Assembly (NCBI RefSeq): GCF_943193025.1
Contig: NZ_CALPCQ010000001.1
Location: 62,001-126,000 of the forward strand
DNA from: Lactobacillus agrestimuris
Lineage (GTDB): Bacteria; Bacillota; Bacilli; Lactobacillales; Lactobacillaceae
Length of the DNA: 64,000 nucleotides
Direction of reading: 5' to 3'
Each line of letters starts with the position of its first letter. Position 1 is the first letter of the stretch. Below the pieces are notes generated by a model. It was not told where the DNA came from, did not search any database, and saw only the letters and a list, made by a program, of their open reading frames with translations. Both the position numbers and the translations under genes were made by a program. Of the stretch, positions 1 to 64,000 are shown in pieces.

Positions 1-26
1 TTCGTTTGCTGGAGGATTTTTATTCT

Positions 27-1796
27 ATGAAAAAATTAAAATTACTTGCTGGCGTTACTTTGCTGTCAGGTGCGGCATTAACATTGGCCGCTTGTGGAAA
101 TTCTAATAGATCAGGCGACGAATCAAAAACTGCTTCAAAATTCAGTGAAACAGTCCCAACTAAAACACCTAAGAACGGTGGTACAGTAAAGGTCGCTGTA
201 GAAACAGATACACCTTTCACTGGTATTTTTAATGATGAACTTGCAACTAGTGCAACCGATACTGAAGTAGCACAATACGGTGCTGAAAGTTTGTTCGCTA
301 CAGACGATAACTACAAGTTCACCAATAAAGGTGCCGCTACTGTTGATATCGATCAAAAGGCTAAGACTATTACTATTAATATCAAGAAAGGCGTTAAGTG
401 GTCAGATGGTAAGCAAGTAAATGCTAAGGACTACGAATATGCTTACGAAATTATTGCTAATAAGGCTTCAAAATCTCAACGCTATACTTCAAGTTTAGCT
501 GAACTTGAAGGTCTTAAAGAATACCACGAAGGCAAGACTGATAAGATTTCAGGTATTGAAATGCCAGATGGTGAAAATGGTCGTAAGATTGTCTTACACT
601 TTAAGACTATGAAGCCAGGTATGGAAATGAGTGGTAATGGTTACTTCTGGGAAACAGCAGCTCCATATCACTACTTGAAGGATGTTAAGTTCCAAGACTT
701 GATGTCAAGTAATAAGATCCGTAAGGCACCTCTTTACTTCGGACCATACAAACTTCAAAAGCTTGTTCGTGGACAATCAGCAACTTGGGTTCCAAATGAA
801 TACTACTACAAGGGTAAGCCAAAGATTAAAAAGATCGTTGCTACTGTTGTTAACCCTAACTCAGTTGCTCAATCAATTAAGTCGAATAAGTTTGATGTAA
901 CTAAGGTCATCAACTCACAATGGCAAAATGTTAAGGGTACAAAGGACGTAAACTTTATTGCTAATATTCCTTTGGCATACTCATATCTTGGATTTAAGGT
1001 TGGTAAGTGGGATGCTGCTAAGGGTGAAAACGTCATGAACAAGAACTCCAAGATGAATAATAAAGCCCTACGTCAAGCTATTGCATACGGTATGAATGTT
1101 AATCAAGTTGCTAAGCGTTACAACTTTGGTCTTTCATTTAGAGTTCCTACTTTGATTCCAAAGCAATTCGGTGACTACTACGACAAGGACATCAAAGGTT
1201 ATACTTATAATATTAAGAAGGGTGAAGAACTTCTTGATAAGGCAGGTTACAAGAAGAAGGGTAAGTACCGTGTACAACCTAATGGTAAGCCATTAACTAT
1301 TTACTTGGCTGCTATGACTGGTAGTTCAACTCAAGAACCAATTGTTCAAAATTACATCCAACAATGGCAAAAGATGGGACTTAACGTTAAGCTTACAACT
1401 GGTCGCTTAATCGAATTTAACTCATTCTACGACAAGGTTCAAAACGATAGTCCAAACGTTGATATGTTCTTAGGTGCATGGTCACTTTCAAGTGAACCTT
1501 CACCAGCTGATCTTTACGGAAAGAACGCACCAATGAACTATAGTCGTTTCACTACACCAGAAAATCAAAAGCTTCTTGATGAAATCGACTCAGAAAAGGC
1601 CTTTGACAATAAGTACCGTGTTGACAAGTTCCACGAATGGCAAAAGTATATGTTTGACCAAGCTTATGTTGTTCCGGTTTCAAACAACTACTCAATTACA
1701 GCTGTTAACAAGAACATTACCGGTTACTCACTTAAGCCATCTAAGTCAATGGGTAACGGATTCCCTAACTGGTACTACGTATCACTTGCAAAATAG
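27..1796 (+). CDS. oppA: Peptide ABC transporter substrate-binding lipoprotein (OppA-type)
   Basis: Extracellular solute-binding protein of the oligopeptide ABC transporter family (SBP_bac_5). It would sit on the outer face of the membrane as a lipoprotein and pass peptides to an Opp permease. The ATG at 27 follows a GGAGG site at 11-15. The product is 589 aa, with a lysine-rich signal peptide and a lipobox ending at Cys23 (LTLAAC). A stretch near residue 125 (KWSDGKQVNAKDYEYAYE) is typical of the family. No permease or ATPase gene is visible next to it, so it is either the last gene of an operon that starts upstream of the window or an orphan receptor. A terminator follows directly. The family is certain; the ligand (peptide length, or a pheromone) cannot be read from the sequence. 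Confidence 0.93.
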   Translation: MKKLKLLAGVTLLSGAALTLAACGNSNRSGDESKTASKFSETVPTKTPKNGGTVKVAVETDTPFTGIFNDELATSATDTEVAQYGAESLFATDDNYKFTNKGAATVDIDQKAKTITINIKKGVKWSDGKQVNAKDYEYAYEIIANKASKSQRYTSSLAELEGLKEYHEGKTDKISGIEMPDGENGRKIVLHFKTMKPGMEMSGNGYFWETAAPYHYLKDVKFQDLMSSNKIRKAPLYFGPYKLQKLVRGQSATWVPNEYYYKGKPKIKKIVATVVNPNSVAQSIKSNKFDVTKVINSQWQNVKGTKDVNFIANIPLAYSYLGFKVGKWDAAKGENVMNKNSKMNNKALRQAIAYGMNVNQVAKRYNFGLSFRVPTLIPKQFGDYYDKDIKGYTYNIKKGEELLDKAGYKKKGKYRVQPNGKPLTIYLAAMTGSSTQEPIVQNYIQQWQKMGLNVKLTTGRLIEFNSFYDKVQNDSPNVDMFLGAWSLSSEPSPADLYGKNAPMNYSRFTTPENQKLLDEIDSEKAFDNKYRVDKFHEWQKYMFDQAYVVPVSNNYSITAVNKNITGYSLKPSKSMGNGFPNWYYVSLAK

Positions 1797-1811
1797 AAAT
1801 AATATTTTTAT

Positions 1812-1846
1812 AAAAAAGTCTAGTTCTATTCAAGCTAGGCTTTTTT
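1812..1846 (+). terminator. Rho-independent terminator after oppA
   Basis: A 12-bp stem with one G-U pair (arms 1812-1823 and 1835-1846) ends in six T. It separates oppA from the rnc operon. Confidence 0.8.
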
Positions 1847-1870
1847 GTATGCACATAAAACTGGTATAAT
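1842..1870 (+). promoter_or_regulatory. Promoter of the rnc-smc-ftsY operon
   Basis: An extended -10 (TGG-TATAAT, 1862-1870) lies 30 bases upstream of the rnc start. The -35 is weak (TTTTTG at 1842-1847, 17-bp spacing) and overlaps the T-tract of the preceding terminator. Confidence 0.6.
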
Positions 1871-1899
1871 CTATAGTATTAGTACGAAAGGCATGGCTT

Positions 1900-2583
1900 A
1901 TGGTAAGTACAAAATTTATTAAACAATTAGACGAAAAATTTGGGATTAAATTTAATAACAAAGAATTACTTGAAGAGGCATTTACTCATTCCTCATATGC
2001 AAATGAGCACCGTGATGCAGTCCGTGATTATGAAAAGTTGGAATTCTTGGGTGATGCAGTTCTGGAATTAGCTATTTCAGATTATGTGTATCGACACTTT
2101 CCTAAGTTGAATGAAGGTGAACTAACCCGTCTTCGTTCAAACATTGTTAGAACTGAAGGATTTTCAGAATTTGCAATCGAATGTGGATTTCAAAATGAAA
2201 TCAATTTAGGAAAAGGTGAAGAAAAAGCTGGTGCACGTCATAGAAAGACTTTACTTGAAGATGTCTTTGAAGCATTTAACGGTGCACTCTTCCTTGATCA
2301 AGGATTACCAGCAGTTCAAAGATTCTTGCACTTCACGGTTTACCCATTAATTGATCAAGGGGAATTCGATGATTCTCGCGATTACAAGACTGATTTGCAG
2401 GAATTTCTTCAACAAAATGGTCCAGTTGAAATTGAGTATCAAACAATTAGTGAATCACAATTGCCATCACATTTTGTTGTTGAATTGAAGATTAATGGTA
2501 AGGTTCAATCTCAAGGTGAGGGACACAATAAAAAGGCCGCAGAACAGCAGGCTGCAAAAGCTGCATTAGAGGAACTCGAATAG
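1900..2583 (+). CDS. rnc: Ribonuclease III
   Basis: Double-strand-specific endoribonuclease that processes rRNA precursors and structured mRNAs. The 227-aa length is normal. The RNase III signature LEFLGDAVLE lies at about residues 47-56. The predicted metal ligands are Glu48, Asp52, Asp121 and Glu124 (EDVFEA). A dsRNA-binding domain fills about 157-227 and ends in a lysine/alanine-rich helix (KKAAEQQAAKAALEEL). The ATG at 1900 is preferred over the out-of-frame ATG at 1893 because it keeps the family N-terminus and sits 8 bases after GAAAGG. It is first in a tight rnc-smc-ftsY operon: smc begins 14 bases after its stop, the usual Firmicutes order. Confidence 0.97.
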   Translation: MVSTKFIKQLDEKFGIKFNNKELLEEAFTHSSYANEHRDAVRDYEKLEFLGDAVLELAISDYVYRHFPKLNEGELTRLRSNIVRTEGFSEFAIECGFQNEINLGKGEEKAGARHRKTLLEDVFEAFNGALFLDQGLPAVQRFLHFTVYPLIDQGEFDDSRDYKTDLQEFLQQNGPVEIEYQTISESQLPSHFVVELKINGKVQSQGEGHNKKAAEQQAAKAALEELE

Positions 2584-2596
2584 GAGGTGCGGATCT

Positions 2597-5500
2597 GTGC
2601 CATTAACTGAATTAATTATTGATGGTTTCAAATCCTTTGCTAAAAAAACAAGTATCCATTTTAATAAGGGAATTACCGGTATTGTAGGTCCTAATGGTAG
2701 TGGTAAGAGTAATATTACTGAAGCAATTCGTTGGGCAATGGGGGAATCTCGGGCGAAAACTTTACGTGGAAATAATATGAAAGATATTATTTTTGCTGGG
2801 AGTGAGTTTAGAAAACCTCTAAATCGTGCCGAAGTAACCTTGGTTTTTGATAATAAAAATCGTGAATTAAGCTTTGATCAGGACCGTGTAGCGATCACTA
2901 GACGAATTTTACGCTCTGGTGATAATGAATATTTGATTAATAATCAAACTGTTCGTTTGAAAGATGTACGTGAATTATTCTTAGATTCAGGAATGTCACA
3001 GAATAGTTTGGCCATCATTTCTCAGGGACGAGTTGATCAAATCTTAAATTCTCGTCCAGAAGACCGACGTGAGATTTTTGAAGAGGCGGCTGGAGTTTTG
3101 CACTTCAAGCAGCAAAAAGAATCGGCTCAAGCACAACTTGAAAAAACAAATGACAACTTGATTCGTATTAATGATCTAGTTAAGGAACTTGAAACACGAA
3201 TCGAGCCACTACATGAGCAAAGCTCGCTTGCAAAAGAGTATAAATTTCAAAAAGCAGGTCTAGATCAAAAATTAAAGACCTTGTTGGCTTTTCAAATTGA
3301 AGATTTAAGTAAGCAAAAAAAGCAGCAAGAAGATTTGGCTACTAAGAATCAAAAGATTTTGTCTAAACTTGATGAAGAAGTTAAACAGTCACAAGCCGCA
3401 GTGATTAAAAAGCGGAATGAATATAAAGAATTACGTGAAAAAAGAGAGAAGATTCAAGGTCAACTTCTTGAGTTAACTCAAACTCTTTCAGAAATTAATA
3501 CTAATTTACAAGTAACAGAACAATCTAAGCAGTTTGATGAAGCTACTAAAACTGAATATAAAAATCAGATGACTCGACTAAAAGAGAAGGTTACAGCACT
3601 TTCAAATGAGATTTCTGATTTAAGTAGTGAAGAAGAACAGGTAAACTCTGAAAAAGAAAAGCTGCAAGCTAAACGCGATGAATTAACTGGACAACTAAAT
3701 GAAAATCCAGATGATTTAAATAAACGTTTAGAAGATCAAAGAAACGAATATATTCAAGTTTTACAAGATCAGACATCAACCAATAATCAATTAGTATATT
3801 TGCGTAATGAATTGAAGAAAACTTCTGATGATAATTCATATCAGAACACTGAAATTGCAGAGCAATTAGAAAAAGCTAAAGCAGAATTAGAAAACTTGCG
3901 TAAGCAGGGAAAGGATTTAACTGCCGAGCGTAAAGCCGAAGTTGAAAAAGATGAAACTATCAAAACTGAGGTTAATAAACTTGCTAACGATTTAGAAATC
4001 TTGCGAAAAGATGTCATTGAAAAAAGAAATAAATTGCAACAAGTTAGTGCTCGCCATGAAGCTTTGGTGAATATTCAAAAACGTCATGAAGGTTATTACT
4101 ATGGCGTTAGAAATGTTTTGAATCACTTAGATAATTATCCAGGCGTTATTGGAGCAGTTGGTGAGTTAATTGCGTTTTCTAATGATCTTGAAGCTGCGAT
4201 GACTACAGCTCTAGGTGGTGGTGTTCAAAATTTAGTAACTGAATCACGTGTTAGTGCTCGTGATGCTATCAATACTTTGAAGCGAACTCATGCAGGACGG
4301 GCAACATTTTTACCCCTAGATGGGCTTCGCAGCTACACAATTCCTAGCTCAACAGTTACGGCTTTAAAGAATATCGATGGTTTTGTTGGGGTGGCAAGTG
4401 ATCTTGTTACTAGTAAGGCCAATATTGATATTTCTGCTGCTATCAAGCATTTATTAGGAAATGTAATCATCGTTAAAACGATTGAAAATGCGATGGTTGT
4501 TTCCAGAAAAGTTGATCGTTATCGTGTGGTTACCTTGGATGGTGATGTCATCTCACCTGGTGGATCAATGACTGGTGGGGTACGTAATCAAAAGAGTAAT
4601 TCCCCACTTCAAACAACTGCCGAAATTAATACTTTAGAGCAAAAAATGATTACTCTGAAGCAACAGTTTGAAGATGGGCAAAAACAATTAGAACAATCTA
4701 CTGAAAAATTAGCACAAACTCGCAAACAGGCACAACAAATTCATGATAAGATTTCTGATTTAAGTCAAAATATCAATGAAACAGCGATTTCTTTTCAAAG
4801 TCAGGATAAAGAAGTTAAGCGCTTGATTGATGCTAATAAATTGCAAGAATCAAGAATCAAAGAACGTGAGGATCAAATTGCTTCACTTAATGAACAAATT
4901 GATGAAAGTAGTAAAAAACAGGAAGAATTGGCCAAACAAGCCGATTTAGAAAAGAATAAGATTGCTGAAATTCAAGCAAGAATTAATAATTTTGCTAGCT
5001 TAAATCAAAAAATTCAAGATCAATTAACTGATTTAGATCCAAAAATTGCGGTGTTTGCTAATAAGTTAGAGAACTTATTAAGTCAAAAGCGTGAAAGAAA
5101 TCAACAGTTAGAAGATAATCAAGGTCAGTTAGATAGTTTGCAGCAGAAGCTTGAAGATTTGTCACATAGTGGGGAACTTTCAGTTCAAAAGAAGAAGGAA
5201 CTTCAAGATAAGAGTAGTGATTTGGAAAAATCGAGGGATGCTCTTCAAAAAAATCTGAACGAATTATCTGCTAAATTGGGGCAATTTGATGCACAAATTA
5301 ATCAGCTTGATCAAGTTGCAAGTCGAAACTATGATTTACGTAAAAATGCAGCTACTGAACAAGAAGAATATTCAGTTAAAATTGCTAAGTTCAATAGTTC
5401 GATTAATCAAAAATTAGAAACTTTAAGTGAAGAATATTCATTAACATATGAAGCGGCTTTGGCTAATGCGGAAGGCAAAAATGATGCAGAAACGCGTGAT

Positions 5501-6163
5501 CAATTAGCTAAGTCAGTAAAGCTTCACAAAATGTCAATTGAAGATATTGGGCCAGTAAATCTCGATTCAATTGAAGAATATGAAAATGTAAAGACGAGAT
5601 ATGATTTCTTAAATCAACAACAAAATGACTTGCTTGATGCGAGAAAAGATCTTGAGCAATCTATGATTGAGTTGGACAAAGAAGTTAAGACTCGTTTTGG
5701 TCAAACTTTTAATAAGGTTGCTGCCAGCTTTACACAAATTTTCCCTGTAGTATTTGGTGGTGGTGAAGCCAAGCTTGTTTTAACTGATCCAGACAATTTA
5801 CTTGAAACAGGAATTGAAATTATTGCTCAGCCACCTGGTAAGAAGCTCCAACGTTTAAGTTTGCTTTCAGGTGGTGAACGTGCTTTAACTGCGATTACTC
5901 TTTTGTTTGCAATGCTTCAAGTTAATCCAGTTCCATTCTGTATTTTGGATGAGGTTGAAGCGGCTCTTGATGATGCGAACGTAACAAGATTCGCACAATT
6001 TTTACAGAAATATGATATGCATACCCAATTTATTGTGATTACTCATAGACGTGGAACAATGCAAGAAGCCAATCAATTATTTGGTGTTGTGATGCAAGAA
6101 TCCGGTGTATCTCAAGTATTATCGGTATCTCTTGATGATATAAAAGATGAGGTGAAGAACTAG
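2597..6163 (+). CDS. smc: Chromosome segregation ATPase SMC
   Basis: Structural maintenance of chromosomes protein, the core of the SMC-ScpAB condensin that compacts and segregates replicated DNA. The product is 1188 aa, the usual length. The Walker A GPNGSGKSN is at residues 31-39. Long coiled coils (about 170-500 and 670-1000) flank a hinge (about 500-660, including GGGVQNLVTE and SPGGSMTGG). The C-terminal head carries the signature LSGGERALTAI (about 1090) and Walker B CILDEVEAALDD. The start is GTG, 7 bases after AGGAGGTG. The stop codon shares one base with the ftsY GTG start, so the two are translationally coupled. Confidence 0.98.
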   Translation: MPLTELIIDGFKSFAKKTSIHFNKGITGIVGPNGSGKSNITEAIRWAMGESRAKTLRGNNMKDIIFAGSEFRKPLNRAEVTLVFDNKNRELSFDQDRVAITRRILRSGDNEYLINNQTVRLKDVRELFLDSGMSQNSLAIISQGRVDQILNSRPEDRREIFEEAAGVLHFKQQKESAQAQLEKTNDNLIRINDLVKELETRIEPLHEQSSLAKEYKFQKAGLDQKLKTLLAFQIEDLSKQKKQQEDLATKNQKILSKLDEEVKQSQAAVIKKRNEYKELREKREKIQGQLLELTQTLSEINTNLQVTEQSKQFDEATKTEYKNQMTRLKEKVTALSNEISDLSSEEEQVNSEKEKLQAKRDELTGQLNENPDDLNKRLEDQRNEYIQVLQDQTSTNNQLVYLRNELKKTSDDNSYQNTEIAEQLEKAKAELENLRKQGKDLTAERKAEVEKDETIKTEVNKLANDLEILRKDVIEKRNKLQQVSARHEALVNIQKRHEGYYYGVRNVLNHLDNYPGVIGAVGELIAFSNDLEAAMTTALGGGVQNLVTESRVSARDAINTLKRTHAGRATFLPLDGLRSYTIPSSTVTALKNIDGFVGVASDLVTSKANIDISAAIKHLLGNVIIVKTIENAMVVSRKVDRYRVVTLDGDVISPGGSMTGGVRNQKSNSPLQTTAEINTLEQKMITLKQQFEDGQKQLEQSTEKLAQTRKQAQQIHDKISDLSQNINETAISFQSQDKEVKRLIDANKLQESRIKEREDQIASLNEQIDESSKKQEELAKQADLEKNKIAEIQARINNFASLNQKIQDQLTDLDPKIAVFANKLENLLSQKRERNQQLEDNQGQLDSLQQKLEDLSHSGELSVQKKKELQDKSSDLEKSRDALQKNLNELSAKLGQFDAQINQLDQVASRNYDLRKNAATEQEEYSVKIAKFNSSINQKLETLSEEYSLTYEAALANAEGKNDAETRDQLAKSVKLHKMSIEDIGPVNLDSIEEYENVKTRYDFLNQQQNDLLDARKDLEQSMIELDKEVKTRFGQTFNKVAASFTQIFPVVFGGGEAKLVLTDPDNLLETGIEIIAQPPGKKLQRLSLLSGGERALTAITLLFAMLQVNPVPFCILDEVEAALDDANVTRFAQFLQKYDMHTQFIVITHRRGTMQEANQLFGVVMQESGVSQVLSVSLDDIKDEVKN

Positions 6164-7521
6164 TGGGATTATTTGATCGAATTAAAAAATCTCTTTTTGG
6201 TAATAAAGAAGACGAAGAAAAGAAAGAACAAGAAGTCGAAAAAGTAGAAGATACTGAAACTTCTGAATCTGATGCAGCTGCAAATGAAGAAAAGCCTGAG
6301 GTTGATGAAAATCAAACTGAATCTACTGATGAAAATGAAGTAGTAGAAAAAGATGAGAAACCTCAAGAAGAAACTCCGACTGAACTTGATCATGAAGTTG
6401 AAGAAGTCGAAACTGAATATGAAAATTCAGATGAAGATTCCGAAGAAAAACCGGATGAAGCTTCAAATGTTGAGGAAGTTGAAGTCAAAGACGAAAAGCA
6501 GGAAACTGAATCTAAATCTGAAGTAGAAGTTGAAGAAAGCGATTCAGAAGATGTAGAAGAAACTACTGATGAAACTGAAGAAGAACAAGATCAAACTGAA
6601 CTTTACGAAAAGGGTTTAGAAAAAACCAATAAAGGTTTTGGTGCGAAGTTAAATGCCTTCTTTGCTAAATTCAGAACTGTCGATGAAGATTTCTTTGATG
6701 ATCTTGAAGATTTGTTAATTGAATCTGATGTCGGTTTTGAAACGGCAGAACAATTAACTGAACAACTTCGTGACGAGGCTAAGCTTCAAAATGCAAAATC
6801 ACGTGATGATCTTAAGCGAGTTATTGTAGAAAAACTTGTTGATCTTTATGACCAAAATGGTAATTCTGATGATGAAAAGCTTGTTTACCATGATGATGGC
6901 AAGCCTAATATTTACTTATTTGTTGGTGTTAACGGTGCAGGTAAGACAACTACAATTGGTAAACTTGCAAAGCGCTTCAAAGACCAAGGCAAAAAGGTTA
7001 TGATGGCGGCAGCTGATACCTTTAGAGCAGGTGCGGTTGAACAACTTGTTGAATGGGGCCGCCGGGTAGATGTTCCTGTAGTAACGGGTAAAGAAAAAGC
7101 TGATCCCGCATCAGTTGTGTATGACGCAACTGAACGTACAATTAATGAAGGCGTTGATTATCTTTTAGTTGATACTGCTGGTCGTCTGCAAAACAAGAAG
7201 AACTTGATGAGTGAGTTAGAAAAGATCCAAAGAACCATTAAGAAACTTGCTCCAGATGAACCAACTGAAACTTTGCTAGTTTTGGATGGATCAACTGGAC
7301 AAAACGCGCTTTTGCAAGCCAAAGATTTTGATAAAACAACCAAATTAACAGGTTTAGTTTTGACTAAACTTGACGGTTCATCAAAAGGTGGGGTTGTTTT
7401 AGCAATCCGTAACGAAATGAACTTGCCGGTTAAATTAGTTGGACTTGGCGAAAAGCCGGAAGATTTGGCTGATTTCGATGCAGCCAACTATGCAATTGGT
7501 CTTTTCCATGGCTTAGTTTAA
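6163..7521 (+). CDS. ftsY: Signal recognition particle receptor FtsY
   Basis: SRP receptor GTPase that docks ribosome-SRP complexes at the membrane by pairing with Ffh. The product is 452 aa. A very acidic, Glu/Asp-rich N-terminal A domain (about residues 15-148) is followed by the NG domain, with G1 GVNGAGKTTT (about 254), DTAGRLQ and TKLDGSSKGG. The acidic A domain is long and low-complexity, common in lactobacilli and thought to aid membrane association. The GTG start overlaps the last base of smc. In Bacillus, ylxM and ffh follow directly, but here about 5.2 kb of other genes intervene. Confidence 0.97.
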   Translation: MGLFDRIKKSLFGNKEDEEKKEQEVEKVEDTETSESDAAANEEKPEVDENQTESTDENEVVEKDEKPQEETPTELDHEVEEVETEYENSDEDSEEKPDEASNVEEVEVKDEKQETESKSEVEVEESDSEDVEETTDETEEEQDQTELYEKGLEKTNKGFGAKLNAFFAKFRTVDEDFFDDLEDLLIESDVGFETAEQLTEQLRDEAKLQNAKSRDDLKRVIVEKLVDLYDQNGNSDDEKLVYHDDGKPNIYLFVGVNGAGKTTTIGKLAKRFKDQGKKVMMAAADTFRAGAVEQLVEWGRRVDVPVVTGKEKADPASVVYDATERTINEGVDYLLVDTAGRLQNKKNLMSELEKIQRTIKKLAPDEPTETLLVLDGSTGQNALLQAKDFDKTTKLTGLVLTKLDGSSKGGVVLAIRNEMNLPVKLVGLGEKPEDLADFDAANYAIGLFHGLV

Positions 7522-7579
7522 TGGTTAGTGGTAAAGTTAAATTATTAAGTTTTTTATATAACTATAAGGAGAAAAAATT

Positions 7580-9004
7580 ATGATTGAACCTAGTGCATGT
7601 ACAACAATCTTAGTTGGTAAAAAAGCATCCGTTGATGGTACTACTATGATTGCTCGCAATGATGATACTTTTAGACCTATTACCCCTCAAAAGTTCATTA
7701 TTGAACCAGCTGCTCATGGTGAGAAAGGTCGCCATATTAAATCATGGCTTAACAAGTTTGAAATGGATCTTCCAGAAGATGCACAGCGTGTTCCAGCAGT
7801 TCCAAACGTTGATTACAAGCATCTTGGATATTACGATGAAAGTGGTATTAACGAAGAAAATGTTGCTATGTCATGTACTGAATCAACATACGGAAATGAA
7901 AGAACTTTAGCTTTCGATCCACTTGTTAAAGATGGTCTTGATGAAGATTGTATGCAAACCGTAGTCCTTCCTTATATCCACTCAGCTCGCGACGGTGTTA
8001 AGCGTCTAGGTGAACTTATTAAGAAGTATGGTTCACCAGCTGGTAACTCAGTTTTATTCAGTGATAAAGACGAAATTTGGTATATGGAAATTGTTACTGG
8101 TCACCACTGGGTAGCACAAAGAATCCCAGATGATTGTTATGCAGCAACTGGTAACCGTGTTGCTATTCAAGAAGTTGATTTTGATAACCCAGAATACTTC
8201 ATGTGGAGTGATGGTATTCGTGAATTCGTTGAAGAACATCACTTGAACGTTGATCATGAAGGTTGGAATTTCCGCCATATCTTCGGTACATACACTGAAC
8301 AAGATCGTCACTACAATACTAACCGTCAATGGTACATTCAAAAGTTGTTCAATCCTGAAATTGAACAAGATCCAGAAGATGGTGATATTCCATTTATCCG
8401 TAAGGCAGCAAAAAAGATTACTCGTGAAGATATCCAATTTGCTTTAGGTTCACACTACCAAGATACTCCTTACGATCCATTTGGTAAGGGAACCGATGAA
8501 GAAAAGCATCGTTTCCGTCCAATTGGTTTGAATAGAACTCAAAATGCTCATATCTTGCAAATTAGAAGTGATGTACCAGAAGATCGTGCAGCAATTATGT
8601 GGTTATGTATTGGTGGTCCAACATTTACACCATTTGTTCCATTCTTTGCTAATATGAGTGATACTGATCCTTCATATAACAACACTTCAATGGATTATAA
8701 TATGAACGATGCATGGTGGTACTATAAGTCACTAGCAGCACTCGTTGAAAGCCACTACCCACAATTTGTTCAACTTGATACAACTTACCTTACTGAACTT
8801 AATCGTTACTATAGAGGTCGTGTAGAAGAAATTCTCAAAGATTCTGAAGGTAAGTCAGGTAAAGAATTAACTGAATTATTGACTAAGGCAAACCAAGAAA
8901 CTGTTGCTCATACTAAGAAGGATAGTGAAGACCTTTGGGGTAAGATGATGATTGAATCAATCAAGATGTCAAAACTTACTTTCAATATGGATGCTAACCT
9001 TTAA
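7580..9004 (+). CDS. pepD: C69-family dipeptidase (PepD)
   Basis: Intracellular dipeptidase of the U34/C69 family, one of the peptidases lactobacilli use to break peptides down to amino acids. The product is 474 aa. The expected nucleophile is Cys7 in the N-terminal SACTTI motif, followed by DGTTMIARNDD, the pattern of the Ntn-type C69 enzymes. No signal peptide is present. The ATG follows AAGGAG. It stands alone after ftsY and is followed by two hairpins. Lactobacilli usually carry several PepD paralogues, so the exact paralogue is uncertain. Confidence 0.92.
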   Translation: MIEPSACTTILVGKKASVDGTTMIARNDDTFRPITPQKFIIEPAAHGEKGRHIKSWLNKFEMDLPEDAQRVPAVPNVDYKHLGYYDESGINEENVAMSCTESTYGNERTLAFDPLVKDGLDEDCMQTVVLPYIHSARDGVKRLGELIKKYGSPAGNSVLFSDKDEIWYMEIVTGHHWVAQRIPDDCYAATGNRVAIQEVDFDNPEYFMWSDGIREFVEEHHLNVDHEGWNFRHIFGTYTEQDRHYNTNRQWYIQKLFNPEIEQDPEDGDIPFIRKAAKKITREDIQFALGSHYQDTPYDPFGKGTDEEKHRFRPIGLNRTQNAHILQIRSDVPEDRAAIMWLCIGGPTFTPFVPFFANMSDTDPSYNNTSMDYNMNDAWWYYKSLAALVESHYPQFVQLDTTYLTELNRYYRGRVEEILKDSEGKSGKELTELLTKANQETVAHTKKDSEDLWGKMMIESIKMSKLTFNMDANL

Positions 9005-9022
9005 TATAAAAATAATTTGTAG

Positions 9023-9103
9023 TACCTAATAGAATTAGGTATTCTTCTATATATTATGCGATAAAAGGATTAATTTCGATATTATATCGGGGTTAATCCT
9101 TTT
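9023..9103 (+). terminator. Two successive hairpins after pepD
   Basis: The first hairpin has arms 9023-9030 and 9034-9041 followed by a T-rich stretch. The second is a near-perfect stem of about 18 bp (outer arms 9063-9073 and 9093-9103, extended inward with G-U pairs) ending in TTTT. Together they isolate pepD from the ABC transporter unit. Confidence 0.7.
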
Positions 9104-9156
9104 AGTTTTGTTTCTTATATTGTGGGAATTAATTTTAATATAAAATCGTATAGTTA

Positions 9157-9185
9157 TTGACTTTGTATTATTTGATATTTATAAT
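9157..9185 (+). promoter_or_regulatory. Promoter of the AT-rich ABC transporter unit
   Basis: TTGACT (9157-9162), 17-bp spacer, TATAAT (9180-9185): a near-consensus SigA promoter. The predicted transcript starts near 9192 and leaves a 5' leader of about 315 nt before the transporter. Apart from a weak hairpin (about 9330-9355) and the small reading frames at 9368-9492, I see nothing else firm in the 9104-9508 gap. Confidence 0.65.
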
Positions 9186-9367
9186 TAAAAAAAGATTAAG
9201 TAGTCATTAATTTGTTAACTTTTGAATTTCTTTGAAAGTCGTAGAAATAGATTAGATTTAGAAGTTAGTGAAGTTAGAAATAATAATCTACAATACTATT
9301 AATTGGTATTTTATTTAAATTAAAAGTAAGCATTTGTTAAAAAGGTGCTTTTAATAATTTTAACTAT

Positions 9368-9492
9368 ATGAGTGAAAATAAAATGAATAATATACTAAAT
9401 TTATAACGTTTAATGATTTAGAAAATTTAAAAGTTAAATCGATTACGGCGATTATTAATAAAGATAGAAGTGTTGTGGTGGAGTATGAATAG
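9368..9492 (+). pseudogene. Possible frameshifted small peptide gene upstream of the exporter
   Basis: A short frame starts at ATG 9368 (MSENKMNNILNL, also an ATG at 9383 after GAGTG) and stops at 9404-9406. The next frame is open from 9392 to 9492, has no ATG, GTG or TTG early enough to start it, and reads TFNDLENLKVKSITAII then NKDRSVVVEYE before TAG. One base shift near 9400 would join them into a charged peptide of about 40 aa ending 16 bases before the transporter start. It could be a decayed peptide substrate or immunity peptide of the exporter, or chance. No family was recognised. Confidence 0.3.
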
Positions 9493-9508
9493 AAGGGTAT
9501 AAATTGTT

Positions 9509-11095
9509 ATGATAACAATTAAATATTTGTCACCTTTAAAGTTAGTTGAATATGTAATTTTGTCTATTTTTAAATCATTGCAGATTGTATTCATTGCTTA
9601 TATGTTTGATCAATATATCAATTATGCTCAGTTTCATCATGGTAATATGATATCTTTAACCTTATTTGCTTTAGGTGGGTTAATCTTATTTTGTATAATT
9701 GGTATCGCTTATCAGTATCTTTATGCAAATATTGTTGCAGAAATTAATATTAAGATTAAGGAAAAAGCAACTACATATTTGATTAAGACTAAAAATATTG
9801 AACAGCAAATAAATACTTCGTTTATGACGAATGATTTGAAACAATTAGAGACTAATAAAATAGAGGCAGAATTGCAAATAATTTTTTATGGTATACAGTT
9901 TTTGGCCGCTATTATTTCAGCATTTGTAGCCTCTTGGTGGCTTTCTATTATTTTTCTTGTTGCTTCATTTGTTCCAGCATTAATTCAAAATATCTTTAGT
10001 TCGAAAATCAAAAGTAGGGCAGATAAGTGGGAAAAGAGCAATAGTGATTATACAGAAAAAATTAGTGAAACTATAAAAATTAATGATATTGCAAATCTTT
10101 ATAATGCACAAAAGCAAATTATAAAGCGCCTTATTAGCAGTGCTGTAGGAATGGAAACAGCATTAAAAAAATCTAATGAAATAAAACAAAGCGCTAATGA
10201 AGTAACTACAGTGTTTGCATATATTTTTGCTATGATTATTCCATTTTCTATAGGTATATATTTTGTTACTAAGGGTAAATTAACTTTGGGAATCTTTATG
10301 ATGATTGCTCAATTAGCTAATAATTTCATAAATCCAGTAGTGAATATATTTGGTTGTATAAATGATATAAAAACTACTGATCCTATTTGGAATAAATTGA
10401 AGTTAATGCTTAATAATGAAGATGTAGAATTTCCTGAAAGTAGTGTGGGAAAAATATTTAGAAACTTAGAGTTGCAAGACGCAGAAGTTACTTTACAAGG
10501 TAAAAGTATATTTAAAAATGTAACCTTAAAAGTAGAGTCAGGCGAAAAGGTTTTATTAAAGGCTCCTTCAGGGTGGGGAAAATCTACGTTACTTAATCTC
10601 CTGATTGGAAATTTAAAGTTGAGTAGCGGATCTTATGAAATTAACGATAAAAATAGCAATGGAGATTGGAAACGAGATCATGAATACTTCTCTTTCGTTC
10701 ACCAGGATCCAGTTATTTTGGATGATACCTTGCATTATAATATTACCTTAGGTAAAGTGGTTCCGGAAAAAGAGCTAAATAAAGTTATAGCTCAGTCTGG
10801 ATTAAGTAAATTGGTACACCAAAAAGGATTGAATTATAAAGTAGGTAAAGAGGGAAATAACTTATCAGGTGGGCAAAAGCAAAGGATAGAAATAGCCAGA
10901 GCATTACTGAACCACCGTCAAGTTTTGATAGCGGATGAAGCTACTTCTGCCCTGGATCCAGCTTTATCTAAAGAGATTCATGAAACATTTATAAATAATT
11001 TTAATGGAACTGTGATAGAGGTAGCCCACAAAGTAAGCATGGAGGAGCAGAATTTATTTGATAAAGTAATCGATTTACAAAAGGCTATGTCTTAG
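9509..11095 (+). CDS. ABC transporter, fused permease/ATPase (exporter type)
   Basis: Half-size ABC exporter of 528 aa. An N-terminal membrane domain of about six helices (residues 1-300) is followed by a nucleotide-binding domain with Walker [10 protein letters not shown] (about 353), signature [16 protein letters not shown], Walker [13 protein letters not shown] and a switch histidine (EVAHK). There is no N-terminal C39 peptidase domain, so it would not cleave double-glycine leaders itself. The start is an ATG 11 bases after AGAAGGG. The gene is more AT-rich than its neighbours and uses many ATA/AAA codons, which suggests transfer. The substrate is unknown; peptide or bacteriocin export or immunity is the best guess because of the small ORF and private promoter upstream. 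Confidence 0.85.
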
Positions 11096-11167
11096 AAAGT
11101 TTAGTAGAAAACGTCTTTGTTAAGAACAACCCAATGGAGTAATTAAGGCTCACTAATTAGATACTAA

Positions 11168-11200
11168 AAAAGGAATTGATCGTTTTGATCAATTCCTTTT
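11168..11200. terminator. Bidirectional terminator between ABC exporter and permease
   Basis: A perfect 14-bp stem (11168-11181 and 11187-11200) with a 5-base loop, A-tract on the left and T-tract on the right. It can stop the exporter transcript on + and the permease transcript on -. Confidence 0.85.
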
Positions 11201-11216
11201 GTTTGCTCTGAATTTT

Positions 11217-12641
11217 TTATTTATCATTTAAGTTTGAATGTCTTACACCGTAGAATAAATAGATCAATACTCCTAAAATGAACCAAATGCCTGCATAAAG
11301 CTTAGCTTGTTTATCCAATCCTAAAAAGACAGTTAATGAAGCCAAGAATGCTAAGAGTGGCAATACGGGATAAAGTGGCATCTTAAATGATGGATCTTCA
11401 ATATCTACCCCTTCACGCTTTCTAAGTGGAAAGATTGCCAATGATACGAACATGAAGGCAATCAAAGTTCCTGCGGAAATAAGCTGTGATAATGCTGAGA
11501 ATGGGAATATTGCCCCGATGATGATGGCGATAGTAGTAATGGTGAAAACCGCATTGTTTGGACGGTGACTTTTATCAATTTTACCGAGCCATTTTGGAAG
11601 CATTCCATCACGACCAAATGAATAGATCAATCTTGATCCTGCCATCCCCATTCCGATTAAAGCTGTAAACATCCCTAAAACTGCAATTGTTTGAACAACA
11701 ACAGCAACGGCAGGGTGACCAGCATAACGAAGGGCAAGACCAACAGGTTCTGCATTACCAGCAAATTTAGTATATGGAACAACTCCAACTAAAACTAAAC
11801 TAACACTAACAAATAAGACAACAGCGACAATTAAAGAACCGATAATTCCACGTGGCATTGTCTTTTGTGGATTAATTGCTTCAGCTGAGTTTGCCGCAAC
11901 AGAGTCAAATCCAATATATGAAAGGAAAATCATTGCAACACCGGCATAAATTCCTTGCCAACCACCGAAAGCACCGTTTGGTGTTGGGTGATATTTTGGA
12001 ATAAATGGAACGAAGTTAACCTTATTAATGGCTGTTGCACCAACAACTACGAAAAGTAGAATTGCAAAAACCTTTAAAACAACTAATGCATTTTCGACTC
12101 TAGCTACTTTGCTGACACCGATTGAAATTAAAATACCAACGATAGCAATTGAAAGTATTGAAATTAAGTCGACCACACCGCCATCAGTTCCAAAGGCATT
12201 AGATAAGGATGCAGGTAGTTTTAATCCAGCCGGTGCAATTAATGCTCGTAAATTGGCCGAAAGACCTGATCCGACAAAGGCCAGGGCTATGAAATATTCG
12301 GCTAGAAGTGCCCAACCGGCAACCCAGCCCCAGAATTCACCAAAAATTACGTTAATCCATGAGTAAGCTGAACCAGCAAAAGGCATTGCTGCAGCCATTT
12401 CTGCATAAGCAAAAGCTACAAGTCCAGCTGCAATAGCTGCTAAAATAAATGAAATGGCAACGGCAGGCCCAGTATGCATTGCTGCAACTTCACCAGGTAA
12501 GGTGAAGATGGAAGCAGAAACAATTGTACCAACACCTAAGGCTAAGATATCTTTAACTTTTAAAGATCGAACTAAGTGCCCGTCCTTATTTTCATATACT
12601 CGTGGATCTTCTTTACGATTCATTTTTTTCCAAAGATTCAC
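11217..12641 (-). CDS. APC-family amino acid permease
   Basis: Amino acid/polyamine/organocation superfamily transporter, about 12 membrane helices over 474 aa. The first helix contains GVGTIVSASIFTLPG, the conserved glycine-rich substrate-binding loop. A later segment (YIGFDSVAANSAEAINPQ) is typical of the cationic amino acid transporter (CAT/YfnA) branch. I place the start at a GTG at 12641 because AAGGGG lies 7 bases upstream; an ATG at 12623 and an upstream ATG at 12689 are alternatives. It is monocistronic, transcribed away from ylxM, and ends at a shared bidirectional terminator. Substrate specificity cannot be fixed from the sequence. Confidence 0.9.
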   Translation of the reverse strand: MNLWKKMNRKEDPRVYENKDGHLVRSLKVKDILALGVGTIVSASIFTLPGEVAAMHTGPAVAISFILAAIAAGLVAFAYAEMAAAMPFAGSAYSWINVIFGEFWGWVAGWALLAEYFIALAFVGSGLSANLRALIAPAGLKLPASLSNAFGTDGGVVDLISILSIAIVGILISIGVSKVARVENALVVLKVFAILLFVVVGATAINKVNFVPFIPKYHPTPNGAFGGWQGIYAGVAMIFLSYIGFDSVAANSAEAINPQKTMPRGIIGSLIVAVVLFVSVSLVLVGVVPYTKFAGNAEPVGLALRYAGHPAVAVVVQTIAVLGMFTALIGMGMAGSRLIYSFGRDGMLPKWLGKIDKSHRPNNAVFTITTIAIIIGAIFPFSALSQLISAGTLIAFMFVSLAIFPLRKREGVDIEDPSFKMPLYPVLPLLAFLASLTVFLGLDKQAKLYAGIWFILGVLIYLFYGVRHSNLNDK

Positions 12642-12741
12642 AAAACCACCCCTTATATCGACGATTAATCTTAAATTAAAATAGTTCATTTCATTTTAAC
12701 AATGAAAATCGACTCAGTCAATTCTAAAAAGTGTGATTTTT

Positions 12742-12750
12742 TGCTATACT
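12742..12750 (+). promoter_or_regulatory. Extended -10 element for ylxM-ffh
   Basis: TGC-TATACT at 12742-12750, 17 bases upstream of the ylxM start. No good -35 is visible, which is acceptable for an extended -10 promoter. Confidence 0.5.
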
Positions 12751-12767
12751 TAAGGGCGGTGAAACTA

Positions 12768-13109
12768 ATGGATGAACTAACAAAAAATGAAAAATTAGGT
12801 GATCTTTATGCTTTTTATGGTTCTTTATTGACAAAAGGACAACAAAGTTATTTTGAAGATTATTACTATAACGATCTTTCTTTAGGAGAAATAGCAATCA
12901 ATCATAATGTTTCTAGACAGGCAGTTTATGATAATTTACGTAGATCAAGTAAAACGCTAGAAAAGTATGAGAAGAAACTGGGGATGCAGGCTGATTACAA
13001 TCAAATCGAAGCTTCCTTAGTAGATGCTATTTTGGCAATTGATAATAATGACTTGCAGACTGCTAAAGATGAGATAAGAAAATTACTAAAACAAATGAGG
13101 GGAGAATAA
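12768..13109 (+). CDS. ylxM: YlxM-family helix-turn-helix protein (SRP operon)
   Basis: UPF0122/YlxM protein, 113 aa, with a sigma-70 region 4-like helix-turn-helix (LGEIAINHNVSRQAVYDNLRR, read in two parts around NHNVSRQAV). In Streptococcus, YlxM binds SRP RNA and modulates Ffh GTPase. The long upstream reading frame is not used: the ATG at 12768 sits 9-10 bases after AGGGCGGTG and gives the family N-terminus (MDELTKNEKL). It lies 4 bases upstream of the ffh start, so the two are co-transcribed. Confidence 0.92.
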   Translation: MDELTKNEKLGDLYAFYGSLLTKGQQSYFEDYYYNDLSLGEIAINHNVSRQAVYDNLRRSSKTLEKYEKKLGMQADYNQIEASLVDAILAIDNNDLQTAKDEIRKLLKQMRGE

Positions 13110-13113
13110 ACCC

Positions 13114-14544
13114 ATGGCTTTCGAAAATTTAAGTGAAAGAATTCAAAAAGCTCTTAAAAATTTAACTGGTAAAGGTAAGATTTCTGAAGAAGACATTAAC
13201 AAAGCAAGTCGTGAAATCCGTCTTGCTCTTCTTGAAGCCGATGTAAACTTCAAGGTTGTTAAAGATTTCATTAAAAAGATTAAACAAGATGCGCTTGGTA
13301 AGGAAGTTCAAGAAAGTTTAAACCCAGGTCAACAAGTAATTAAAATTGTTAATGACGAATTGACTAAGATGATGGGTGAAACTTCAGTTGGTCTTAACAA
13401 GTCAAAACATATTCCAACTATTATTATGATGGTTGGTTTGCAAGGTACTGGTAAAACCACAACAGTAGGTAAACTTGCATATCATTTACAAAAGACTGAA
13501 CATGCTCGTCCACTTTTAATTGCTGGTGATATTTACCGTCCTGCTGCCATTGAGCAGTTGAAACAAATCGGTACGCAACTTGATGTGCCAGTTTTCAGTG
13601 AAGAAAATGAAAAAGATGTTGCTAAAATCGTTGAAGATGGTTTAGCTGAAGCTGATAAGAATAAGAACGATTATGTGATCATCGATACCGCTGGTCGTCT
13701 TGAAATTGATGAAGCACTAATGGACGAGCTTGAAAGAGTTAAGAAAGTCGCAGATCCAGACAATATTCTTTTAGTTGTCGATGCCATGACTGGTCAAGCT
13801 GCTACTGATGTTGCTAAAGGTTTTGATGAAAGACTTGACGTAACCGGCGTAATCTTGACTAAGCTCGATGGTGATACTCGTGGTGGTGCCGCTTTATCAA
13901 TTCGTGCTGTAACTGGTAAGCCAATTATTTATACTGGTCAAGGTGAAAAGTTAACCGATCTTCAAGACTTCCACCCAGATCGTATGGCATCAAGAATCTT
14001 GGGTATGGGTGATATGCTTACTTTAATCGAGCGTGCTCAACAGGATTATGATGAAAAAGAAGCCCAAAAAGTTGCAGAAAAGATGAAGGAAAACTCCTTC
14101 GACTTCAATGACTTTATTGCTCAACTTGAACAAGTTCAAAAAATGGGACCACTTGATCAAATTATGAAGATGATTCCGGGGATGGCCAATAACCCTCAAC
14201 TTCAAAATATGAACATTGATGAGAAACAGATTGCTCATATTAAGGCGATTGTTTACTCAATGACAGAAGAAGAACGTGAAAATCCTGAAATTTTAAACCC
14301 AAGCCGTCGTAGAAGAATTGCTGCTGGTTCTGGTCGTCCTGTTGTAGAAGTCAACCGAATGATCAAACAATTTAAGCAGGCTCGTGACATGATGTCTAAG
14401 ATTACAAAGGGTAACTTGAAGGGCTTGGATGGCTTACCAGGAATGGATTCTCCAATGGCTAAAATGGCCATGAGAAGAATGGGTAAGAAGTTTAAAAAAG
14501 ATAAAAAGAAGCGTATGAAAAAGATTAAGAGATTCCATTCCTAA
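13114..14544 (+). CDS. ffh: Signal recognition particle protein Ffh
   Basis: SRP54 GTPase that binds signal peptides and 4.5S/6S-type SRP RNA, then pairs with FtsY. The product is 476 aa. It has an N domain (1-90), a G domain with GLQGTGKTTT (108-117), DTAGR and TKLDGD, and a methionine-rich M domain from about 300 with the RNA-binding stretch SRRRRIAAGSGRP. The C-terminal tail is very basic (KKFKKDKKKRMKK). The start ATG follows GAGGGGAG. Confidence 0.98.
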   Translation: MAFENLSERIQKALKNLTGKGKISEEDINKASREIRLALLEADVNFKVVKDFIKKIKQDALGKEVQESLNPGQQVIKIVNDELTKMMGETSVGLNKSKHIPTIIMMVGLQGTGKTTTVGKLAYHLQKTEHARPLLIAGDIYRPAAIEQLKQIGTQLDVPVFSEENEKDVAKIVEDGLAEADKNKNDYVIIDTAGRLEIDEALMDELERVKKVADPDNILLVVDAMTGQAATDVAKGFDERLDVTGVILTKLDGDTRGGAALSIRAVTGKPIIYTGQGEKLTDLQDFHPDRMASRILGMGDMLTLIERAQQDYDEKEAQKVAEKMKENSFDFNDFIAQLEQVQKMGPLDQIMKMIPGMANNPQLQNMNIDEKQIAHIKAIVYSMTEEERENPEILNPSRRRRIAAGSGRPVVEVNRMIKQFKQARDMMSKITKGNLKGLDGLPGMDSPMAKMAMRRMGKKFKKDKKKRMKKIKRFHS

Positions 14545-14572
14545 AATATTTTTAGCTGTTAAGGAAAAATAC

Positions 14573-14601
14573 TTTACACCTCTAAAAATTAATGGTATAT
14601 T
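14573..14601 (+). promoter_or_regulatory. Promoter of rpsP
   Basis: TTTACA (14573-14578), 17-bp spacer, TATATT (14596-14601) preceded by TGG: a strong extended -10 promoter between ffh and rpsP. It allows separate expression of the rpsP-rimM-trmD unit. Confidence 0.75.
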
Positions 14602-14633
14602 ATTAATCGTTAAATATTAGGAGGAAATTATTT

Positions 14634-14906
14634 ATGTCAGTTAAAATTCGTATGCACCGTGCTGGTGCCAAGAGAAAGCCTTTCTACAGAATCGTTGTTG
14701 CAGACTCACGTATGCCACGTGACGGTCGTTACATCGAACAAGTTGGTTACTACAACCCAGTTTCAACTCCAAAGGAATTGAAGCTTGATGAAGACAAGAT
14801 TTTTGAATGGCTTCAAAAGGGTGCACAACCTTCAGATACTGTTAGATCACTTATCTCAGGTGCTGGCATCATGAAGAAGTTGCACGATGCAAAATACAAC
14901 AAGTAA
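14634..14906 (+). CDS. rpsP: 30S ribosomal protein S16
   Basis: Small-subunit protein of 90 aa, full length. The N-terminus [24 protein letters not shown] matches S16 ([24 protein letters not shown]), and [13 protein letters not shown] follows. The ATG follows AGGAGG at 14619-14624. It has its own promoter and a partial terminator downstream before rimM, which would give more rpsP than rimM/trmD transcript. Confidence 0.98.
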
Positions 14907-14917
14907 TTATTACTTTC

Positions 14918-14951
14918 AAGAGTTTGGAGTTAATTCTTCAAACTCTTTTTC
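14918..14951 (+). terminator. Terminator between rpsP and rimM
   Basis: Nine-bp stem (14918-14926 and 14939-14947) followed by T-rich sequence. It lies inside the rpsP-rimM-trmD unit, so it probably acts as a partial terminator that tunes dosage. Confidence 0.65.
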
Positions 14952-14974
14952 TTTAAGGATATAAGGAGAATTCA

Positions 14975-15490
14975 ATGCAATATTATGATGTTGCCAAAAT
15001 CATAAATACTCATGGATTAAATGGTGAAGTTAAAGTTAAGGTAATTACAGATTTTCCAGAAGAGAGGTTTTCAGCAGGAAGTCAGCTTTCTTTACGTGAA
15101 GATACTGAGAGAACTTTAACTGTGAAAAGTGGCCGTCCATTCAAGCAATTTTGGTTGGTTCAATTTGAAGAGATAACTGATATAAATGAAGCTGAACAAT
15201 TAAAGGGAAAGACCTTAGTTGTAAGTGAAGACCAACAACAAGAGCTTCCAGATGGTGTTTACTACTATCGTGACATTTTGGATTGTGAAGTTTATGATAA
15301 TCAAACTGGGGAAAAGATTGGTAAGATTACAGATATTGAATCTCCAGGTGCTAACGATATTTGGTTAGTTAAAGAAGATAATGGCAAACAGTTCTGGCTT
15401 CCATATATCGACGATGTTGTAAAGAAAGTTGATATTGATGGTAAAAAAGTCTACGTTGAGGTAATGGAGGGTTTGAGAGATGAAGATTAA
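14975..15490 (+). CDS. rimM: Ribosome maturation factor RimM
   Basis: 16S rRNA processing factor that binds S19 and helps mature the 30S head. The product is 171 aa. An N-terminal RimM beta-barrel ([20 protein letters not shown]) is followed by a C-terminal PRC-barrel (about 95-168, ending [16 protein letters not shown]). The ATG follows AAGGAG. The last 11 bases overlap the start of trmD, indicating coupled translation. Confidence 0.96.
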
Positions 15491-16199
15491 TGTTTTAACT
15501 CTTTTTCCAGACATGTTTACGCCACTTCAAACTTCAATGCTTGGTAGAGGATTAGAAGATAAAAAATGGGATTTAAATTTAGTTAATTTCCGTAATTTTA
15601 CTTCTGATGTTCATCATCACGTTGATGATACTCCATATGGTGGTGGAGCCGGAATGGTGCTACAAATCATGCCAATTAAAAAGGCTTTAGATTCTTTACC
15701 ATCAAAGGGAAAGGTAATTATTACTGCCCCACAGGGTAAAACTTTTAATGAAGAAATGGCTCAACGTTGGGCCAAAGAAGATGAATTGACCTTTATTTGT
15801 GGTCACTATGAAGGTTTCGATCAAAGAGTTTATGATTTAGCTGATGAAACAGTCTCAATTGGTGACTATGTTTTAACGGGTGGAGAACTTCCGACAATGA
15901 GTATGATTGATGCCACTGTTAGACTTCTTCCCGGAATATTAGGTAATTCAGCTTCTGCTGTTGAGGAAAGTTTCTCACACGGTTTGCTTGAATATCCCCA
16001 ATATACTCGTCCTGCAGACTTTGAGGGTCAAAAAGTACCAGAAGTGTTAACTAGTGGTAACCACCAAAAGATAGCAGAATGGCGTCATTATCAAGCTCTT
16101 AAGGCAACATATCTAAATCGACCAGATATGTTAAAAGATCGTGTTTTGACTGCCGAGGAAAGAAAAATGCTTGATCAAATTAAGTCAGAGCTTGATTAG
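15480..16199 (+). CDS. trmD: tRNA (guanine-N1)-methyltransferase TrmD
   Basis: SPOUT-class enzyme that methylates G37 of tRNAs with SAM and so prevents +1 frameshifting. The product is 239 aa. Motifs include the N-terminus [23 protein letters not shown], the knot segment [12 protein letters not shown] and [13 protein letters not shown] followed by LLPG. It overlaps rimM by 11 bases. The promoter of rplS lies across its last codons. Confidence 0.98.
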
Positions 16200-16220
16200 C
16201 CATATTTTATTTGCTACAAT
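16192..16220 (+). promoter_or_regulatory. Promoter of rplS inside the trmD 3' end
   Basis: TTGATT (16192-16197), 17-bp spacer, TACAAT (16215-16220) with TGC before it (extended -10). It gives an rplS transcript independent of trmD. Confidence 0.75.
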
Positions 16221-16226
16221 AGTTTT

Positions 16227-16311
16227 CGTGGCAAAAGCCGCAAAAATAAAGTTATGGGTGTTCCGCTGGGCGCGTGGCGTGATAATGAATGCCGTAGAAG
16301 GAGAAAATATT
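16227..16311 (+). ncRNA. rplS 5' leader (L19 leader candidate)
   Basis: About 85 nt between the promoter and the rplS start, with GC-rich complementary segments (for example GTGGC/GCCG and GGCGCGTGGCGT) unlike the surrounding sequence. An autoregulatory L19 leader is known in Firmicutes upstream of rplS. Position and composition fit, but I did not match the consensus base by base. Confidence 0.5.
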
Positions 16312-16659
16312 ATGGATCCATTAATTGCAGAATTGACTAAAGAACAACTTCGTGATGATATGCCTGAATTTCGTGCAGGTGATACTGTTCGTGTTCACGT
16401 ACGTGTTGTTGAAGGTACTCACGAACGTATTCAGATGTTCGAAGGTGTTGTAATTAAGAGAAAGGGTGCCGGCATTGCTGCAACTTACACTGTTCGTAAG
16501 ATTGCTTCAGGTGTTGGTGTTGAACGTACTTTCCCAGTTAACGACCCTCGTGTTGCAAAGCTTGATGTTATTCGTCGTGGTCGTGTACGTCGTGCTAAGC
16601 TTTACTACTTACGTGATCGTCATGGTAAGGCTGCAAGAATTGCAGAAGCACGTCGTTAA
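16312..16659 (+). CDS. rplS: 50S ribosomal protein L19
   Basis: Large-subunit protein of 115 aa, full length. Typical segments are [29 protein letters not shown] and the C-terminal [23 protein letters not shown]. The reading frame is open upstream into trmD, but the true start is the ATG at 16312 ([13 protein letters not shown]), 8-10 bases after AGAAGGAG. A strong terminator follows. Confidence 0.98.
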
Positions 16660-16678
16660 TCAACAGATTACACAAATT

Positions 16679-16710
16679 AAAAGACAGCTCAATCGGGCTG
16701 TCTTTTTTTA
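16679..16710 (+). terminator. Terminator after rplS
   Basis: Ten-bp stem (16679-16688 and 16697-16706), 8-base loop, seven T. Confidence 0.9.
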
Positions 16711-16848
16711 GTGTAAAAATTAGAATGGGATATGTTTGACGTGACGACAATGAATGCGCTGAAACTAAAAAGAATTGATTAGTAAAGAAAAAGTGAAAAA
16801 ATAACGCTTTGTATGGTTTATAGATTTTACGCAATTTTTTAAACATAG

Positions 16849-16876
16849 TTGACAGTCAAAATAAGTATGATATATT
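16849..16876 (+). promoter_or_regulatory. Strong promoter with no gene behind it
   Basis: Consensus TTGACA (16849-16854), 16-bp spacer, TATATT (16871-16876) preceded by TGA (extended -10). No + strand protein gene follows before the terminator at 17051-17092. The 140 bases before it (16711-16848) hold nothing I recognise. Confidence 0.75.
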
Positions 16877-16888
16877 TTAATTACGTTG

Positions 16889-16942
16889 ATGAAAGGAATG
16901 AAGTCAGATATATACTATTTCAGAAATCAAATAAGTGAATAG
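16889..16942 (+). CDS. Possible 17-aa leader peptide in the 16.9-kb RNA
   Basis: ATG at 16889 (MKGMKSDIYYFRNQISE), with a second ATG at 16898 close behind GAAAGGA. The end of the frame covers the 5' arms of both stems of the first hairpin, so its translation would disturb them. No homology is known to me. It may be chance. Confidence 0.2.
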   Translation: MKGMKSDIYYFRNQISE

Positions 16943-17050
16943 AGCATGTGTTTACGTTTGTAATACGTTCCTTATTTGGATCTAAGGTAGTTTCTGGCTT
17001 TTTCTTTTCTAATAAAACCTCAACGGCTAGGAAGGTAGACTAGTTAGTTG

Positions 17051-17092
17051 AAAGGCATTGTTTTCATTTTATGAAGACGATGCCTTTTTATT
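17051..17092 (+). terminator. Long terminator ending the 16.9-kb transcript
   Basis: A stem of about 17 bp with two G-U pairs (17051-17067 and 17071-17087), three-base loop, then TTTTATTT. It is strong and faces + direction. Confidence 0.85.
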
Positions 17093-17100
17093 TATCTAAA

Positions 17101-17129
17101 AGAAAAAGAACTGGAATATTTCCAGTTCT
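17101..17129 (-). terminator. Terminator of lepB
   Basis: Perfect 10-bp stem (17107-17116 and 17120-17129). On the minus strand it is followed by TTTTTCTTTT. It lies just past the lepB stop. Confidence 0.85.
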
Positions 17130-17136
17130 CTAATCT

Positions 17137-17781
17137 TTAATAGAATTGCATCTTATTGATTGGCCAGTAGCGCCATTTAACAACACCAACGACTTTATCC
17201 TTTGGAATAGTACCAATGTATCGGCTATCTTTAGAAACACTTCTGTGGTCTCCCATTACGAAGTAGGTACCAGCAGGAACTTTATTGGTTCTTTGCATAG
17301 TTTTAAGTTGAGTCGTAGTGTAGTACTTTCGATAATCAGCAGTTTTAGCTAATGAGCTAAGCGTGAAGTTTTGAGTGTAAGAATACTTAGTTCCTGAGAA
17401 ACCATCTTCACCGTTATCGATCATCTTGCGTCCTTTGTTAAGCCATGGCTGTGCAATCTTTTTACCGTTAATGTAAATTTGTTGGTTTTTACTTACGATT
17501 GTATCACCAGGCATACCAATAATTCTCTTGATGTATAAAGCACCAGGCTCATCGGGAGCATCAATAACAACTATTTCACCACGCTTTAATTGCGCATGTC
17601 GAACTGCGACAACACGATCACCATTATCAAAGGTTGGCTCCATTGAAATCCCTGAAACTGTACAATTGGCGATCACATATTTGTTTAAAGCCCAGAAGAT
17701 TCCACCGATAACAAGAACCATTACAAAGACTTCAACCCAAAAGCTTACAATCTCTTTTGTTTTCTTATTCAATTTTTTCAC
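17137..17781 (-). CDS. lepB: Type I signal peptidase
   Basis: Membrane-bound serine protease that removes signal peptides from secreted proteins. The product is 214 aa. One N-terminal membrane helix (about 12-36) precedes an outward catalytic domain with Ser46 in SGISMEPTF, Lys85 in YIKRIIGMPGD, and the late motif GDHRSVSKDSR. The 23-residue lysine/aromatic insertion around 150-185 is typical of lactobacilli. It is monocistronic, divergent from the Nudix gene, with a terminator right after the stop. Confidence 0.96.
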   Translation of the reverse strand: MKKLNKKTKEIVSFWVEVFVMVLVIGGIFWALNKYVIANCTVSGISMEPTFDNGDRVVAVRHAQLKRGEIVVIDAPDEPGALYIKRIIGMPGDTIVSKNQQIYINGKKIAQPWLNKGRKMIDNGEDGFSGTKYSYTQNFTLSSLAKTADYRKYYTTTQLKTMQRTNKVPAGTYFVMGDHRSVSKDSRYIGTIPKDKVVGVVKWRYWPINKMQFY

Positions 17782-17918
17782 CTAATATCAACATAAAATT
17801 TATTTCACTTTCCTAGTTTAACAAAAAACACCTAAAAATTAAATTAAATTGGAAAATGATTATTTATACAAATGAATTTTGTGTATAATATAGTCACTGA
17901 ACATAAGGGGGATTCATC

Positions 17919-18338
17919 ATGATTCACGAGCATTCGGCTGGTAGTATTATTTATCGTATAGAAAATGGCGACGTTCATTTTTTAATTGTTGAAAGTGTTT
18001 TGCACCACACATGGGGTTTTCCAAAGGGACACTTGGAACCTGGTGAAACTGAACAAGAAGCAGCAAAGCGTGAAGTAGCTGAAGAAGTAGGTTTGTATCC
18101 AGAGTTTGATTTCAATTTTCACAGAGATATTGAATATGTAACTGAAGAAAAAACAATAAAAAAGGTAGATTTCTTTTTAAGTGAGTTTGTTAAGAATCAA
18201 CATGTAGTTGATCAAGTAGAAGAAATTTTGAATTCTAAATGGGTTACTTTGGATCAAGCCAAAGATTATTTACCAACTGATCGTGGTCTTAATGAAATCT
18301 TGCAAGATGCGATAGCTTATTTGAATGATAAAAAATAA
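17919..18338 (+). CDS. Nudix hydrolase, Ap4A hydrolase-like
   Basis: Nudix-fold pyrophosphohydrolase, 139 aa, close to asymmetric bis(5'-nucleosyl)-tetraphosphatases by length and by the flanking HTWGFPKGHLEPGE segment. The Nudix box runs from Gly37 to about Leu59, with the catalytic REVAEEVG core at 51-58. The ATG follows AAGGGGG. A TATAAT at 17884-17889 gives a plausible -10 with a weak -35. It is followed by a small hairpin and then the UDG gene 44 bases on. Confidence 0.88.
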   Translation: MIHEHSAGSIIYRIENGDVHFLIVESVLHHTWGFPKGHLEPGETEQEAAKREVAEEVGLYPEFDFNFHRDIEYVTEEKTIKKVDFFLSEFVKNQHVVDQVEEILNSKWVTLDQAKDYLPTDRGLNEILQDAIAYLNDKK

Positions 18339-18340
18339 GG

Positions 18341-18367
18341 AAGTGGACCAGAGTGCCCACTTTTTTT
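18341..18367 (+). terminator. Weak terminator after the Nudix gene
   Basis: Six-bp stem (18341-18346 and 18357-18362) followed by T-tract, close before the RBS of the next gene, so read-through is likely. Confidence 0.6.
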
Positions 18368-18384
18368 AATAGGAGAATTTATTG

Positions 18385-19032
18385 ATGAAATATCCAGATG
18401 AGCTAATTGAAAAGGTTAAAAAACGATCTGCAGGGATGCGTTTAGAAGGAATTAATGAGGGTGCAGGTCCAAAAAATCCGGCTTTAATGATTATTGGGGA
18501 AGCACCTGGTAGAGAAGAAATTGTTTCTCATATTCCATTTCATGGAGACTCGGGTAAGGAATTGATGAAGTCTTTGGCAAGTATTGGGCTCACTAGGGAT
18601 GATGTTTATATTACTTCGGCTGTTCGGAGCCGCCCATACGATATTAAAGAAGTCTTTAGTAAACGAAAAAATAAAATAGTTACAAAATATCCAAATCGAA
18701 AACCAACTAAAAAAGAGATTCTGGCTCATGCATTATTCTTGGATTATGAAATAAAAATGGTAAAGCCAAAGCTAATTGTTGCTGTTGGAAATACTGCCTT
18801 AGAAAGATTGCTGGGTCCGGGACATAAGATTTCACAAGAGCATGGGACAGTTATTAAGAATACGCCAATTCTTAAATTAAATGAAAAAGAAGATGGATAT
18901 GTATGGTCGAAAAAAAAGTACACTATTTTTCCGCAATATCATCCGGCAGCTGTATTTTATAATCGAAAATTGACCGATGTAATTCCAAAAGACTGGCAGG
19001 TTATAAAGAAATATTTAAAGAAGGAAAAGTAA
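18385..19032 (+). CDS. Uracil-DNA glycosylase-superfamily protein
   Basis: A 215-aa protein of the UDG superfamily, resembling family 4/5 enzymes. Motif 1 is GEAPGREE at 39-46, a conserved HGDSGKEL follows, and motif 2 is HPAA at about 186-189. Family 4 enzymes bind a 4Fe-4S cluster with four cysteines; this protein contains no cysteine at all, so the cluster is absent. It may still remove uracil, or have a different base specificity. The ATG at 18385 is 9 bases after AGGAG; a TTG at 18382 is in frame one codon earlier. The stop is immediately followed by the TTG start of the SGNH gene. Confidence 0.82.
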   Translation: MKYPDELIEKVKKRSAGMRLEGINEGAGPKNPALMIIGEAPGREEIVSHIPFHGDSGKELMKSLASIGLTRDDVYITSAVRSRPYDIKEVFSKRKNKIVTKYPNRKPTKKEILAHALFLDYEIKMVKPKLIVAVGNTALERLLGPGHKISQEHGTVIKNTPILKLNEKEDGYVWSKKKYTIFPQYHPAAVFYNRKLTDVIPKDWQVIKKYLKKEK

Positions 19033-19815
19033 TTGAGTAACGAAACATTTTTAATTTCAATTAGACAAAATAATGACCTATCTGATGTTGCCGTTGCAGA
19101 ACTCAGAAATGACCTTGATTTACATCCACTTAATCAGAGACTATATACAAGTTTTGCAAGCATGCCCGGTAATGCCCGAAAGTATGCAGTTAACCAAATG
19201 AAGACGCAGGTTGAACCTTTAACAGGTAAGAAAATTTTGTTTTTAGGCTCTTCAGTTACTTTAGGATTTGGAGCTCTAGGAGAATCATTTGTTGATTATC
19301 TTTGGAAAATTGATGGAGTTGAAGCTATCAAGGATGCTGAAAACGGTACTACTTTAGTTGATAAAAATACCAGCTACCCAGGTGATTCATATTTGGAACG
19401 TTTTCGTGAGGATTTGAAAGAAGTATTACCTGATATGTTAGTAATCCAACTTTCGACTAATGATGCAAGGTTGGGTAATAGTGCAATTGGAGAAGTCAAA
19501 GATAAAGATTTTGATACTCAAACGGTAATTGGCAGTTTACAAACAATAATTACTGAAGCACAGAAAAAGTGGAATTGTCCAATTGTGATTTTTACTAATC
19601 CATACTTTGAAAATCCAACTTATGCCAAAATGGTTGAAAAAACGCAAGAATTGAGTGAAAAGTATCGAATTGAATTAATTGATTTATTTAATAATCAAGA
19701 TTTTAAAAGCCAAAGTAATCTCTACATGGTTGATCAAGTTCATCCAACTAGAGCAGGGTATCTTGAAAAGTGGTTACCAGTTTTTGAGAAAAAACTAGTT
19801 AAATATTTTAAATAG
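19033..19815 (+). CDS. SGNH/GDSL-family hydrolase
   Basis: Predicted esterase/lipase of the SGNH fold, 260 aa. Block I is LFLGSSVTLGFG (Ser nucleophile in GSSVT), block III is LSTNDA, and block V is DQVHPT with the catalytic Asp and His. There is no signal peptide, so it is probably cytoplasmic. The start is TTG, directly after the upstream stop and 4 bases after AAGGAAAAG, indicating co-translation with the UDG-like gene. The substrate is unknown. Confidence 0.85.
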   Translation: MSNETFLISIRQNNDLSDVAVAELRNDLDLHPLNQRLYTSFASMPGNARKYAVNQMKTQVEPLTGKKILFLGSSVTLGFGALGESFVDYLWKIDGVEAIKDAENGTTLVDKNTSYPGDSYLERFREDLKEVLPDMLVIQLSTNDARLGNSAIGEVKDKDFDTQTVIGSLQTIITEAQKKWNCPIVIFTNPYFENPTYAKMVEKTQELSEKYRIELIDLFNNQDFKSQSNLYMVDQVHPTRAGYLEKWLPVFEKKLVKYFK

Positions 19816-19834
19816 TAATGTTAAGCAAAAAAAT

Positions 19835-19863
19835 AAAGAGCTAGAATTTCACTAGCTCTTTTC
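19835..19863. terminator. Bidirectional terminator between SGNH gene and lexA
   Basis: Perfect 10-bp stem (19835-19844 and 19852-19861) with flanking A and T runs. It serves both convergent genes. Confidence 0.85.
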
Positions 19864-19872
19864 TTATTGATT

Positions 19873-20496
19873 CTATTCAATACCAGTACGATACAAACTA
19901 ACAACTTTACCAAGAATTGTAACGTTTGAAAGAATAATTGGATCCATTGTATCGTTTTCTGGTTGCAAACGAATATGACCATCTTCTTTATAAAAACGTT
20001 TGACCGTTGCTTCATCATCGTCAGTCATGGCAACAACAATTTCCCCATTATCAGCAGTACTTTGCTTTCTAACTATAATTTCATCACCATTAAAAATACC
20101 TGCATTGATCATGCTTTCACCCTGAACTTTAAGCATGAATAATTCACCGGCATCTGCTTTAAGATCAGGTGGAAGTGGGAAATAATCTTCTACATCTTCG
20201 TAAGCTAAGATTGGTTGACCAGCAGTAACTTTTCCGATTACTGGGATTTCTTTTGGCTTAATGCCAAGTTCCTTTAAACCGTCCTTGGTAATTTCAAGGG
20301 CACGAGGCTTAGTTGCGTCCTTAAACAATAGGCCTTTTCTCTCAAGTCGAGACAAGTGACCATGAACCGTTGAAGTTGAAGAAAGATCAACTGCTGAACA
20401 GATTTCTCTAACAGTAGGTGGAAATCCACGATTTTCAACAGTATCATAAATATATTGCAAAATTTCAATTTGTTTAGTTTCGTAATTTTTTCTCAT
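19873..20496 (-). CDS. lexA: SOS repressor LexA
   Basis: Transcriptional repressor of the SOS regulon that self-cleaves when stimulated by RecA filaments. The product is 207 aa. A winged-helix DNA-binding domain (1-70, with [21 protein letters not shown]) is joined to a peptidase S24 domain. The cleavage bond is Ala92-Gly93 (VTAGQP), the nucleophile is Ser128 (QGESM) and the general base is Lys166 (ATVKRFY). GGAG lies upstream of the ATG. It is divergent from a ynzC-like gene, as in Bacillus, where the yneA-yneB-ynzC unit is SOS-controlled. A DinR-type box lies over its -35. Confidence 0.97.
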
Positions 20497-20543
20497 AACA
20501 ATGCTCCAAATAAGAGTGTATTTGATAGTTTATCTTAGTAGTT

Positions 20544-20572
20544 ATTTTAACAAAAAAGATTCAGATTTACAA
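20544..20572 (-). promoter_or_regulatory. Promoter of lexA
   Basis: On the minus strand: TTGTAA (20572-20567), 17-bp spacer, TAAAAT (20549-20544). Confidence 0.65.
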
Positions 20573-20583
20573 ACAGGCGTTCT
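20570..20583. promoter_or_regulatory. LexA (DinR) box
   Basis: CAAAC-AGGC-GTTCT on +, i.e. AGAAC-GCCT-GTTTG on -. This matches the Firmicutes DinR pattern CGAAC-N4-GTTCG with common variants. It covers the lexA -35, so LexA would repress its own gene, and it lies about 20 bp upstream of the divergent promoter. Confidence 0.75.
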
Positions 20584-20603
20584 AAGCATTTTGGCTTTTT
20601 TTA

Positions 20604-20632
20604 TTGGTATAAATACTGTAAACTAATAATAT
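20604..20632 (+). promoter_or_regulatory. Promoter of the ynzC-like gene
   Basis: TTGGTA (20604-20609), 17-bp spacer, TAATAT (20627-20632). Confidence 0.5.
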
Positions 20633-20640
20633 AGTTTACA
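20617..20640. promoter_or_regulatory. Inverted repeat over the ynzC -10 (operator candidate)
   Basis: Perfect 9-bp inverted repeat TGTAAACTA / TAGTTTACA separated by 6 bases, overlapping the -10. It differs from the LexA box, so a second regulator may act here. Confidence 0.5.
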
Positions 20641-20656
20641 AGAAAGGGTGTTTTTT

Positions 20657-20905
20657 ATGTCTGAAAAAAATATTGATGATGTAACAAAAAGAATAAACGA
20701 ATTGTACCATAAGAAAGAAAAAGAAGGCTTAACACCTGAAGAAGAAGCAGAAAGAAAAGAATTACATAAGAAGTTCTTGGAAAACTTCCGTGCCGGATTT
20801 AAACAACAAATTGAAGACATGGTTATTCTTGACAAGAATGGTAAGGAAGTAACTTCTGAAAAAGCCAAAAAGGCTCAACGTAAAAAGGGTCTTAGAAAAG
20901 ATTAA
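20657..20905 (+). CDS. DUF896/YnzC-family protein
   Basis: Small charged protein of 82 aa (two-helix bundle family, DUF896/YnzC). It shows the family core ELYHKKEKEGLTPEEEAER followed by FRAGFKQQIEDM. In Bacillus, ynzC sits in the SOS-induced yneAB-ynzC operon next to lexA; here it keeps the place beside lexA but yneA and yneB are absent. The ATG at 20657 follows AGAAAGGG; a GTG at 20648 is in frame but overlaps that site. The molecular function is unknown. Confidence 0.88.
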   Translation: MSEKNIDDVTKRINELYHKKEKEGLTPEEEAERKELHKKFLENFRAGFKQQIEDMVILDKNGKEVTSEKAKKAQRKKGLRKD

Positions 20906-20975
20906 TTTTTGTCTTTAAATATTTCTTAACTCTGGTAAGATATATATGTTAGTTAATGGAGGAATTTGAAAGATT

Positions 20976-21197
20976 ATGAATTTAGGTTTAGCAATTGTAT
21001 TAATTATCGTCGCATTAGGTATCGGCCTTGTAGGTGGTTTTTACGGTGCCAGAGCATATATGAAGAAATATTTTAAGGATAATCCTCCAATTAATGAAGA
21101 TATGATTGTTGCCATGATGTCACAAATGGGACAAAAGCCATCTGCTAAGAAGGTTAACCAAGTGATGAATATGATGAAACATCAACAAGGTAGATAA
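20976..21197 (+). CDS. UPF0154 (YneF-like) membrane protein
   Basis: Protein of 73 aa with one N-terminal membrane helix (about 4-27, [19 protein letters not shown]) and a conserved soluble tail ([19 protein letters not shown] and [10 protein letters not shown]). This is the UPF0154/YneF family, conserved in Firmicutes and of unknown function. The ATG follows GGAGG. An extended -10 (TGG-TAAGAT, 20933-20941) precedes it and a strong terminator follows, so it is probably monocistronic. Confidence 0.9.
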
Positions 21198-21227
21198 TTC
21201 AATATCTTAAAATATTGGTATATCTGT

Positions 21228-21256
21228 AAAGACGAAGAGATTATTCTTCGTCTTTT
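21228..21256 (+). terminator. Terminator after the UPF0154 gene
   Basis: Perfect 11-bp stem (21228-21238 and 21245-21255), 6-base loop, T-tract. It lies just upstream of the multidrug ABC operon. Confidence 0.85.
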
Positions 21257-21280
21257 TTGTGCTATCAAAGGGGTGAAAAG

Positions 21281-23047
21281 ATGGGGATTTTTAGAAAACT
21301 GGGATGGTTTTTTAGGAAAGAAAAGAAGAGATACATATTAGGAATTATATTTTTAGCATTAACTTCTTTTGCTAATCTAGTTCCACCAAGGGTGTTGGGA
21401 CTAATGTCGGATCGACTTGATAAAGGTCATATTACTTGGGGACAATATGGTATTTTGGTATTGGCAATTGTTGCTGCGGCTATCGTGCTTTATGTGTTGC
21501 GTTATTTTTGGCGTAAGCAAATCTGGGGCGGTGCTGCAGAGCTTGAACGGCAAATGAGATCAAAGTTATTTGACCATTTTATGAAAATGGATCGAACTTT
21601 TTATCAGCGTCACAGAATTGGGGATTTAATGGCGCATGCGACTAATGATGTTTCCGCAATTCAAAATGTTGCTGGAGATGGTGTTTTAACATTAGTCGAT
21701 TCTCTAATGATGGGACTTTCAACAATGATTGCCATGATTATCTTTGTTGATTTTCGTTTGACAATTGTAGCACTTTTGCCACTGCCTTTTTTAGCATGGG
21801 GCGCGCAGAAACTTGGAGATCGACTTCATGATTCGTTTAATGATTCACAAGCTGCATTTTCTAGATTGAATAATAAAACTCAAGAATCTGTTTCTGGTAT
21901 TAAAGTTTTAAAAACGTTTGGTCAAGGAAAAGAAGATACTGAAGCGTTTGATCGAATGGTAAATGATACTATTCGAATTAACCGTAAAGTATTTGTCTGG
22001 GATTCATTATTCGACCCCCTTGGAACAATTATTATTGGTTTAACTTACACAATCACAATTATTTATGGTGGTATTTTAGTAACTAATAAAGTCCTCACAA
22101 TTGGACAATTAGTCTCATTCATTGCTTATATTGGAAACATGGTTTGGCCAATGTTTGCTATCGGATATTTATTCAATATTTTGGAGCGTGGTAGTGCTAG
22201 CTACGATCGTGTGCAGAAGCTTCTTGATGAAAAGCCAACAATTACCGATGCAAATGCGGATGAGAATATTACGGCCGATGATATTGCAGGAGATTTAAAG
22301 TACCAAATTAAGTCATTTGCCTATCCAGATGAAAAAGATATTCCAGTTCTTCAAAATATTGATTTTAAATTAAAAAAGGGTCAAACGCTTGGTTTAGTTG
22401 GGAAAGTTGGTGCAGGTAAAACTACAATTATTCAACTACTCCTGCGTGAATTCGACACTTACGACGGTCAAATTACCCTTAATGGTCATGATATTCGTGA
22501 AGTGCCGCTGAATGTACTATTGAGACAAATTTCTTACGTTCCGCAGAACAATTATCTGTTTTCAACGAGTATTCAGAAGAATATTGCCTTTTCTGATTCG
22601 GGAGCTGAAGATAGTCAAATTATTGAAGCCGCTCAAAAGAGTGATTTGCATAATGATATTTTGCAAATGCCGCGTTCGTACCAAACTCTGGTTGGGGAAA
22701 ATGGTATATCACTTTCGGGTGGTCAAAAACAAAGAATGTCGATTGCCAGAGCGCTACTTAAACATAGTCAAATCCTAATTATGGATGATGCTTTGTCTGC
22801 AGTGGATGCAAGAACTGAAACTGATATATTGAAGGCATTACGTAAGGAAAGAAAAGGTAAGACTACCTTGATTGCGGCTCACCGTTTAACCTCTGTGATG
22901 AATGCTGACTTAATTTTAGTATTGAGAAACGGACAAATCGTTGAGCGAGGAACTCATAAAGAACTGCTTAAGCTTAATGGTTGGTATGCTGATATGTGGC
23001 GTAAACAAGAGTTAGAAGAAAAGGTTGGAGGTGAAGTGAATGAATAA
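21281..23047 (+). CDS. Heterodimeric multidrug ABC transporter, subunit 1 (LmrC/BmrC-like)
   Basis: Half-transporter of 588 aa with six membrane helices (1-310) and an ATPase domain. Walker A is GKVGAGKTT, the signature [16 protein letters not shown], and Walker B LIMDDALSAVD. The residue after the Walker B aspartate is Asp instead of the catalytic Glu, which marks the degenerate-site partner of heterodimeric exporters such as LmrCD and BmrCD. The ATG at 21281 follows AAGGGGTG. The last 8 bases overlap the next gene. Substrates are inferred as drugs or lipids only from the family. Confidence 0.92.
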   Translation: MGIFRKLGWFFRKEKKRYILGIIFLALTSFANLVPPRVLGLMSDRLDKGHITWGQYGILVLAIVAAAIVLYVLRYFWRKQIWGGAAELERQMRSKLFDHFMKMDRTFYQRHRIGDLMAHATNDVSAIQNVAGDGVLTLVDSLMMGLSTMIAMIIFVDFRLTIVALLPLPFLAWGAQKLGDRLHDSFNDSQAAFSRLNNKTQESVSGIKVLKTFGQGKEDTEAFDRMVNDTIRINRKVFVWDSLFDPLGTIIIGLTYTITIIYGGILVTNKVLTIGQLVSFIAYIGNMVWPMFAIGYLFNILERGSASYDRVQKLLDEKPTITDANADENITADDIAGDLKYQIKSFAYPDEKDIPVLQNIDFKLKKGQTLGLVGKVGAGKTTIIQLLLREFDTYDGQITLNGHDIREVPLNVLLRQISYVPQNNYLFSTSIQKNIAFSDSGAEDSQIIEAAQKSDLHNDILQMPRSYQTLVGENGISLSGGQKQRMSIARALLKHSQILIMDDALSAVDARTETDILKALRKERKGKTTLIAAHRLTSVMNADLILVLRNGQIVERGTHKELLKLNGWYADMWRKQELEEKVGGEVNE

Positions 23048-24833
23048 TGAAGAAAAGAATGAATCAGTTTGGGCACAAGCGATTCCTTTCAAAGAGCAAA
23101 TGCAAATTTTTAAGCGAATCATGGGATTTGTAAAAACTTTCAAATTTGAAATGTTAATTTCATTGTTTGGAGCATTTCTCGTTAGTGTGATCAACATGCT
23201 TTTGCCATATGGATTGCAATATTTCCTTGATCACTTTTTATTAAAACAAACTGCTACAGTCCAAATTATTATTTTTGCGGGAGCATTATATGCATTTGGA
23301 TCTTTACTAAAGGCGGTACTTCAGTTTACCTATGAATTTTTCTTTGCTTTAGGTTCGGAAAAGTCGCTAGAAAGTGTTCGTAAGGCACTTTATCGCAAGC
23401 TTCATACACTTGGGATGCGTTACTTTGATCAAACTCCAGCAGGTTCAATTGTCTCAAGAGTTACTAACGATACCATGACCTTGAGTAATTTCTTAGCAGT
23501 TTTATCAACTGTAGTTATAAGTATTTTTTCAATTGGCTCGGCACTAGTTGCGATGTTTTCAACTAATGTAACTGCCGGTTGGTTAATGCTGGCATTCTTG
23601 CCAATTCTTTTGATAATCATTTGGCTATATTCACAAAAGAGTTCAAAATTATATCGTAATTATCGTGAACGCTTGAGCCGAATTAATACTAACTTAAATG
23701 AATCAATTGAAGGTGTATCTTTGATTCAGCAATTCAAGCAAGAAGGACGCATGACTAATGAGTTCGAAGATGAAAACGGCGGTTTAATGAATACTCGGTT
23801 CAACATGATCCGCATTAATTCGCTACTTCTTTCACCTCTTACATCAATGCTTTATTCATTGGCACTTGCAGTTTCATTGATGTACTTTGGTTTTCCACTT
23901 CAAAAAACTTTTGTGCCAGCAGGTGTTGTTTATGCTTTCTCACAATATATTTCTCAATTCTTCAACCCGATTTCAACTATGATGGATCAAATGACTTTGT
24001 TCCAAGATGGTATTGTTGCTGGTAAGAGAATTTTTGGAATCTTAGATGATACTGAATATGAACCAAAGCAGAATCCAGAAGCTGGTTTGACTATTAGCAA
24101 AGGTAAGATTGAATTTAGACATGTTAGTTTCTCATATGATGGTAAGCATGAGATCTTACACGACATTAACTTCATCGTAAATCCAGGTGAAACTCTCGGA
24201 ATTGTTGGCCACACCGGTTCAGGTAAAAGTTCGATCATCAATGTTATGATGCGCTTTTATGAATTTCATAAAGGAGAAATTCTGATTGATGATGTTGATA
24301 TTAGAAAGTACCCGAAAGAAGAACTTCGCAGGAAACTAGGGTTAGTTTTGCAAGAGCCATTCATGTTTTATGGTGATATTTCTTCAAATATTCGTCTTTA
24401 TAATGACGAAATCACTGATGATCAAATTAAACAGGCTGCAGAAACAGTTCAGGCTGATCAGTTTATTGAAAAAATGCCAGGTAAGTATCATGCTAAAGTT
24501 ATTGAAGGAGGCGGAGAACTCAGCCAAGGTGAGCGTCAATTGGTCTCATTTGCTAGAACTTTGGTTACTGATCCGAAAGTCTTGGTTCTCGATGAAGCTA
24601 CAGCTAATGTTGATACCGAAACTGAAACCATGATTCAAAAAGGCTTAAAGACACTTCGTAAGGGTAGGACTACTTTAGCTATTGCCCACCGTTTATCAAC
24701 GATTGCAGATGCTGATCAAATTATTGTTTTAGATAAGGGTCGAATCATTGAAAAAGGCACTCATGATGAACTTTTAGCTAAGAAGGGATACTACTACGAC
24801 TTGTATACTTTGCAGAATAATAAGAATAAATAA
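23040..24833 (+). CDS. Heterodimeric multidrug ABC transporter, subunit 2 (LmrD/BmrD-like)
   Basis: Partner half-transporter of 597 aa with six helices (about 30-330). Walker A is GHTGSGKSS, the signature LSQGERQLVSFAR, and Walker B VLVLDEATANVD with the catalytic Glu present. This is the canonical-site subunit complementing the Asp-bearing subunit 1. Its ATG lies inside the 3' end of subunit 1 (8-base overlap), so the two are made in equal amounts. pepO begins 12 bases after its stop and may share the transcript. Confidence 0.93.
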   Translation: MNNEEKNESVWAQAIPFKEQMQIFKRIMGFVKTFKFEMLISLFGAFLVSVINMLLPYGLQYFLDHFLLKQTATVQIIIFAGALYAFGSLLKAVLQFTYEFFFALGSEKSLESVRKALYRKLHTLGMRYFDQTPAGSIVSRVTNDTMTLSNFLAVLSTVVISIFSIGSALVAMFSTNVTAGWLMLAFLPILLIIIWLYSQKSSKLYRNYRERLSRINTNLNESIEGVSLIQQFKQEGRMTNEFEDENGGLMNTRFNMIRINSLLLSPLTSMLYSLALAVSLMYFGFPLQKTFVPAGVVYAFSQYISQFFNPISTMMDQMTLFQDGIVAGKRIFGILDDTEYEPKQNPEAGLTISKGKIEFRHVSFSYDGKHEILHDINFIVNPGETLGIVGHTGSGKSSIINVMMRFYEFHKGEILIDDVDIRKYPKEELRRKLGLVLQEPFMFYGDISSNIRLYNDEITDDQIKQAAETVQADQFIEKMPGKYHAKVIEGGGELSQGERQLVSFARTLVTDPKVLVLDEATANVDTETETMIQKGLKTLRKGRTTLAIAHRLSTIADADQIIVLDKGRIIEKGTHDELLAKKGYYYDLYTLQNNKNK

Positions 24834-24845
24834 GGGGAGAAATCT

Positions 24846-26783
24846 ATGAAAAATTTATTTGCTGTACGTGGCGGTACTGGTGATTTAACTAAACCAGATG
24901 TTAATACTCGCATTCAGGATAACTTGTACTTAGCAGTTAACTCTGAATGGCAAAAAGATGCCGTAATTCCTGCTGATCGTACCGAAATTGGGGTCAATAC
25001 AGAAATTGATATGCGGATTGAAAAAAGAATGATGGACAACCTTGATTCCTTTGTTAAAGATGGTAATTTACCAGATTTAAAGAATCTTGATAAAGCAGTT
25101 AATTTATATAAATTAGCCAAGGATTTTGATCGTAGAAATTCTGAAGGTGCTGAACCTATCAAAAAGGATTTGGCCTTTTTAACTAGTGTAAATAACTTTG
25201 CAGGATTAAATGAAAAAGCTAAGGAGATTGCTTTTATTTCGGCTCTTCCATTTGGTTTTGATGTTGAAGCTGATATGAAAAATACTAAAGAACATGTTTT
25301 GGAGTTTTATGGTCCCGGAACTTTTTTGCCAGATACAACAAGTTACAAGCAAGATGATGCGGAGAAACTATTATCAATTTTAAAAGATCAAACTATTAAA
25401 ATGCTCGTAATGGCAGGAATGACCGAAGCTGAAGCAAGTAAATATGTTGAAGCTGGAATTGAGTTTGATAAAAAATTAGCTAAGGTCGTTAAGTCAACAG
25501 AAGAATGGGCAGATTATCCAGCAAGCTATAATCCCTATAATATCAATGACTTTTTAGCAAAATTCAAGTCCTTTAAGATGGAAAAATACATGCTTTCTAT
25601 GTTTGATAAACTTCCAGAAAAAGTTATTGTAACTGAACCAAGATACTTGGAAAAAGTAGATGACTTAGTAAATGAAGGTAATTTCGATCAAATTAAAGGT
25701 TGGATGATTATTAAGTTCATTAATGGTGTAAATAATCTCTTGTCTCAAGACTTCCGTGAAGCCGGATTTCCATTTGCTCAAGCTTTAAGTGGTCAAGATG
25801 AACTTGTTCCTCAAGCTCGTCATGCATATTACCTTACTAATGGAACGTTTGATGAAGTTCTCGGAATTTTCTATGGTAAGAAATATCTTGGTGATGAAGC
25901 AAAGCAAGACGTAATTAATATGATCCATAGTATGATCAAAATTTATGAATCACGTATTAAAAAAAATGACTGGCTTTCTGAAGAAACTAAGGAAAAGGCT
26001 ATTGTTAAGTTAAAGGCATTGGTTCTTAAAATCGGATATCCTGACAAGCAAGAAGAAATCTATGATTTGTTGAAGATTGATCCAGCCAAGAGTCTATATG
26101 AGAACGAAAAGATTAACGGCAAGATCATAACCGAATATAATTTGGCTAAATTGGATAAGCCTGTTGATCGTTCTGTTTTCCTCATGCCAGGAAACATGAA
26201 TAATGCTTGTTATGATCCACAAAGAAATGACATCACATTCCCAGCAGGTATTTTACAAGCGCCATTCTACGATCTTAATCAATCTCGTGGTGCTAATTAC
26301 GGCGGTATTGGTGCAACTATTGCTCACGAAATTTCTCATGCTTTCGACAACAATGGTGCCAAGTTTGATGAATTCGGAAATATGAAGAATTGGTGGAAGG
26401 ATTCAGACTTTAAAGAATTCGAAAAACGTACTAAAGCTGCAATTAATATCTATGATGGTCTTCAATATGGACCAAGCAAGTTAAATGGTAAACAAGTTGT
26501 GGCAGAAAATATTGCTGACCTTGGTGGTTTAACTTGTGCTATTCAGGCCAATAAATCTGAAGATGGTGATATGAAGGAATTATTTAAGAACTATGCACGT
26601 TCTTGGGCACAAAAGCAGCGACCAGAAGCAATTAAAACTGAGATTGCGACCGATGTTCATGCTCCACAGCCAACACGTGTTAATATTCCTTCACAATGCC
26701 AAGATGAATTTTATGAAACTTTCGATGTAAAAGAAACTGATGGTATGTGGCTTGATCCAGATAAACGAGTAACAATTTGGTAA
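24846..26783 (+). CDS. pepO: M13-family endopeptidase PepO
   Basis: Zinc metallo-endopeptidase of the neprilysin family (M13), 645 aa, without signal peptide: the cytoplasmic oligopeptidase of lactic acid bacteria. The zinc site HEISH is at about 493-497, and the third ligand lies in ENIADLGG (about 552-559). The C-terminal substrate-binding region includes HAPQPTRVN. The ATG follows AAGGGGAG, 12 bases after the ABC subunit. The C-terminus ends TIW, close to the family's usual CxVW with Cys replaced. Confidence 0.95.
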   Translation: MKNLFAVRGGTGDLTKPDVNTRIQDNLYLAVNSEWQKDAVIPADRTEIGVNTEIDMRIEKRMMDNLDSFVKDGNLPDLKNLDKAVNLYKLAKDFDRRNSEGAEPIKKDLAFLTSVNNFAGLNEKAKEIAFISALPFGFDVEADMKNTKEHVLEFYGPGTFLPDTTSYKQDDAEKLLSILKDQTIKMLVMAGMTEAEASKYVEAGIEFDKKLAKVVKSTEEWADYPASYNPYNINDFLAKFKSFKMEKYMLSMFDKLPEKVIVTEPRYLEKVDDLVNEGNFDQIKGWMIIKFINGVNNLLSQDFREAGFPFAQALSGQDELVPQARHAYYLTNGTFDEVLGIFYGKKYLGDEAKQDVINMIHSMIKIYESRIKKNDWLSEETKEKAIVKLKALVLKIGYPDKQEEIYDLLKIDPAKSLYENEKINGKIITEYNLAKLDKPVDRSVFLMPGNMNNACYDPQRNDITFPAGILQAPFYDLNQSRGANYGGIGATIAHEISHAFDNNGAKFDEFGNMKNWWKDSDFKEFEKRTKAAINIYDGLQYGPSKLNGKQVVAENIADLGGLTCAIQANKSEDGDMKELFKNYARSWAQKQRPEAIKTEIATDVHAPQPTRVNIPSQCQDEFYETFDVKETDGMWLDPDKRVTIW

Positions 26784-26787
26784 ATAA

Positions 26788-26817
26788 AATGATTAGCGTA
26801 AGCTAATCATTTTTTTA
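26788..26817 (+). terminator. Terminator after pepO
   Basis: Perfect 10-bp stem (26788-26797 and 26802-26811), GTAA tetraloop, T-tract. Confidence 0.9.
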
Positions 26818-26828
26818 ATACTTATATT

Positions 26829-26857
26829 TTGACAGCGATTACATAGATAGCTACACT
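26829..26857 (+). promoter_or_regulatory. Promoter of the GlcD-type oxidase gene
   Basis: TTGACA (26829-26834), 17-bp spacer, TACACT (26852-26857). Confidence 0.7.
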
Positions 26858-26898
26858 AAAGTTGACAAGGGATAATTTTAACGAAAGGAAAATGCATA

Positions 26899-28326
26899 AT
26901 GGAGTATCATAAGATTAATCAGTCAGATATTGAAACTTTAAGAAGTTATATTGCAGATCCAGAAAGATTTATTACCCAGCCAACTGAACATTGGGATCAT
27001 GACCAATTCAAGACAGTTAGAGCAATGCCTGATTTAGTAATTCAACCAGTTACTAATGAAGAAGTTGAAAAGGTTGTTAAGTATGCAAGTGATAATCATA
27101 TTCCCATTGTACCTAGAGGTAACTCAACTGGCCTTATGGGAGCAAACTTAACTGTTGAAGGTGGTATTTCACTTGATATGATCAAGATGAATAAGGTTCT
27201 TGAATACGATCCAAGTAGTTTAACTATGACGGTTCAAGCTGGTATCAGATTGAAGGACATTGAAGAATACTTGGCTAACAAGCCATTTACTTACATGCCA
27301 GCACCAGCCATGCACTGGGCAACAATTGGTGGTAACGTTGATACTAACGCTGGTGGTTTGAAGGCTATTAAATACGGTGTAACTCGTGAACATATCCGTG
27401 AATTGAAGGTAGTCTTAACCGATGGTAAGTTGTATAAATTTGGTGCGAAGGCTGTTAAGTCTTCATCAGGTTACTCATTAAAAGATTTAATCATAGGTTC
27501 AGAGGGTACTCTAGCAGTTGTAACTGAAGTAACTATTAGATTGTACCCACGTCCTAAAAAATCTATAAACGCCATTATTCCATTCCCAACTTTGGATGAT
27601 GCAATTAAGTCAGTTCCATCAATTTTAGCATCTGGAGTTGTCCCAACCACCGTCGAATTCATGGGCAGAAAAGTAATAAGTTTGTGGGAAAAATATTATG
27701 ATGAAAAATTCCCAATTACAACCGGTGAAGGATTTATTATCTTGGGTCTTGATGCGTTTACTGAAGGGGAGCTTGATGCAGAATTGAAACAAGCTTTGGC
27801 ATCAACCAAGCAATTTGATTCTCAAGATGCAATTGTATTGAATGCCGATTCGCCAGAAGCTAAGAAGATTTGGGATTGTCGTGAAAAATTGTTATTGGCT
27901 ATTCAAAAGTCAACTCCTAAGATGGATGAAGTTGATATTTGTGTGCCAATTAATCGTATTCCAGATGTGCTTCATAGAATTGATCAACTTGAAACAGAAA
28001 TTGGTATGAGAATTCCAAACTTCGGTCACGCTGGTGATGGTAATCTTCATATTTATCTCTGCTCAGATAATATGACTGATGAAGAATATAAGGAAAAGAG
28101 CTTCAAGGTTATTACCGAACTTTATAAGACAGCTAAATCACTTGATGGTAACATGTCTGGTGAACATGGTATTGGTTATGCTAGAAAAGACTGGTATGAA
28201 TGGTACTATGGTAAGGATTATACTGAACTTCTTAGAAAGATTAAGAAGATCTTCGATCCAAACTCAGTCTTAAATCCAGATAAGATTTTTCCATTAGAAG
28301 AAAAAGACGTTAAGAAAATTGAATAA
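26899..28326 (+). CDS. FAD-linked oxidase, GlcD/D-lactate dehydrogenase-type
   Basis: FAD-dependent 2-hydroxy-acid dehydrogenase of 475 aa (GlcD/DLD family). The N-terminal FAD-binding domain has PIVPRGNSTGLMGAN (about 71-85) and GGNVDTNAGGLKAIKYG. The C-terminal FAD-linked oxidase domain has the metal/substrate motif FGHAGDGNLHIYL and ends with SGEHGIGYARKDW and PNSVLNPDKIFP. A likely substrate is D-lactate or another D-2-hydroxy acid, but this is inferred. It has its own promoter and a perfect terminator, so it is a single-gene unit. Confidence 0.9.
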   Translation: MEYHKINQSDIETLRSYIADPERFITQPTEHWDHDQFKTVRAMPDLVIQPVTNEEVEKVVKYASDNHIPIVPRGNSTGLMGANLTVEGGISLDMIKMNKVLEYDPSSLTMTVQAGIRLKDIEEYLANKPFTYMPAPAMHWATIGGNVDTNAGGLKAIKYGVTREHIRELKVVLTDGKLYKFGAKAVKSSSGYSLKDLIIGSEGTLAVVTEVTIRLYPRPKKSINAIIPFPTLDDAIKSVPSILASGVVPTTVEFMGRKVISLWEKYYDEKFPITTGEGFIILGLDAFTEGELDAELKQALASTKQFDSQDAIVLNADSPEAKKIWDCREKLLLAIQKSTPKMDEVDICVPINRIPDVLHRIDQLETEIGMRIPNFGHAGDGNLHIYLCSDNMTDEEYKEKSFKVITELYKTAKSLDGNMSGEHGIGYARKDWYEWYYGKDYTELLRKIKKIFDPNSVLNPDKIFPLEEKDVKKIE

Positions 28327-28347
28327 GAGCGTATTTTAAAGCATAAG

Positions 28348-28379
28348 AAAAAGGCGAGATTTTAAAATCTCGCCTTTTT
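28348..28379. terminator. Perfect palindromic terminator between convergent genes
   Basis: A 32-base perfect palindrome (16-bp arms 28348-28363 and 28364-28379) flanked by A and T runs. It serves the + oxidase and the - cfa gene. Confidence 0.9.
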
Positions 28380-28387
28380 TTATGACT

Positions 28388-29566
28388 TTATTTATCAAGC
28401 ATGTATGCACGAGTCATTGGTAAGTTTTTACCTGAAGGACCCTTAGTTAATAAGTATTGAATAACATCGATGTTACCAGATTCAAAGGATGCTGCACATG
28501 CATTGAGATACATGTCCCACATACGCACAAATCTTTCGCCCATTTTTTCTTGAATTTGGTCACGAGCAGCGTTGAAATTCTTGTCCCAAATTTCAAGAGT
28601 TCTTTGGTAGTGACGACGAAGTGTTTCCATGTCAGTAATTTGTAAGTTGTTATTGACAATATCACCGACAATTTCTTGAAGACCAGGGATGTAACCACCT
28701 GGGAAGATATACTTGTTAATCCAAGCGTTAGTTGCACCGCCTTGTTGACGGGTAATACCGTGGATAAGTGCGATACCATCTTGGTTAAGGTACTTGTAGA
28801 TATCAGCGAAGTATTCGCTTAAGTTTTCTGAACCTACGTGTTCAAACATACCAACTGAAGTAACGTAGTCCCACTTTTGATCACCAAGTTCACGGTAGTC
28901 AGTAAGTTTAACTTCTGCAACATCTTGTAAGTTTTCATCGTAGATACGTTTTTGAACAAATTTATATTGTTCTTCACTAAGAGTTACACCAGTGACTTTG
29001 AGACCGTATTCTTTAGCAGCTGTGAGCATTAAAGTACCCCAACCACAACCAATATCAAGAAGAGTTTTACCTTCTTCAGGGTGAAGCTTGTTCAAAATAT
29101 GGTGAACCTTAGCAATTTGTGCTTTTTCTAGGTCATCTGTGTTGCCTTCTTCAAAGTAGGCACATGAGTATGTCATAGTAGGGTCAAGCCACATTTTATA
29201 AAAATCATTACCGATGTCATAGTGGCTTTGTACATCTTCTTCACTTTGCTTTTCAGTGTGCTTTTGCTTAGGTAAGAACTTACGGAACTTTGAAGATCTC
29301 ATGAAACTTCCAGCACTTTCATAAGCACCGAAGATCAACTTTTGAATATCACCGTGAATTTCAATCTTTTTGTCCATGTAACCTTCACCTAAGGCAAGAG
29401 AAGCATTACGTGTGATGTCTGACATAGGAATCTTTTCATTGAAAACAATTTCGATTTCAGGTGTTCCATTGCCGTATACTTCGCTCTTTCCATCCCAGTA
29501 GGTTACTTTAACAGGGAAGGGGAAAGACTTACTTAACATCATTTTATAGAAAGTTTTTTCTAACAT
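28388..29566 (-). CDS. cfa: Cyclopropane-fatty-acyl-phospholipid synthase
   Basis: SAM-dependent enzyme that adds a methylene bridge to unsaturated acyl chains of membrane lipids, giving the cyclopropane (lactobacillic-type) fatty acids linked to acid tolerance. The product is 392 aa. The SAM site is [16 protein letters not shown], preceded by [25 protein letters not shown], and GGYIPGL follows. The start is the ATG at 29566, 6-7 bases after TTGGAGG; an in-frame ATG at 29608 has no RBS. It is monocistronic. Confidence 0.96.
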
Positions 29567-29928
29567 TGAATTTCCTCCAATAATAACTGCATGATTTAAT
29601 TTTAACACTTATTATTTGAAAACTCATATGTGAAAAGTGAGATCGTATAATTATTTTTGTTTAAGTATTAGGCTAGAATTTAAAGACATATAATGAGCTA
29701 AATCTTTCGACATCGTTTTCAACTTCTAATATTTAGTAATTGTCGCTTTTATAGAAAAAATATCGTATTTCTCATTTCACAATTTCTACTTGATAATTAA
29801 ATAAATAATAGTATTATTAAAATAAAATTAAATAAGGATGATTTTAATTTAAAAGAGTTGTTAAGGCGAATATTCCCCAAAATTTAATGGATGTTTTTAA
29901 ACGTTTAGTAAACGTACAAGGTGAAAAT
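29567..29928. other. AT-rich gap without a gene
   Basis: About 360 bases between divergent genes (cfa on -, DUF4097-like on +). A TATAAT on + at 29689-29694 has no good -35. I see no convincing hairpin, ORF or repeat. Confidence 0.6.
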
Positions 29929-30630
29929 ATGTTTTTTAAAAGAAAAAATAGAATTAATGAAGTACTTACTACGGATAGCTTCAATGAATTATTTTTGGAT
30001 TTGAAGTCAGTTAATTTAAACATTAAATCTGGTGATCATTTTGAAATTAGATTTAAAGGTCTGAAATCTAATAAACCTGAATTAAAAATTGATGGTGAGA
30101 AAGCAAAGTTAGTTCAGAATTATAAGCAAAATAATTTTTTAATTAGTATAAATACAGGTAGATCTAATCTTGTGATAGTGACTATTCCCAAAGAGCAAAC
30201 TTTGTTGGAAGTTAATATTGAGAATGTCAGCGGGAATGTAAAGATCGAGGATCAAGGCATTGAAGAACTTAATCTTAGAGCAGCTAGTGGTAGTTTAGAC
30301 ATAAAAGGCGGCCATATTGAAAATACTAGAGTTGATGTGGCATCTGGAGATGTAGAATTTGAATCTGTTTCTTTGAATACTGGTGAAATTAAACTTACTA
30401 GTGGTGGATTTGAAATGAAGGGCGGAGAAATTACTGGAGAATTATCTGTATCGAATGTTTCAGGAGATAATTTTGCTAAAGAAGTTAATGTAGATAGTTG
30501 TGTTTTAAATACTGTTTCTGGTGATTCACGTTTAAATGGTGTAGAAGTTAAAAGTGGTAAAGTCAGTGAAAAGCTGGATGGAAGCTTATTAGAGATGAGC
30601 TCTGTTTCGGGAGATAATGAAGTGAAATAG
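29929..30630 (+). CDS. DUF4097-like beta-repeat protein
   Basis: A 233-aa soluble protein whose second half is a repeat of about 20 residues, each with an SG turn (NVSGNVKI, AASGSLDI, VASGDVEF, LTSGGFEM, NVSGDNFA, TVSGDSRL, SVSGDNEV). This is the pattern of the DUF4097/YvlB-like right-handed beta-solenoid. Such proteins often sit beside PspC or DUF1700 envelope-stress genes, which are absent here. The ATG at 29929 follows AAGGTG; an in-frame ATG at 29887 has no RBS. The N-terminus is basic and no signal peptide is seen. Function unknown. Confidence 0.8.
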   Translation: MFFKRKNRINEVLTTDSFNELFLDLKSVNLNIKSGDHFEIRFKGLKSNKPELKIDGEKAKLVQNYKQNNFLISINTGRSNLVIVTIPKEQTLLEVNIENVSGNVKIEDQGIEELNLRAASGSLDIKGGHIENTRVDVASGDVEFESVSLNTGEIKLTSGGFEMKGGEITGELSVSNVSGDNFAKEVNVDSCVLNTVSGDSRLNGVEVKSGKVSEKLDGSLLEMSSVSGDNEVK

Positions 30631-30669
30631 ACAATATAGGTTAAAGATTATTGATTGAGGTGAAATATA

Positions 30670-31194
30670 ATGATTCCTTTTACTTTGTACAAATTTATAG
30701 CCGAAGGTCATCAAGTTCAGCTAGTCCTACCTGAAGTATGGCAAGCGGATGAGTTTTTTAATCGTTTGCAAGAAAACCTTGCTGAGTTTTCTAAGTGGCT
30801 TGTTTGGGCAAAAAGCATTGATTCAGTTGAAAAAGAAGCCAACTCGATCAAGACTTTTCAACAGAAGATGGTTGATGGGATAGCCTTTAATTTGGTTATC
30901 TTGGTTGATGGGGTGCCAGCAGGGATGCTTGATCTGCATGAGATGAATAAAAAATCAGGTGAGGTTGGTTATTGGCTGGCTAAGTCATATCAGCATTTTG
31001 GCATTATGACAAAGAGCGTGAATTTCTTGATTGAGTATGCGTTTAGTCAGTTGAAATTGGAATATTTGATTTTGCGAACTGCGCCGGATAATTTTGCTAG
31101 TCAGAGTGTGGCGAAGCGATGCGGATTTTCGTATGTTGAGATTGATGAAAATAATCATAAGGTATTTAAGTTGGAGAAAGAGCTACATAAATAA
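30670..31194 (+). CDS. GNAT-family N-acetyltransferase (RimJ/RimL-like)
   Basis: A 174-aa acetyltransferase of the ribosomal-protein-serine/alanine acetyltransferase type (Acetyltransf_3). Markers are GEVGYWLAKSYQHFGIMTKSV, the acetyl-CoA loop, and the C-terminal NFASQSVAKRCGFSYVE. The usual (Q/R)xxGx(G/A) loop reads QHFGIM. The ATG follows GAGGTG. Its stop codon overlaps the ATG of the broken DUF6176 gene. The acceptor substrate is unknown. Confidence 0.88.
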   Translation: MIPFTLYKFIAEGHQVQLVLPEVWQADEFFNRLQENLAEFSKWLVWAKSIDSVEKEANSIKTFQQKMVDGIAFNLVILVDGVPAGMLDLHEMNKKSGEVGYWLAKSYQHFGIMTKSVNFLIEYAFSQLKLEYLILRTAPDNFASQSVAKRCGFSYVEIDENNHKVFKLEKELHK

Positions 31195-31313
31195 TGCAAA
31201 TCGAATTAACACGTTTTAGAATCAAAAAGGGTAAGGAAGCAAAAGCTCAAGAATGGATGGATTTTTTAAATTCTCAACAATGTTTCCTGAAAAGATTGCT
31301 CCAATCGACGTAA
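31194..31313 (+). pseudogene. Truncated DUF6176-like gene
   Basis: The ATG overlaps the GNAT stop (a healthy operon-style start). The first 29 codons read MQIELTRFRIKKGK then EAKAQEWMDFLNSQQ, matching the N-terminus of DUF6176 proteins (about 110 aa). The frame then changes to unrelated residues and stops after 39 codons; another frame (31281-31325, MFPEKIAPIDVNKI) is open alongside. Most of the gene has been lost, probably by an internal deletion. Recognition rests on the N-terminal match from memory. Confidence 0.6.
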
Positions 31314-31350
31314 ATAAAATTTTAAGACATATGAGAAGTGGTGAACAAAA

Positions 31351-32551
31351 ATGTTAAAAAGAATCACAGTTCAAAAACGTATTGCATTGACCTTCTTAAT
31401 ATTTACTGCATTTTTTACACCTTTTTCGTTCTTCAATGTCAGGGATTTTTTCACTTTTTTATGCAAATAATCATATTCCGACTGCATCAATTAGTTCGAT
31501 TAAGTCATTTCAAAGTATTGGAATTATGGTGGGACTTTTACCAGCAGGATATTTATCCGATAGAATTGGAAGATTAAAAATTTTAAATTTATCTGCTATA
31601 GTGATTAGCCTTAGTTTTTTGTCATTAATTTTATTTAGGACTTTTGTTTCTTTTTCAATTTCAGAATTATTATATGGGATAGGATTGGCATTGAATTCGG
31701 GAACATTACTATCGTATATTACTGATTTACAAGAACAAAATGATATAACACCTGATAGTAGATTGATGGGTAAACAAGTAATAATGCTAAATTTGATGAC
31801 TTTAGTGGGTGGAAATATTGGAACATACTTATTTAATATGAACAATACCACGCCAATATGGTTTGCTTTGATAGGTTTAGCAATATATCCTATTTTTGCT
31901 TATACCTTGATTAAATATTTGGGGTTTGCAGATAATAAATCGACAAATAGTAATATAACTTTGTTTGATGATATAAAAATGCTTAGGTCATTTTTACAAA
32001 AAAAGAAATTTTGGATTCTATTGTTGCTAAATGTTGGTTATGATTGTGGGACGCAATTTATTTTAATTTATTGGTCAATCATTTATGTTGATCAACTTCA
32101 CTTTGAGTTATCAGTAGTATACACATTATTTATGCTATCACTAATATTGGGTTCAATAGTTTTTAATAACTTAGTTGGTGCTTTAAATACAAATAGATTA
32201 GTGATTGTAAGTACTCTTTTTATGATTGGCTTACTGATCCTTAATACATTATTAACGAATCGATATATTTTATTGTCGCTATTTCTCTTGATTGAATTAG
32301 TAATGGGAATGATGTCAGGACAAATTTCTTCTGCAAGTAATATAGCTATTTATGGTGAAAATAATAAGTCGTTAATGCTATCATCTGTTTCTTTTCTTAC
32401 GGAAATTATAGTTAGTCTTTCTCTATTTTTGAATGATAGAATTATTAAATTAGTTGGCAATTTAAAAGTGATGTATATTATATCGGCATTATATTTTGCA
32501 ATTATTTTGTTGGTAATACCGTTACTGAAGAAAGAGAGAAACAGTTATTAA
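31351..32551 (+). pseudogene. MFS transporter broken by a frameshift
   Basis: Major facilitator family. The N-terminal frame begins at ATG 31351 (MLKRITVQKRIALTFLIF) and stops at 31470. The remaining ten or so helices continue in the next frame, open from about 31436 to 32551 (MSGIFSLFYANNH, then VGLLPAGYLSDRIGRLKIL, the loop 2-3 MFS motif). Deleting one base near 31430-31436, for example one A of CAATG, would join them into about 400 aa. It is either a real inactivating frameshift or a sequence error. The C-terminal part alone could start at 31436 but lacks helix 1 and an RBS. Confidence 0.75.
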
Positions 32552-32864
32552 AAATAATAAAAGAAATATAATGAATTGAACCAAAATAATAGAATTATAA
32601 TATCTAATTAAAAATATTTACTTTGGGATAAAAATTAAAGTTATAGCAAGTTCAAATAAGAATTTTAAATACTCTTTTTTAGATCATACTTAAAGGTAGA
32701 AATTTTGAACCTATCTTTTTATGCATAAGTAAACCTTCATGTTGTGTTTATGTTTAAACGGTTTTTTTGAGGAAGTAAAATGAAAATAGCCGTATTTCTA
32801 ACGTAAGGCCAATCGATGAGATATAATGAAAGAGGTTTTAAAAAATAGAAAGTGAATGATTAAA
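32552..32864. other. AT-rich gap, mostly featureless
   Basis: About 310 bases. It contains the hairpin at 32691-32720 and a TATAAT at 32822-32827 (weak -35), which is the probable promoter of the next gene. I see no ORF worth calling. Confidence 0.55.
32691..32720 (+). terminator. Hairpin with T-tract in the 32.6-kb gap
   Basis: Eight-bp stem with one G-U pair (arms ending 32699 and starting 32711), then TTTTT. It may end read-through from the MFS pseudogene. Confidence 0.55.
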
Positions 32865-33107
32865 ATGCCAAGCAAAGAAAATAAAAAATTCAGAAAAGAA
32901 CATCCAGCAATGGATATTTGGTTTGCGATTGGCTGCTTTTATTGGGTATTTACATTACTGTTAAGTCTATTTAATATATCCTGGCCTAAATCATATGTTG
33001 GAAGGTGTATTATGGTTATCCTTGCTGTAGCTGATTTAATTTATTTGATTTACTTCGATGTTAGAATGCTTAAGTTCAAGCGCGAGCAAAGAGAAAAGCA
33101 TAGATAA
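32865..33107 (+). CDS. Small two-helix membrane protein, unknown
   Basis: An 80-aa protein with a basic N-terminus (MPSKENKKFRKEH), two membrane helices (about 18-38 and 46-66) and a basic tail (KFKREQREKHR). The ATG at 32865 is 10 bases after GAAAGTG; an ATG at 32856 is in frame three codons earlier and overlaps that site. A strong terminator follows. No family recognised. Confidence 0.7.
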   Translation: MPSKENKKFRKEHPAMDIWFAIGCFYWVFTLLLSLFNISWPKSYVGRCIMVILAVADLIYLIYFDVRMLKFKREQREKHR

Positions 33108-33144
33108 AAAAGCAGGGTTGAAATTGTCATCAACCTTGCTTTTT
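33106..33144. terminator. Terminator between convergent small membrane genes
   Basis: A 15-bp stem with one G-U pair (33106-33120/21 and 33130-33144), A-tract on one side and T-tract on the other. Confidence 0.85.
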
Positions 33145-33156
33145 ATATGTCGTATA

Positions 33157-33609
33157 TTAACTTTTATGCTCAACAATCACGCTAATAATTATTTCAATAA
33201 GTAGGAAAACATTCCATAGCATTCCTAAAGTCACAGCAATTAATCCAACTGCAAAGGCAAAGTCATGATTACCAGGCTGTTTATATAAGAATCCGGCAAA
33301 GCACATTAATACTGCCGCAAGTCCCAAGATGATCCACTGAGAAATTTTGTACATCTTAGCATTGACTCTCTGATCAATATAATTATCTCGTTCATCTTCA
33401 TCATCAGGGGTTCCAATATCACGCAATCTAAAATATTCCAACATGGTCACAACTAGTAAAACAATAACATAAATTATATCTTGTATTGGATTACCATTGT
33501 GTACGTTTGTTATATCTAGAATGAGGAACACTACCCAAATGAGTGTCATTAAGAATGTAAGGATAGTGGCAAGAGTGTATTTTAATCTTCGCTTTTTTTC
33601 ATTCTTCAT
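33157..33609 (-). CDS. Four-helix membrane protein downstream of an XRE regulator
   Basis: A 150-aa membrane protein with helices at about 12-34, 43-60, 90-110 and 120-146, and an acidic loop DDEDERDNYIDQRVNAKMY. The loop recalls DUF2178-type proteins (DER...I..kA), which are commonly paired with a small XRE regulator. The ATG at 33609 lies 10 bases after GGAG; a TTG at 33615 is an alternative. Its start lies inside the 3' end of the XRE gene, so the two are co-translated. Function unknown. Confidence 0.75.
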   Translation of the reverse strand: MKNEKKRRLKYTLATILTFLMTLIWVVFLILDITNVHNGNPIQDIIYVIVLLVVTMLEYFRLRDIGTPDDEDERDNYIDQRVNAKMYKISQWIILGLAAVLMCFAGFLYKQPGNHDFAFAVGLIAVTLGMLWNVFLLIEIIISVIVEHKS

Positions 33610-33817
33610 TTTCAACGTACTCCTTTAAACAAAATAGCTCTTCGATACTTGTATCAAATTCTTGCGCAAGTTTATATGCTAAAACGATCGAAGGTTTATA
33701 TTTTCCTTTTTCAAGTGAGATAATCGTGCGCTCAGACACATGAGCTTTTTCAGCAAGTTCACGTTGGGTGAGTTTATTTTTCTTGCGATACTCTTTAACT
33801 AAATTATTAATAAACAT
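33599..33817 (-). CDS. XRE-family helix-turn-helix regulator
   Basis: A 72-aa single-domain repressor of the Cro/C1 type (YozG/YvaO-like). The helix-turn-helix spans about 10-55, with KLTQRELAEKAHVSERTI and LEKGKYKPS followed by AYKLAQEFDTSIEELF. The start is taken as the ATG at 33817 (MFINNLVKEYRKKN, the usual N-terminus), although GGAG is only 3 bases before it; the in-frame ATG at 33826 lacks an RBS. It is first in a two-gene minus-strand operon. Two palindromes upstream are probably its own operators. Confidence 0.9.
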   Translation of the reverse strand: MFINNLVKEYRKKNKLTQRELAEKAHVSERTIISLEKGKYKPSIVLAYKLAQEFDTSIEELFCLKEYVENEE

Positions 33818-33838
33818 CAACTCCATTTCAAAAAAACT

Positions 33839-33864
33839 GAAGTTAACTTCATGAAGTATACTTC
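33839..33864. promoter_or_regulatory. Tandem palindromic operators of the XRE regulator
   Basis: Two perfect 12-bp palindromes with identical half-sites, GAAGT-TA-ACTTC (33839-33850) and GAAGT-AT-ACTTC (33853-33864), 14 bp centre to centre. The second contains TATACT on the minus strand, the probable -10 of the XRE operon. Confidence 0.75.
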
Positions 33865-33898
33865 ATATTTTAAATCGTAAGTTTTTATTCGTAAATAG

Positions 33899-33932
33899 AA
33901 AAAAGCTACTGAGCATTAGCTCAATAGCTTTT
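33899..33932. terminator. Terminator of the acyltransferase gene
   Basis: A stem of about 14 bp with one mismatch (33901-33914 and 33919-33932), ATTA loop. On the minus strand it directly follows the stop codon. Confidence 0.75.
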
Positions 33933-34545
33933 ATTTAGCAACATAGTGGAAGTCGGGATTTTGTTCCTTATCTAACTTATCCCAAGCTTCTTCAAGCTCG
34001 CCATATAATTTGGTTTCATTTTCTTTTGTCATCTTAGTTTTGCGGTCTACAGAAATCGGATCACCGAAACAGATATCGATCGGTTCGCGCTTAAGCACGC
34101 CTTTAAAAGTAAGAGGTCCTTGATATACTACAGGAACCATTGGTTTTTGTGACATTTTAGCGATTACAAGTACACCGGCCTTTAGTTCACTAGAATGACG
34201 AGTTCCAGAAGGGAAAACGATTAGTGATAACTCGCCTTTTTTTAACCCTTTAACTGGTGTTTTTAAGACTGATGGACCTGGGTGTTTACGATCGACAGGA
34301 AAAGCATGTGAATGATTTAAAATAAATCTCAAGAATGGATTTTTAAATAATTCAATTTTAGCCATGAACATGAATTCCATTGGACTTGCTGCTAAGGCGA
34401 AAAGAACAGGTTCCCACCAAGTTCTATGAGGTGCAACTAAGATATAGTTTCCTTTAGGAATTCTTTCTTTATGATGAATATGCATATTGCCATTCAATAG
34501 CCAAACGAGAAAACGGACAATAACCCGCATAAATTTATAAAACAT
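33931..34545 (-). CDS. PlsC-like 1-acylglycerol-phosphate acyltransferase
   Basis: Membrane-associated acyltransferase of 204 aa, PlsC superfamily. Motif I, usually NHxSxxD, reads APHRTWWEP (HX4E). Motif III, usually FPEGTRS, reads FPSGTRHS. MVPVVYQGP corresponds to motif IV. Both catalytic-region motifs are altered, though His and the Gly-Thr-Arg core are kept, so it is probably a diverged but active paralogue. AGGAGGAAAAAG precedes the start. Its role would be in phospholipid assembly; the exact acceptor is unknown. Confidence 0.85.
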   Translation of the reverse strand: MFYKFMRVIVRFLVWLLNGNMHIHHKERIPKGNYILVAPHRTWWEPVLFALAASPMEFMFMAKIELFKNPFLRFILNHSHAFPVDRKHPGPSVLKTPVKGLKKGELSLIVFPSGTRHSSELKAGVLVIAKMSQKPMVPVVYQGPLTFKGVLKREPIDICFGDPISVDRKTKMTKENETKLYGELEEAWDKLDKEQNPDFHYVAK

Positions 34546-34607
34546 CTTTTTCCTCCTAATTTGTTGTAAGATATTATAGCAAAGTAAAGCGAGAGGATAA
34601 ATATTTT

Positions 34608-35639
34608 ATGGTAAAACTTGGTGAAAATGAACGCATCGACTATATGTACAGCGACAATCTGCGAATTGTTCAAGATAAGACAGCATTTAGTTTTTCACTG
34701 GATACTCTATTATTAGCTTATTGGGCAAAAGAAAATATATATGATAGGTATAAAGTAGCCGATCTGTGTTCTGGCAACTGTGCTGCGACTATGTACATGG
34801 CTTACTTTAATCGGGCTAAATACGATGCAGTAGAGATTCAAGAAGAAGCATACTCTCAAGCAGTTCGTTCGGTTGAATTGAATAATATGGAAAACCGAAT
34901 TAATGTGCATCAAGATAATGTTCTGAATGCTCCAAAGTTTTTGCGTAAAGATTCATATGATATAGTCACGGTTAATCCACCATATTTCAAGGCTCCAGAA
35001 GGTCATGAAGTTAATCCCGATCGGAAAAAGGCAATTGCTCGTCATGAACTGTTAATTAATCTAGAACAAATTATTGAAGTAGCAAGTGGCTTGCTTAAGA
35101 TGAAGGGCAAGATGTTTATGGTCCATCGACCTGAGCGACTTGGTGAGATTTGCTATTATTGTATGAAACATGATATGAGCGTAAAACTAGTTCAGCCGTT
35201 TGTTTCTCATCGCGGAGAAGACAGTAATTTAATTATTGTTGAAGCCGTGAAGCACACAGCTTTTGATGGAACAGTTTTAAAAGATCCTGTTGAAGTTCAT
35301 GATGAAAATGGTGAATTCTTGCCAGATATTCAAAAGATTATTCGTGAAACTGATGAGGACCGTGAAAAGCATGAAAATGCCGGAAAATTTTTCTTTTATG
35401 TCTTAAAGTGTAACGATGGCAGTTTTTACGGTGGTTTTACTAATGATCTTGGTCATCGCCTAAAAATGCATAATGAAGGAAAAGGTGCTAAATATACGAA
35501 GACGCGTCGACCTGTTAAGATGATCTATCATGAACAGTTTGACGATAAACGTTTAGCACTGAAACGTGAATACTGGTTCAAACATCATACTAGAGCTTGG
35601 AAAGAAAAGTTTTTGCGTGAACATAATGTAAAATTTTAG
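34608..35639 (+). CDS. TrmN6-like tRNA methyltransferase fused to a GIY-YIG domain
   Basis: A 343-aa fusion. Residues 1-250 are a class I SAM methyltransferase of the TrmN6/YabB type (tRNA1Val A37-N6): ADLCSGNCAA is the SAM loop and VNPPYF (about 122-127) the adenine-N6 catalytic motif. From about 258, a GIY-YIG nuclease-like domain of the UPF0213/YazA type follows: FFYVLKCNDGSFYGGFTNDL, KYTKTRRPVKMIYHE, and LALKREYWFK with the usual catalytic Glu. In Bacillus, yabB and yazA are neighbouring separate genes. The ATG follows GAGAGGA. Confidence 0.9.
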   Translation: MVKLGENERIDYMYSDNLRIVQDKTAFSFSLDTLLLAYWAKENIYDRYKVADLCSGNCAATMYMAYFNRAKYDAVEIQEEAYSQAVRSVELNNMENRINVHQDNVLNAPKFLRKDSYDIVTVNPPYFKAPEGHEVNPDRKKAIARHELLINLEQIIEVASGLLKMKGKMFMVHRPERLGEICYYCMKHDMSVKLVQPFVSHRGEDSNLIIVEAVKHTAFDGTVLKDPVEVHDENGEFLPDIQKIIRETDEDREKHENAGKFFFYVLKCNDGSFYGGFTNDLGHRLKMHNEGKGAKYTKTRRPVKMIYHEQFDDKRLALKREYWFKHHTRAWKEKFLREHNVKF

Positions 35640-35641
35640 TC

Positions 35642-35670
35642 TTGCATTTAGCTTGACTTTTTTGTATCAT
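35642..35670 (+). promoter_or_regulatory. Promoter of rpsB-tsf
   Basis: TTGCAT (35642-35647), 17-bp spacer, TATCAT (35665-35670). The start would be near 35677, giving a leader of about 120 nt. Confidence 0.5.
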
Positions 35671-35676
35671 GGTTAA

Positions 35677-35775
35677 GTGCGCTAAGTGGCGCATAAAACA
35701 CATCAAGAGCGATCGATATCATTGGTGCCTGGGTAGTGGCTTAGATATCGAGTTGAACGCTTGAGAGGATTTAAA
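35677..35775 (+). ncRNA. Structured 5' leader of rpsB
   Basis: A hairpin at 35678-35693 (TGCGC/GCGCA). Then a long branched stem follows: 35704-35711 with 35758-35763 (two-base bulge), 35713-35720 with 35744-35751 (perfect 8 bp), and an inner GCC/GGC. The structure ends just before AGGAGG, as expected for an autogenous ribosomal-protein leader that binds S2. I cannot assign it to a named class. Confidence 0.6.
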
Positions 35776-35796
35776 ACCATAGGAGGAAATTTTATT

Positions 35797-36567
35797 ATGA
35801 CAGTTGTTAGTATGAAGCAATTGCTTGAAGCAGGTGTCCACTTTGGTCACCAAACTCGTCGTTGGAACCCAAAGATGGCTCCTTACATTTTTACTCAAAG
35901 AAACGGTATCTACATCATTGATTTACAAAAGACTATCAAGATGTTAGATGATGCCTACAACTTTATGAAGGCTGTTGCTCAACAAGGCGGCGTTTTCTTA
36001 TTTGTAGGTACTAAGAAGCAAGCACAAGACTCAATCGCTGAAGAAGCTACTCGTGCAGGTCAATACTTCGTTAACCAACGTTGGTTAGGTGGTACTTTGA
36101 CTAACTGGGTAACTATCCAAAGCCGTGTTAAGAGATTAAAGCAATTAAAGGAAATGTCACAAGATGGCACTTTCGATGTACTTCCAAAGAAGGAAGTTGC
36201 ACTTTTAACTAAGGAAATGGACAAACTTGAAAGATTCTTAGGTGGTATCGAAGATATGCCAAGAATTCCTGATGTATTGTTCGTTGTAGATCCTAAGAAG
36301 GAAAAGATCGCTGTTCACGAAGCAAATATCTTGGGTATCCCAGTTGTTGCTATGGTTGACACTAACACTGATCCAGATCCTGTTGATGTAATTATTCCTT
36401 CAAACGATGACGCAATCCGTGCTATTCGTTTAATCGCAGGTGCTATGGCAGATGCCATCATCGAAGGTCAACAAGGTCAAGACGATGCAAACGAAACTTT
36501 GGAAGTTGACTTTGCAGAAGACGCTGATGGTAAGGAAGAAATCGTTAGCGCTGAAGAATTAGATTAA
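35797..36567 (+). CDS. rpsB: 30S ribosomal protein S2
   Basis: Small-subunit protein of 256 aa. Family segments include [38 protein letters not shown] and [12 protein letters not shown], with an acidic C-terminal tail. The ATG at 35797 is 7-8 bases after AGGAGG; the longer upstream frame has no RBS. It is first in the rpsB-tsf operon, with a structured leader. Confidence 0.98.
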
Positions 36568-36615
36568 AACTAGTTTTTACTATATAAGTTCTAAAATATA
36601 GGAGGACTACAAATT

Positions 36616-37641
36616 ATGGCAATTAGTGCTAAGCAAGTTAAAGAATTACGTGAACTTACTGGTGCCGGCGTTATGGACGCTAAGAAGGCATTGGTAGAAG
36701 TTGACGGTGACATGGACAAAGCAGTTGAATTCCTTCGTGAAAAGGGTATGGCTAAGGCTGAAAAGAAAGCTGACCGTATTGCTGCCGAAGGTTTGACTGG
36801 TGTTTACGTTGCTGGTAACACTGCTGCTTTAACTGAAGTTAACTCAGAAACTGACTTCGTTGCTTCAAATGATAAGTTTGTTAACTTGGTTAAGGATGCA
36901 ACAAAAGTAATCGCTGAAAACAAGCCTGCAGATCTTACAGCTGCTGCAGAAGTTAAGATGGACGATGGCAAGACTTTAGACCAAGCTTTTGTTGATGCAA
37001 CTGCAACAATTGGTGAAAAGATTGTTTTACGTCGTTTTGCTATTGAAGAAAAGACTGATGACCAAGAATTTGGTGCTTACCAACACAATGGTGGTCAAAT
37101 CGGTGTTGTTACTGTACTTGAAGGTGCTGATGCAGCAACTGCTAAGCACTTAGCAATGCACATCGCAGCTATGGGTCCTAAGGTTATTTCACCAGATGAA
37201 TTAGATGACGAATTCATTTCTGAACAATTGGCTTTAATGAACCACAAGATCGATCAAGATAACGAAAGTCGTGAATTGGTTAACAAGAAGCCATTACCAC
37301 ACCTTGTTTATGGTTCACGTAAGCAATTGACTGATGAAGTTTTAGCTAAGGCTGAAGAAGACATCAAGGCTGAACTTAAAGAAGAAGGTAAGCCAGAAAA
37401 GATCTGGGATAAGATTATTCCGGGTAAGATGCAACGTTTCATCGATGATAACACTCAAGTTGATAAGCAATTCGCTGTTTTATCACAAGACTACATCATG
37501 GATGACAGCAAGACTGTTGGCGAATTCTTGAAGGAAAACGGTGCTAAATTAATTTCATTTACTCGTTATGAAGTTGGTGAAGGTATCGAAAAGAAGCAAG
37601 AAGACTTTGCTGCTGAAGTTGCTGAACAAATGAAGAATTAA
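36616..37641 (+). CDS. tsf: Elongation factor Ts
   Basis: Nucleotide exchange factor that regenerates EF-Tu-GTP. The product is 341 aa, longer than the Bacillus protein (about 293) but usual for this group. The N-terminal UBA-like helix motif is [16 protein letters not shown]; the core has [12 protein letters not shown] and GEKIVLRRF. The ATG follows AGGAGG. A terminator follows and pyrH has its own weak promoter. Confidence 0.98.
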
Positions 37642-37653
37642 TTTCTAAAAATG

Positions 37654-37680
37654 AAAGAGGACTTGGGTCCTCTTTTTTTT
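37654..37680 (+). terminator. Terminator after tsf
   Basis: Perfect 9-bp stem (37654-37662 and 37667-37675), 4-base loop, T8. Confidence 0.9.
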
Positions 37681-37768
37681 ATCTAAAAATTTAATAATGA
37701 ATCATTAGATACTCAACAAACGCGCTTCATATATGGTAGAATAATTAAAGCTATTATAGGAGGTTACT

Positions 37769-38497
37769 ATGAGTCAAGTTAAATATAAACGCATCATTCT
37801 TAAAATATCTGGTGAGGCTTTAGCAGGTGATGAAGGTACAGGCATTAACCCAACTGTCATTGCCCACTTAGCTAAAGAAATTAAATCAGTTCATGATTTG
37901 GGTGTAGAAATCGGAATCGTATGTGGCGGGGGAAACATGTGGCGTGGTGAAACTGGTGAAAAGCTCGGCATGGAACGCGCACAAGCCGATTACATGGGTA
38001 TGCTCGCTACAATCATGAATGGTTTGGCACTTCAAGATGGTTTGGAACATTTAGGTGTACCAACTAGAGTTCAAACTTCAATTGAAATGAGACAAGTTGC
38101 AGAACCATACATTCGTCGTAAGGCGATTCGTCACCTCGAAAAAGGTCGTGTTGTAATTTTCGGTGGTGGTACTGGTAACCCATACTTCTCAACTGATACT
38201 ACAGCAGCACTTCGTGCTGCAGAAATTAATGCAGATGTCATCTTGATGGCTAAGAATGGTGTTGACGGGGTTTACTCAGCTGATCCTAAACTTGATCCAT
38301 CAGCAACTAAATATACTGAATTGACTCAATTAGATGTCATTTCAAAGAACTTGAAAGTTATGGATAGAACTGCAAGTTCATTATCAATGGATACTGAAAT
38401 CCCATTAATTGTCTTTAATGTTAATACTGAAGGTAACATTAAGAAGGTTGTTATGGGAGAAAATATCGGAACTGTTATCGAAGGCGGTAAAAAATAA
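37769..38497 (+). CDS. pyrH: UMP kinase
   Basis: Phosphorylates UMP to UDP in pyrimidine nucleotide synthesis; a hexameric amino-acid-kinase-fold enzyme. The product is 242 aa. Motifs are [32 protein letters not shown] and the nucleotide-binding [11 protein letters not shown]. The ATG follows AGGAGG. An extended -10 (TGG-TAGAAT, about 37734-37742) may start this long operon. The stop shares one base with the frr start. Confidence 0.98.
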
Positions 38498-39054
38498 TGA
38501 ATAATGAAGTAATTACAAAAGCAAAGGAAAATATGGATAAATCTATTAAGGTTTTCCAAAAAAACTTAGGAAATATTAGAGCAGGTGTTGCAAATGCAGC
38601 CCTTCTTGAAAATGTAAAGGTAGACTACTATGGTGCTCCAACACCATTGACTCAAATGTCTAGTGTGACCATTCCAGAACCACGTGTTCTTTTGATTACA
38701 CCATATGATGCAAACAGTGTAGATGACATTGAACATGCTCTTCTAGCATCAGATCTTGGCTTGACACCAGCAAATGATGGTAAGGTGATCCGTTTAGTAA
38801 TTCCTCAACTTACTGGTGAAAGAAGAGAAGAAATTGCTAAGCAAGTTGGTAAAGAAGCTGAAGAAGCTAAAATTGCTATCAGAAATGTTCGTCGTGATGC
38901 AATGAATTCACTTAAGCGTCAACAAAAAGATGACGAAATCACTGAAGATGAACAACGTAATTTAGAAAAGCAAGTTCAAAAAGTTACTGATGATGCAACT
39001 AAAGAAGTTGATAAACTTGCAGAGGATAAACGTAAAGAAATTACTCAAGGTTAA
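38497..39054 (+). CDS. frr: Ribosome recycling factor
   Basis: Splits post-termination ribosomes together with EF-G. The product is 185 aa, full length. Typical segments are [28 protein letters not shown] and [15 protein letters not shown]. The ATG overlaps the pyrH stop by one base. uppS starts 2 bases after its stop. Confidence 0.98.
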
Positions 39055-39056
39055 TA

Positions 39057-39791
39057 ATGGGTAAAGAGAAAAATCAATTAAATCATCTCGCTATTATCAT
39101 GGATGGAAATGGCCGTTGGGCCAGGAAAAGACATAAGCCAAGAGTATTTGGTCATAAAGAAGGCATGAATAATGTGGAGAGAATTACTCTTGCTGCTGAT
39201 AAACTTGGCATTAAGGTGTTGACTCTATATGCATTTTCTACAGAAAATTGGGCAAGACCTAAGGAAGAGGTTGCATATTTGATGAATCTTCCAGTTAAGT
39301 TTTTTGACAAGTTTATGCCAACTTTGATGAAAAACAACGTTAAAGTTAACATCATGGGCTATTTGGATCATTTACCAAAAGCAACATATGATGTTGTCAA
39401 AAAGGCAATGTCTGAAACCGCCCAAAATACGGGTTTAGTTCTAAACTTTGCCTTTAATTATGGCTCAAGAAAAGAAATTGTCTCAGCTGCTCAAGAAATT
39501 TCCAAATTGGTAAAAGAAGGAAAACTTGAGATTGATCAAATTACTGAAAATACAATTTCAAACCATTTGATGACTGCTAAATTTGGTGAATATCAAGATC
39601 CAGATTTATTAATTCGTACATCAGGTGAACAAAGAATTTCCAACTTTTTACTATGGCAGATTGCATATTCGGAATTAGCTTTTAGTGAAAAGGCTTGGCC
39701 AGATTTTACAGAAGATGATTTAAACCAATTTGTAGAAAATTACCAAACTCGAAATCGACGATTTGGTAAAGTTAATGAATCAGATAGTTAA
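39057..39791 (+). CDS. uppS: Undecaprenyl diphosphate synthase
   Basis: Cis-prenyltransferase making the C55 lipid carrier for peptidoglycan and wall polymers. The product is 244 aa. The catalytic Asp is in [11 protein letters not shown], with YAFSTENW and [19 protein letters not shown] following. There is no clear RBS beyond the frr 3' end (ACTCAAGGTTAATAATGG), suggesting coupling with frr. Confidence 0.97.
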
Positions 39792-39802
39792 GATAGAGAA
39801 AA

Positions 39803-40606
39803 ATGAAACAACGTGTAATAACTGCGATTATCGCATTAATTTTATTTATTCCAATTGTTCTTTTAGGTGGACTATGGATGGATTGGTTGACCATTGCTTT
39901 TGCAGTAGTTGGAATAAGCGAAATCTTTTTGATGAAAAAACAAATTCTTGTATCAATTGACTTCTTGTTGGCGCTACTTGCCACATTAGTTTGGACAGTT
40001 CCCGATGCATTTTTAAAGGGAATGCCATTCAACTGGTCAAAGTATGGCATTTTTTATGCCTTAATCATGTTAATGTTGACATGGACCGTTCTTTCAAAGA
40101 ATAAGACAACATTTGATGATGTGGGTGTTTATACAATAGCAGCATTATATATTGGTACCGGATTCCATTACATGGCGGCTATTAGAAATAATGCTAATGG
40201 TTTGGTATTACTGTGCTATGTTTTTGTAGTGGTATGGTCAACTGATATTGGTGCATACATGATTGGTCGAAAGATTGGTAAACACAAGTTATGGCCAGTT
40301 ATTAGTCCAAACAAAACTTGGGAAGGCTCAATTGGAGCTGTAATCTGTGCTTTGATTCTTTCAGCAATTTACGTAGCTGTATTTGCTAAATACTTCAATC
40401 AATCACAAATTTTCATGCTCGGATTAACCTTTGTATTATCAATTATTGGTCAAATGGGTGATCTAGTAGAATCAGCATTTAAACGTTTTTACGGTGTGAA
40501 AGATTCCGGAAAGATATTACCAGGACATGGTGGTATTCTAGATAGATTCGATAGTATGCTATTTGTTTTACCTGTTATGGCTGCCGTTTTAGGTATTGTA
40601 CATTAG
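39803..40606 (+). CDS. cdsA: Phosphatidate cytidylyltransferase
   Basis: Integral membrane enzyme converting phosphatidic acid to CDP-diacylglycerol, the branch point for phosphatidylglycerol and cardiolipin. The product is 267 aa with about eight helices. The C-terminal family signature reads ESAFKRFYGVKDSGKILPGH followed by GGILDRFDS. It is placed between uppS and rseP, the common Firmicutes order. Confidence 0.97.
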   Translation: MKQRVITAIIALILFIPIVLLGGLWMDWLTIAFAVVGISEIFLMKKQILVSIDFLLALLATLVWTVPDAFLKGMPFNWSKYGIFYALIMLMLTWTVLSKNKTTFDDVGVYTIAALYIGTGFHYMAAIRNNANGLVLLCYVFVVVWSTDIGAYMIGRKIGKHKLWPVISPNKTWEGSIGAVICALILSAIYVAVFAKYFNQSQIFMLGLTFVLSIIGQMGDLVESAFKRFYGVKDSGKILPGHGGILDRFDSMLFVLPVMAAVLGIVH

Positions 40607-40616
40607 GAGATAGCTT

Positions 40617-41873
40617 TTGAAAGGTATACTAATCTTTTTAGTAGTATTTGGATTGCTCGTATTCGTTCATGAATTCGGGCATTTTATCGTTGCTAAGAAA
40701 TCTGGCATCTTGGTCCGTGAATTTTCAATTGGAATGGGGCCAAAACTCTTTCAAATCAGAAGAAATCCAACAACATATACTATTAGATGGTTGCCACTTG
40801 GTGGTTATGTAAGACTTGCAGGATCTGATGATGAAAGTAAACTTGATCCAGGAATGACGGTAGTTGTTCAACTAAATGATAAAAAAGAAGTTATTAGAAT
40901 TGATGCTTCTGAATCAGATTTGCCGATTGAAGGCATTCCGGTTCAAGTAATTAAATCGGATTTGGTTGATGAATTAACGATTACTGGATACGAGAATGGC
41001 GACGAAGATAAGGAAATAACTTATCATGTAAATCACGATGCTACTATTATTGATAAAAATAAAACAGAATTAATAATTGCACCAAGAGATACTCAATTCC
41101 AACAGGCTAATGTATGGCAAAAGTTAGCAACTAACTTTGCTGGACCATTTATGAATATTGTTTTAGGTTTTGTGGTTTTTCTTATTTGGACATTTACCGT
41201 TCCGGGCCCTGGTACAACTACCATCCAAAAAGTGGTAAATAATTCACCGGCCCAGAGTGCCAAAATTGAAGCAGGGGATAAGATAGTTTCAATTAATGGT
41301 AAAAAGATGTCAACGTTTGAAGATATTTCTACTGCAATAAATGAAAGTAATGGAAAAACTTTAAACATGAAAGTTGACAAGAATGGTAAAATTGATTCTG
41401 TAAAAGTTAAACCAGAAGAAAAATCTGTTCAAAACCAAAAGGTTTACCAAGTTGGAATTCAGGCAAAATCTGATGAAAATGCAATGGTCAAGTTAAGGCG
41501 TGGTTGGGATACGGCTGTATCTACAACTGGAATGATTTTCTCAGCAGTAGGAAATCTATTTAGACACTTTAGTTTGAATAAGTTGTCAGGACCTGTTGGT
41601 ATTTATTCTCAAACAGCTCAAGTTTCACAAATGGGATTCAGCTATATTTTGGCTTTCCTTGCAATGATTTCTATTAATCTAGGAATTGTTAACTTGATTC
41701 CAATTCCAGGTCTTGATGGTGGAAAACTTCTGCTAAACTTAATTGAGCTTGTTCGTGGCAAGCCGATTTCTGAAGATCATGAAGCAATTGTTGAGTTAAT
41801 CGGCTTTGGTTTACTATTGATCTTAATTATTGCAGTTACGGGTAATGATATTTATCGTTACTTCATTAAATAG
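40617..41873 (+). CDS. rseP: Site-2 protease RseP/RasP
   Basis: Intramembrane zinc metalloprotease that clears signal-peptide remnants and activates regulators by regulated proteolysis. The product is 418 aa. The zinc site HEFGH is at residues 18-22 in the first helix. A PDZ domain (about 200-270, with SPAQSAKIEAGDKIVSINGK) and the third-ligand motif PIPGLDGGKLL follow in a late helix. The start is TTG, preceded by AGGAG at 40605-40609. Confidence 0.96.
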   Translation: MKGILIFLVVFGLLVFVHEFGHFIVAKKSGILVREFSIGMGPKLFQIRRNPTTYTIRWLPLGGYVRLAGSDDESKLDPGMTVVVQLNDKKEVIRIDASESDLPIEGIPVQVIKSDLVDELTITGYENGDEDKEITYHVNHDATIIDKNKTELIIAPRDTQFQQANVWQKLATNFAGPFMNIVLGFVVFLIWTFTVPGPGTTTIQKVVNNSPAQSAKIEAGDKIVSINGKKMSTFEDISTAINESNGKTLNMKVDKNGKIDSVKVKPEEKSVQNQKVYQVGIQAKSDENAMVKLRRGWDTAVSTTGMIFSAVGNLFRHFSLNKLSGPVGIYSQTAQVSQMGFSYILAFLAMISINLGIVNLIPIPGLDGGKLLLNLIELVRGKPISEDHEAIVELIGFGLLLILIIAVTGNDIYRYFIK

Positions 41874-41903
41874 TATTTAAATTAAATTATTGGAGAGATA
41901 AGA

Positions 41904-43607
41904 ATGCGTCAATCAAAATTCTTTATGCCAACTTTGAAGGAAGCTCCATCTGATGCGGTAGCTGAAAGTCACAAGTTGATGCTTAGAGGTGGATATATTC
42001 GTCAAGTTACAGCAGGTGTTTATGCATACTTGCCATTAGGATATCGAGTATTACGTAAGGCTGAAAACATTATTGAAGAAGAAATGGAAAATATTAATGT
42101 TCCAGAAATGATGATGCCTCACCTTTTACCAGCAACTTTGTGGCAAGAATCTGGTAGATATGAAAAGTATGGCGAGGAAATGTTTAAGTTAAAGGATCGC
42201 CATGGTCGTGAAAGTTTGCTTGGACCAACTCACGAAGAAACATTCACTGAAATTATTGCTAAGAACTTGAAGAGTTACAAGCAAATGCCACTTGCTTTGT
42301 ACCAAATCCAAACTAAGTTCCGTGATGAAAACCGTCCTCGTTTTGGTCTTCTTCGTGGTCGTGAATTCGTAATGCTCGATGCTTATAGTTTCGCCGCAAC
42401 CCGTGAACAATTAGATGAACAATTTGAAGATCAAAAGGGTGCATTTATTAAGATCTTCAAGCGTGCTGGTGTTAAGGTCCATCCAGTTATTGCTGACTCA
42501 GGAACAATGGGTGGTAAGAACTCAACTGAATTTCAAGCTCCAGCTGCAATTGGTGAAGATACTATTGCAACTAACGAAAACGGTACTTACGCAGCTAACC
42601 TTGAAATGGCTGTAAGTATTGATACTTTCAAGCAAGAACCAGAAGATGCAAAAGAATTAAACAAGGTAGCAACTCCAGATTGTGATTCTATTGATAAGCT
42701 TTCTAAGTTCTTAAATGTTCCAGCTACTCGCATTGTCAAGAGTATTTTATTTATTGCTGACGATGACAAAAAGATCCTTGTTTTAATTCGTGGTGATAAG
42801 CAAATTAACGAAGTAAAATTAGGCCACGTTATTGATGCTGATAATTTACGTGAAGCAAATGTAACTGATTTAAAGGAAATTACTGGCAGTGAAAAAGGTG
42901 GTGTTGGTCCAATTAATGCAGATTGGGCCGATAAGATCATCGCTGATGAAACTGTTAAGGGCCTTTACAATGTTGTTGTTGGTGCTAACGAAACAGATTA
43001 CCAATTTGAAAATGCTAACCTTGATCGTGATTTTAAAGTCGATGAATTTGCTGACATTAGAACTGCTAATGAAGGTGAACCAGATCCTGTTGATCATCAA
43101 CCTCTTAAGTTCACTACTTCAATTGAAGTTGGACACATCTTTAAGTTAGGAACTTACTACACTACTAATATGGGTGCAGATTTCTTAGATAATAACGGTA
43201 AAGCAAAGCCAGTTATTATGGGTTCATACGGAATCGGTGTTACTAGAATGCTTTCAGCAATTGTTGAACAACACCTTAATGAAAAAGGCGGTATTGCATG
43301 GCCTAAAGAAGTTGCACCATTTACAATTCACCTTATTCAAATGAAGATGAATGATGAAGATCAAACTACTTTAGCAGAAAAGCTTGAAAAAGAATTGTCT
43401 GCTAAGTATGATGTATTATACGACGATCGTAAAGAACGTCCAGGTGTTAAATTTAACGATGCAGATTTAGTTGGTGCTCCAATTAGAATTACTATTGGAC
43501 GTAAAGCTAATGAAGGTATTGTTGAAGTTAAGCGCCCAACTGATGAAAAATCAACTGAAGTTTCTGTTGATCAATTAGAAGAAATTTTAAATAAAGAGTT
43601 AGGATAA
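41904..43607 (+). CDS. proS: Prolyl-tRNA synthetase
   Basis: Class II aminoacyl-tRNA synthetase, bacterial type with an inserted editing domain (about 225-390, YbaK-like). The product is 567 aa. Motifs include the N-terminus RQSKFFMPTLKEAPSDA, motif 2 FRDENRPRFGLLRGREF and motif 3 GSYGIGVTRMLSA. The ATG follows TTGGAGAG. polC starts 6 bases after its stop. Confidence 0.98.
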   Translation: MRQSKFFMPTLKEAPSDAVAESHKLMLRGGYIRQVTAGVYAYLPLGYRVLRKAENIIEEEMENINVPEMMMPHLLPATLWQESGRYEKYGEEMFKLKDRHGRESLLGPTHEETFTEIIAKNLKSYKQMPLALYQIQTKFRDENRPRFGLLRGREFVMLDAYSFAATREQLDEQFEDQKGAFIKIFKRAGVKVHPVIADSGTMGGKNSTEFQAPAAIGEDTIATNENGTYAANLEMAVSIDTFKQEPEDAKELNKVATPDCDSIDKLSKFLNVPATRIVKSILFIADDDKKILVLIRGDKQINEVKLGHVIDADNLREANVTDLKEITGSEKGGVGPINADWADKIIADETVKGLYNVVVGANETDYQFENANLDRDFKVDEFADIRTANEGEPDPVDHQPLKFTTSIEVGHIFKLGTYYTTNMGADFLDNNGKAKPVIMGSYGIGVTRMLSAIVEQHLNEKGGIAWPKEVAPFTIHLIQMKMNDEDQTTLAEKLEKELSAKYDVLYDDRKERPGVKFNDADLVGAPIRITIGRKANEGIVEVKRPTDEKSTEVSVDQLEEILNKELG

Positions 43608-43613
43608 TTTTTC

Positions 43614-46600
43614 GTGACAAATAAAAACGATTTATTCTTAAAACTTTTAAAGCAAATCAAATTTCCTGATAGCTTTGAAGACAATGTAAATCTTCAAGCT
43701 GGAGAAATTGAGAACGTGGATGTATACGCTAAAGAACATAAGTGGGATATCCACGTTCTTTTTGATACGCCTTTAAATTTTGAGACTTATAATGCTTTAA
43801 ATAAAGCAGTAATTGAAAACTTTAAAGACTTTGTGAATGTTGAATTATTTGTTAAAACCAAAGATGGATCTGACAAGAATTTGTTAGATTACTGGGGATT
43901 CGCCGTTCAAAATTCTCAAGTTTTACAACCCGTAGCTAGGGAATTTCTTGCAAGACAAAAGCCAAAGAAGACAGATGGAAAATGGGTTATTCCAGTTGAT
44001 AATTCCGTGATTGATGGTTTGATTGAGCAAGAAGCTTTAGACAAGTTGGCAGAAGAATTAAGAAATTACGGTTTCTTCAATTTGAAATTCATAACTGAAA
44101 TGAATCAGACAAGTTCCCAAAATGATTTAGAGAGTTTGCAACAACTTCAAGAGGAACATGAAAAGAGTATGCAGGAAGCATATGAGGCGACTCCTGAAAA
44201 ACCAAAACCGCAACCTAAACAAAATCCAACTAGACGTAGAAGCTACGGCAACAAAGAAATTGATAAGAATGCTCCAATTACAAAGATTCATGAGGTTGAA
44301 GATGGCAGTAGAAATGTAGTAATTGAAGGTAATATCTTTAATGTTGAATCGCGTGAATTGAAGTCTGGATCAGTTATTTTCACAGGTGAAATTACCGACT
44401 ATACAGATTCAATCATGTTCAAAAAATTTGTTTCTCAAAAAGATGAAATTGAGAGTTTATCTGCACTTAAACCAGGAACTTGGGCCAAGATGCAAGGTAC
44501 TGCTGCAGATGATCAATGGGAACATGATGTTGTATTCAATATTTATAATTTTGAAACAGTTGAACATGTTGGTCGTACCGAAGCGTATGAAGGTGATAAA
44601 AAGCGCGTAGAACTTCACTTACACACCAACATGAGTCAACTTGATGCTACAAGTACTGCAACTGAATATATTCAGGCGGCTAAAAAGTTTGGTCAGACGG
44701 CTATAGCAATTACTGATCATGGTGATGTTCAGGCCTTCCCAGAAGCATACAGTGCAGGAAAAGGCGCCGGATTAAAGGTTTTATATGGTGTTGAAGCCAA
44801 TATGATTGATGATCATGCCTTACTTGTATTAAATCCTGCAGATATGACTTATAAGGACCGTGAATTTGTTATCTTTGACGTGGAAACAACCGGACTTTCT
44901 TCTGTTTATGATACGATTATTGAAATCGGAGCGGTAAAGATGAAGAATGGTGAGGTTATTGAAAGATTTGATAAGTTCATCAACCCTCATCATCCATTAA
45001 GTGAGCAAACTATTAACCTTACTTCGATTACTGATGAAGATGTAAGTAAGGCTGATGATGAAGATGTAGTTATCAGACAATTTAAAGAATTTTATGGTGA
45101 TCGTCCCTTATGTGGTCATAATGTACAATTCGATGTTGGATTTGTTAACGCAGCACTCCGTAGATCAGGCCTTGAAGAAATTTCACAACCGGTTGTTGAT
45201 ACTTTGGAAGTATCACGTTTATTGCACCCTGAACAATCAAGACATACCTTAGACTCACTGGCTAAAAAATATGATGTTGTGTTAGAGCACCATCACCGGG
45301 CCAATCAAGATGCGGAAGCAACAGGTTACTTAATGTTTAAATTGCTTGACGCATTTAATGAGCGATTTAATCAAGATAATTTAGGTAAAATGAATGATTA
45401 TGCGAAATTTGGACAAGTATATAAGAGAGCTCGTCCAATGCATATGACAATCTTGGCAAAGAATCAAGCTGGTTTGAAGAATATGTATAAGCTAGTTTCA
45501 ATTGCAAGTACTAAGGATTTCTACCGAGTTGCGAGAACACCAAAATCAGATTTAAGAAAGTTACATGATAATTTACTTTATGGATCTGGTTGTGCTCAAG
45601 GTGATGTCTTCATTTCGATGATGCAAAAAGGTTATGATGAAGCTCGTAAGAAAGCAAAATTTTATGACTTTTTAGAGATACAACCACCCAAAGCATATGA
45701 GCGTTTAATTGATGATGGTTTAATATCAGATGAAGCAGAACTTGAAGAAATTTTAACTAATATTTATAAATTAGGAAAGGAATTAAATATTCCTGTTGTT
45801 GCAACTAGTGATGCACACTATGTGGATCCAGTTGAAGAGATTTATCGTACCATTCTTATTTCTGCTCAAAGAAGTAATCCTAATAGAAACAAGCCGCAAC
45901 CTGAGTTACCATTCTACACCACTCAAGAAATGCTTGATGCATTTAAGTTTTTAGGTGAGGATGCTGCAAAGGAAATTGTTATCGACAATACTAATATGAT
46001 TGCAGATTCCATTGAAGAAATTGCGCCGATTAAAGATGGCTTGTATCCACCTCATATTGATAATGCTGATCAGGAAATGCGAGACTTAACTTATAACAAG
46101 GCTTATGAGTTATATGGAAATCCGCTACCAAAACTAGTAAAGGATCGAATTGAATTGGAATTAAATTCGATTATTTCAAACGGATATGCAGTTATTTACT
46201 TAATTTCTCAACGTTTAGTGGCCAAATCTAATAAGGATGGATATTTAGTTGGTTCGCGTGGATCAGTTGGTTCAAGTTTTGTTGCGACAATGTCAGGAAT
46301 TACAGAAGTTAATCCATTGGTGCCCCATTATCGCTGCCCAAATTGTAAATATTCACACTTTTTTGAAAATGGTGAATATAGTTCTGGTTATGACTTACCT
46401 GATAAAGAATGTCCTAAATGTGGTACACCACTTGTTAAAGATGGACAAGATATTCCGTTTGCGACTTTCTTAGGATTTCATGGTGATAAGGTTCCCGATA
46501 TTGATTTGAATTTCTCAGGTGACTATCAACCAGTAGCGCATAACTTTATTCGTGTTATGTTTGGACCAGATAATTCATATCGAGCTGGTACTATTGCGAC

Positions 46601-47921
46601 TGTGGCGGATAAGACCGCATATGGATATGCAAAGCACTTTGATGAAGAACGTGATCTTCAATTGAGAAATGCTGAACTAGATCGTTTAGCTGCTGGTGTT
46701 TCTGGGGTAAAGAGAACCACGGGTCAACACCCGGCTGGTATCGTTGTGGTACCAAATGATATGGATATTTACGATTTTACTCCAGTACAATATCCAGCTG
46801 ATGATGTTAATGCTGCATGGCTTACAACTCACTTTGATTTCCACTCGATCCACGATAATATTCTGAAGTTCGATATCCTTGGACACGATGATCCAACCAT
46901 GATCAGAATGCTGCAGGATTTGTCAGGGGTTGATCCATTAACAATTCCACCAGCCGATCCAGGAGTTATGTCACTATTTTCAAGTCCTGAAATTTTAGGG
47001 GTAACGCCTGAACAAATTCAATCTCAAACTGGTACTTTAGGAGTTCCAGAATTTGGTACGAAGTTTGTAAGAGGAATGCTGGAAGAAACTAAACCAACTA
47101 CTTTCTCTGAATTACTTCAAATTTCTGGTTTATCTCACGGTACAGATGTATGGCTTGGCAATGCAGAAGAATTGATTAACAAGGGAATTTGTAAGTTGAA
47201 GGATGTTATTGGTTGTCGTGATAACATCATGACTGACTTGATTCACTGGGGTGTTAAACCAGAAGTTGCCTTTTCAACAATGGAAACAGTAAGAAAGGGT
47301 AAGGGTATCAGTGATGAAAATATGAAAGTTCTTCAAGCTAATAAGAATATTCCGGACTGGTATATTCCTTCATGCTTGAAGATTAAGTACATGTTCCCTC
47401 GTGCTCATGCGACTGCATATATTTTGATGGCTCTGAGAATTGCATGGTTTAAGGTTTACTATCCAGAAATTTATTACACTGCATACTTTTCAGTTCGTGC
47501 TGATTTATTTGATCTTGTTGCAATGAGCCATGGTAAAAATACCGTCAAGGCGGCAATGAAGAAGATTCAAGATAAAGGAAATGATGCATCAGCCAAAGAT
47601 AAGAGTTTATTGACTGTACTTGAAATTGCTAATGAATGTCTTGAAAGAGGCATTAAGATTAAGATGGTCGATGTTGATGAATCGGAAGCAACTAATTTCA
47701 AGATTATCGATAAGCACACTATTCTCGCTCCATTTAATGCAGTTCCAGGATTAGGCGATAACGCTGCTAAGCAGATTGTTGCTGCCAGAGCTGAGCAAAA
47801 GTTTCTTTCAAAAGAGGATCTTGCTAAGAGAGGAAAGGTTTCTCAAACAATTATGGAATACTTTGAAAATAATGGAGTATTGGAAGGAATGCCAGATCAA
47901 AATCAGTTATCATTATTCTAA
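43614..47921 (+). CDS. polC: DNA polymerase III alpha subunit, PolC type
   Basis: Replicative polymerase of Gram-positive bacteria, 1435 aa, the normal length. In order it has an N-terminal region, an OB fold (about 230-320), a PHP domain beginning ELHLHTNMSQLDA (about 333), an inserted DEDD 3'-5' exonuclease with FVIFDVETTGLSS (about 420), then the rest of PHP. A zinc-binding segment (CPNC...CPKC, about 907-945) and the polymerase palm with PDIDLNFSGDYQ (about 961) follow. The start is GTG, with AGGA 10 bases upstream. It closes the pyrH-polC run. Confidence 0.98.
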   Translation: MTNKNDLFLKLLKQIKFPDSFEDNVNLQAGEIENVDVYAKEHKWDIHVLFDTPLNFETYNALNKAVIENFKDFVNVELFVKTKDGSDKNLLDYWGFAVQNSQVLQPVAREFLARQKPKKTDGKWVIPVDNSVIDGLIEQEALDKLAEELRNYGFFNLKFITEMNQTSSQNDLESLQQLQEEHEKSMQEAYEATPEKPKPQPKQNPTRRRSYGNKEIDKNAPITKIHEVEDGSRNVVIEGNIFNVESRELKSGSVIFTGEITDYTDSIMFKKFVSQKDEIESLSALKPGTWAKMQGTAADDQWEHDVVFNIYNFETVEHVGRTEAYEGDKKRVELHLHTNMSQLDATSTATEYIQAAKKFGQTAIAITDHGDVQAFPEAYSAGKGAGLKVLYGVEANMIDDHALLVLNPADMTYKDREFVIFDVETTGLSSVYDTIIEIGAVKMKNGEVIERFDKFINPHHPLSEQTINLTSITDEDVSKADDEDVVIRQFKEFYGDRPLCGHNVQFDVGFVNAALRRSGLEEISQPVVDTLEVSRLLHPEQSRHTLDSLAKKYDVVLEHHHRANQDAEATGYLMFKLLDAFNERFNQDNLGKMNDYAKFGQVYKRARPMHMTILAKNQAGLKNMYKLVSIASTKDFYRVARTPKSDLRKLHDNLLYGSGCAQGDVFISMMQKGYDEARKKAKFYDFLEIQPPKAYERLIDDGLISDEAELEEILTNIYKLGKELNIPVVATSDAHYVDPVEEIYRTILISAQRSNPNRNKPQPELPFYTTQEMLDAFKFLGEDAAKEIVIDNTNMIADSIEEIAPIKDGLYPPHIDNADQEMRDLTYNKAYELYGNPLPKLVKDRIELELNSIISNGYAVIYLISQRLVAKSNKDGYLVGSRGSVGSSFVATMSGITEVNPLVPHYRCPNCKYSHFFENGEYSSGYDLPDKECPKCGTPLVKDGQDIPFATFLGFHGDKVPDIDLNFSGDYQPVAHNFIRVMFGPDNSYRAGTIATVADKTAYGYAKHFDEERDLQLRNAELDRLAAGVSGVKRTTGQHPAGIVVVPNDMDIYDFTPVQYPADDVNAAWLTTHFDFHSIHDNILKFDILGHDDPTMIRMLQDLSGVDPLTIPPADPGVMSLFSSPEILGVTPEQIQSQTGTLGVPEFGTKFVRGMLEETKPTTFSELLQISGLSHGTDVWLGNAEELINKGICKLKDVIGCRDNIMTDLIHWGVKPEVAFSTMETVRKGKGISDENMKVLQANKNIPDWYIPSCLKIKYMFPRAHATAYILMALRIAWFKVYYPEIYYTAYFSVRADLFDLVAMSHGKNTVKAAMKKIQDKGNDASAKDKSLLTVLEIANECLERGIKIKMVDVDESEATNFKIIDKHTILAPFNAVPGLGDNAAKQIVAARAEQKFLSKEDLAKRGKVSQTIMEYFENNGVLEGMPDQNQLSLF

Positions 47922-47931
47922 TTGTAACAAT

Positions 47932-47959
47932 TTGAAATATTTTTTTGACATGGTATACT
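47932..47959 (+). promoter_or_regulatory. Promoter of the rimP-nusA-infB operon
   Basis: TTGAAA (47932-47937), 16-bp spacer, TATACT (47954-47959) preceded by TGG (extended -10). Confidence 0.7.
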
Positions 47960-47971
47960 AATTGTTGAAGT

Positions 47972-48013
47972 TCGAATAGGTAATTCGAGTGAGCAGAGAT
48001 GCTCACTCTTTTT
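47972..48013 (+). promoter_or_regulatory. Terminator-like hairpin (attenuator) in the rimP leader
   Basis: A 9-bp perfect stem with GAGA loop (47987-47995 and 48000-48008) followed by TTTTT sits between promoter and rimP RBS. A smaller hairpin (47972-47977 with 47983-47988) shares two bases with it, so the two compete. Confidence 0.65.
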
Positions 48014-48030
48014 ATTACGGAGGAAAATTT

Positions 48031-48510
48031 TTGTCTAAAGTTACAGAGCTAGTTCGTTCAGAAATTGAACCAATCATTGCTGCAAGAGGCGATGAATTTG
48101 TAGATATTGAATATGTAAAAGAAAAGGATCAAAATTATCTTCGGATTTACGTTGATAAGGATCAACCTGGCGGTATTGACATTGATGAAATCGCACTTTT
48201 AAGTGAAGAAATATCTGAAATGCTTGATAACTTGGAGCCTGATCCTTTACCTGATCCATATGTGCTTGAATTGTCATCACCAGGTGCCGAACGCCCACTT
48301 AAAAATGAAAAAGACTGGGAAAAGGCATTAAATGATTATATTCATGTTGGTCTTTATCAAAAGATAGAAGGCAAAAAGATTTTTGAAGGAGCGCTTTTAT
48401 CATATGACGATGAAGAAGTAGAACTCGAGGTCAAGATAAAGACCAGACGAAAGACGTTAACTATTCCTCGTAAGTTAATTGCAAATGCTCGTTTTGCAAT
48501 TGAATTTTAG
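48031..48510 (+). CDS. rimP: Ribosome maturation factor RimP
   Basis: 30S assembly factor, 159 aa. The N-terminal domain has [22 protein letters not shown] and [11 protein letters not shown] (family SSPGxxRPL). The C-terminal domain is SH3-like. The longer upstream frame covers the leader hairpin and has no RBS; the TTG at 48031 is 7 bases after GGAGG and gives the expected N-terminus. It is first in rimP-nusA-ylxR-ylxQ-infB-rbfA. Confidence 0.95.
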
Positions 48511-48528
48511 AAAGGTTGATTAAAACTT

Positions 48529-49731
48529 ATGTCTAAAGAAATGCTAGAAGCGTTTGCCACTCTTGAAGAAAAGAAAGGCATTGACCAAGAAGTCATTGTT
48601 GATGCAATTAAGGCCGCTTTAGTAGCTGCATACAAAAAGAATTATAATCAAGCAGCAAACGTTGAAGTAGAATTTGACCCAAGAAAGGGTAATTTTAAAG
48701 TTATTGCTGTTAAGACAGTTGTTGATGAAGTTCAAGACGACCGTTTAGAAGTTAGTTTGAAAGATGCTTTAACAATTAATAGAGCATATGAAGTTGGTGA
48801 TGAAATTCGTTTCGAGGTTACACCAAAGAACTTCGGTAGAATTGCTGCCCAAACTGCTAAACAAGTTGTAATGCAACGTCTACGTGAAGCTGAAAGAAAT
48901 CAAATTGTTAGTGAATACTCACAATACGAAGATGAATTAATTACTGGTACTGTTGAACGTCAAGATAACCGTTTTGTTTACGTGAAAATTGGTAATGTTG
49001 AAGCAGTTATGCCTCATCGTGATCAAATGCCTAATGAAGTCTACAACCCACAAGATCAAATTCGTGTGCTTGTAACTCGTGTTGGTTCTGATACCAAGAG
49101 TGCACAAATCGTTGTTTCAAGAACAGCTCCAGATATGGTTAAGAGATTATTTGAACAAGAAGTTCCAGAAATTTATGATGGAACTGTTGAAATTGTCTCA
49201 GTTGCTCGTGAAGCTGGCGATAGAACTAAGATCGCTGTTAAGTCGAATGATCCTAATATTGATCCTGTTGGTACTTGTGTTGGTCAACATGGTGCTCGCG
49301 TTCAAAATGTGGTAAACGAATTAAGTGGCGAAAATATTGATATTGTAAAATATGAAGAAGATCCTTCAGACTTTATTGCTAACGCATTGAACCCAGCAGA
49401 AGTTATCGCTGTTCAATTCGGTGAAGATGGAGAAGAAAAGAGCGCATTGGTAATCGTTCCTGACTACCAACTTTCATTAGCAATCGGTAAAAAAGGTCAA
49501 AACGTAAGACTTGCTGCTCGTTTAACTGGCTACAAGATTGATATTCGTCCAGAATCTGAAGTTGAATTTGTTGAAGAAGATAACAATTCAGATGCAGCAG
49601 ATGAAACTCCAGCAGAATCAGGTGAAGAAATAACTGATTCAAACGAAGAAGTAAAAGATGAAAATGTTGAGAATTCAGAAGTAGTAGAAGATACTATAGA
49701 GAATTCTGAAGATAATGATTCTGAAGAGTAA
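48529..49731 (+). CDS. nusA: Transcription termination/antitermination factor NusA
   Basis: RNA-polymerase-binding factor controlling pausing and termination. The product is 400 aa. An N-terminal domain (1-125) is followed by S1 (about 135-200, LITGTVERQDNRFVYVKIGN), KH1 (about 230-285, DPVGTCVGQHGARVQNV) and KH2 (SLAIGKKGQNVRLAARLTG). Residues 345-400 form an acidic tail rich in Glu and Asn/Ser, seen in lactobacilli. The ATG follows AGAAAGG. Confidence 0.98.
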   Translation: MSKEMLEAFATLEEKKGIDQEVIVDAIKAALVAAYKKNYNQAANVEVEFDPRKGNFKVIAVKTVVDEVQDDRLEVSLKDALTINRAYEVGDEIRFEVTPKNFGRIAAQTAKQVVMQRLREAERNQIVSEYSQYEDELITGTVERQDNRFVYVKIGNVEAVMPHRDQMPNEVYNPQDQIRVLVTRVGSDTKSAQIVVSRTAPDMVKRLFEQEVPEIYDGTVEIVSVAREAGDRTKIAVKSNDPNIDPVGTCVGQHGARVQNVVNELSGENIDIVKYEEDPSDFIANALNPAEVIAVQFGEDGEEKSALVIVPDYQLSLAIGKKGQNVRLAARLTGYKIDIRPESEVEFVEEDNNSDAADETPAESGEEITDSNEEVKDENVENSEVVEDTIENSEDNDSEE

Positions 49732-49745
49732 GGATTGGTGATCTT

Positions 49746-50042
49746 TTGAAAAAAAGAAAAATTCCAATGCGGAAAGACTTATTGACTAACACAATGCAAC
49801 CAAAGAAGGAATTGGTTCGCGTGGTAATCGATAAAGAAAAGAATATTTCCGTAGACCCAACTGGTAAAAAGCCAGGAAGAGGCGCATACGTTTCTTTAGA
49901 TCCAAGCAAAATCGAAGAAGCTAAAGAGAAAAAAGTTTTAGATAGAAGTTTAGGAAATAAGGTTCCTGATGAATTCTATGAAGAACTTTATTCATATGTC
50001 GATCATCAAAAAGCTAGGAAAGAATTGTTTGGTGACAAATAA
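49746..50042 (+). CDS. ylxR: YlxR-family RNA-binding protein
   Basis: DUF448/YlxR protein of 98 aa, always found between nusA and infB in Firmicutes. Core segments are RKDLLTNTMQPKKELVRVV and GKKPGRGAYVS. The start is TTG, with AAGGATTGGTG upstream. It probably binds RNA; reports link YlxR to RNase P and to global gene regulation in some species. Confidence 0.93.
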   Translation: MKKRKIPMRKDLLTNTMQPKKELVRVVIDKEKNISVDPTGKKPGRGAYVSLDPSKIEEAKEKKVLDRSLGNKVPDEFYEELYSYVDHQKARKELFGDK

Positions 50043-50044
50043 AT

Positions 50045-50356
50045 TTGGAAAATAATCAAAGAGCGTTAAATTTATTAGGACTTGCAATGCGTGCTGGAAA
50101 GTTGATTTCAGGTACAGAAACGGTCATTGCGGCTCTTAGTAAAGGACAAGTAAAAGCTGTTATTTTAGCAAGTGACATTCATGAACATACATCTGAAAAA
50201 GTCGAAAGAGCTGCTAAAAAAGCCAATGTAGAGATTATTAATAACTTCTCAAGTGATGAATTAATTCATGCGATTGGCAAAAAAAGAAAAGTTCTTGGCT
50301 TAACGGATCAAGGTTTCTATAAGTCACTAGCTAATAAGATTAATGAAGGAGTGTGA
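50045..50356 (+). CDS. L7Ae-family ribosomal/K-turn-binding protein (YlxQ-like)
   Basis: A 103-aa protein of the L7Ae/L30e/S12e/Gadd45 fold. Typical segments are [34 protein letters not shown] and the C-terminal [12 protein letters not shown]. Bacterial members bind kink-turn RNA. The start is TTG, 2 bases after the ylxR stop. It overlaps the region just upstream of infB. Confidence 0.92.
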
Positions 50357-50360
50357 TTGG

Positions 50361-53015
50361 ATGGCTAAAGAAAGAATTTACGAAGTCGCAAAAGAATTAG
50401 GCATCGATAATAAAGTTGTTGTTCAAAAAGCAAAGGACTTAGGCTTTGATGCTAAGAATCATATGTCATCATTAGAAGATTCGCAAGTGAAGCAATTGAA
50501 GGATAGTTTCCAAAATTCCGCTCCCACTAAAAAACAAGAAAAATCTACAAGTAAGATTAAAATTTCTGTTTCCTCAATTCGAAAGAATGAGAAGAGGTCA
50601 GATAATAAAAAGTCTAATTCACGACGCAATAATAAGAACAATAATAATCAAAATAAGCGTCGTAAAAGCGACAATAATAAACAAAGTGGTCAACATGATG
50701 GTAGTCAATCTAAGCCTGCTGCACGTAATTTGCTTGAACAATTTAAGAAAAAGCAACGTGCTGAAGTAAGTACCTTAGATGAAGAAATTAAGAAAACTAA
50801 AAAAGAATATCACGAACAATTGAAGAATCCGAAAAAAGATACTAAACCAAATACCAAAGAAACAAATAAAAATCAAGAAGCTCCAAGTGCAAAGACTGAA
50901 ACCAAGAAAACAATTGGTCCTAAGATATTGAAGCCTTCACCAGCTCGCTTTAAGAAAGAAAACAAGTCTGATGATAATAAGAGAGCTGATAATTCACGAC
51001 GCCGAAATAACTCTAAGCCAAGTATACCTAGAGTTGATTTAGCAGATGCCCCAGCTCCTAAGAAAGATGAAAGACGCGGTAATGGTCATGGCCGTAATAC
51101 TGGTAAGCCAGGCCGTAAGGGAAAGAATCAATTCTCTAATAGTCATAATGAACATTCTGATCGTCAAGAACGTAAGAAGCGTAAGAATAAGAGACGTCAA
51201 CAAGAGCAACCAAAGAAACAACCAACAGCTCGTAAGGAACGTCCATTACCAAAAGTATTAGTTTATGACGAAGGTATGAATGCTCAAGACCTAGGTAAGA
51301 TTCTTCACAGAGAACCTGCTGAAATTGTTAAAAAGTTATTCATGCTTGGTATTATGACTAACCAGAACCAATCATTGGATTCTGATACAATTGAACTTCT
51401 TGCTGCCGAATATGGTATTGAAGCTGAAAAGAAAGTTCACGAAGATATTTCTGACCTTGATAAGCTTTATGCTGATCAAATGGAAGCTGCCAAGAATTCT
51501 AAGGATCAAGTTAAGCGTCCACCTGTTGTAACTATCATGGGACACGTTGATCATGGTAAGACAACTTTACTTGACCGTTTGCGTCATACTCATGTTTCTG
51601 CAAATGAAGCTGGTGGTATTACTCAAAAGATTGGTGCTTACCAAGTTCGTGTTGACGATCGTTTGATTACCTTCTTGGATACTCCAGGACACGCAGCATT
51701 CTCAAACATGCGTGCACGTGGTGCTGAAATCACTGATATCGTTGTTTTGGTTGTTGCAGCTGATGATGGTGTTATGCCACAGACTGTTGAAGCTATTGAT
51801 CACGCAAAGAGTGCTAATGTTCCAATTATTGTTGCAGTTAACAAGATGGACGTACCTGGTGCAAATCCACAACACGTTACTGAACAACTTATGAAGTATA
51901 ACTTGATTCCAGAAGATTACGGTGGTGACACAATCTTTGTTAACATTTCAGCTAAGACTGGTGAAAATGTTGATGAATTGCTTCAAATGATTTTACTTCA
52001 ATCCGATGTGCTCGAATTGACAGCTGATCCAAATCAAAAGTCAGTTGGTACTGTTATTGAAGCAAGATTGTCACGTGGTCGCGGTCCTGTAGCCGACTTA
52101 CTTGTTCAACAAGGTACTTTAAACATTGGTGATCCAATTGTTGTTGGTAACACATTTGGTCGTGTTCGTACTATGACCAACGACCGTGGTCGTCAAATTA
52201 AGAAGGCAACTCCATCAATGCCAGTTGAAATTACAGGTTTGAACGATGTTCCTGAATCAGCTGATAAATTGGTTGAATTCGATGATGAAAAGACCGCTCG
52301 TGCAGTCGGTGAAGAAAGAGCTCAACAAGCATTACAAAGAGCACGTGAAAATGTAACCCACGTAACTCTTGATAACCTCTTCGATACAATGAAGAAGGAA
52401 AATATGAAGGCTGTTGATATTGTACTGAAGGCCGATGTACAAGGTTCTGTTGAAGCTTTACAACAATCACTTGAAAAGATTGACGTAGAAGGTGTTCGGG
52501 TAAATATTATCCACTCAGGTGTTGGTGCCATTAATGACTCTGATGTTACTTTGGCTGGTGCTTCAAATGCCTTCATTATTGGTTTCAACGTTCGTCCAAC
52601 CGCTACTGCTAGATCTCAAGCAGAAACAGATGGTGTAGATATTCGTCTTTACAGTATCATTTACAAGGCTATCGATGATGTAACTTCAGCTATGAAGGGT
52701 ATGCTTGAACCAACTTATGAAGAAAAGGTTGTAGGTAATTTAACTGTTCGTGAAACCTGGAAGGTTTCTAAAGTTGGTACTATTGCCGGAGCCTTTGTTG
52801 ATAAGGGTTATGTAAGAAATAATTCTAAGATTAGAGTTATTCGTGATGGTATTGTAAAATATGATGGTGAAGTAGCTTCACTTAAGCGTTTCAAAGATGA
52901 TGCTAAGGAAGTTAAACAAGGTAATGACTGTGGTTTAACAATTGAAGGTTACAACGATATTAAAGTTGGTGACGAATTCGAAGCATACGAAATGCAAGAA
53001 GTTAAACCTCAGTAA
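50361..53015 (+). CDS. infB: Translation initiation factor IF-2
   Basis: GTPase that brings initiator tRNA to the 30S subunit and promotes subunit joining. The product is 884 aa. The IF2 N-terminal helix domain ([14 protein letters not shown]) is followed by a long Lys/Asn/Arg-rich linker (about 60-310) and a second IF2-N domain (about 320-370). The G domain has G1 GHVDHGKTT (about 394), DTPGH and NKMD; C-terminal domains follow. The ATG at 50361 sits 10 or so bases after GAAGGAG; the frame is open six codons upstream without RBS. Confidence 0.98.
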
Positions 53016-53041
53016 AATGGCTTTTAATTTAGGAGGACAAT

Positions 53042-53404
53042 ATGAAACACAGAGTAGGTCGTGTTGAAGGAGAAATCCTCCGCGAAACAGCTAAAATTTT
53101 GCGTAAGGATATTCATGATCCGCGATTAAGCGATGTAACAATCACTGCTGTTGAATGTACTAACGATTTATCGTATGCTACTATTTATTACAGTATTTTG
53201 AGTGAAAATGCTGAAGATGAAAAAGAAGTAGCGGCTGGTTTTGAAAAGGCTAAGGGAATGATCCGTCATTTACTTGGTCAGGTGTTAACTGTTTATAAAG
53301 TACCGGAACTAATTTTTAAGCGTGATAATTCAGTTAAGTACGGTAGTAAGATAGATCGTTTAATTGCAGAATTGAAAAAACAAGATGCAGAACGAAATAA
53401 CTAA
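53042..53404 (+). CDS. rbfA: Ribosome-binding factor A
   Basis: KH-fold 30S maturation and cold-shock factor, 120 aa. Typical segments are RVGRVEGEILRETAKIL, DPRLSDVTITAVECTNDLSYA and VPELIFKRDNSVKYG. The ATG follows AGGAGG. A hairpin terminator follows, after which truB starts. Confidence 0.97.
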   Translation: MKHRVGRVEGEILRETAKILRKDIHDPRLSDVTITAVECTNDLSYATIYYSILSENAEDEKEVAAGFEKAKGMIRHLLGQVLTVYKVPELIFKRDNSVKYGSKIDRLIAELKKQDAERNN

Positions 53405-53410
53405 TTTATA

Positions 53411-53439
53411 AAGGAGGCGCCGTCAGTGCGCCTTTTTTT
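53411..53439 (+). terminator. Terminator between rbfA and truB
   Basis: GC-rich 5-bp core extended by A-T and G-U pairs (53411-53420 and 53428-53437), seven T. Confidence 0.75.
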
Positions 53440-53456
53440 ATTGGATGGGATTTAAA

Positions 53457-54350
53457 ATGCTAAACGGAATTATTGTAATTGATAAAGACAAGGGTATGAC
53501 AAGTGCGGATGTTGTTTACCATTTACGTAAAGCTCTGCATATTAGAAAAATTGGCCATGCAGGGACATTAGATCCTGAGGTAACAGGGGTTTTGCCGATC
53601 GCAATCGGGCAGGCTACTAAGTTGATTGAACAAATGCATGAAAGACCTAAGAAGTATCAAGGAACTGGACTTTTTGGGTATGCGACTGATTCTTACGATA
53701 CAGACGGAAAAGTATTGGATGAAAAAGATGTTGAAAGGGAAATTTCAGCGGATGATATTCAAGAAGGTATGGATAAGTTTTTAGGGAAAATAGAACAAGT
53801 GCCACCAATTTATTCAGCTGTTAAAGTCAATGGTAAGAAACTTTATGAGTATGCACGTGAAGGAATTGAAGTCGAACGTCCAAAAAGACAAGTAGAAATT
53901 TTTGAGTATCAATTAATGAATTCACCTATTTATAACGCTGAAGCAAAACAAGAAAGTTTCGATTTTGAAATTGAATGTAGCAAGGGTACTTATGTTAGAT
54001 CGCTTGTAAATGATCTTGGAAAAAATCTAAATACTCCGGCTGTGATGACTAATTTGAGAAGAATTGCAAGTTCTGGCTTTGATATCAGTCAAGCGGTAAA
54101 ATTAAGTGTGATAGAAGAAAATCCAGACCAAGTTCAGTCTTTGATCCAACCAATTGAAAACTTTTTTAAAGACTATGAACAAATTGATTTAAATAATAAT
54201 CAATGGGCAAGAGTTCAAAATGGTGCTGGAATAAATCTGAAAACGGATGCAAAAAAAGTTGCTTTACGATACAATGATAAGGTTAAAGCAATTTACAAAA
54301 AAACTAATCATGGCTATCGACCAGATCTTATGTTGTTAGCAAATGAATAG
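53457..54350 (+). CDS. truB: tRNA pseudouridine-55 synthase
   Basis: Makes pseudouridine 55 in the T-loop of tRNAs. The product is 297 aa. The catalytic Asp is in [18 protein letters not shown]. Then [19 protein letters not shown] and [14 protein letters not shown] follow, and a short PUA-like tail closes the protein. The start is the ATG at 53457; four upstream in-frame codons exist from 53445. RBS is weak (GGATGGG). ribF begins shortly after, a very common pairing. Confidence 0.96.
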
Positions 54351-54370
54351 GTGAAATGAAGGTTTTTATT

Positions 54371-55312
54371 GTGCAAGTAATACATTTAACTTATCCAGTT
54401 GAAAATAAAATCACCGATGGAAAAGTTGTTTTGGCCTTAGGCTTCTTTGATGGAGTTCACTTAGGTCATCAACATCTTATTTCTGTTGCTAAAAAAGAAG
54501 CGGAGAAGAAAGGCTTACCATTGATGGTACTTACTTTTGATAAACATCCGAGTGAAGTTTATGCTAAAAATCATGATTTTATCTATATTGATAGTTTAGA
54601 TGAAAAAGTGCAAAAAATGTCTAAGTTAGGTGTCGACTATCTTGCTGTTTTAAAGTTTACTGATAGCTTTAGTAAAATATCTGGTGATGATTTTGTTGAT
54701 AATGTGATCATAAAATTACATGCTGCGACTGTAGTTGCTGGTTTTGATTATACATATGGTCAAAAGGACCAAGCAAATATGGATCATTTGCCAGAATTTG
54801 CAAAGGAAAGATTTAATATAATTAAAGTTCCAAAGCAAACATTTGAAGGAAAGAAAATTGGTTCAACCGAAATTAGAAAAGCAATTACTGAAGGTAAAAT
54901 GAATTTGGCTTATGATCTATTAGGCACTCACTATGTAATGAGTGGTATTGTAGGACATGGTAAGCGTAATGGTCATAAGCTAGGGTTTCCAACTGCCAAT
55001 TTAGAATGGGAGGGCAAGAAGGCCATTCCAAAAATTGGAGTTTATGCTACTAAGACAAAAGTTGGCGATAAATGGTATGAATCAATGACAAGTGTTGGAT
55101 ATAACATTACCATTAACACTGAAAGAAAGATTTATATCGAATCAAATATCTTTGATTTTGATAAAAATATTTATGGTCAACCAATTGAAATTAAATGGTA
55201 TAAATACACTCGCGGTGAAATCAAATTCGATAGTCTGGATGCTTTAAAGGATCAACTTGAAAAAGATCGGATTAAAATCAAAGAATATTTCAAACAGCAT
55301 GTTGAAAAATAA
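54371..55312 (+). CDS. ribF: Bifunctional riboflavin kinase / FAD synthetase
   Basis: Converts riboflavin to FMN and FMN to FAD. The product is 313 aa from the GTG at 54371, which has GAAGG 8 bases upstream and gives the usual N-terminus (V/MQVIHLTYP); an ATG at 54356 five codons earlier is the alternative. The N-terminal nucleotidyltransferase domain has LGFFDGVHLGHQHLI and GFDYTYGQ. The C-terminal flavokinase domain (from about 185) has GHGKRNGHKLGFPTANLEW and SVGYNITIN. Confidence 0.95.
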   Translation: MQVIHLTYPVENKITDGKVVLALGFFDGVHLGHQHLISVAKKEAEKKGLPLMVLTFDKHPSEVYAKNHDFIYIDSLDEKVQKMSKLGVDYLAVLKFTDSFSKISGDDFVDNVIIKLHAATVVAGFDYTYGQKDQANMDHLPEFAKERFNIIKVPKQTFEGKKIGSTEIRKAITEGKMNLAYDLLGTHYVMSGIVGHGKRNGHKLGFPTANLEWEGKKAIPKIGVYATKTKVGDKWYESMTSVGYNITINTERKIYIESNIFDFDKNIYGQPIEIKWYKYTRGEIKFDSLDALKDQLEKDRIKIKEYFKQHVEK

Positions 55313-55330
55313 TTTTAATCATGATAATCT
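55302..55330 (+). promoter_or_regulatory. Candidate promoter of the ABC-F leader
   Basis: TTGAAA (55302-55307), 17-bp spacer, TAATCT (55325-55330); an overlapping GATAAT is an alternative -10. The -35 lies in the last codons of ribF. Confidence 0.4.
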
Positions 55331-55362
55331 CTAGTTACTAATATAAAAAATAAGAAAGAGGG

Positions 55363-55468
55363 AGCGCCGTTGCGTATTTAATTTTGCAAAATGAACATAG
55401 TCAAATAAGTTGTTGTTTTATGACGGAGAGACTATGCGCTTTGGCAAGATTAAATATAGGCGCTTTTT
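55363..55468 (+). ncRNA. Long hairpin leader of the ABC-F gene (attenuator, part 1)
   Basis: A rod-like structure from nested complementary segments: 55363-55368 with 55459-55464 (6 bp), 55375-55387 with 55444-55456 (13 bp, one G-U), and 55396-55402 with 55430-55436 (7 bp). The last 3' arm runs into TTTTT, so it can terminate by itself. A GGAG sits in the terminal loop and an ATG in the inner stem. Confidence 0.7.
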
Positions 55469-55526
55469 AACTTCATTAGAAGGAGTCTATGCTTGTTCAA
55501 AGTGTAGACTCTTTTTTGTGAGGTGA
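55434..55526 (+). CDS. Upstream ORF (30 aa) in the ABC-F leader
   Basis: ATG at 55434, 5 bases after GGAG (55425-55428). It encodes MRFGKIKYRRFLTSLEGV then YACSKCRLFFVR, and stops at TGA 55524-55526, four bases before the ABC-F ATG. The frame covers the 3' arms of the first hairpin and the whole second terminator, so ribosome position on it must affect both. Probably a regulatory leader peptide. Two shorter frames (55391-55408 and 55420-55470) overlap and lack an RBS. Confidence 0.5.
   Translation: MRFGKIKYRRFLTSLEGVYACSKCRLFFVR
55483..55517 (+). terminator. Terminator directly upstream of the ABC-F start (attenuator, part 2)
   Basis: Seven-bp perfect stem (55483-55489 and 55505-55511) followed by six T, ending 13 bases before the ATG. 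Confidence 0.8.
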
Positions 55527-55530
55527 TTCC

Positions 55531-57042
55531 ATGAGTAATATTAGAATCAAAAACTTATCTTTTGGATACGAAGACAGTAGTGATAAAATTTTTGATAATT
55601 TAAATCTTAACTTAGATAGTAGTTGGAAGTTAGGTTTAGTTGGTAGAAATGGTCGTGGTAAGACTACCTTCTTAAACTTATTAAGGGCGAAATTATCTGG
55701 CACTGGAAAAATTGAAACCAAGTTAACATTTTCTTACTTTCCAATTGAAATTGATAATCCTGATAATATAACTTTGTATGAATTGCAAGAAAAGGCCAAC
55801 TTTGAGCAATGGGAGCTTGAGCGAGAATTGAATTTAATGGCAACAGATCCTGAGTTGCTTTGGCAACCTTTTAATACGCTTAGTGGTGGTGAACAGACGA
55901 AAGTACTTTTGGCTTTGTCTTTTGTTGATCAAGACAATTTTCCTTTAATTGATGAGCCAACTAATCACTTAGATGAGGCTAGTCGTAAACAGATAGCTAA
56001 CTATTTGAAAAATCATAATAAGGGCTATATTGTCGTTAGTCACGATCGCGATTTCCTAAATCGTGTTGCTGATCATATTCTCGCAATTGAAAATGGCGAA
56101 ATTCATTTGTATCAAGGTAACTATGCTAGTTATGAAGATACCAAAAATAAGCGTGATGAATTTAGTGCTGCTAAGAATAATAAATTAAAGAGTGAAATTA
56201 CTTCTTTGAATACCAGTCGTCAAAGAGTGAGGGGATATTCTGAAAAAGCGGAAAGTAAGAAGAATGCAAAAACTCATAAAAACGAAATTCATTCCAACTT
56301 GGATAAAGGATTTTTGGGTCATAAAGCAGCAAAAATGATGCAAAAGTCCAAAAACTTGGAGCAAAGAATGGATAAGAAGATCAAAGCAAAACAAGGTTTA
56401 ATGACTAATATCGAGGATGTACCGGAGTTAAATATTAATTTCCAAGAAAATTACCATCAAACTTTACTCGAAATTAAGGACTTGCATTTGTCAGTTGATG
56501 ATAAAACGTTATTCTCTAATCTTAACTTGCTTGTTAAAAATCGTGGAGTGATTGCCCTAGAAGGGAAGAACGGTAGTGGAAAGTCAACTTTACTTAAAGT
56601 GATTATGAATAAGTCAACGAATGCAAGTTATACTGGTAAGATTCAATTAACTAATGGTTTGAAAATTTCATACTTACCACAGGATTTCACTGAATATACT
56701 GGAACATTAAAAGAATTTTCTGAAAATCAAAAAATCTCTTACGAAGAATTACTTAATAGCCTAAAGAAAATGGGATTTCCGAGATCTAGCTTTAATACTA
56801 AGATCGAAGAAATGAGTATGGGTCAACAAAAGAGAGTAGCCATTGCTAAGTCATTAGTTGAAAAAGCAGATCTCTATCTTTGGGATGAACCGGCTAACTA
56901 TTTAGATGTCTTTAATCAAGATCAGTTAATTAAACTAATTAAGGAAAATCAACCGGCAATGATCTTAGTAGAGCATGACAAATACTTTATTGATCAAGTT
57001 GCAAGTCAGCAAGTTCATTTGAAAAAAATCAAAAATATTTAG
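55531..57042 (+). CDS. ABC-F ribosomal protection protein, Lsa-like
   Basis: A soluble tandem-ATPase ABC-F protein of 503 aa without membrane segments. NBD1 has GRNGRGKTT (38-46), LSGGEQTKV and LIDEPTNHLD. The interdomain linker (about 215-300) contains KGFLGHKAAKMMQKSKNLEQ. NBD2 has GKNGSGKST, MSMGQQKR and WDEPANYLDVFNQDQL. The linker motif and the WDEP.NYLDVFNQ string closely resemble Lsa(A)-type proteins, which displace lincosamides, streptogramin A and pleuromutilins from the ribosome. Function here is inferred from this similarity. RBS GAGGTG. Preceded by a two-terminator leader with an upstream ORF. Confidence 0.9.
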   Translation: MSNIRIKNLSFGYEDSSDKIFDNLNLNLDSSWKLGLVGRNGRGKTTFLNLLRAKLSGTGKIETKLTFSYFPIEIDNPDNITLYELQEKANFEQWELERELNLMATDPELLWQPFNTLSGGEQTKVLLALSFVDQDNFPLIDEPTNHLDEASRKQIANYLKNHNKGYIVVSHDRDFLNRVADHILAIENGEIHLYQGNYASYEDTKNKRDEFSAAKNNKLKSEITSLNTSRQRVRGYSEKAESKKNAKTHKNEIHSNLDKGFLGHKAAKMMQKSKNLEQRMDKKIKAKQGLMTNIEDVPELNINFQENYHQTLLEIKDLHLSVDDKTLFSNLNLLVKNRGVIALEGKNGSGKSTLLKVIMNKSTNASYTGKIQLTNGLKISYLPQDFTEYTGTLKEFSENQKISYEELLNSLKKMGFPRSSFNTKIEEMSMGQQKRVAIAKSLVEKADLYLWDEPANYLDVFNQDQLIKLIKENQPAMILVEHDKYFIDQVASQQVHLKKIKNI

Positions 57043-57050
57043 CACTCGGG

Positions 57051-57078
57051 TTGCTTTTCTGCTAGTTTTTAGTATAAT
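57051..57078 (+). promoter_or_regulatory. Promoter of the hrcA-grpE-dnaK-dnaJ operon
   Basis: TTGCTT (57051-57056), 16-bp spacer, TATAAT (57073-57078). Confidence 0.75.
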
Positions 57079-57086
57079 AATAATTG

Positions 57087-57113
57087 TTAGCACCTGATAA
57101 GTTTGAGTGCTAA
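57087..57113 (+). promoter_or_regulatory. CIRCE operator (HrcA binding site)
   Basis: TTAGCACCT-N9-GAGTGCTAA, one base pair away from the consensus TTAGCACTC-N9-GAGTGCTAA arrangement in the left arm's last two bases. It lies between the -10 and the hrcA start. Confidence 0.93.
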
Positions 57114-57130
57114 AAGTGAGGGCGATATTT

Positions 57131-58174
57131 ATGTTGACCGAACGTCAAGAACTTATATTAAAAACAATTATTAAGGATTTTACGCAGAATCAGGAACCTG
57201 TTGGTTCTAAGACTGTAATGAATCAACTACCAATTAAGGTTTCAAGCGCCACAATTAGAAATGAGATGGCTACTCTTGAAGATAATGGATTGATTGAAAA
57301 GACCCATTCTTCAAGTGGACGTGTTCCTTCAACCGAAGGCTACCGTTATTATCTTGATCATTTAGTTGAACCGCTTGAATTACCAAAATCAGTTTATGAT
57401 AAGATTGTTTATCAATTAGATCGACCTTTCCATCAAGTTAATGAAATTGTTCAGGAAGCAGCAAAAATTTTGTCAGATTTGACTAATTACACTGCATTTG
57501 CTGAAGGACCTGAGAACCACGGTGTGACCGTAACAGGTTTTAGAATTGTACCTTTGTCTAGCAGACAGGTAATGGCAATTTTAGTTACTAGTGATGGAAA
57601 TGTTCAAAATCAAGTATATGCGCTTCCTCACCATATTCATGGTGAAGAAATCGAAAAGGCTGTTCGTCTAATTAATGACAACTTAGTGGGTAGGACCTTG
57701 AAAGAAATTACCCCAGCTTTACTTGAAAGTCTTACATCTAAGCATTTGGTTTCTGGACATGCAACCGAACTGATTGATTTATTGCAGGATGTTGTTAAAA
57801 ATGCTGCAAGTGAACAGATGTATGTTGATGGACAATTAAATTTGTTAAATAATACAACTGGTGAAAATGTGAGGGATATTCGTTCGTTATATGAGCTAAT
57901 GGGACAAGATAGTTGGGTTTCCAACTTAATGTCGTGTGGATCAGATGGAGATGAATTTCCAATTCAAGTTCGTTTGGGTTCAGAAATGCCAAATGATTTA
58001 CTTAAGAACTACAGCTTATTAACTGCAGAATATAATGTTGGTGATCATGGAAAAGGTACGATTGCTTTACTTGGTCCAACCAACATGCCGTATTCACAAA
58101 TGATTGGGTTAATGGATTATTTCAGAAACGAGCTAGCCAAGAAATTGCTCGATTACTATGGTAGATTTCAATAG
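57131..58174 (+). CDS. hrcA: Heat-inducible repressor HrcA
   Basis: Repressor of class I heat-shock genes that binds CIRCE with help from GroEL. The product is 347 aa. The N-terminal winged helix has [22 protein letters not shown] and [22 protein letters not shown] followed by SSGRVPS. A GAF-like domain follows. The ATG at 57131 lies after GTGAGGGCG; an in-frame ATG at 57107 overlaps CIRCE and is unlikely. It is first in the operon hrcA-grpE-dnaK. Confidence 0.97.
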
Positions 58175-58186
58175 AGGAGGTTAGCC

Positions 58187-58777
58187 GTGAGTAAAGAAGA
58201 ATTTCCTAGTGAAGAGGAATTAAAAGAAAAAAAGAAAACTTCAGAAGATAAAGAAACTGAAGTAAAGAAAGAAGCTAAAAAGCCGGCTGAAAAAGAGGCT
58301 CCTGAAAAAAAGGAGCCAGATTTGAAAGCTCAAATTGCTGATCTCGAAGATAAAAATAAGTATTTAGAAGATAAATATTTACGTAGTGAAGCCGAAATTC
58401 AAAATATGCAAGCTCGCTACTCAAAAGAACGTGCTCAGTTAATTAAATATGAATCACAAAACTTGGCAAAAGATATTTTGCCGGCTATTGATAACTTGGA
58501 ACGTGCCTTAAATGTAGATGCTGATGATGAGGCTGCTAAGCAACTTAAGAAGGGTGTTCAAATGACCCTTGATTTGCTTATTAAGAGCCTAAAAGATCAT
58601 GGTATTGAAGAAATTGAGGCCGAAGGTGAGAAATTTGATCCGACATTACATCAAGCTGTTCAAACTGTTGCAGCCGAAAATGATGATCAAAAAGATCACG
58701 TTACCCAAGTTTTACAAAAAGGATATAAATATAAAGATCGAACAATTAGACCTGCTATGGTTGTTGTTGCTCAATAG
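58187..58777 (+). CDS. grpE: Nucleotide exchange factor GrpE
   Basis: DnaK co-chaperone that releases ADP, 196 aa. A charged N-terminal tail (1-50, Lys/Glu-rich) precedes a long helix ([20 protein letters not shown]) and a C-terminal beta domain with [13 protein letters not shown] and [18 protein letters not shown]. The start is GTG after AGGAGG. dnaK follows 17 bases later. Confidence 0.97.
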
Positions 58778-58794
58778 AAGAGAGGAATTTGTTT

Positions 58795-60645
58795 ATGTCA
58801 AAAGTTATCGGTATTGACCTTGGAACTACCAACTCAGCAGTTGCAGTTCTTGAAGGTAAAGAACCAAAGATCATTACTAACCCAGAAGGTGATAGAACTA
58901 CACCTTCAGTAGTTGCATTTAAAGATGGTGAAATTCAAGTTGGTGCGGCTGCAAAGCGTCAAGCTATTACTAACCCTAACACCATTGTTTCTATTAAGAG
59001 TCACATGGGAGAAGAAGGTTACAAGGTTAAGGTTGGAGATAAAGAATATACTCCACAAGAAATTTCAGCATTTATTTTACAATACATCAAGAAATTTGCT
59101 GAAGATTACTTAGGTGAAGAAGTTAAGGATGCAGTCATCACTGTTCCAGCTTACTTCAACGATGCACAACGTCAAGCAACTAAGGATGCAGGTAAAATTG
59201 CCGGCTTGAATGTTCAAAGAATCATCAACGAACCAACTGCTTCAGCTTTAGCATATGGTTTGGATAAAGATGAAAACGATGAAAAAGTTTTAGTATACGA
59301 TCTTGGTGGTGGTACTTTCGATGTTTCAATCCTTCAATTAGGTGACGGTGTTTTCCAAGTACTTTCAACTAATGGTGATACTCATCTTGGTGGTGACGAC
59401 TTTGACCAAAGAATTATTGATTGGTTAGTTAAGAACTTTAAGGATGAAAATGGCGTTGACTTGTCAAAGGACAAGATGGCAATGCAACGTTTGAAGGATG
59501 CAGCTGAAAAGGCTAAGAAAGATTTGTCAGGTGTATCATCAACCCACATTTCACTTCCATTCATTTCTGCTGGAGAAGCTGGTCCACTTCACCTTGAAGC
59601 TGACTTAACTCGTGCTAAGTTTGACGAATTAACTGACGACTTGGTACAAAAGACTAAGATTGCCTTTGACAATGCGTTAAATGATGCAGGTCTTACTGTA
59701 AATGATATTGATAAGGTTATCTTAAACGGTGGTTCTACTCGTATCCCTGCAGTTCAAAAGGCTGTTAAGGAATGGGCTGGTAAAGAACCTGACCACTCAA
59801 TTAACCCTGATGAAGCTGTTGCTTTGGGTGCTGCAATCCAAGGTGGTGTTATTACTGGTGATGTTAAGGATATCGTATTACTTGATGTTACTCCACTTTC
59901 ACTTGGTATTGAAACTATGGGTGGTGTCTTCACTAAGTTAATCGACAGAAACACTACTATTCCAACTTCAAAGAGTCAAGTATTCTCAACTGCCGCTGAT
60001 AATCAACCTGCCGTAGATGTTCACGTACTTCAAGGTGAACGTCCAATGGCCGCAGATGACAAGACTCTTGGAAGATTCCAATTGACTGATATTCCACCTG
60101 CACCACGTGGTGTTCCTCAAATCCAAGTTACCTTCGATATCGATAAGAACGGTATTGTAAATGTATCTGCAAAGGATATGGGTACTGGTAAGGAACAAAA
60201 GATTACTATTAAGAGTTCATCCGGTTTGTCAGATGAAGAAATTCAAAAGATGCAAAAGGATGCTGAAGAACACGCTGAAGAAGATAAGAAGCGTAAAGAA
60301 GAAGTTGACCTTAGAAATGAAGTTGACCAATTGATCTTCACTACCCAAAAGACTTTGGATGAAACTAAGGATAAACTTGCTGATAGCGACCGCAAGCCAG
60401 TTGAAGATGCCCTTGAAGAACTTAAGAAGGCTCAAAAGGACAATAACTTAGACGAAATGAAAGAAAAGAAGGAAGCTTTGTCAAAGGCTGCACAAGATTT
60501 AGCAGTTAAACTTTACCAACAAAATGGTGGTGCCCAAGGTTCTGCTGGACAAGCCGGCCCACAAGGACCTACACCAAATGACGGTAACTCAAATAATGGT
60601 GGAGCTCAAGATGGTAGCTTTCACAAGGTAGACCCAGAGAAGTAA
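58795..60645 (+). CDS. dnaK: Molecular chaperone DnaK (Hsp70)
   Basis: ATP-dependent chaperone, 616 aa. The ATPase domain starts [16 protein letters not shown] and lacks the 24-residue loop of Gram-negative DnaK, as usual in Firmicutes. [14 protein letters not shown] and the linker [11 protein letters not shown] are followed by the substrate domain and a Gly/Gln/Asn-rich tail. The ATG at 58795 is chosen over the in-frame ATG at 58789; AGAGAGG is upstream. A terminator lies before dnaJ. Confidence 0.98.
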
Positions 60646-60674
60646 TGGGTTTATAATTTGAATAACCTTTTAAG

Positions 60675-60705
60675 AAAAGAACTGCTTAAGGGTAGTTCTT
60701 TTTCT
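60675..60705 (+). terminator. Terminator between dnaK and dnaJ
   Basis: An 11-bp stem with one G-U pair (60675-60685 and 60692-60702) followed by a T-rich run. It probably lowers dnaJ relative to dnaK. Confidence 0.75.
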
Positions 60706-60727
60706 TTTAAACGTAAGGAGTTTAGAT

Positions 60728-61879
60728 TTGGCACAAGAAGATTATTACAAAGTTTTAGGCGTTGATCGAAACGCAAGTGACCAAGAAATCAGTAAGGCAT
60801 ATCGTAAGCTCGCTAAGAAGTATCACCCTGATTTGAATCATGAACCAGGAGCTGAAGAAAAGTACAAAGAAGTAAATGAAGCATATGAAGTTTTGCATGA
60901 TAAGCAAAAACGTGCTCAATACGACCAATTTGGCTCAGCCGGTGTGAATGGTCAAGGCGGCTTTGGCGGCAGTCAAGGTTTTGGCGGCCAAGGTGGTTTT
61001 GGTGGTTTCAGTGATTTTGGTGATATCTTTAATGATATTTTTGGTGGCGGAGCAAGTCGGCAACAAGTAGATCCAACTGCACCACAAAGAGGTCAAGATT
61101 TAGACTATACGCTTACTATTGATTTCATGGATGCAATCAATGGTAAGAAGACACAAGTATCTTATAACCGTAGTGAAACCTGTCCTACTTGTCATGGTAC
61201 TGGTGCTGAAAAGGGTACACATCCAATTACTTGTGATAAGTGTCATGGATCTGGTTATATGACAATTACTCAACAATCAGCCTTTGGTATGATTCAAAGA
61301 CAAGTTGTCTGTGATAAGTGTCACGGTAAGGGCGTAATTATTGAACATCCATGTAATACTTGTCATGGTGCTGGAACCGTTGAAGGTAAGAATACTATTG
61401 AAGTAGATATTCCTGCTGGTATTGATAACGGTCAACAACTTCGTTATGAAGGACAAGGTGAAGCTGGTGCTAATGGTGGACCTTACGGAGACCTTTACAT
61501 TAGCTACCGTATTAAACCTTCTAAAGAATTTGAAAGACGCGGCAATACTATTTACACTACTGTTCCAATTTCATTTGCCCAGGCAACTTTGGGTGATGAA
61601 ATTAAGGTTAAGACGGTTCATGGTGAAAAAGATTTGAAGATTCCTTCAGGTACTCAACCTAATAAGAAATTTACGCTTCGTGGTGAAGGAGTTCCTTATA
61701 TCCGTGGTGGCGGTAATGGTGACCAAATTGTTACTGTTGAGGTTAAGATTCCTAAGAAAGTTAATGAAAAGCAAAAAGAAGCTTTAGTTGATTTTGTCAA
61801 GGCAAGCGGTGAATCAATTACACCACAAGGAAAAGGATTCTTTGAACGTCTTAAAGAAAAATTGAATGGTGAAGATTAA
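60728..61879 (+). CDS. dnaJ: Molecular chaperone DnaJ (Hsp40)
   Basis: Co-chaperone stimulating DnaK ATPase, 383 aa. The J domain has KYHPDLN (HPD motif, about 32-38), then a Gly/Phe-rich region (75-115). A zinc domain with four CxxCxGxG repeats ([32 protein letters not shown]) and C-terminal substrate domains follow. The start is TTG, about 7 bases after AAGGAG. Confidence 0.97.
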
Positions 61880-61894
61880 ATTATTGCTTCACGT

Positions 61895-61938
61895 AAAAAG
61901 CTTCAAAGTTTTTATTAAAGCTTTGAGGCTTTTTTTCT
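61895..61938 (+). terminator. Terminator after dnaJ
   Basis: A 14-bp stem with one G-U pair (61895-61908 and 61921-61934), T-tract. Confidence 0.88.
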
Positions 61939-61945
61939 TCTATCT

Positions 61946-61974
61946 TTTATATGTTGGTCTAGCTTTGCTATAAT
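61946..61974 (+). promoter_or_regulatory. Promoter of lepA
   Basis: TTTATA (61946-61951), 17-bp spacer, TATAAT (61969-61974) preceded by TGC (extended -10). Confidence 0.7.
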
Positions 61975-62009
61975 TAATAAGACAGAATTAAAAAGGGTGC
62001 AAATAATTT

Positions 62010-63848
62010 ATGAATTTAAAAGAATTACAAAATTATCAAAAACACATTCGAAACTTTTCAATTGTTGCGCATATTGATCACGGTAAATCAACAATTGCTG
62101 ATCGAATTCTTGAATTAACTGATACTGTTTCAGAGCGTCAGTTAAAAAATCAAATGCTTGATGATATGCCTCTTGAAAGAGAACGTGGAATCACAATTAA
62201 AATGAACTCAGTTGAAGTTAAGTATCATGCCAAAGATGGCGAAGATTATATTTTTCACTTAATTGATACTCCAGGACATGTCGATTTCTCATATGAAGTT
62301 TCACGATCACTCGCTGCTTGTGAAGGAGCATTATTAGTAGTTGATGCTTCACAAGGTGTACAAGCACAAACTTTGGCAAATACATACTTGGCAATTGATA
62401 ATGATCTAGAAATTTTACCAGTTATCAATAAGGTTGACCTTCCTTCAGCAGATCCAGATAAGGCCAAAGAAGAAATTGAGGAAATGCTTGGTCTTGATGC
62501 TTCTGATGCTGTACTTGTTTCGGGAAAGACTGGTCAAGGAATTGCGGATATGCTTGAAAAGATTGTTAAGGATATTCCGGCTCCATCAGGTGATATACAG
62601 GCCCCGCTTAAAGCATTAATCTTTGATTCAAAGTATGATGATTACCGCGGAGTTGTACTTTCTGTAAGAATTAAAGAGGGTACAGTTAAGCCAGGTGACA
62701 AGATTAAGATTATGAATACTGGTAAAGAATATGAAGTTACTGAAGTAGGTGTATCAAGTCCTCATCCAGTTAAAAAAGATATTTTGATTGCTGGAGACGT
62801 TGGCTATTTAACTGCTAACATTAAGACTGTTCGTGATACTCGTGTGGGTGATACTATTACTGATGCTGATAATCCAACGGCTGAACCTCTTCCAGGATAT
62901 CGTCAAATTCCACCAATGGTATATTCGGGTATGTATCCAGTAGATAACCGTAAGTATGATGATTTAAAAGAAGCTCTTCAAAAGTTACAACTAAATGATG
63001 CAGCACTTGAATTTGAACCTGAAACTTCAACAGCGTTAGGCTTTGGTTTTCGTTGTGGTTTTCTTGGTCTTCTTCATATGGATGTTGTTCAAGAACGTCT
63101 TGAGCAAGAATTTAACCTTGATTTAATTATGACGGCACCATCAGTTGATTATCACGCAATTATGAACGATGGTTCTACCAAGTTAATTGATAACCCATCC
63201 GATTTACCTAATGCTGGTGAATATAAAGAAGTTCAAGAACCTTATGTTAAAGCAGAAATCATGGTTACTGAAGACTACGTTGGTCCTGTAATGGAACTTT
63301 GCCAAAGAAAACGCGGTGAGTTTGTTACTATGGATTATCTTGATAAGTACCGTGTAAATATCATTTATAATATGCCTTTATCAGAAATCATCTTTGATTT
63401 CTTCGATGATTTGAAATCATCAACTAAGGGCTATGCTTCACTTGATTATGAAATTACAGGCTATCGTGCAACTAACCTAGTTAAGATTGATATTTTACTT
63501 AATAAAGAACCAGTCGATGCGCTTAGCTTCATTGCTCACCGTGATAGTGCTCAAGAACGTGCTCGTCAAATGACCTCACTTCTTAAGAAACTTATTCCAC
63601 GTCAAAACTTTGAAGTTGATATTCAGGGTGCAATTGGTGCCAAGATTATTTCAAGAGCGACAATTAAGCCGTACCGTAAGGATGTTACTTGGAAAATTCA
63701 TACAGGTGATCCAGATAGACGTGCTAAGCTTCTTGAAAAGCAGAAACGTGGTAAGAAGAGAATGAAGGCCGTTGGTAAGGTTGAAGTACCTCAAGATGCC
63801 TTTATGGCGGTTCTTCGTATGAATGATGATGATATCAAAGGTAAATAA
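62010..63848 (+). CDS. lepA: Elongation factor 4 (LepA)
   Basis: Ribosome-associated GTPase that back-translocates or remodels stalled ribosomes. The product is 612 aa. G1 is AHIDHGKST, with DTPGHVDFS and [10 protein letters not shown] following, then EF-G-like domains II, III and V and the LepA-specific C-terminal domain ([18 protein letters not shown]). The ATG is 9 bases after AAGGGTG. A sortase gene follows 17 bases later. Confidence 0.98.
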
Positions 63849-63865
63849 ATCAATAGGTATAGAAA

Positions 63866-64000
63866 ATGACCAAAGAAAATAAGAAACATGATGCTAAAAC
63901 GATCATTATCCGAGTTTTAGCGGTTGTCCTACTGTTGGTTGGACTAGTTTTAATCTTTAACAAGCAAATTAGTAACTATATTATCAGTAAAAATCAAACT
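63866..64000 (+). CDS. srtA: Class A sortase, N-terminal fragment (runs off the window)
   Basis: Only 45 codons are in the window: a polar N-terminus (MTKENKKHDAKT), one membrane helix (about 13-31, rich in Leu/Val) and LIFNKQISNYIISKNQT. The last part matches the helix-plus-FNxxI pattern of Firmicutes class A sortases, which anchor LPXTG proteins to peptidoglycan. The catalytic Cys and His lie beyond the window, so the call is provisional. Confidence 0.65.
   Translation, partial: MTKENKKHDAKTIIIRVLAVVLLLVGLVLIFNKQISNYIISKNQT

Follow-up and report, generated by a model that had tools for sequence, protein, structure and literature searches.

The locus and the elements of its leader

The DNA analysed here (the window) is a 64,000-nt stretch of Lactobacillus agrestimuris (GCF_943193025.1, contig NZ_CALPCQ010000001.1, positions 62,001-126,000), and all coordinates below are window-based. 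At the locus of interest, ribF (54356-55312) is followed by a leader, an ABC-F gene (55531-57042) and then hrcA. The predicted ABC-F product reached the cut-off of the NCBIfam ribosomal protection-like ABC-F profile NF000355 (463.4 bits; cut-off 380) and fell below that of the Lsa profile NF000167 (635.6 bits; cut-off 750). Because of the latter score the gene is called "Lsa-like", a label that agrees with the initial annotation of this DNA. An inverted repeat before hrcA (TTAGCACCT...GAGTGCTAA, 57087-57113) is presumably CIRCE-like, and a half of this kind (TTAGCACTC) overlaps the ABC-F stop codon as well. The features discussed below were as follows (the basis of each is given in parentheses):

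55302-55328, + strand: candidate promoter, TTGAAA (55302-55307), 15-nt spacer and GATAAT (55323-55328), overlapping the 3' end of ribF (sequence reading)
55355-55369, + strand: Shine-Dalgarno region of uORF1, AAAGAGGGAGCGCCG, doubling as the basal 5' arm of hairpin 1 (sequence; similar in relatives)
55370-55381, + strand: uORF1, TTG CGT ATT TAA, Met-Arg-Ile-stop, the proposed sensor (sequence; leader comparison)
55359-55468, + strand: hairpin 1, anti-antiterminator and proposed terminator 1 (folding, covariation, U-runs)
55434-55526, + strand: 30-codon ORF whose ATG forms part of the hairpin 1 inner stem, unlikely to function as a uORF (sequence, leader comparison)
55437-55504, + strand: predicted antiterminator, 55437-55444/55497-55504, 55445-55448/55492-55495, 55455-55461/55485-55491 and 55463-55470/55476-55483 (fold with RNA exposed to 55508)
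55478-55517, + strand: hairpin 2, or terminator 2, 55478-55494/55500-55516 with T6 to 55517 (folding, covariation)
55519-55526, + strand: ABC-F Shine-Dalgarno, within GTGAGGTGA (sequence)
55531-57042, + strand: Lsa-like ribosomal-protection ABC-F ATPase gene, 503 aa (ORF list, NCBIfam profiles)

The candidate promoter was absent from the list produced by an automated scan; TTGAAA...TGATA elements resembling it were seen by eye in close relatives (e.g. L032, L033). Transcription would start downstream of it, at about 55335. The 181-nt leader was predicted to fold at -60.4 kcal/mol, compared with -35.0 kcal/mol (sd 3.8) for 200 dinucleotide shuffles, none of which was as low (z -6.7), and hairpin 2 alone gave a z of -6.4 against shuffles. 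Hairpin 1 is made up of three stems (55359-55368/55459-55468, 55374-55387/55444-55457 and 55396-55402/55430-55436), and in the window fold the TTG of uORF1 falls within an unpaired five-base internal-loop strand (55369-55373). At the base of this hairpin the Shine-Dalgarno sequence of uORF1 pairs with a C/T-rich strand that continues into T, and the T5 at 55464-55468 merges with the hairpin base. The T6 of hairpin 2 ends at 55517, 13 bases ahead of the ABC-F ATG at 55531. The initial annotation had described both structures, a nested hairpin ending in T5 and a second hairpin with T6 placed 13 bases before the ATG, and both were recovered here with stems spanning 55359-55468 and 55478-55516. 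Neither was listed by a simple terminator scan of the window, probably because both hairpins have an A-rich 5' strand that pairs with the U-run. Hairpin 2 with its T6 is a predicted intrinsic terminator lying between uORF1 and the gene, and uORF1, which the initial annotation did not list, is a short ORF with a Shine-Dalgarno sequence and is predicted to be translated.

The leader and its upstream ORFs among relatives

The ABC-F gene was present in 44 of 75 same-genus genomes (protein search, E up to 1e-80), Lactobacillus colini being among the named neighbours in the genome scan. Up to 400 bases of upstream sequence were taken per ABC-F gene, and 47 leaders were chosen by hand at Lactobacillus loci where a leader could be recognised; removal of three exact duplicates left the 44 distinct leaders that are counted below. 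Loci outside this set are L031 (contig end), L040, L042 and L059 (lacking this leader), L009 and L012 (on the contigs of L030 and L055), the other L010-L029 loci and L077-L082 (distant homologues), and L002-L008 and L086 (other ABC proteins). Alignment A1 holds 38 of the 44 leaders (without L035, L047, L065, L074, L075 and L076), A2 is a plain MAFFT alignment of 25 leaders, and A4 consists of the 38 together with L101 and L104. A further alignment, A3, which was the first covariance-model alignment, was set aside from the counts as it had antisense matches mixed in, probably because the hairpin is near-palindromic.

Leader searches used a covariance model, R1. Combined with the protein search, it placed the leader in 36 of the 75 genus genomes and ABC-F in 44, with both in 35; nine of the 44 genus genomes with ABC-F had no leader match to R1. 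At family level, R1 matched 23 of 397 genomes, 19 of them Lactobacillus. R1 also gave weak hits (E 0.001-0.006) to one other genus, in three of its genomes; these were set aside, with no ABC-F among the closed ORFs of at least 60 aa in the two that were opened. The Lactobacillus ABC-F copies L040, L042 and L059 (67-70% identity) are without such a leader, and inspection by eye revealed none upstream of an lsa(E) copy or of an ABC-F gene on an Enterococcus gilvus plasmid. A related gene was found in 136 plasmid records; three of these were searched with R1, and the leader was present in all three (Ligilactobacillus salivarius, Limosilactobacillus reuteri and Lactobacillus amylovorus; 127.6 bits).

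The position of the leader directly behind ribF would also suit another account, in which the hairpins are ordinary ribF terminators with no regulatory role. The same leader, however, stands ahead of ABC-F copies for which no ribF was found upstream, including the three plasmid copies, and a conserved uORF1 together with the alternative pairing described below argues against plain ribF terminators; we consider this account very improbable.

Several arrangements of the leader were also recorded. The plasmid leaders (L117, L118 and L119; pig and dog sources) lie at 1303-1431 and score the same as genome contigs L034/L035, and one of the three copies has an IS3 transposase gene upstream. In G227, which belongs to another genus, the leader lies ∼0.7 kb before ABC-F (L101, 1501-2330), with no same-strand ORF of at least 60 aa in between. 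In G038 an orphan leader (L104, 1301-1660) sits between ribF and hrcA, where ABC-F is missing; it retains a two-codon uORF, both hairpins and a Shine-Dalgarno-like sequence, followed by the apparent last bases of ABC-F. In at least six species the ABC-F gene occurs as two or three paralogues, and a separate version of the leader accompanies each of them (L048/L061, L041/L062, L051/L067, L043/L064/L066, L046/L065 and L039/L060). In G004, G019 and G025 (L083-L085) the ABC-F frame was matched only in pieces or with stops, and the leader is still recognisable.

In relatives the leader has a Shine-Dalgarno-like element (GAAAGAAGG or similar) and, after about seven bases, an NTG codon, a second codon that is mostly CGT, one further codon and a stop. 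Exactly three codons make up uORF1 in 40 of the 44 distinct leaders (the others have two, six, six and seven), and its start codon is TTG in 42 and GTG in two; because the search for the start combined the pattern NTGC[GT][TC] with a Shine-Dalgarno-like match, the method itself accounts for part of the conservation of those six bases, though not for the position of the stop. The encoded peptide is Met-Arg-Ile in the window and Met-Arg-Leu, Met-Arg-Phe or Met-Arg-Asn elsewhere, with Met-Leu-Leu in L050. Folding predicts the uORF1 start to be paired in many relatives. Outside these counts, short ORFs of the same style were seen by eye in more distant homologues (ATG CGT TTT TAA in L077; ATG CGT AAC TAA in L082; TTG AAA ATT TAA in the Lactococcus locus L011). 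A leader that is long, conserved and structured could in principle be a ligand-binding riboswitch or another translation-independent RNA element. The conserved segment of its 5' arm nevertheless reads as a Shine-Dalgarno sequence, a start codon and a short ORF, and no Rfam family reached its gathering threshold in the whole window (best sub-threshold E for the leader, 0.075), which makes a translation-independent element extremely improbable in our estimation.

The initial annotation had assigned the sensing role to the 30-codon ORF, proposing that ribosomes stalled on it change which hairpin forms. As it had reported, this ORF has a GGAG (55425-55428), starts inside the first hairpin and ends with a TGA at 55526, 4 bases ahead of the gene, all of which can be read directly; the ORF list also contains a longer in-frame form beginning at TTG 55410. 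The GGAG and its spacing are good, the triplet at this position is ATG or GTG in 35 of the 38 aligned leaders (24 and 11, respectively), and 32 of the 44 leaders have a short ORF there, three to six codons long and typically Met-His-Phe, as counted by A1 column in 38 leaders and by motif in the other six. Yet the triplet is TTG in one aligned leader, ATA in one and GTA in one, such that the start is lost in 2 of 38, and the ORF is not conserved, its length ranging from 3 to 39 codons and its end point varying. Only five of the 44 ORFs end within 10 bases of the gene or enter it (the window (L001), L038, L074, L076 and L083), and the window owes its 30-codon length to having one T fewer than its relatives. 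Moreover, the ATG is part of the inner stem of hairpin 1, where pairing alone could explain its conservation, and a modelled ribosome footprint on ATG 55434 leaves both terminators in place (terminator 1 0.97, terminator 2 0.99) with no antiterminator in the window. The 30-codon ORF as sensor is probably wrong, and stalling there as the cause of a change in hairpins seems to us quite improbable.

At A1 columns 101-113, many species encode Met/Val-His-Phe followed by a stop that may be TGA, TAG or TAA. Conservation of this ORF is probably structural, and a second short uORF at the ATG 55434 position is possible. In L083 the ORF at this position is open into the ABC-F start codon in frame and could extend the protein.

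Predicted terminators, covariation and alternative pairing

By simple thresholds, both terminators are present in 35 of the 44 leaders (two of these, L074 and L076, are doubtful since the T-run lies inside the stem), only the second in five and only the first in four (L055, L057, L058 and L072), and no leader has neither. In 36 of 44 leaders the basal duplex of hairpin 1 is better than its shuffled counterparts (p<0.05), a figure that is optimistic because the best site was selected. These data bear on whether hairpin 1 is a terminator at all or, in the manner of vmlR, an anti-antiterminator only, with hairpin 2 responsible for all termination. The latter is suggested by the AT-rich base of hairpin 1 in most leaders, whose U-run pairs with the A-rich 5' strand, by the lack of any run of four T after hairpin 1 in L069, L070, L071 and L073 (none was scored in L075), and by the window itself, where the tract is only T5 and the hairpin went unlisted by the terminator scan. 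A run of at least four T does follow hairpin 1 in 34 of the 38 aligned leaders, however, and four leaders have terminator 1 but no terminator 2 at threshold. We regard a purely anti-antiterminator hairpin 1 as a real possibility, albeit one that we would sooner bet against.

In shuffle tests uncorrected for relatedness, hairpin 2 had 96.2% of its cells paired, and both partners had changed in 10 of its 13 pairs, a level that none of 500 shuffles reached. For hairpin 1, two-sided changes affected 20 of 34 pairs on the covariance-model alignment (an alignment that favours structure), versus 11.5 in shuffles (0/500); on the plain MAFFT alignment A2 the signal was weak, with the covariation score matched by 119 of 500 shuffles and the two-sided pairs by 10 of 500. 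The antiterminator had 84.8% of cells paired and 36 two-sided cells versus 16.9 in shuffles (0/500), while its "pairs changed" and "pair types" were not above shuffles (157/500 and 65/500); antiterminator and hairpin 2 have their 3' strand in common. The compensatory stem changes for which the initial annotation had suggested looking were in this way found in hairpin 1 (on the structure-fitted alignment), hairpin 2 and the antiterminator. From the plain MAFFT alignment, RNAalifold retrieved no more than hairpin 2 and the inner stem of hairpin 1, and the structures were therefore entered by hand.

The most informative single pair is 113-219 of A1, since its partners fall outside the stems of the two hairpins: column 113 forms a bulge in hairpin 1, and column 219 belongs to the loop of hairpin 2. 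It forms in 34 of 38 leaders (AT 21, GT 6, GC 4, TA 2, TG 1), with a permutation p of 0.00025 that is likewise uncorrected for relatedness. The exceptions are L054, L055, L057 and L072, three of which are without terminator 2 at threshold; L058, also without terminator 2 at threshold, does form the pair.

Folding of the window leader as free RNA exposed to 55517 gave probabilities of 0.97 for terminator 1, 0.99 for terminator 2 and 0.00 for the antiterminator. With a ribosome footprint at the uORF1 start, terminator 1 dropped to 0.00 at every exposure step, and the antiterminator reached 0.86 at 55505, 0.62 at 55508, 0.43 at 55511, 0.60 at 55514 and 0.19 at 55517; terminator 2 remained at 0.00-0.29 with exposure to 55508-55514 and rose to 0.76 at 55517. 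When the ribosome was advanced to codon 3 of uORF1, terminator 2 was 0.25 at 55511 and 0.00 at 55517. The predicted pairing of the ABC-F Shine-Dalgarno sequence (0.88-1.00) was unchanged by the ribosome (footprint start set at 55371).

Stepwise folding was extended to 34 of the 38 aligned leaders, four being skipped for gaps. With the 3' arm partly exposed, the antiterminator exceeded 0.5 in two of the 34 leaders as free RNA versus 28 with the ribosome, and with the stem of terminator 2 just complete, in none versus 12 of 34. Once the whole of terminator 2 and its U-run were exposed, the antiterminator exceeded 0.5 at equilibrium in only 3 of 41 leaders with the ribosome at the uORF1 start. 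Covariation and stepwise folding are thus in favour of a mutually exclusive antiterminator and equilibrium folding is not. Since terminator 2 usually wins at equilibrium, the switch, if the model is right, must be kinetic; as modelled, it would require co-transcriptional kinetics or a ribosome that has advanced to codon 3.

A proposed attenuator and its known relatives

Based on these comparisons, we propose that the leader is a ribosome-sensing transcription attenuator in which uORF1 is the sensor, followed by two terminators and an antiterminator (probability roughly 0.8). Leader comparison and modelling thereby uphold the class of mechanism named in the initial annotation, ribosome-mediated attenuation, with the sensor moved away from the 30-codon ORF. 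Sequence comparison and folding support uORF1, both hairpins and the alternative pairing, with uORF1 predicted to lie inside a 5' hairpin that blocks the antiterminator; we infer use of the promoter, termination at either site, stalling, the drug classes and induction.

Without drug, ribosomes would translate and clear uORF1, allowing hairpin 1 to close, and RNA polymerase would stop at terminator 1 (∼55468) or, once past it, at terminator 2 (∼55517), ahead of the Shine-Dalgarno sequence of the gene. A drug acting at the peptidyl transferase centre would hold a ribosome on uORF1 and so keep the 5' arm of hairpin 1 covered, such that terminator 1 could not form and the 3' arm of the hairpin would be freed. 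As terminator 2 emerges, its two arms and its loop would pair with this freed arm, forming the antiterminator, and polymerase would enter the ABC-F gene, whose product would protect ribosomes.

A more specific form of this proposal, which we put forward tentatively and at slightly under even odds, is a two-checkpoint attenuator. Here, uORF1 and its Shine-Dalgarno sequence would be the 5' strand of a real terminator, and one stalled ribosome would disarm terminator 1 directly and terminator 2 by way of the antiterminator, with lineages having shed either checkpoint. If so, leaders with terminator 1 only would need no antiterminator. What each checkpoint does could readily be compared among natural leaders, which include some that carry both terminators and others that have just the first or just the second.

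The likely sensor thus moves to a three-codon uORF in a leader that occurs in about half of the Lactobacillus species examined (36/75) and that travels with the ABC-F gene on plasmids in three lactobacillus species. In these bacteria of food and gut, protection against lincosamides and pleuromutilins may depend on induction, and tests on uninduced cells may miss it.

In the open-licence literature we found no report of this leader in Lactobacillus, nor of tandem terminators before an ABC-F gene. Among described systems, Listeria lmo0919/rli53 is similar by description, being a lincomycin-dependent attenuator ahead of an ABC-F gene (PMC11550727 and PMC6310831). Clostridioides difficile cplR resembles the present leader in having a tripeptide Met-Arg-Ile uORF in a 5' hairpin and a terminator ahead of the ABC-F gene, and mutation of the start codon of that uORF showed it to be needed for induction by retapamulin and lincomycin. 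The two hairpins predicted for cplR comprise the uORF hairpin plus a single terminator that hides the Shine-Dalgarno sequence of the gene as well (PMC10201436), whereas the Lactobacillus leader has two terminator-like hairpins, a TTG start and a gene Shine-Dalgarno sequence whose predicted pairing is independent of the ribosome.

In Bacillus subtilis vmlR, a three-codon uORF (Met-Ile-Asn) likewise lies in an anti-antiterminator hairpin, namely in a bulge of SL-1, to which the TTG in the internal loop of the window is comparable; the terminator is SL-3, and the vmlR antiterminator keeps a hairpin at its apex. It differs by a pause hairpin (SL-2) and a Shine-Dalgarno-sequestering SL-4, and the vmlR text consulted (PMC9226507) does not present SL-1 as a terminator. 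Streptomyces coelicolor are5sc shares a TTG-started tripeptide uORF ahead of an ABC-F gene, which has been toeprinted and is inhibited by lincosamide, streptogramin A and pleuromutilin; it belongs to another phylum and another ABC-F subfamily, and its peptide is Met-Leu-Val (PMC12421871). A UUG start was accordingly rejected as a novelty.

The initial annotation had called the arrangement a distinct version of these attenuators. The uORF position that it described is confined to this species and a few others, and what is distinct is instead the tripeptide uORF within a terminator-like hairpin. Overall, the Lactobacillus leader looks to be built like those of cplR, vmlR and are5sc, and what looks new relative to known leaders is that the hairpin carrying the uORF is itself terminator-like, with a U-run in most species, giving tandem terminators.
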